Assembly (NCBI RefSeq): GCF_000003605.2
Contig: NW_003123418.1
Location: 254,225-275,772, forward strand
Source of the DNA: Saccoglossus kowalevskii
Taxonomy: Eukaryota > Hemichordata > Enteropneusta > Harrimaniidae
Reading direction: 5' to 3'
Length of the DNA: 21,548 bases
The position numbers were made by a program, and so were the translations under genes. The notes under the pieces are model-generated. The model saw only the letters and a program-made list of their open reading frames with translations, did not search any database and was not told where the DNA came from. How positions within the stretch are numbered: the first letter of the stretch is position 1; each line of letters opens with the position of its first letter. Positions 1-21,548 of this stretch are shown here, one piece after another.

Positions 1-200
1 TAACCTATGATTCATCAATAGATGTCCCTATCAATATCTTACCTATGATTCATCAAGAAAGGTCACTATCAATATCTTACCTATGATTCATCAATAGATG
101 TCACTATCAATATCTTACCTATGTTTCATCAATAGATGTCCCTATCAATATCTTACCTATGATTCATCAAGAGATGTCCCTATCAATATCTTACCTATGT
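1..200. repeat. 38-bp tandem array made of an exon-intron junction
   Basis: Core tacctatg (aacctatg in the leftmost) starts at 2, 40, 78, 116, 154 and 192, an exact 38-bp period. Units differ at a few positions (for example gattcatc or gtttcatc; aatagatg, aagaaagg or aagagatg). On the minus strand each unit reads (T)CATAG|gtaagatattg, the donor of gene A exon 8 plus up to ten exon bases and about 28 intron bases. The leftmost unit has gtta instead of gtaa. The array runs off the left edge. Confidence 0.9.
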
Positions 201-243
201 TTCAAGGTTTTTTTAATTTTTTCTCTGACTTCAGCTAAGTAGT
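195..243 (-). CDS. Gene A exon 8, with its donor at the edge of a tandem array
   Basis: 49 nt. AC completes Asp, then 15 codons (YLAEVREKIKKTLKH) plus AG. The acceptor is ctttgcctcaccag, the donor CATAG|gtaaga. The donor and the last ten exon bases are the first copy of the 38-bp junction repeat filling 1-200. If the donor is not used, translation reads one Arg codon and stops at the TAA inside gtaaga, so an intron-retained form would end here. Confidence 0.55.
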
Positions 244-3200
244 CTGGTGAGGCAAAGAATTAACCTAATATTAGTCATAAATTATTGATATATGCCCTGA
301 TCCCCAAATTGTCACATGCACTTCAGTGTTATTTCAAATGGTATATGCACATCAAGAATTGTTTCTTAAACAATGGCATATCTAAATTTCTAGAAGTATT
401 TATTTATCTTAGTAATATTATTTTCAGATATAATCATGGGTTCTTTGTGTATAATGCTTGTGTCTGAGAAATTCAGTGAACTATACTGGCAAGCCAGAAT
501 TGCATTTAGCATTTTAATGATGAGATGTGAAAATTGAGAGGCATTGACAATATATTCTGTGCATCTTTATTACTAATGGACCCCTTCTTTTACTAAAATA
601 GGGGTCCCTCTCTATTATTAAGGGTCTAAAAAGCAGAATATTAAGGCCTGCTGGCATGCTATCCAATAATGTTTTGAGAACACATAACACAAGCTTATAC
701 GATATGGATGTAATTTCAAACATTTTCTTGGTAAATTTAATATTATGAATCGATCAACTCAGAAGCAAAATTTAACTTGCAGAATGCAAATGAACATAGA
801 AAAAAAATAGTGCTTTTAACTATTTTCTTATTAACATAGTAAAGTATGATGACTTACCTCTTCCTGGAAACACACTTCCAATATCTACATGGGATTTTAG
901 TCTATTAGCAATATCTTCCATAGGTATATCCTTTTATAATAAAAAGGAAAAAACAAAACCCAATTATAGTCAATTATAGTGAAACATGTTTATTATTATG
1001 TATATAACCACCTTATATCATATACTCATTAGAATAAAGAATGAGGCTGGAAGAAGTGACAAATAAACATATTGGCAATATTCATGTCATCTGGCTAAAA
1101 TAACAAAATAACATTACTGTATTATAAACTCATGTGCTTACACAGAAATGACAGTGATGTATCGATGGTCAAAATATGTCATAACCTAATAATCTAATAC
1201 AACAATTACAACTTTTTTGTCTACATGCGCTTCTATTGGAGACACACAATACAGCAAATATGCTAATTGGCTATAATTTTCAGACTCATCTTTCAGAACT
1301 TAGAACTGCAGTGATATCAGTCACTATGAAATTCAGATTGCAATTAAAATTTCACATAACAAACATATTTAGATAAAGATTTTGAAAATGAGGAAATTAT
1401 TATTATAAACAAAATGCAGAAAAATATAACATGACTTACAAGCGGCATTTCCTGAGATAACTCTTTGGTCTCAATTTCCATTACAGCATCCATATCAGGA
1501 CAACTTTAAGGCAATGATATCTCAGTATTACAATTACCGGTACTTTGTTTTATTACAAGTTGGCATCTTGTCAATTTCTAGCAAAAGTACAACTACTACC
1601 GGACTCTGCTGTAAATTCACCCATCCGAAAAATCGTCCTGGGCGGTTTCACGGCTGATGGGCCCTTATTTGGGGTTCAACATTTCAAAAAAATGATCATT
1701 AAATAATTTTAAATGAAAAATCCGATTTTCAACGCCGACAGTTGGACTACTCAAAACGAAAGAAACTATTGCAGAAGCTAATCTAAAATTTTATACATTT
1801 TTTTCTCGCTGGAATAAAAAGTAGACCCTGCATCTTACAATTAATTTGTTTAATTTTTATTAGTAACGAAAGTATATTCTAAAAGAAGTTTAAAATAAAA
1901 ATGAACCCAACTGCATTGCTTAGTAGCAAATGATCGCAGTAGCGCAATTCACTCATGGTGCGTTTCACAATTGTTGATTATTACCTAGTAATGATTATAA
2001 TAACATGCAAAAAATAAATTCGTTGAATTGTTATGAAATGCAAATAAATTTCAACTTATTTCATCGTAATCGAATGATTCCGATCGCATTTTCAACGCTT
2101 GATGCTGTAGAAATGAATATCCGCCATGTTTTGACCTGGAATGGTGTTCTTTGACCTGACAGGTTAAATCTCTATTTAACCAATGAAAACAATGGATGAT
2201 ACCAAAGTGTTCAAATTACCATAGCCCTTTTAAATATGTTAATGTTATTGAACGCAGCATGGAAGAGATTTGTTGATGTTGTTGTACGATCTTTTTGTTT
2301 GGATTTTCATAGGAAAGCGGCATGATTTGTTTTTAAATAAAAAAATTAGTTGTTTTCAAAAGATAAACAGAGCATTTGAAGAATAATTTAACATTGTTCA
2401 CAGTGATAACAGCTCATTGTCGAAACGATGCTTACCCATTCATGCTAGTCGCAATAAACATCAATACTCTTGAATAGGCGTCAATGACTATGGTGAAACT
2501 TTTAGGCATCAGAAAAGATTAAAATAACACCTTAAAAAACTGCCAATAAATTGCCCTGGGCGATTTCTTAGTCCCATTTTATTTTTTTTTAAATCCAAAC
2601 TGCCATTTAATGGCCCACGGCAAATTTATGGCAGAATCCGGTACTATGATGTTATCAGTAATTTTAGTTTTTGCTCACTGCTAGTATTACAATTAATTTT
2701 TTTTTATTACAAGTTGGAATCTTGTCCATTCCTAGCAAAAGTACTACTACTACTATGATGTTACCAGTAATTTTAGGCTGTCGATTAAAATATATTTGCA
2801 TTTTAAATTTAAATTCGGCCATAAAATTAAAGCCACAATTTTGTTTGAATCAAAACAATGAATGAATGAATGAGTCAATAATAATATCCTCAAAAAAGTT
2901 TTCAAACTGCCCTGACATATTAACAAGTTGATTTAATTATACCTTGGTGGGTCCCTAATTTTGTTTTGCACTGGTGTAACTTTGGTACTACTTCTTAAAG
3001 GCTGCAATTCTTGTCCAGTTTCCTGCCATTCCATGTTTACCTCATGATCTTGGTTACCTGGTTCATTGTTCAACAAATCTAAACTTGCTACATTGTTGAG
3101 CCCAGCTTGAGATAAGTCAAGTATTTTCTTCATGTCATTGGCAACATGCTGATGAGATTTTTTGGATAGTGCTATTAAAAACACAGAAAGAATGTATGAG

Positions 3201-6200
3201 ATTATTGTTATGTTGTGTGGCTGTGAGTGTAGTTTACAATTTAACTCATCTTCTATAATAATAATAATAATTTATTGTTGTTTTGTTACTTAAAACAAAA
3301 ACCACATATACAGAAAAAATAATTAGTCAATATGTCCAAATAAATATTTTTGTATGTTGGTAAACATGCGTTGCATTTATTAATTCATTCCATCAGATTG
3401 CCTTGTGTATACTAGCTTGCAGATGAATTTTGTTATTCTATAGCAATTGTTATCATTAACTCGATACTTACAATCAGAAAGAAACAGGGGTGTTTCTGGA
3501 TATAGTAGAGTTACAAACTATTCACAAAATTACCAAAAACTATTCATTTGTTAACAAACAAAACAAGCAATCTGACGGTGCTTAAAGTGTAATTCTGTAA
3601 AATTACTATTTATCTGTCTTTTTTTTCTGACCATTTGAGACGGCCATGTGATAAAAAGCTTATCACCTCATATCACTCAATTATTGTATGGCTTGTCGAT
3701 ATACTTCTCAGTTTGTAGACATAAATACTAGCCCATATGCTGGCACTAATATCAACCAGCTCTTTAATTACCTCGAAGAATGGTTTCAGACTTTTTTCCT
3801 TTGCCATACATTCCAAGACCTCTCTGAAAATACAAAAACAAATATATCATTACCATCTAAACATGAGTATGCTTAGCAAGTTGACACATATATGTAAGTG
3901 TGTGTGTTTGTTTCATGAATCAACTGTTTACTCATCAGTATAATATAAATTAGAGTGAACACTGCCTAGACCTACATGTGGCATTAGAATGGTATATGTC
4001 CTATCAAATGGGGATGATAAAAGTATATGTTACATTGTGTATACACAGGCAAATGTCCATGGTATATTGGGTTAGAAGACTGCTCTAAGCCAAATTGTGA
4101 GCATATTCACCTGGTCTTGTAGGATTATTTCAGTCTTCATTTAAGTGTTGTATAGGACTGTCATTATTGCTATGATATACCGCTATGCCATATTCAATAG
4201 GCCAAAGAAAATTATTGTAACTAAAAACAAGCAGCCTCTCGGCTGAGATAGCTCCGCTGTTAGCAATGCACATTTTAATTAAAGAACTGAAGATATCATT
4301 AGAAAATGAACAATATGTATATTATGTATAGCAATCGAATTGTCGTTCGTGTCAATGTTTTACTTTTTCGACTTCTTCTTGAAAACTACAAGCCTGAATG
4401 CTTTGATACTTGGTGTGTATGTACCCGGGGTAGACCTCTCTTAGATTTGTTCATTTCATGATGATATCTTCAATTCTCTTATTTTGGTGAATATTTTTGT
4501 CATTTTTGGTAAAAAGTGATATTTTCGACTTCTTGTTAAAAACCAAAAGCCCAAGTGCTTTGATATTACATATATAGGTACTACATGTGGACCTCTCTCA
4601 GATTTGTTCATTTCGTGATGATATCTTAAATTCTCTAATTTTGATGAATATTTTTGGCATTTTTGGTAAAAAGTGATATTTTTGACTTCTTGTTAAAAAC
4701 CGCAAGTCCGATTGCTTTGATATTACATATATAGGTACTACATGTGGACCTCTGACAGATTTGTTCATTTTGTGATGATATCTTCAATTATCTAATTTTG
4801 ATGAATATTTATGTCACTTTTGGTGAAAAGTGATATTTTTGAAGTCCGATTGCTATACGTATTGTTCATTTTCTAATGATATCTTTAGTTCTTTAATTGA
4901 AATGTGCCTTGCTAACAGCGGATCTATCTCAGCCGAGAGGCTGCTTGTTTATTTAGCCCTAACAAAACTAAATGAGATGAATGGATGCCATAAACCATAT
5001 ATACATACTGTTAATCTGTTATGTGTGATAGCAGAAACTACATGTTTTGATGCTTCTTCTTCATCAACTCTCAACTGCTGTAAAATGTAAAACAAAATAT
5101 ATGACATATACAAAATATGTAAATTCAGTTGTAAATTAAAAAAAGGAGCATATTACACACACCATTTAAATTACTCTTTCAACTTTTTTTTACATGATAA
5201 GATACCTCCAGTTAGTCACTAGAATATCATAATTGAATATTTTATTTGAAATAATTATTAAAGGGCGGTAGTTGTCGCGCCACGCATGTGCGAGATATAT
5301 GGGTCTCATATAAACAAAGATGGCATTATTGAATGTTGCACAGATCAACGAGACAAGACAAACTGAGACATTACCAAGCTTTACTAAAGATTTTTTAGGT
5401 ATTTGGAAGGTATCGAAAGAGTCACAGACGATAATTAGTGCAAGTCGCGCCCAGGTCAAACCTCATACTTGTGATTTCCATAAGAAAAGCACATTGGATT
5501 GTCGCAACGACTGTTGCCCTTTAAGATATGTGCTTTTGATAGCATAACAAAGACTTGTATTTATTTTGTTCAAATATGATTGTATAGGCACAGAGGGGTG
5601 ACCTGTCAGTCAAGCTCAAAACTTTGACATTATGAACAAACTTTGGGGCACAATGGATAATAATAATTTGTATGAATAAAAAATATTCATTGATCTAATT
5701 GTAAATGTGGACAACACATTTCCCAGACATATAATCATGTTTTTTTGCACAAGTTTTTAATCAAATTAGATTGTTTTTATCGTGATCACCTTATTTTTAT
5801 TAAAATGAGACTTCAAGTTGAAAGCAAGTCTACATATTTTCATGGAGTATCCAAAGACACCAGCATTGCAGCTATTATATAAACATGCTGTGCAAATATT
5901 CACTATGTTTTTTATTACCGGTACTTATGAAAGTAGATTATGAATTATCATCCTTAGATGTTCAACAAAACATAAAACTGTTTGATGCTATTTCATCCAA
6001 GATCAAAATATTAAAAACAGTCATTAGCATGATGTAGCCGACCAAATGCAAATTAACATATGATCAACAAAAGTCGACCAGATAAACACAACTGTGACTG
6101 CATAGAGCCATGTTAGAAATTGTTATACCATAGATAGTATGTACTGTCTACAATTATACATATCCAGTCGTTCTGTGGCAAATCAACCTGGTTTTTTTCA

Positions 6201-9104
6201 ACAAGAACTTGCGAATACAATGTCACTGCTTGAAATGTTAGATTATGTAAATCTGCAAACACGTTCAGTCTATGAGATAAAAATTGCCCCGGAATGTTTT
6301 TTTCTCTTATGCATGACTGTCAATCATGTGTTTAATGTCACTGCATTGTTAGTAATGTTTGAAACAGATTTTATAACAAACTAGGTAACCAAAGCTTTTC
6401 AGCATCTGGAGGTATCTCGTCTCGGTAATCAAAGGATGAAAGGGGTATAAATAAAATAAAAAGATAAAAGTAAAATTACTCAATGATGTCCAAGTACATC
6501 ATAGTATTCAAACACTAAAGGTACCCAGTATTTTCCAAAATGTGTAGGACAATGTTGAAGCAAACAATGCACAAAAATTCATATAGTAACCTAAATTATT
6601 ATTATTATTATAACAGATGTTGCAAAGAATACATAAAGCTCAGCTAAACTATCATGTTCAGATTTTGCCACTAGGCAATGTGAGTGGCATATTCATAGAC
6701 GAATAAGCTCTCCTGAACTTATTACCCCATATGTTAGAGCCAAAATGTTGACTTACCATAGATACATCTTGAGCTCTATTTAAATGCCTTCTGAATTCAG
6801 GTTTTAAAGTTGGATCTGCTGATTGCTGTGAAAAAATAAATACAAATAAATATTTTGGATACCCAAGCACATATTGAACAACTGAATGTGAACAAGTACA
6901 TATGAAAACATGGTACAACTAATGAAGATCAGCAGAAAAACAAAATAAAAAACAACACTGTCGCTGAAACCATACAAATGTTGATATTTAAGTCTTGAGT
7001 AAGTGGGGCCATCACACCACATACACCTGGTTGGGAAAAGAAAATGTGCGATATGTTAAATAAACCGACTGCCTCAAGATCTAAGAAATGCATGTGAGAA
7101 AATGAAATATCCCAAAACAAGCAATTTCAATAAAATTAACAAGGAAGAGTCTAGAAATGCAACAAGAGATTAAGATCAAGGGAATTTTGTGTTCAAGAAT
7201 CGTCAAATCAACTAAAGTTACAGTTTACGGCTCACTAAATATTGCAACATAATTCAGTTGTCACAAAAAAGGAACCATGGAACAGTCATTTTATAACAAT
7301 GGAATTTTTGTCCATACATTGTTGGCAAATTCAACGAGGAAAGAAAAGCGTTTCAAATTAGTTTCCAAATCACCTAAAATTATCATAAATACACACAGAA
7401 AAATACTATAAATTCATCGAACCGGTATTTTGTTCTAAAACGAAGATTTGGGGGTTGTAATTTCTCTCATTTTTTCGTACTTGGCACTCACACAACAACA
7501 GTGAAAACGATAACTGGCGATTCTTGATTCTGAAGATTATTACAATTACAATTACAAAGAGTACTTAGTCGAGTTGTTATAAATTTCTTTGTTGAACTAT
7601 GGCACTAAAACCTGAATACTCTATTGAAAACAATCTGCATTTTTTAAAATTCATGAGGGATATACAACATCAATGCTAAGATAGATTCGAAATGGGCAAT
7701 GATGCCAATAGAGGGTGTATACAGGGAAATACACAAACAACTCTAAGGCATTAGGTGAATTAACACCTTTCAACAAAAGCGTTCTTTAACCGTCTTTTTT
7801 AGTAACTGCGTGCATACACCAGTTATACACTGAACTAATGCCAGACAATCTCTATATGCTATGTCTATATATGCTATGGCAAAATGTAAAACATATATCC
7901 AGATTATAGTGCATTATGAGATAGTTATGTCAGATTGCGACAGCAGAAACGTTTTAGGATTGGCAGGGTTATGTTTGATTTGGTCATATCCCACAATACA
8001 CTATAATTTGGAATTCAATATGGTCTATCACTGCCAGTCAACCATCTTGGATTGTATTGTGACACAGATCAACTGTTGTTGATATGCTAGAACGCAATTT
8101 TCTGTGAACCAAGTTTCGACCTAATCATGGGCAGCTTAAAACGGGAGGGTTGTCACCTGCGCACGTGCGGGAATTGAGTCCCAAGTGATAATAACAACAC
8201 ACACTAAAAATGCAAAGGATCATGGGTAGTCGCTTGTTTGTAAACAATGACACGCTATGGCCATCTGACGCATGCGCAGGTGACGAGTCCCCCGCTTTAA
8301 ATTTGAGTTATAAGCAGAAATATGCAAAAAAACATAATGGCTGACAGTTGATCATCTTGGATTGGATTGTAACAACTAGAAACAATTGCCATTGATTTGT
8401 AGTTGCTTGTAGTTTTCATATATAAACATGTAATCTAGTGCATGAAGGTTAATATGAAAATGTGAAAAGGTATCAATACACGTAAACATGTTAGGGACAA
8501 CATCAAAAGTTCAATGTAGGATAACAAACTTAATTCTTTAGTCCCCCCCCCCCCTCCCACTGAAACTTAATTAATAAATATTGACCATGGCGTCAGACTA
8601 CATTCACCATTAAATACAAATTGATAATCGGACTGTAGTATGGCATAGCAGTTGGTTGTCAAGTGGTTGTAAAAAGACTTTACACTCGGACCAAATCATT
8701 TTCTCGTCTTGGATGTTTTTCTTTCATTTTCTGTTTTTTTTGTCCATGGTCGGATAGAAAAAAAACGAGCTACAAATACTCAAAGATTTTTTTGACTTCA
8801 TTAAAAAATAAAATCGTTTTTGTAGGATGGAAACTTTTTGAGGTCAAAACCCCCACCCCCAAACTAAAGCAAATAAGTTTTTTTATTCGACATCGATCTT
8901 TTGACATTGTCCCTTAGACAGTGTAACAAGTACGTTGACTGACAATTTTAAATCCATTTATATATATATACATCATACCTTCAATTCTTTTTTATTTTGA
9001 TGATGGGCTTTCATTTTGTCTCTTTCTGATCTAGATTTTCTTTTCTTCCTCCTTCTTGTTGAATGCTTTGTCTTCTCTTTCTTTTGATCACTGTCACTTT
9101 CCAT
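195..9104 (-). CDS. Gene A: eight-exon gene for an unidentified basic protein (3' end beyond window)
   Basis: Joined coding exons, in transcript order: 8979-9104, 6757-6825, 5009-5077, 3772-3823, 2943-3171, 1440-1503, 858-930, 195-243. They give 243 codons plus 2 nt with no stop, and the split codons at all seven junctions agree in phase. Six donors start gta (three are gtaagt or gtaaga) and acceptors are mostly cag or aag. Residues 7-30 are dense in Lys/Arg (for example TRRRKKRKSRSERDK), which suggests a nuclear or nucleic-acid-binding protein; this is inference. Residues 89-125 are Gly/Lys-rich then helical in character (GLGMYGKGKKSE, SKKSHQHVANDMKK). The middle (about 140-182) is polar and probably disordered, and the C-terminal part again looks helical (DYLAEVREKIKKTL). 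No transmembrane segment or signal peptide is visible. I do not recognise the family. The gene continues left of the window. The promoter is probably at 9860-9960. The phase agreement is the main support; exact boundaries need RNA data. Confidence 0.62.
244..857. other. Gene A intron 7
   Basis: 614 bp, AT-rich, no gene or repeat seen. The minus-strand open frame at 514-723 lacks good splice sites matching the exon 7 phase and is left out. Confidence 0.5.
858..930 (-). CDS. Gene A exon 7
   Basis: 73 nt, 24 codons plus 1 nt. It has a consensus donor (GAG|gtaagt) and acceptor ccttttttattataaaag. It encodes DIPMEDIANRLKSHVDIGSV and FPGR. The last G joins AC of exon 8 to make Asp. Confidence 0.62.
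931..1439. other. Gene A intron 6
   Basis: 509 bp, AT-rich; I see nothing beyond the splice signals. Confidence 0.5.
1440..1503 (-). CDS. Gene A exon 6
   Basis: 64 nt. T completes a split Ser codon, then 21 codons (CPDMDAVMEIETKELSQEMP and L). The donor is CTT|gtaagt (strong) and the acceptor attgccttaaag (weak pyrimidine tract). Acidic composition. Confidence 0.55.
1524..2776. repeat. Local ~95-bp direct duplication, one copy interrupted by a transposon
   Basis: The left copy (1524-1598 plus 2644-2667) and right copy (2683-2776) share agtattacaatta, ttattacaagttgg, atcttgtc, ctagcaaaagtac, ctatgatgtta and cagtaattttag in the same order. The right copy is uninterrupted; the left holds the element at 1599-2641. 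Both lie in gene A intron 5. Confidence 0.8.
1599..2641. mobile_element. 1043-bp non-autonomous DNA transposon with TA target duplication
   Basis: Imperfect terminal inverted repeats of about 20-26 bp begin CCGGACTCTGCTGTAAATT on the left and, reading inward on the other strand, CCGGATTCTGCCATAAATT on the right. TA flanks both ends (1597-1598 and 2642-2643). The paralogous empty site at 2683-2776 contains one TA where the element would be, differing by one substitution over 26 bp around the junction. TA duplication points to the Tc1/mariner-type superfamily group by established knowledge; family unassigned. The interior is AT-rich with no open frame long enough for a transposase. Confidence 0.75.
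2857..2876. repeat. Short (AATG)n microsatellite
   Basis: About four AATG units in gene A intron 5. Confidence 0.7.
2943..3171 (-). CDS. Gene A exon 5 (largest exon)
   Basis: 229 nt, open throughout in the frame set by its neighbours. The acceptor is gtgtttttaatag and the donor CCAAG|gtataa. It begins (A)LSKKSHQHVANDMKKILDLS and continues into a polar Asn/Glu/Gln-rich stretch ending KIRDPP. The final AG joins T of exon 6 to make Ser. The minus-strand open frame here (2933-3184) is slightly longer than the exon. Confidence 0.68.
3172..3771. other. Gene A intron 4
   Basis: 600 bp. It contains an (AAT)n microsatellite at about 3254-3272; otherwise AT-rich with nothing recognised. The + strand open frames at 3688-3943 overlap exon 4 on the opposite strand and are not called. 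Confidence 0.5.
3772..3823 (-). CDS. Gene A exon 4
   Basis: 52 nt, 17 codons plus 1 nt. The acceptor is tttgtattttcag and the donor CGAG|gtaatt. It encodes RGLGMYGKGKKSETILR, and its last G joins CA of the next exon to make Ala. This Gly/Lys-rich segment looks the most family-specific and would be the best search query. Confidence 0.6.
4221..4956. mobile_element. Fold-back element with three 157-bp core repeats
   Basis: Inverted arms of about 112-118 bp (4221-4338 and 4845-4956) are roughly 90% identical by eye and start ACAAGCAGCCTCTCGGCTGA from each side. Between them are three direct repeats of exactly 157 bp (4369-4525, 4526-4682, 4683-4839) and a short remnant at 4840-4855. No protein is encoded; the + frame at 4830-5090 is a shadow. 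Non-autonomous elements with tandem cores are known from bivalves and other invertebrates, but I cannot place this one. It lies inside gene A intron 3 (3824-5008). Confidence 0.85.
4369..4839. repeat. Three tandem 157-bp units
   Basis: Each unit runs through cgacttcttgttaaaaac, gctttgata, tgtggacctctc, agatttgttcattt, gtgatgatatctt and ttttggtaaaaagtgatatt. Units 2 and 3 are closer to each other than to unit 1. The period is identical between copies with no indel. Confidence 0.88.
5009..5077 (-). CDS. Gene A exon 3
   Basis: 69 nt, 23 codons, phase 0 at both ends. The acceptor is ttgttttacattttacag and the donor ACA|gtatgt. It encodes QLRVDEEEASKHVVSAITHN and then RLT, an acidic-then-helical stretch. 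It starts only 52 bp beyond the fold-back element at 4221-4956. The + strand ORF across it is a shadow. Confidence 0.62.
5078..6756. other. Gene A intron 2
   Basis: 1679 bp. It contains the MITE at 5262-5520 and an (ATT)n microsatellite at about 6594-6611. The + open frame at 6139-6384 (81 codons) has no recognisable content. A 24-nt phase-0 microexon at 6382-6405 (minus) was considered but its donor is poor. Confidence 0.45.
5262..5520. mobile_element. TTAA-inserted MITE, copy 1 (259 bp)
   Basis: Flanked by TTAA at 5258-5261 and 5521-5524. Imperfect terminal inverted repeats AGGGCGGTAGTTGTCGCG and, on the other strand at the right end, AGGGCAACAGTCGTTGCGA. The subterminal cacgcatgtgcgaga and gggtctc occupy the same positions as cgcacgtgcggga and gagtccc in the 8140 copy, so I group them, with more divergence. 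TTAA duplication is characteristic of piggyBac-type transposition, but the termini are not the usual CCC type. Open frames here (5190-5459 minus, 5320-5547 plus) are not genes. Confidence 0.65.
6757..6825 (-). CDS. Gene A exon 2
   Basis: 69 nt, 23 codons, phase 0 at both ends. It has a strong acceptor (ttattttttcacag) and a consensus donor (ATG|gtaagt). It encodes QSADPTLKPEFRRHLNRAQD and three more residues (VSM). Confidence 0.65.
8140..8296. mobile_element. TTAA-inserted MITE, copy 2 (157 bp)
   Basis: TTAA at 8136-8139 and 8297-8300. Inverted ends are AACGGGAGGGTTGTCACC on the left and, on the opposite strand at the right, AGCGGGGGACTCGTCACC. The interior (caaagg.tcatgggtag, gcttgtttgtaaacaatgac, acgctatgg) matches copy 3 closely. 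Both ends carry NRF1-like GC palindromes (gcgcacgtgcg, gacgcatgcgcagg). Too short to encode a protein. Confidence 0.82.
8543..8554. repeat. C12 homopolymer
   Basis: Twelve C in a row, followed by tccc. A length error from sequencing is possible. Confidence 0.9.
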
Positions 9105-9128
9105 GATTCAAAAGCTCAAACCTAAAGC
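8979..9128 (-). CDS. Gene A exon 1: start codon and basic N-terminus
   Basis: The ATG lies at 9104-9102 (minus) and starts MESDSDQKKEKTKHSTRRRK. The coding part is 8979-9104, exactly 42 codons, ending at a GAAG|gtatga donor. A likely acceptor (tacttattcag) places the exon's 5' edge at 9128, giving 24 nt of 5' UTR with an in-frame TGA four nt before the ATG. The Lys/Arg block looks like a nuclear localisation signal or RNA-binding tail. Kozak context is fair (A at -3 in aatcATGG, G at +4). Confidence 0.62.
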
Positions 9129-9859
9129 CTGAATAAGTATCACTGCTTTATTGAGATTGGAATTGTACCAAAAATGACAAAAATTTAACGTTTTCATCAC
9201 AAAATGCACAAATCTCATAGAGATCCGCCAAGGGTATCTATAAAAGATCAAAACAATTGGGAAAGTCCGTTTCAAGAAGTTGAATATAACACCTTTTATC
9301 ACACAAATATTCATTAAAATTAAAGAATGGAAGTTATCATCAAATGGCCAAATATAAGAAGAAACCACTCGAGATACCTTCCTATAAAGTATCAAAGCCA
9401 CATGGGTAACAGTTTTGTACAAAGTCGAAAATGTAAAGTTGACTCATATCAGCAAACCGAAATAAATTTAGTAAAATATATATCGCATATTTAAATGAAC
9501 GTGAAATTTGGCTAGATACTTTTAAATCTATATATACCTATCTGATTAAACAAAGCGTATTTTGTGTGTAAATAGAGGGTAAACATTCCCGCATCATTTA
9601 AGTTTGCCGTCATAACTCTGTGAAATAGATAACACGAACAATGTCTACACAATCAAGAGACAAACTTAAACTAAAGCCATCAACGTTTCTAAAACAGTAT
9701 TATTAGCGAATTGAACAGGAAAGAATAGTGAAATTAGTACACCCCAAATTTTACTCGTATTTATATAAAGTATGTGTTTCTTTACTAACCACAACTTGAT
9801 CGTTATTATATATTTATATGACCATTTCCGCCTTCTCAGTTCGGGTTCATAAGTTCGCC
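9129..9859. other. Gene A leader intron (inferred)
   Basis: AT-rich. Contains a 104-codon minus-strand open frame (9108-9422) ending just before gene A's ATG. It shows no domain and is probably chance in an intron, or an upstream ORF if this leader is unspliced. Confidence 0.3.
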
Positions 9860-9960
9860 CCCTGACCTAGCTTGTTGTCGTCTGCCGAGAAAAAGAGTAT
9901 ACGCATGCGCGTCTTTCTTCAGTTTCGCCGTCGCCTCTGTCACCAGAGGGCGTTTCACCT
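9860..9960 (-). promoter_or_regulatory. Probable gene A promoter/leader with NRF1-like and CTCF-like sites
   Basis: This block is visibly richer in CpG than its surroundings. ACGCATGCGCGT at 9901-9912 is a near-palindromic NRF1-type site, and tcaccagagggcgt at 9940-9953 closely resembles the CTCF core. It lies about 0.8 kb upstream of gene A's ATG exon. A possible leader donor (GCTAG|gtcagg, boundary at 9867) would splice to the acceptor at 9128. Motif matches are by eye; the transcription start is inferred. Confidence 0.4.
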
Positions 9961-10448
9961 AAAACAAGCATAGCCCTGTTTGTTATGATGATAGCAGACT
10001 ATTTCAGATTAGCACTTTTGCGCAAATGCCAGAACTGACCAATAGTGTGTAAACCATGATGACACTGTTCAATCACTAGTAGAAAGCAAACGATTCTCAA
10101 GGGATCAAAATCACCGCGACTGGTCTCGAACTACGTAACACGCGGACCAATTATTTGAAAATGTTGAAATATTTAAATATTGTATTAGTAGATAGACAAT
10201 AAACCATACAACAACATTCAAAGGTGTACTCAGATTTCGCTCTGTGTGCGCCTAATAGACGAAATAGAGATTGATATTATGATCTGAAAACACATGTTTT
10301 TAATATATATATAATTACGACAAAGGAAAGTCTTGCATAACTAATCCAGAACTGCTTTAACTTAATAGATGGTAAATTAAACAAAGATGCTAACATGGTG
10401 TTATGATCATATCGTTTCATATTCATGCAACGTGTATTACGTGTATTA
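9961..10448. other. Intergenic region between gene A promoter and gene C 3' end
   Basis: AT-rich, no gene seen. On the minus strand an ATTAAA at about 10297-10302 could be a polyadenylation signal for gene C, about 150 nt after its stop. Confidence 0.35.
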
Positions 10449-10549
10449 TTATCCTGAATTCAGCTGGCCCAAGTAGGTAAACGATATTTTGTACATTGAT
10501 GCGACATATGCTCCAGACCCAGAGCCGAAGTTGACGCTGGAAGGGTCCA
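10449..10549 (-). CDS. Gene C last coding exon (tentative)
   Basis: 101 nt, clearly GC-richer than its surroundings. The acceptor is ccatacaagattacag. TG completes a codon from the previous exon (G|TG, Val), then 32 codons and stop TAA at 10451-10449. It encodes DPSSVNFGSGSGAYVASMYK then ISFTYLGQLNSG. Many codons end in C or G. The + strand is also open here (10489-10773, with a possible exon ending GGCAAG|gtggta), so strand is not certain; the phase match to a strong donor at 10836 favours minus. Family not recognised. Confidence 0.42.
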
Positions 10550-10835
10550 CTGTAATCTTGTATGGCAAGGTGGTATTATTATTCTTGTTGTGTGGAAGCA
10601 TGAATCGTTGCTGTAGTAATGATGCTATTTACCATAATTACAAAAATAATACATTTCCGCGAGAGAGAATATGGTTAATTAAAACAATGAATACGCGACC
10701 AGATTATCATGAAATATACAATTACCGAAATTACGTCATTCAACCTCTGGCAGCAAAGTGTAAGGGTTTGTAAGGGTTTGCCCAGGCATTGCCATTGCGT
10801 TGTCGTTATATACTTTACTTGTGGGCGAGTCTTAC

Positions 10836-10915
10836 CGTGAACGTTATGGTCTGAATCATATAGTGTCCCGAACTCGGTGTAAATATACTCCTCCGCGAAC
10901 ATATATGCATATATC
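10836..10915 (-). CDS. Gene C penultimate exon (tentative)
   Basis: 80 nt. The acceptor is gttctattgatccag and the donor CACG|gtaagact (consensus). In frame: IYAYMFAEEYIYTEFGTLYD then SDHNVH, ending in one G that makes Val with the next exon. An internal ATG (YAY-Met-FAEE) could be a start, but its context is poor. Aromatic- and acid-rich; no known domain recognised. Confidence 0.42.
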
Positions 10916-11651
10916 CTGGATCAATAGAACCCGAGACACCAGTCCAACACCCTAGAAACTACATTTGATATGTATGAACACGAGGAAAAAAACATATACA
11001 CAAGTGCATGATTAAGACATATACTGCGTTTCCAAAACTATTGCTATTGTCTAGTACAATTATTTTTAAACCAAGACAAATAATTATTTGTCTTTATTTA
11101 TTACGTTTACCATCTCCATATAATCTGATTTTACGATATATCATGAAAGCGAAAAGTTGTCTACTAAATACTATGATTTACGTTATTGACCAACGTTCCA
11201 TTAATTCCATACAGAATATTTACTGTATGACAGTCATTTTAATGGCGCGTTTTCGCTCGATTGGTAACATTTTCATCATTTTGATTACATTCAATTTTCA
11301 AATATACGCAATTCTAAAATTGTTATTATTTTACCAGGTTTTACTAAAGCCAATTCATTGACAGATATATACCCAGAGTAAAGGGTCAAATCCCGAAGTA
11401 TATATTGTTGCTAATGTTTTCTAGTTTGCAGTGAATATGTTCTTTCTTGCCTTTCTGTTATATTTGCAGAGTAAGAGTACTCTGAAAATAAGCCACAAGT
11501 TGGCCATCTCAAATAAGTACAAATTGCGAAAACAAAACATTTGTCAGTACCCCCACCGTGTTCATGCGAAATTCGAACGCTGTGTTTTGACGAATTAGTC
11601 GTCGTTCAAGTATTATATAATAGGTGGTGGCCAACTTCAGCAAAATTGTAC
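10916..11651. other. Putative gene C intron
   Basis: AT-rich. It contains the longest + open frame outside the receptor (11008-11361, 117 codons), rich in Ile/Leu/Tyr with no domain, read as chance openness. A direct repeat taagggtttg occurs twice at 10760-10779, inside the preceding intron. Confidence 0.35.
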
Positions 11652-11703
11652 CCAGACGTATCTATGTCGTCGAGCAGTCGAACTATGAACGCCAGAACGG
11701 GGA
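11652..11703 (-). CDS. Candidate gene C exon
   Basis: 52 nt. Acceptor tttaatcatttcag (good), donor TCTGG|gtacaa (fair). It encodes PVLAFIVRLLDDIDTS with a GG remainder that joins G of the 10915 exon to make Gly, so the phase agrees. The frame stays open to about 11605, so another donor is possible. Low-to-moderate support. Confidence 0.28.
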
Positions 11704-12677
11704 CTGAAATGATTAAACACCGTGCGGTTGAAATTGAATTTCTTTTGTTTTTATATATTCTCTGCATACTGTCGTCCCTTTATCGATAATTCTAAAGATA
11801 GGTTAAATCACGTTTACCGTTTAACTATCACAAAATCATTATTGACTACTCCAATTCAAAATACCGAGTGAAACCGTCATTATAATGGTGAATTGTTTTA
11901 TTATATAATAGAGTTTATGTCCAGATCTTGCAGATTACTGTCATTCGACAGTGGTCGTCGATGGCTTGTTAAACAATACGGTAGCGATGAATGTGAGAAT
12001 CAAATATTAAATGTATTTTCATCGACTATTCAACGTAAACTTTCACAATTTATAACGCACATAATGCAAAGTACATACCTTCATTCCCAGCTCTGAGCTT
12101 GGGTTTATTCGAAGACTGATTTTTACTTTTCTTTCAGTATTAAAAATTAGAATTTTTTATGTTTGAGCATAACCACAAGGACAGGCTGGGAGTTTGGAGT
12201 TTTGTATAACTCACTTTTTATGTGACTTTCCGCCTGTTATATCCATGAACATATCATACATAACCCGTATTGTGAAGCAACAATAAGATACATAAGACTT
12301 ATTTTTTAAATTATATTTTGCCCAGAGGCATGAGAGAGCCTTAATATAACATAAAATCCTAGAGTTTTACCCCCTTTAAGTACAAGTCTAAATTTGATTA
12401 AACATCAGCGTGGGAAGCATATTTTTTTCCTCTTTCGTGCACCATTGCTATTTCGCCCACAACGTGGTAAACTCCAATTATAGTTTGTACGTAGTCCCAA
12501 TTGAAAGAACAATTTCACTCGTTGTTTATTGGAAGATTGGAGTTAATTTCCTGATATGTTACGGATCAGACAATTTATTTGAAATTCGGAGTAATCACTG
12601 TAACTAACTAATTATTGTAAGCACAGTATTAGTAATTGGAGTATACATTTACGAAAAAATATATATTTATTCGTTAC
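11704..12677. other. Region without a supported gene
   Basis: A weak candidate minus exon near 11940-11965 (acceptor tgtttaacaag, donor GACA|gtaatc) agrees in phase with the exon at 11703, and GAATGAAG|gtatgt near 12080 is a good isolated minus donor. Neither is strong enough to call. Open frames at 11893-12096 and 12410-12607 (plus) look like chance. Confidence 0.25.
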
Positions 12678-12798
12678 ATCAGCAGAGTTATACAATGCGT
12701 TGAACTCGTATTGAAAATACATGCATAAATCATAGGCATAAACGAACTTCAAGTCGACCAAATAATCATGATCCACAGGGATTATTTTGAGAAATGTC
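12678..12798 (-). CDS. Candidate gene C exon
   Basis: 121 nt, 1 nt plus 40 codons (TFLKIIPVDHDYLVDLKFVY then AYDLCMYFQYEFNALYNSAD). Acceptor acatattactgaaag (weak tract), donor GAT|gtaacg (weak). The composition looks protein-like, but the splice sites are poor and the 3' phase does not match the next weak candidate, so this may be a chance open frame. Confidence 0.22.
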
Positions 12799-13037
12799 CT
12801 TTCAGTAATATGTACCAAGAATGTACACGTGCACATGCCACGCACGGGGATACCACTTTCTCACATCATTGCTAGTATCTTACACATACGACCCCTGCAA
12901 TGACAGAGAAGCACTATTCCGAACACGTTTGAAAATATATCCATGGCAGTATATTACATTGTGCACATGCATATAAAGTACAAGTTAATGACATTTCCAT
13001 AAAAGTTCCGCAAATTAAAGAACTAACAGTATGTCAC

Positions 13038-13161
13038 GTTATTATATAAACTGTCGGTAGTCCCACAGGCATAATTTGTTTATTTTTCCGCATGATGAAG
13101 GCGATTTCGGCGAGGGCTGAAGGTATTTTGCAGACATCTTCGACGTTCCATTTTATTCTCC
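13038..13161 (-). CDS. Candidate gene C exon
   Basis: 124 nt. Acceptor ttagtttgtttgtttttag (strong), GC-richer than its surroundings. In the frame supported by the exon at 14059 it encodes RIKWNVEDVCKIPSALAEIA then FIMRKNKQIMPVGLPTVYII. The donor (AAC|gtgaca) is weak; alternatives are CCT|gtggga and ACA|gtttat. No family recognised. Confidence 0.3.
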
Positions 13162-14058
13162 CTAAAAACAAACAAAACTAAACAAATTAGGCCTGAGGGA
13201 CTGTCGACAGTCTATGATTACACTCTCCACACAAGAACAGTATAATCACGATACCGATGTTTTAATGGTTCAGAACTCGGAGTTATGCTGCTTTAAACAA
13301 ATATAAGAAGAAGTACACACTTTAATGATAAACGGAATAATTTAATGTTAAGTATAACTACCATAACCTAAACAAAATACAAAAGTTCTGCTACATCTAC
13401 AGTCTATTATAACTGTTCTCTATATTCGCTTAAAGCGGGAGGGTCGTCACCTGCGAACGCGCGAGAATTGAGTCCTAAGCGACGATAACACACGCTAATA
13501 ACGCAAAGGCTCATGGGTAGACGCTTGTTTGTAAACAATGACACGCTATGGATATCTGACGCATGCGATGACTCCCCGCTTTAAATTAAACCTTACAAAT
13601 TATTCTAGCATAGCAAAATTATTTCTGAAATATAAATATAGTGCTTCTTTTTCTTCTTTTTTTAACACAATAAATAATATAAAAATTACTACTGGCGTAC
13701 TAATGATGAAGGAGTTAACTAGGCCTACTTGGACAATAAACACCCACTCATACCCCTCCTTTCAATAGATGAAATCTGCCAGGATAATAATAATTTGTTG
13801 TAATCTATGCAGCAATGATATTTTGCGATCGTCTAATGCAATCAGTTTATTACTCATTCCTTATGTAATCTTCCTCCGGCATGCTTCGAATCCTAAACTA
13901 TTTAAAACCGACTAACCAATTCAGAGAAATCCAATCGAATAGCTGGCGTTGCTCGCCGTAATCTACGTTTTACTCGTCTCAAACTCAAATATTGCACGAA
14001 TGTACCGCATTACAGATAATCATAGATTATTAATATCAGTTCAATGACCCCTTTTTAC
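13162..14058. other. Putative intron holding a MITE
   Basis: Contains the TTAA MITE at 13434-13580. Around 13870-13990 a less AT-rich patch carries an ATTGG/CCAAT motif but no clear promoter. The + open frame at 13538-13768 overlaps the MITE and is not a gene. Confidence 0.35.
13434..13580. mobile_element. TTAA-inserted MITE, copy 3 (147 bp)
   Basis: TTAA at 13430-13433 and 13581-13584. Its left end is AGCGGGAGGGTCGTCACCTG and its right end (other strand) AGCGGGGAGTCATCGCATGC. It closely matches copy 2 across the interior but lacks about 10 bp near the right end (caggtgacg region). No coding capacity. Confidence 0.83.
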
Positions 14059-14144
14059 TGATTTGTTGGTAGCAATTATATTTCAGAAGGCAATTCAAAA
14101 CTTCGAGATCAAAGCCTTGAAGTGGTGCATGTATTGTGCATATG
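14059..14144 (-). CDS. Candidate gene C exon
   Basis: 86 nt. Acceptor gataaaatattttcag, donor ATCA|gtaaaa (fair). Open frame ICTIHAPLQGFDLEVLNCLL then KYNCYQQI; its final A joins GG of the 13161 exon to make Arg, in phase. The + frame at 14063-14326 is its shadow. Whether it belongs to the same gene as 10449-10915 is unproven. Confidence 0.3.
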
Positions 14145-14820
14145 CTGAAAATATTTTATCCCAGTCTCTTTTTTCCGTACATTATAATGTATTACTACTA
14201 CTTTATAATAACGAACATTTATTTTGTTTTGGTGTGCACAGAACATCCAATTCCAAACATTATCGCAACTTGTCGAACTTTATTTTAACATTTCTACATT
14301 TCGTGGTGTTTGTAATTGTTCAATGATCGCCATCACTAATTAACTATAATTAATAATTAAAATTAATATAATACATGAAACAACAAAATAATTGATATGA
14401 TATTTGAACACCCATGCAATTATTTAATTATGAAAAAATAATGTACGTAAAAACGATAAAAATTAACAACAATTAATATAAAGGTATTGACCACAACCAC
14501 GTATTACGTCATGCGAGCTAGGAACAAGCGTTGACAATGTACAGCTCCCGTTCTGTATCTAATGCTAAATTTAATCACTAGCAGAGATTCAGAATAGGTG
14601 TATATTTGGCTAAATAGTACTGTGATATGATCAGTTGTTTGGTCGAATCGTTAAAAATGCAATGTGCAACCAAAATACGGTATGTAGAATCATTGTATTG
14701 AGTTTGAATATCATTAAGGCATCTCAGAAAAAAACAGTTGTTAAAATTGATGTGCATCTGTAACTCAGTATGTATGATTCTGATACAAAGCTCCGTTTAT
14801 CTATTTTAAGATTCTAGACA

Positions 14821-15605
14821 AAATGACCACCAATTCGACAAATTGGATCAAATCACAAACGAGTATAATAGTATAGGCAATAAAATAATGAAGATTCGGC
14901 ATAGAATGTATAACGAAATGACCACTAGTCGGCCATTTTTGAATTGAGTCTTAAACAAATGACGCGCGCCTACTACTCAATATGAATGAAACCACCCTGA
15001 ACATCTCAGAGAAACGGTTCTGGACATGTTTATTTTCATTTTTATTTTATTGAGCTAGAGCCAACAGGCAAATAAGCCGATTACATGCTTGCACAATAGA
15101 ATATTTCACAAATAAAGTTTTTATCAAATATTAAAAATCACAAATAGTAACAAAAATTACTTTCTAAAAAAAGCGACTACATTGCTTTTAAAATTGATAA
15201 AAATATCATTTGTGTAATGTTTTGACTTTGAATTAAAACGAGAAAATAAACCAAGAAGTATGAACATTTGCTGACATTTACTCGACATCTTGGTACATGG
15301 AAAAGCGAGGTGCAACATGTATAAAGGGATTTCAACTAAATGTAGGAGAAATCGTAATAAGAATGAAGTGGTTATCTAACAAGGTATGTCATATAAACTA
15401 TTTTTTTTTGCATTTACACAAAATGACCGTCGGTTCGACAAATTTGAATCACAAAATAACACGATCTACGGTATAACCTATGATTATAGTTACTGTACTT
15501 GTATGCAAACTTTCAATTGAAACAGACAAAAGATTTGTGAGGAATTGACATGAACATGAATAAAAACGAAATGGACACCTGTCGGTCATGTTTGTTTGAA
15601 TCAGT
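14821..15605. repeat. ~35-bp motif in four direct, diverged copies
   Basis: Copies start at 14821 (aaatgaccaccaattcgaca), 14916 (aaatgaccactagtcggcca), 15421 (aaatgaccgtcggttcgaca) and 15569 (aaatggacacctgtcggtca). Each is followed by a T-rich stretch and most by gaat or gaatca. Order and strand are conserved; the spacing is uneven. Confidence 0.5.
15035..15125 (-). mobile_element. Possible LINE 3' tail fragment
   Basis: On the minus strand this reads through aatcggcttatttgcctgtt and ggctctagctcaataaaata, a pattern resembling non-LTR retrotransposon 3' ends with an AATAAA and A-rich finish. No reverse transcriptase frame is present. Resemblance only. Confidence 0.2.
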
Positions 15606-15911
15606 ATATAATGCAACGAAAGTTTCAGAAACGGTTACGAATAATAGTAAATGTGGAATTCGTAATCGATGGGGTGGGGCGGGGCAGATCCTAACCAAGT
15701 TGACTGAAACTTTAATTTGGTACGCCAACAAACATGCTGCTATCTGATTGTTCTGCCCGTTGAGTAACCAATCTTGCTAGTATGTTTTTAAGACTGGCCT
15801 GTAAATGTTTATTTGGGGTCACCGATATATTTGTGTTGGTGCGTAGTAAGACCAATAGTCTAAAGGTGAAAGTCAAAAGAGATGATGAAATGAGCATTAT
15901 ATGAACGATAT

Positions 15912-15931
15912 TTAAAATTAATTAATTTTAA
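15912..15931. repeat. 20-bp perfect palindrome
   Basis: ttaaaattaattaattttaa equals its own reverse complement. It lies in the presumed receptor 3' UTR, about 170 bp past the stop. Confidence 0.8.
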
Positions 15932-16099
15932 TTATTGTGGCACTTATTCACTAGAACGCGTACAAGCATTGTACAAAGATTGCCCCCATAAAAATAATAT
16001 TCTTAGAATGTCAGCATCCCGGATCAGTACAATACAACTGTCTTATGATAAATCAGATTTTTCCAGGTGATTATCTAAAATGGTATGTTCCAAGTTCTA

Positions 16100-17095
16100 C
16101 TAAACGTTCAAATTATCTGTATGCATTTCTAAAGCAGTGCCAGTGCCAGTGCCAGTCCCCTCTGCTGGCATGCTCGGTTTTTGACAACGAAACGCAATAG
16201 AAATATTATCACGGAATTGATGATACTGAAATGCGTAAATAAATGGGTTTACACAAAGATTACAGAAAACAAGTACCACTGAGAAGAAATAAAAATCACT
16301 AGAAAAATCTAAATATCCACCCATATTGAAGTGGAATAAAGCAATTTGATTTGGTCCCCAAAAGAGGGCGTAAGTTATAGAAACAATTAGAAGCGTCTTG
16401 ACCACGTTCTTCTGTGCTTTACGGAAGCTGTGATTGGATGACTGGTTATTGGCGTTGTCACTTGGATTTAATTTGTTACCACTTAGCTTCTTGATAATTT
16501 GAACGTAACACAGGGCCATTAACATCAGTGGGAAGAACCACGATATACTGAAAAACGCGATGCCGACAAAAACGTTGAACTGTATACTGATGTATTTGAT
16601 AACGCAGGCCTCTTTACTGTGGTAAAATGGTAGCCCCCAAAGCAACTCGATGGGAAAACCATATGACCAAACAAGAATGATAATTATCTTTGCCGTTCTC
16701 TTGTTAAACTTATTGCGATGAAATATAGGATGACAAATGGCGAAGTAACGCTCTAACGTAACTACGCATAAGTTGGCAGTGGAGGCAAGAAACAACGACC
16801 ACATCAGGTACTCCGAATACCAGAATTTGCAGAACAGACTTCCCAAGATGCCTTTCGAAGGTAACTTAATTGAGCCCATTTTCATGATGAGAAAGATAAA
16901 GGAGCTTGTCATGTCGATTGCAGACTGGTTGATGATGAATAAATTAGTCATGTTTCGCAATCGACGTGTACGACAGAATACGTAACAAACAAACATATTT
17001 CCCAGAAGGCCAACGGATCCAACGATTGCATAAAGGATGGCCATTTTATGTTCAGAGTTGGTTACCACTACATTGACAGTTTGGTTGCTTGTCAT
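16100..17095 (-). CDS. Orphan rhodopsin-class (class A) G protein-coupled receptor
   Basis: 331 residues in one exon, a plasma-membrane receptor that would signal through heterotrimeric G proteins. Seven hydrophobic segments lie at about 19-41, 49-72, 87-113, 137-158, 172-202, 230-256 and 266-290. Class A landmarks are present: GN33 in TM1, NQSAID with D61 in TM2, C89 before TM3 and C164 in loop 2 (the usual disulfide), ERY 115-117 (DRY motif), W143 in TM4, P189 and Y197 in TM5, FWGP 245-248 in TM6, NPFIY 283-287 in TM7, and a helix 8 with FR. N4 (NQT) is a glycosylation site in a short N-terminus, typical of peptide- or amine-type receptors. C304 may be palmitoylated. The start has A at -3, and an upstream in-frame TGA supports it; M18 would fall at the TM1 edge. 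Subfamily and ligand cannot be assigned by eye. Confidence 0.93.
   Translation of the reverse strand: MTSNQTVNVVVTNSEHKMAILYAIVGSVGLLGNMFVCYVFCRTRRLRNMTNLFIINQSAIDMTSSFIFLIMKMGSIKLPSKGILGSLFCKFWYSEYLMWSLFLASTANLCVVTLERYFAICHPIFHRNKFNKRTAKIIIILVWSYGFPIELLWGLPFYHSKEACVIKYISIQFNVFVGIAFFSISWFFPLMLMALCYVQIIKKLSGNKLNPSDNANNQSSNHSFRKAQKNVVKTLLIVSITYALFWGPNQIALFHFNMGGYLDFSSDFYFFSVVLVFCNLCVNPFIYAFQYHQFRDNISIAFRCQKPSMPAEGTGTGTGTALEMHTDNLNV
16135..16158. repeat. Hexanucleotide repeat inside the receptor tail
   Basis: Four cagtgc-type units (the last cagtcc) encode alternating Gly-Thr at residues 313-320 of the receptor. Whole-codon length changes would be tolerated, so the tail may be polymorphic. Confidence 0.85.
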
Positions 17096-17131
17096 TGTAA
17101 TTTGTCTGGATATTCGACACTGTGATCACAG
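17096..17131 (-). other. Receptor 5' UTR up to a splice acceptor
   Basis: On the minus strand, aatctcttattagtttcag|CTGTG is a good acceptor 36 nt upstream of the ATG, with a stop in frame with the ATG between them. This implies at least one upstream non-coding exon, a common layout for single-coding-exon receptors. Confidence 0.5.
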
Positions 17132-18900
17132 CTGAAACTAATAAGAGATTTCAATGTCATTAATACAATGAACTGGTAGTACGTAAAATCTCTAGTACAC
17201 AATCAACTATATTACAGTTTGGGATTATATGGTTTCCAGGCTACCATGTACACGTTATTTCGTGTGAGAAAACATGGTTGTGATTCTTGAGATGCTAAAG
17301 TACAAAAATGACCACGCCCATATTATAACAAACACGCCCGCTATTGCGTTAAACGTTAAAACAAAACAAAAAACCTATGTTGCTCATAACTCGAAGTTCC
17401 GTTAACTATTAATTGAACAACGAGTTCATTTGGGCGTGGTTTCGCAAAAGTGGGCATGTTCTCTCAAATATGGACGAGGTCATTATTGTAACTCGATATT
17501 TTTGTAACTCGATGCTCGTAAATCAATGTCCGTATTTCAAGCAATTCAGATTCTCGTAATTCTAAGTCACTACAAATATGTGAATATACATGGAACTCCA
17601 CTATATTATAGTATATGTGATCTAACAATCTCGATGAAAACATACTGGTACACGCCCAGTAACGCGACAGCCAGACAACTGAGTGGCTGAATTTATTAAT
17701 GTGTACCCCGCGAGTAACTACCAGTAAATGAAGTAAAGTCAATCCAGGGTGTTACATCACTGAGCTAAATAGTCGTATAGAGGAATTTCCGCGTTTGCTC
17801 AGCATGACGCCGATTTACTGATCTACAATAATTTGCATCATATGTAATTTCTTTATTGGAGTGTACATCTTAATCGACACACTTTGATTTTCCCTGTTTT
17901 GACACTTGTCTAACATTCGCTTTACAGAGTAGATTCAATTTTGAATTGCGTTCCACTTACGATTAGATTATACAAATATAGAATTGGCCATCGATTATTG
18001 TTAATGACGACCAGCCATTGTTAGTTTTAAGCACAAATCCTGATTCTTATACTTCTTTCAACAGATAGCGATTTCGTCCGACAGACTGTCACCAATTGAC
18101 AAATAAGTACATGCAAACGTTTTCAATTTTAAGAACGTCTGATCGTTACTTTATAAAAATATATGTGAAAACAATCCAGTTACCTGGGTAAATTAATTCT
18201 GTTTTTAGTATATTAATCATAAACGAAAAACACTAGGACGACGTACTGCCCAATATTGCGTGTGAACAGCCTGAGGGCAAGGACAGGGATATGCGGAATA
18301 GCGGGCATAACTCTAAATGATAAATCTGGAATGTGCACGTGGTTAGCGCGTCGTAAATGATTTTATTTCAATTATGGGTAGAAGTTCACCAGGAAACACA
18401 TGCGAAAACACGCTCAGTGCATTTCAAAATGAAAATGACCGGAATTTGTTAACAAGATCGATTCATACTATTAGAATAATCAGAATAACAATAGAGTAAT
18501 CATAGGGTTATTTTCATGAAAACAGCATTGTATTCCATTACAAAAATGATGTAAGTTTCACGGTCATACATTTCCTTCGAGAACCAAATCAGATTTAAGA
18601 ATTGTTTTTTTTTCCTTCAAGTTACAGTCTAGGTATGTTTTAATAATTTTCAAAAGTTCTGATTGCTGAAAGTTTGCCCAACTCTTTGTTATACGTGTTC
18701 ATGGCGACGGATTAAATAAAAACTGTGTTTTTCGTTCTCTCGTTGCATTTATAATAATTTGAACAGTTTTAAAAACAGACAGTCTTCAATGTCCCGGGAT
18801 TCTGATTTCCAAAATAATGTTTATTTCGTTGTTACACATTTCCATAGCATTTTCAATATAGTGATAACTTATAAAAGGCACCATGAGAGCCCAACTTTAC
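17132..18900. other. Putative receptor leader intron / upstream region
   Basis: No gene supported. At 17305-17450 it has opposed CACGCCC/GGGCGTGG motifs and recurrent aactcga words (17390-17510). The minus open frame at 17464-17742 (92 codons) has no domain. TTTACCCAG|gtaact near 18190 is a possible minus donor. Confidence 0.3.
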
Positions 18901-19063
18901 CCTCAATCACGGCTGAGAAGTACGTATCATTACAATGACTATTAATGGCAATGGTGATGCATCCTAAGGCTTCCAAAATGCTCGTCTCCAAGGTAAACAA
19001 ATCTCTCCCCAAATTTAATTGATTGGCCCTTTTAATAAAAACAGACTTTCCTAGCAATTTCAT
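18901..19063 (-). CDS. Possible first coding exon of unknown protein
   Basis: 54 codons from ATG (MKLLGKSVFIKRANQLNLGR...) plus 1 nt, ending at GAGG|gtaaag. Later residues (DLFTLETSILEALGCITIAI) look protein-like and several codons end in C. If real, it would run towards the receptor. The same segment has a good + donor (CCAAG|gtaaac near 18994), so strand is unclear. No family recognised. Confidence 0.2.
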
Positions 19064-19093
19064 AAATTTTCGTTATCAGTTATCGATCTTGCA

Positions 19094-19189
19094 ATGGCGG
19101 AGCCTTTCAATAATTATGTCTCCATGGCAACCAGATATGAACCTCTCTCGAAATCTAATCATTTGATACTGTGTTTTTGTCAGTCATAA
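19094..19189 (+). CDS. Short ORF with strong start context (31 aa)
   Basis: gcaATGGCGG is a near-ideal start context. It encodes MAEPFNNYVSMATRYEPLSK and 11 more residues before TAA. It could be a small protein, the first exon of a + gene (no consensus donor seen), or 5' UTR of the opposite transcript. No homology recognised. Confidence 0.18.
   Translation: MAEPFNNYVSMATRYEPLSKSNHLILCFCQS
19118..19131. promoter_or_regulatory. RFX X-box-like site
   Basis: GTCTCCATGGCAAC: on the minus strand one half is a perfect GTTGCC, then AT, then GGAGAC. RFX X-boxes are known regulators of ciliary genes. A CCGCCAT YY1-like word lies beside it at about 19092-19101. Functional use is inference. Confidence 0.3.
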
Positions 19190-19542
19190 ACATTTGTGCC
19201 GTGGATGGTTTAGCCAGCCTCGCCTATGAGTGATGTTGTACACTCGTGCTGCGCGAGTTCGGCACACAGCTAGTACATGATTCGATAGTCTAATACAACT
19301 CCACAATACAGCAGATGTTATTTATATCAATTAGGTTGCATCAGATTAATAATGTTACAACCTAGTCATATGAATTGCTGTAAATCTTATACTACTGCAA
19401 ATAATGCAAGCTTTGTTTCCATTGTTTTACATGTTAAACAACCATGAAAGGAATGTATACATTACATATTTTGCCCATGCAGGCTATATGAATATCGTAC
19501 AATTGGAAAGTAAGATGTGTACAGAGTTCAAGATTTGTCCGC

Positions 19543-19564
19543 AAAAAAAAAAAAAAAAAAAAAA
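19543..19564 (+). repeat. A22 homopolymer
   Basis: Twenty-two A in a row. It could be an old retroposed poly(A) tail on the + strand, but I see no recognisable retrocopy upstream and no clear flanking duplication. Confidence 0.85.
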
Positions 19565-20482
19565 CACGTCATGGTCAGTATATTTGTTTTGGTGGAAATT
19601 AGAATTAAAATTCATCATCAGTCATTGACAAGCGGTTATAAGTGTTAAATGCTAATGTGCATGGAAATATTGTATGCATAATTACCACTCAGGTAAATGT
19701 TCATAAATGTATCCAGTCAAAATATATCTATCCACGTTTACGTAATCAAAGATGAACTTTAATTTTCTCACATTGTCGTAACATTTCAAGGTGCATTTCA
19801 GGTATAGTCATTTGGACTTAAAGATAATATTCTGAGCTTCAAACAACTGATTTGACAACTGACCCATGGTCGAGTTCATACAAACAATGCTTCTTAATGC
19901 CCTTAACATAATTAATAGCTAATACTTCCCGTAAATCTCAATGGTATTGAACTACTACTAATTTTGAAGTATAACACACGTACAAGGTTTTATTTTTTTC
20001 TAGCATAGTTCAGGAAAAGTATTCATAAGGCTAAAATAACTATCTCGTCATCTTATATACACTTTTCGCAGACTAACCCAATCAGTTTATATCTCATATG
20101 TGTTTGATGTATAACAGAACTCGATCTTTATTATCCGATAAATGATCATCGGCCAAAAAGAGTAAATACGAAATATTTTAATGTAGTTGCAATGTTTATA
20201 TAGCCCTTTTCATCGAGTTTCATAACACTGAATACACACCATGTTAAACTGTTTGCTTGCTTACATTTATTTCCTGTTCTCTTTTTACATATGGGTATAT
20301 ACTAGTAAGCAATCAGTGGAGAAATTACGAATGTTGCTTCAAATTATCCTGTTTGAGTATACACAGTGGTATAACAAAATAATATGGACAAATTTATTTA
20401 TTTTCGACACACTCGTATTTATGTATAAAGAAATGTAACATACAAAGAAGAGCGTGTCTCGAAAGCTGCGAAACATTCAAAA

Positions 20483-20490
20483 TGACGTCA
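20483..20490. promoter_or_regulatory. Palindromic CRE (TGACGTCA)
   Basis: Perfect CREB/ATF consensus octamer, about 400 bp downstream of the proposed receptor promoter. A single short match, so function is uncertain. Confidence 0.3.
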
Positions 20491-20859
20491 TATTACAAAA
20501 ACACCAGAATGATATTGACCCGGAGTCCACTTATCAATATTTTGCCATTTTGTAAAAAACAAACTTTTGGACGAATTTATTTTATCTTATTGTTTTTCAG
20601 TGCGCAGACGTGCTTAATCGTGAATCACTAGACACGGCTGAAGCATGTACATACAAATACACAATATGTACTCACAGCATACGCTACATAGTACAAGAAA
20701 TAACGGAATTTGTGGGAATATCTTGCTAGATCTATTACATTTAAAAGAGCAATCGAAAATGATCGAAACAGTATCTCTGGGTTAATCAATTCTTCTGTCC
20801 ATTCAATTTGTAGAAATTAAAGTAATGCATATAATTGCAATGGGAAGCTGACGTCTTAC

Positions 20860-20935
20860 CTGGCTCGCTTACTCACTGTCGATGCGACTAGATGTTGTCT
20901 ACGTGTCTGGTGATATTTTTCAACTTCGAGAGCGA
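20860..20935 (-). other. Possible non-coding first exon of the receptor gene
   Basis: The minus strand ends in GCGAGCCAG|gtaagacg, one of the best donors in the window, preceded by a less AT-rich stretch (cgtagacaacatctagtcgc). No long frame. With the acceptor at 17131 it would give a leader intron of about 3.7 kb. The 5' end is a guess. Confidence 0.3.
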
Positions 20936-20999
20936 TGTTGCTTAACGGTATTAACTAAGTGGCAATTGTAAGAAGAACGAAAATATAATGTTACTTTTA

Positions 21000-21055
21000 A
21001 CAGAACGTTCTGATTGGATCTTCGACCAAACAGACCGACCAATCATGAGCCTGAC
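21000..21055 (-). promoter_or_regulatory. CCAAT-box pair, possible receptor promoter
   Basis: On the minus strand ATTGG (in atgattggtcgg) and CCAAT (in gatccaatcag) lie about 30 bp apart, roughly 70-120 bp upstream of the proposed leader exon. Spacing fits a promoter; not proof. Confidence 0.25.
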
Positions 21056-21126
21056 TCATGGAGGCATTTTATTTATATAGTCGTCAATAGTTTTTTGCTA
21101 ATAACGATTTATAGATCATACCACAT

Positions 21127-21548
21127 AGTACTGATATATAAACCATTACATATATATATCAGTATATCACTCCTGTATTGGGTAATGTCAGTGATTAGTA
21201 GTACTGATATATAAACCATTACATCATATATATATCAGTATATCACTCCTGTATTGGGTAATGTCAGTGACTAGTAGTACTGATATATATAAACCATTAC
21301 ATCATACCAGTATATCACTCCTGTATTGGGTAATGTCAGTGACTAGTAGTACTTGATATATAAACCATTACATCATACCAGTATATCACTCCTGTATTGG
21401 GTAATGTCAGTGACTAGTAGTACTGATATATAAACCATTACATCATACCAGTATATCACTCCTGTATTGGGTAATATTAGTGACTAGTAGTACTGATATA
21501 TAAACCATTACATCATATATATCAGTATATCACTCCTGTATTGGGTAA
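21127..21548. repeat. Tandem array of 70-76-bp units with internal inverted repeats
   Basis: Unit starts (agtactgata) are at 21127, 21200, 21276, 21348, 21419 and 21489, giving lengths 73, 76, 72, 71, 70 and a last unit cut by the window end. Each contains aaaccattaca, tatatcactcctgtattggg and taat.ttagtga or taatgtcagtga. Length differences come mainly from the (AT)n beside the inverted pair tactgatata / tatatcagta, which is full in units 1, 2 and 6 and eroded to catacca in units 3-5. Confidence 0.92.

Follow-up and report, generated by a model that had tools for sequence, protein, structure and literature searches.

Does a row of identical splice donors at the end of an exon act on splicing, or is it an ordinary minisatellite laid across a splice boundary? 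This question is raised by the first bases of the window, by which we mean the whole stretch of DNA that was analysed (21,548 nt, GC content 33.7%). This AT-rich stretch has the look of animal DNA, to judge from its split gene, its class-A receptor gene in a single open frame and its inverted-repeat elements. A preliminary description had read the site CATAG|gtaaga, repeated there in a 38-bp array, as the minus-strand donor of exon 8 of a gene (gene A) together with its copies. We give an even chance to the reading in which the array is a minisatellite across the splice boundary, with the first donor mainly used and the distal copies redundant or acting as decoys. The array is likely to be an unremarkable repeat that affects splicing only slightly. 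The features are listed in Table 1, where D1 to D5 denote the donor copies in the order in which they follow the exon.

Table 1. Coordinates of the array, its donor copies and the gene A model in the window.
Feature	Coordinates	Strand	Basis
Minisatellite, 38-bp units, 5.3 copies, reaching the window edge	3-204	minus	TRF, repeat-family search, unit alignment
Donor D1, CATAG|gtaaga, GT 194-193, the one donor of the five to leave the frame open	189-199	minus	unit alignment, donor scoring, frame check
Donor copy D2, GT 156-155; Arg-stop, stop 34 nt before the junction	151-161	minus	unit alignment, frame check
Donor copy D3, GT 118-117; Arg-stop, stop 72 nt before the junction	113-123	minus	unit alignment, frame check
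Donor copy D4, GT 80-79; Arg-stop, stop 110 nt before the junction	75-85	minus	unit alignment, frame check
Donor copy D5, GT 42-41; Arg-stop, stop 148 nt before the junction	37-47	minus	unit alignment, frame check
Sixth unit, altered and cut off by the window edge, CATAG|gtta, too short to score	1-9	minus	unit alignment
Putative exon 8 (gene A), 49 nt, entered in phase 1 and left in phase 2	195-243	minus	phase-consistent chain and acceptor ttaattctttgcctcaccag
Putative exons 1-7 of gene A (8979-9104, 6757-6825, 5042-5077, 3772-3823, 2943-3171, 1440-1503, 858-930)	858-9104	minus	phase-consistent chain

Extent and Units of the Array

The window was searched with TRF, which placed the array at 3-204 with a period of 38, 5.3 copies, 92% matches and no indels. 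In unit size and arrangement it fits a minisatellite or VNTR, a class with head-to-tail units of ~10-100 bp in several copies whose number differs between individuals. The copies were counted within the window, and since the array touches its first bases, their number may be a lower bound. At a lag of 38, 152 of 164 positions in the array were identical, compared to no more than 65 of 164 in any stretch that begins past base 300. A 19-mer across the donor was then matched with up to three mismatches allowed; it was found five times in the window, each time exactly. In 100 dinucleotide shuffles, the same search averaged 0.03 matches, and none of the shuffles reached five. A chance origin of the repeated donor is excluded, because the lag-38 identity lies far above that of the rest of the window and no shuffle equalled the observed count. 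No other copies of the 38-bp unit were found in the window, either by a repeat search (12-base seeds, 25-base minimum) or by the 19-mer at up to three mismatches.

The repeated site was as had been described. On its minus strand, the window has five matches to CATAGGTAAGA, all of them inside the array, and on its plus strand it has none. The five array donors CATAG|gtaaga are identical, and the first G of their GT lies at plus-strand coordinates 194, 156, 118, 80, and 42. The earlier count of "up to six" donors holds for these five intact sites, while the sixth unit, which begins at 4, reads GTTA with the change at donor position +3 and is truncated by the window edge. The array thus has the form of a multi-donor minisatellite, in which units share a common 5' splice site, by virtue of the five identical donors; the truncated sixth differs. 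The score of the array donor was 4.8, and 18 of the 2458 GT sites of the window score as high or higher, the five array copies included, on vertebrate frequencies.

Each unit consists of the last 10 bases of putative exon 8 and 28 intron bases. The inclusion of ten exon bases, which had also been claimed, was borne out at 195-204 (TGAAACATAG), which belong to both the exon and the array. An origin by duplication across the exon-intron boundary is plausible: a segment made up of the 10 terminal bases of exon 8 and the 28 opening bases of the next intron would have been tandemly duplicated in a minus-strand, animal-like gene, and the donor, being inside the duplicated segment, would have been copied as a passenger. 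The order could also be the reverse, with the exon end moved into a pre-existing array.

The array could instead owe its copy number or its edge unit to misassembly, a reading that we consider highly improbable. It is favored by the position of the array at the first bases of the window and by the tandem array at the opposite end (21126-21548), as if the contig broke at both. However, on the minus strand any two of the five full units differ at 1-5 of their 38 positions, and the assembler therefore did not simply copy a single unit; the junction on the exon side is internal to the window.

Gene A and Putative Exon 8

The gene A model comprises eight minus-strand exons with consistent phases, which give 698 nt and 232 residues free of stops. 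The placement of the array at the donor of exon 8 was supported in part. The phase of this exon fits those of the seven upstream exons, and its acceptor is rich in pyrimidines (0.75 at -20 to -5, compared to 0.56-0.81 in the six other acceptors of gene A), but the protein has no relative in the Pfam, PDB, viral, or prokaryotic collections. Exon 8 is open in the frame set by its entry phase, and its other two frames hold stops. An open frame in this phase is also found in 39% of the window's minus-strand stretches of 49 nt, so it lends the exon only moderate support. The sole other GT within exon 8 scores -1.0 compared to 4.8 for the array donors. Exons 3 and 5 have weak donors, with scores of -1.7 and -1.3 that 394 and 328 of the 2458 GT sites equal or exceed (all on the same vertebrate frequencies), and the gene model may therefore be wrong in places. 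In the reading preferred here, exon 8 would be a genuine internal exon.

The gene A protein matched no Pfam family up to E = 10. In the PDB, searched up to the same value, there was no significant match, and the only row was the ribosomal protein bL32 (E = 0.21). This match covered the basic N-terminal part and was judged to be due to chance, and bL32 was rejected as a relative. Pattern searches gave 10 stretches in the viral collection and 92 in the prokaryotic collection, and none in either was confirmed by tblastn. As these two collections hold only viruses and prokaryotes, the lack of relatives in them is uninformative for animals.

These results have to be weighed against the possibility that exon 8 is terminal, with a protein ending in KTLKHR-stop, or is no exon, and that the array is a plain minisatellite of a 3' UTR or intron, with AGGTAAGA present in the unit by chance. 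We regard this as rather unlikely. A terminal exon 8 is nevertheless a serious rival because there is an in-frame TAA directly past D1, and the unspliced exon would yield the same Arg-stop as the distal donors. The exon has no homologue in the Pfam, PDB, viral, and prokaryotic collections, and its open frame is hardly telling at a chance level of 39%. The three largest tandem arrays together make up ~4.8% of the window, so by our estimate it would be no great surprise for an array to meet one of the model's 15 exon ends; in our judgement, such an overlap needs no special cause. Against this reading stands the array donor, one of the 18 top-scoring sites among 2458 (five array copies included), at the end of an exon in the right phase. 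Against a terminal exon, 12 poly(A) hexamers were sought on the minus strand of 1-260, and only ATTAAA was found (start 217), upstream of the stop. This absence weighs only weakly, because the window ends 190 bases past the stop.

Consequences of Donor Choice

The preliminary description had held that the use of any distal donor would truncate the protein, and the frame check agreed. The unit of 38 bp is not a multiple of 3, and D2 to D5 add 38, 76, 114, and 152 nt to the exon; with each of the four, AGG TAA (Arg-stop) follows in the entry frame of exon 8. In mammals, transcripts are subject to decay when the stop lies more than 50-55 nt before a junction. If decay of the mammalian type holds here, transcripts from D2 (34 nt) would escape, and those from D3-D5 (72-148 nt) would be targeted.

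In the minisatellite reading that we prefer, D1 at 194 would give the coding transcript, and the others are expected to be in minor use. There are five U1 sites, equal by sequence, within ~155 nt of the end of exon 8. The distal copies match D1 in their fit to U1, and they would mainly be redundant or decoy sites. The rare use of a distal donor would lead to the Arg-stop and to a truncated or decayed transcript. The extra donors could also aid the definition of the short 49-nt exon. According to PMC8724738, a 5' splice site downstream of an exon helps to bring U2AF and U2 snRNP to the 3' splice site upstream of it, and for this reason additional donor copies could help to define exon 8.

A stronger role was also considered, in which the copies form a functional ladder of competing donors and their number tunes the share of productive transcripts. 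The five donors are identical, the four past the first are unproductive, and the stops of D3-D5, though not that of D2, lie beyond the mammalian decay limit. Several repeat donors of human IFI6 are also used according to PMC4526556. However, the donors carry no sign of constraint. The full units have five variable columns, none of which falls in the 11-column donor core, and such a distribution arises by chance with p = 0.16 in a comparison made post hoc. The conservation of the core was rejected as evidence of selection preserving the donors on this value and on the change at +3 in the truncated sixth unit. A structure that could regulate access to the donors was likewise not seen: the fold of the exon plus array RNA had z = +0.94 compared to shuffles, 159 of 200 of which were equally or more stable. 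We consider a functional ladder improbable on these grounds. A regulatory RNA structure was rejected as well, as there were no Rfam matches at gathering thresholds across the window and the fold was no better than that of shuffles.

Possible Splicing Within the Array

Most animal introns are longer than 38 nt. Stretches of 76, 114, or 152 nt of the array could be removed by nested or recursive splicing as small introns that restore AG|GT, and the array would then be an intermediate of intron gain of the Rogers type. Every unit carries AG|GT, at spacings of 38, 76, 114, and 152 nt that reach distances an intron could span. A branch-like motif, TTGAT, occurs ten times in 1-194, twice per 38-bp unit, so that donor, branch-like and acceptor-like signals are all present in every unit. 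Counted on the aligned units, the A of one motif precedes the G of the unit's AG by 26 nt and that of the other by 10 nt. However, YTNAY is a loose motif, and the 38-nt spacing is below the length of most animal introns. The pyrimidine fraction before the five unit AGs (0.50-0.69) is under that of six of the seven acceptors of gene A (0.75-0.81), but it is not consistently below that of the exon 6 acceptor (0.56), so that the ranges overlap at the low end. Among all 2017 AGs of the window, 58.5% reach a pyrimidine fraction of 0.5 and 10.6% reach 0.69. PMC4974935 and PMC3629103 describe introns gained from tandem units that contain a proto-splice site. On this evidence, nested splicing is very unlikely. 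Still less credible is a series of proto-introns, in which each unit would serve as donor and acceptor, the boundary of exon 8 would move and might ratchet recursively, and the length of the allele would set the productive fraction.

Comparison With Known Systems

Tandem alternative 5' splice sites, of the GYNGYN type and wider, are mostly pairs a few bases apart. The array shares with them the presence of several donors at one exon end, whereas they involve no minisatellite. The closer likeness is to human IFI6, where tandem repeat units each carry a 5' splice site and the donors stand in series. The human unit is 12 bp, compared to 38 bp here, and the extra donors here all lead to a stop. 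For a minisatellite with multiple splice donors in IFI6 (also G1P3 or 6-16), PMC2572611 and PMC2915984 cite Turri, Cuin and Porter (1995). According to PMC4526556, splicing there uses two downstream repeat units as donors, with three mRNA species as the outcome. The use of downstream donors is thus reported for IFI6, while in the present array it is hypothetical.

The array also resembles the fission yeast genes SPOG_01682/SOCG_00815, in which 24-nt tandem units were linked to intron gain under the Rogers model (PMC3629103, PMC4974935). The proto-splice site of these units is given as AGGC in PMC3629103 and as AGGT in the later PMC4974935, and the authors of the former call for further study of one of the two introns. 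Both cases have several tandem units with an internal proto-splice site, in or beside an intron. In Rogers-type gain, however, the repeats derive from exon sequence and give rise to the intron itself, whereas here an existing boundary has seemingly been multiplied, and the 38-nt unit is not a multiple of a codon. The kind of arrangement is already known, and the present array would be a further, putative member.

The array may be of use beyond this gene. Identical 5' splice sites have been placed in a row in laboratory constructs in order to find out which of them wins. If its donors are used, the array is a natural version of such constructs and one more tandem repeat that alters an exon boundary; if D1 alone is used, it is an ordinary minisatellite. 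The duplication holds the donor sequence and its near context constant, and length alleles, should there be any, might reveal how many U1 sites are usable per exon.

Other Features of the Window

The opposite end of the window is occupied by a 70-bp tandem array (21126-21548, 5.8 copies by TRF), which runs up to the last base. The presence of tandem arrays at both ends suggests that the contig was broken at repeats and that the window may be a whole contig.

An inverted-repeat element (4225-4950), with 97-nt arms that are 95% complementary, lies in the gene A model between putative exons 3 and 4. Inside it is a tandem array of 157-bp units (4433-4839, 2.6 copies), and the element resembles a non-autonomous DNA transposon that carries a satellite. 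The segments 8136-8300 and 13430-13567 are related, with 91% identity over 81 nt, and the first has 28-nt inverted ends; they are perhaps copies of a short mobile element.

The minus strand of 16100-17095 encodes a class-A G-protein-coupled receptor in one open frame (Pfam 7tm_1, E 2.6e-40). Among the best 60 of 122 matches, the nearest solved structures are those of amine and peptide receptors (best E 1.8e-20).
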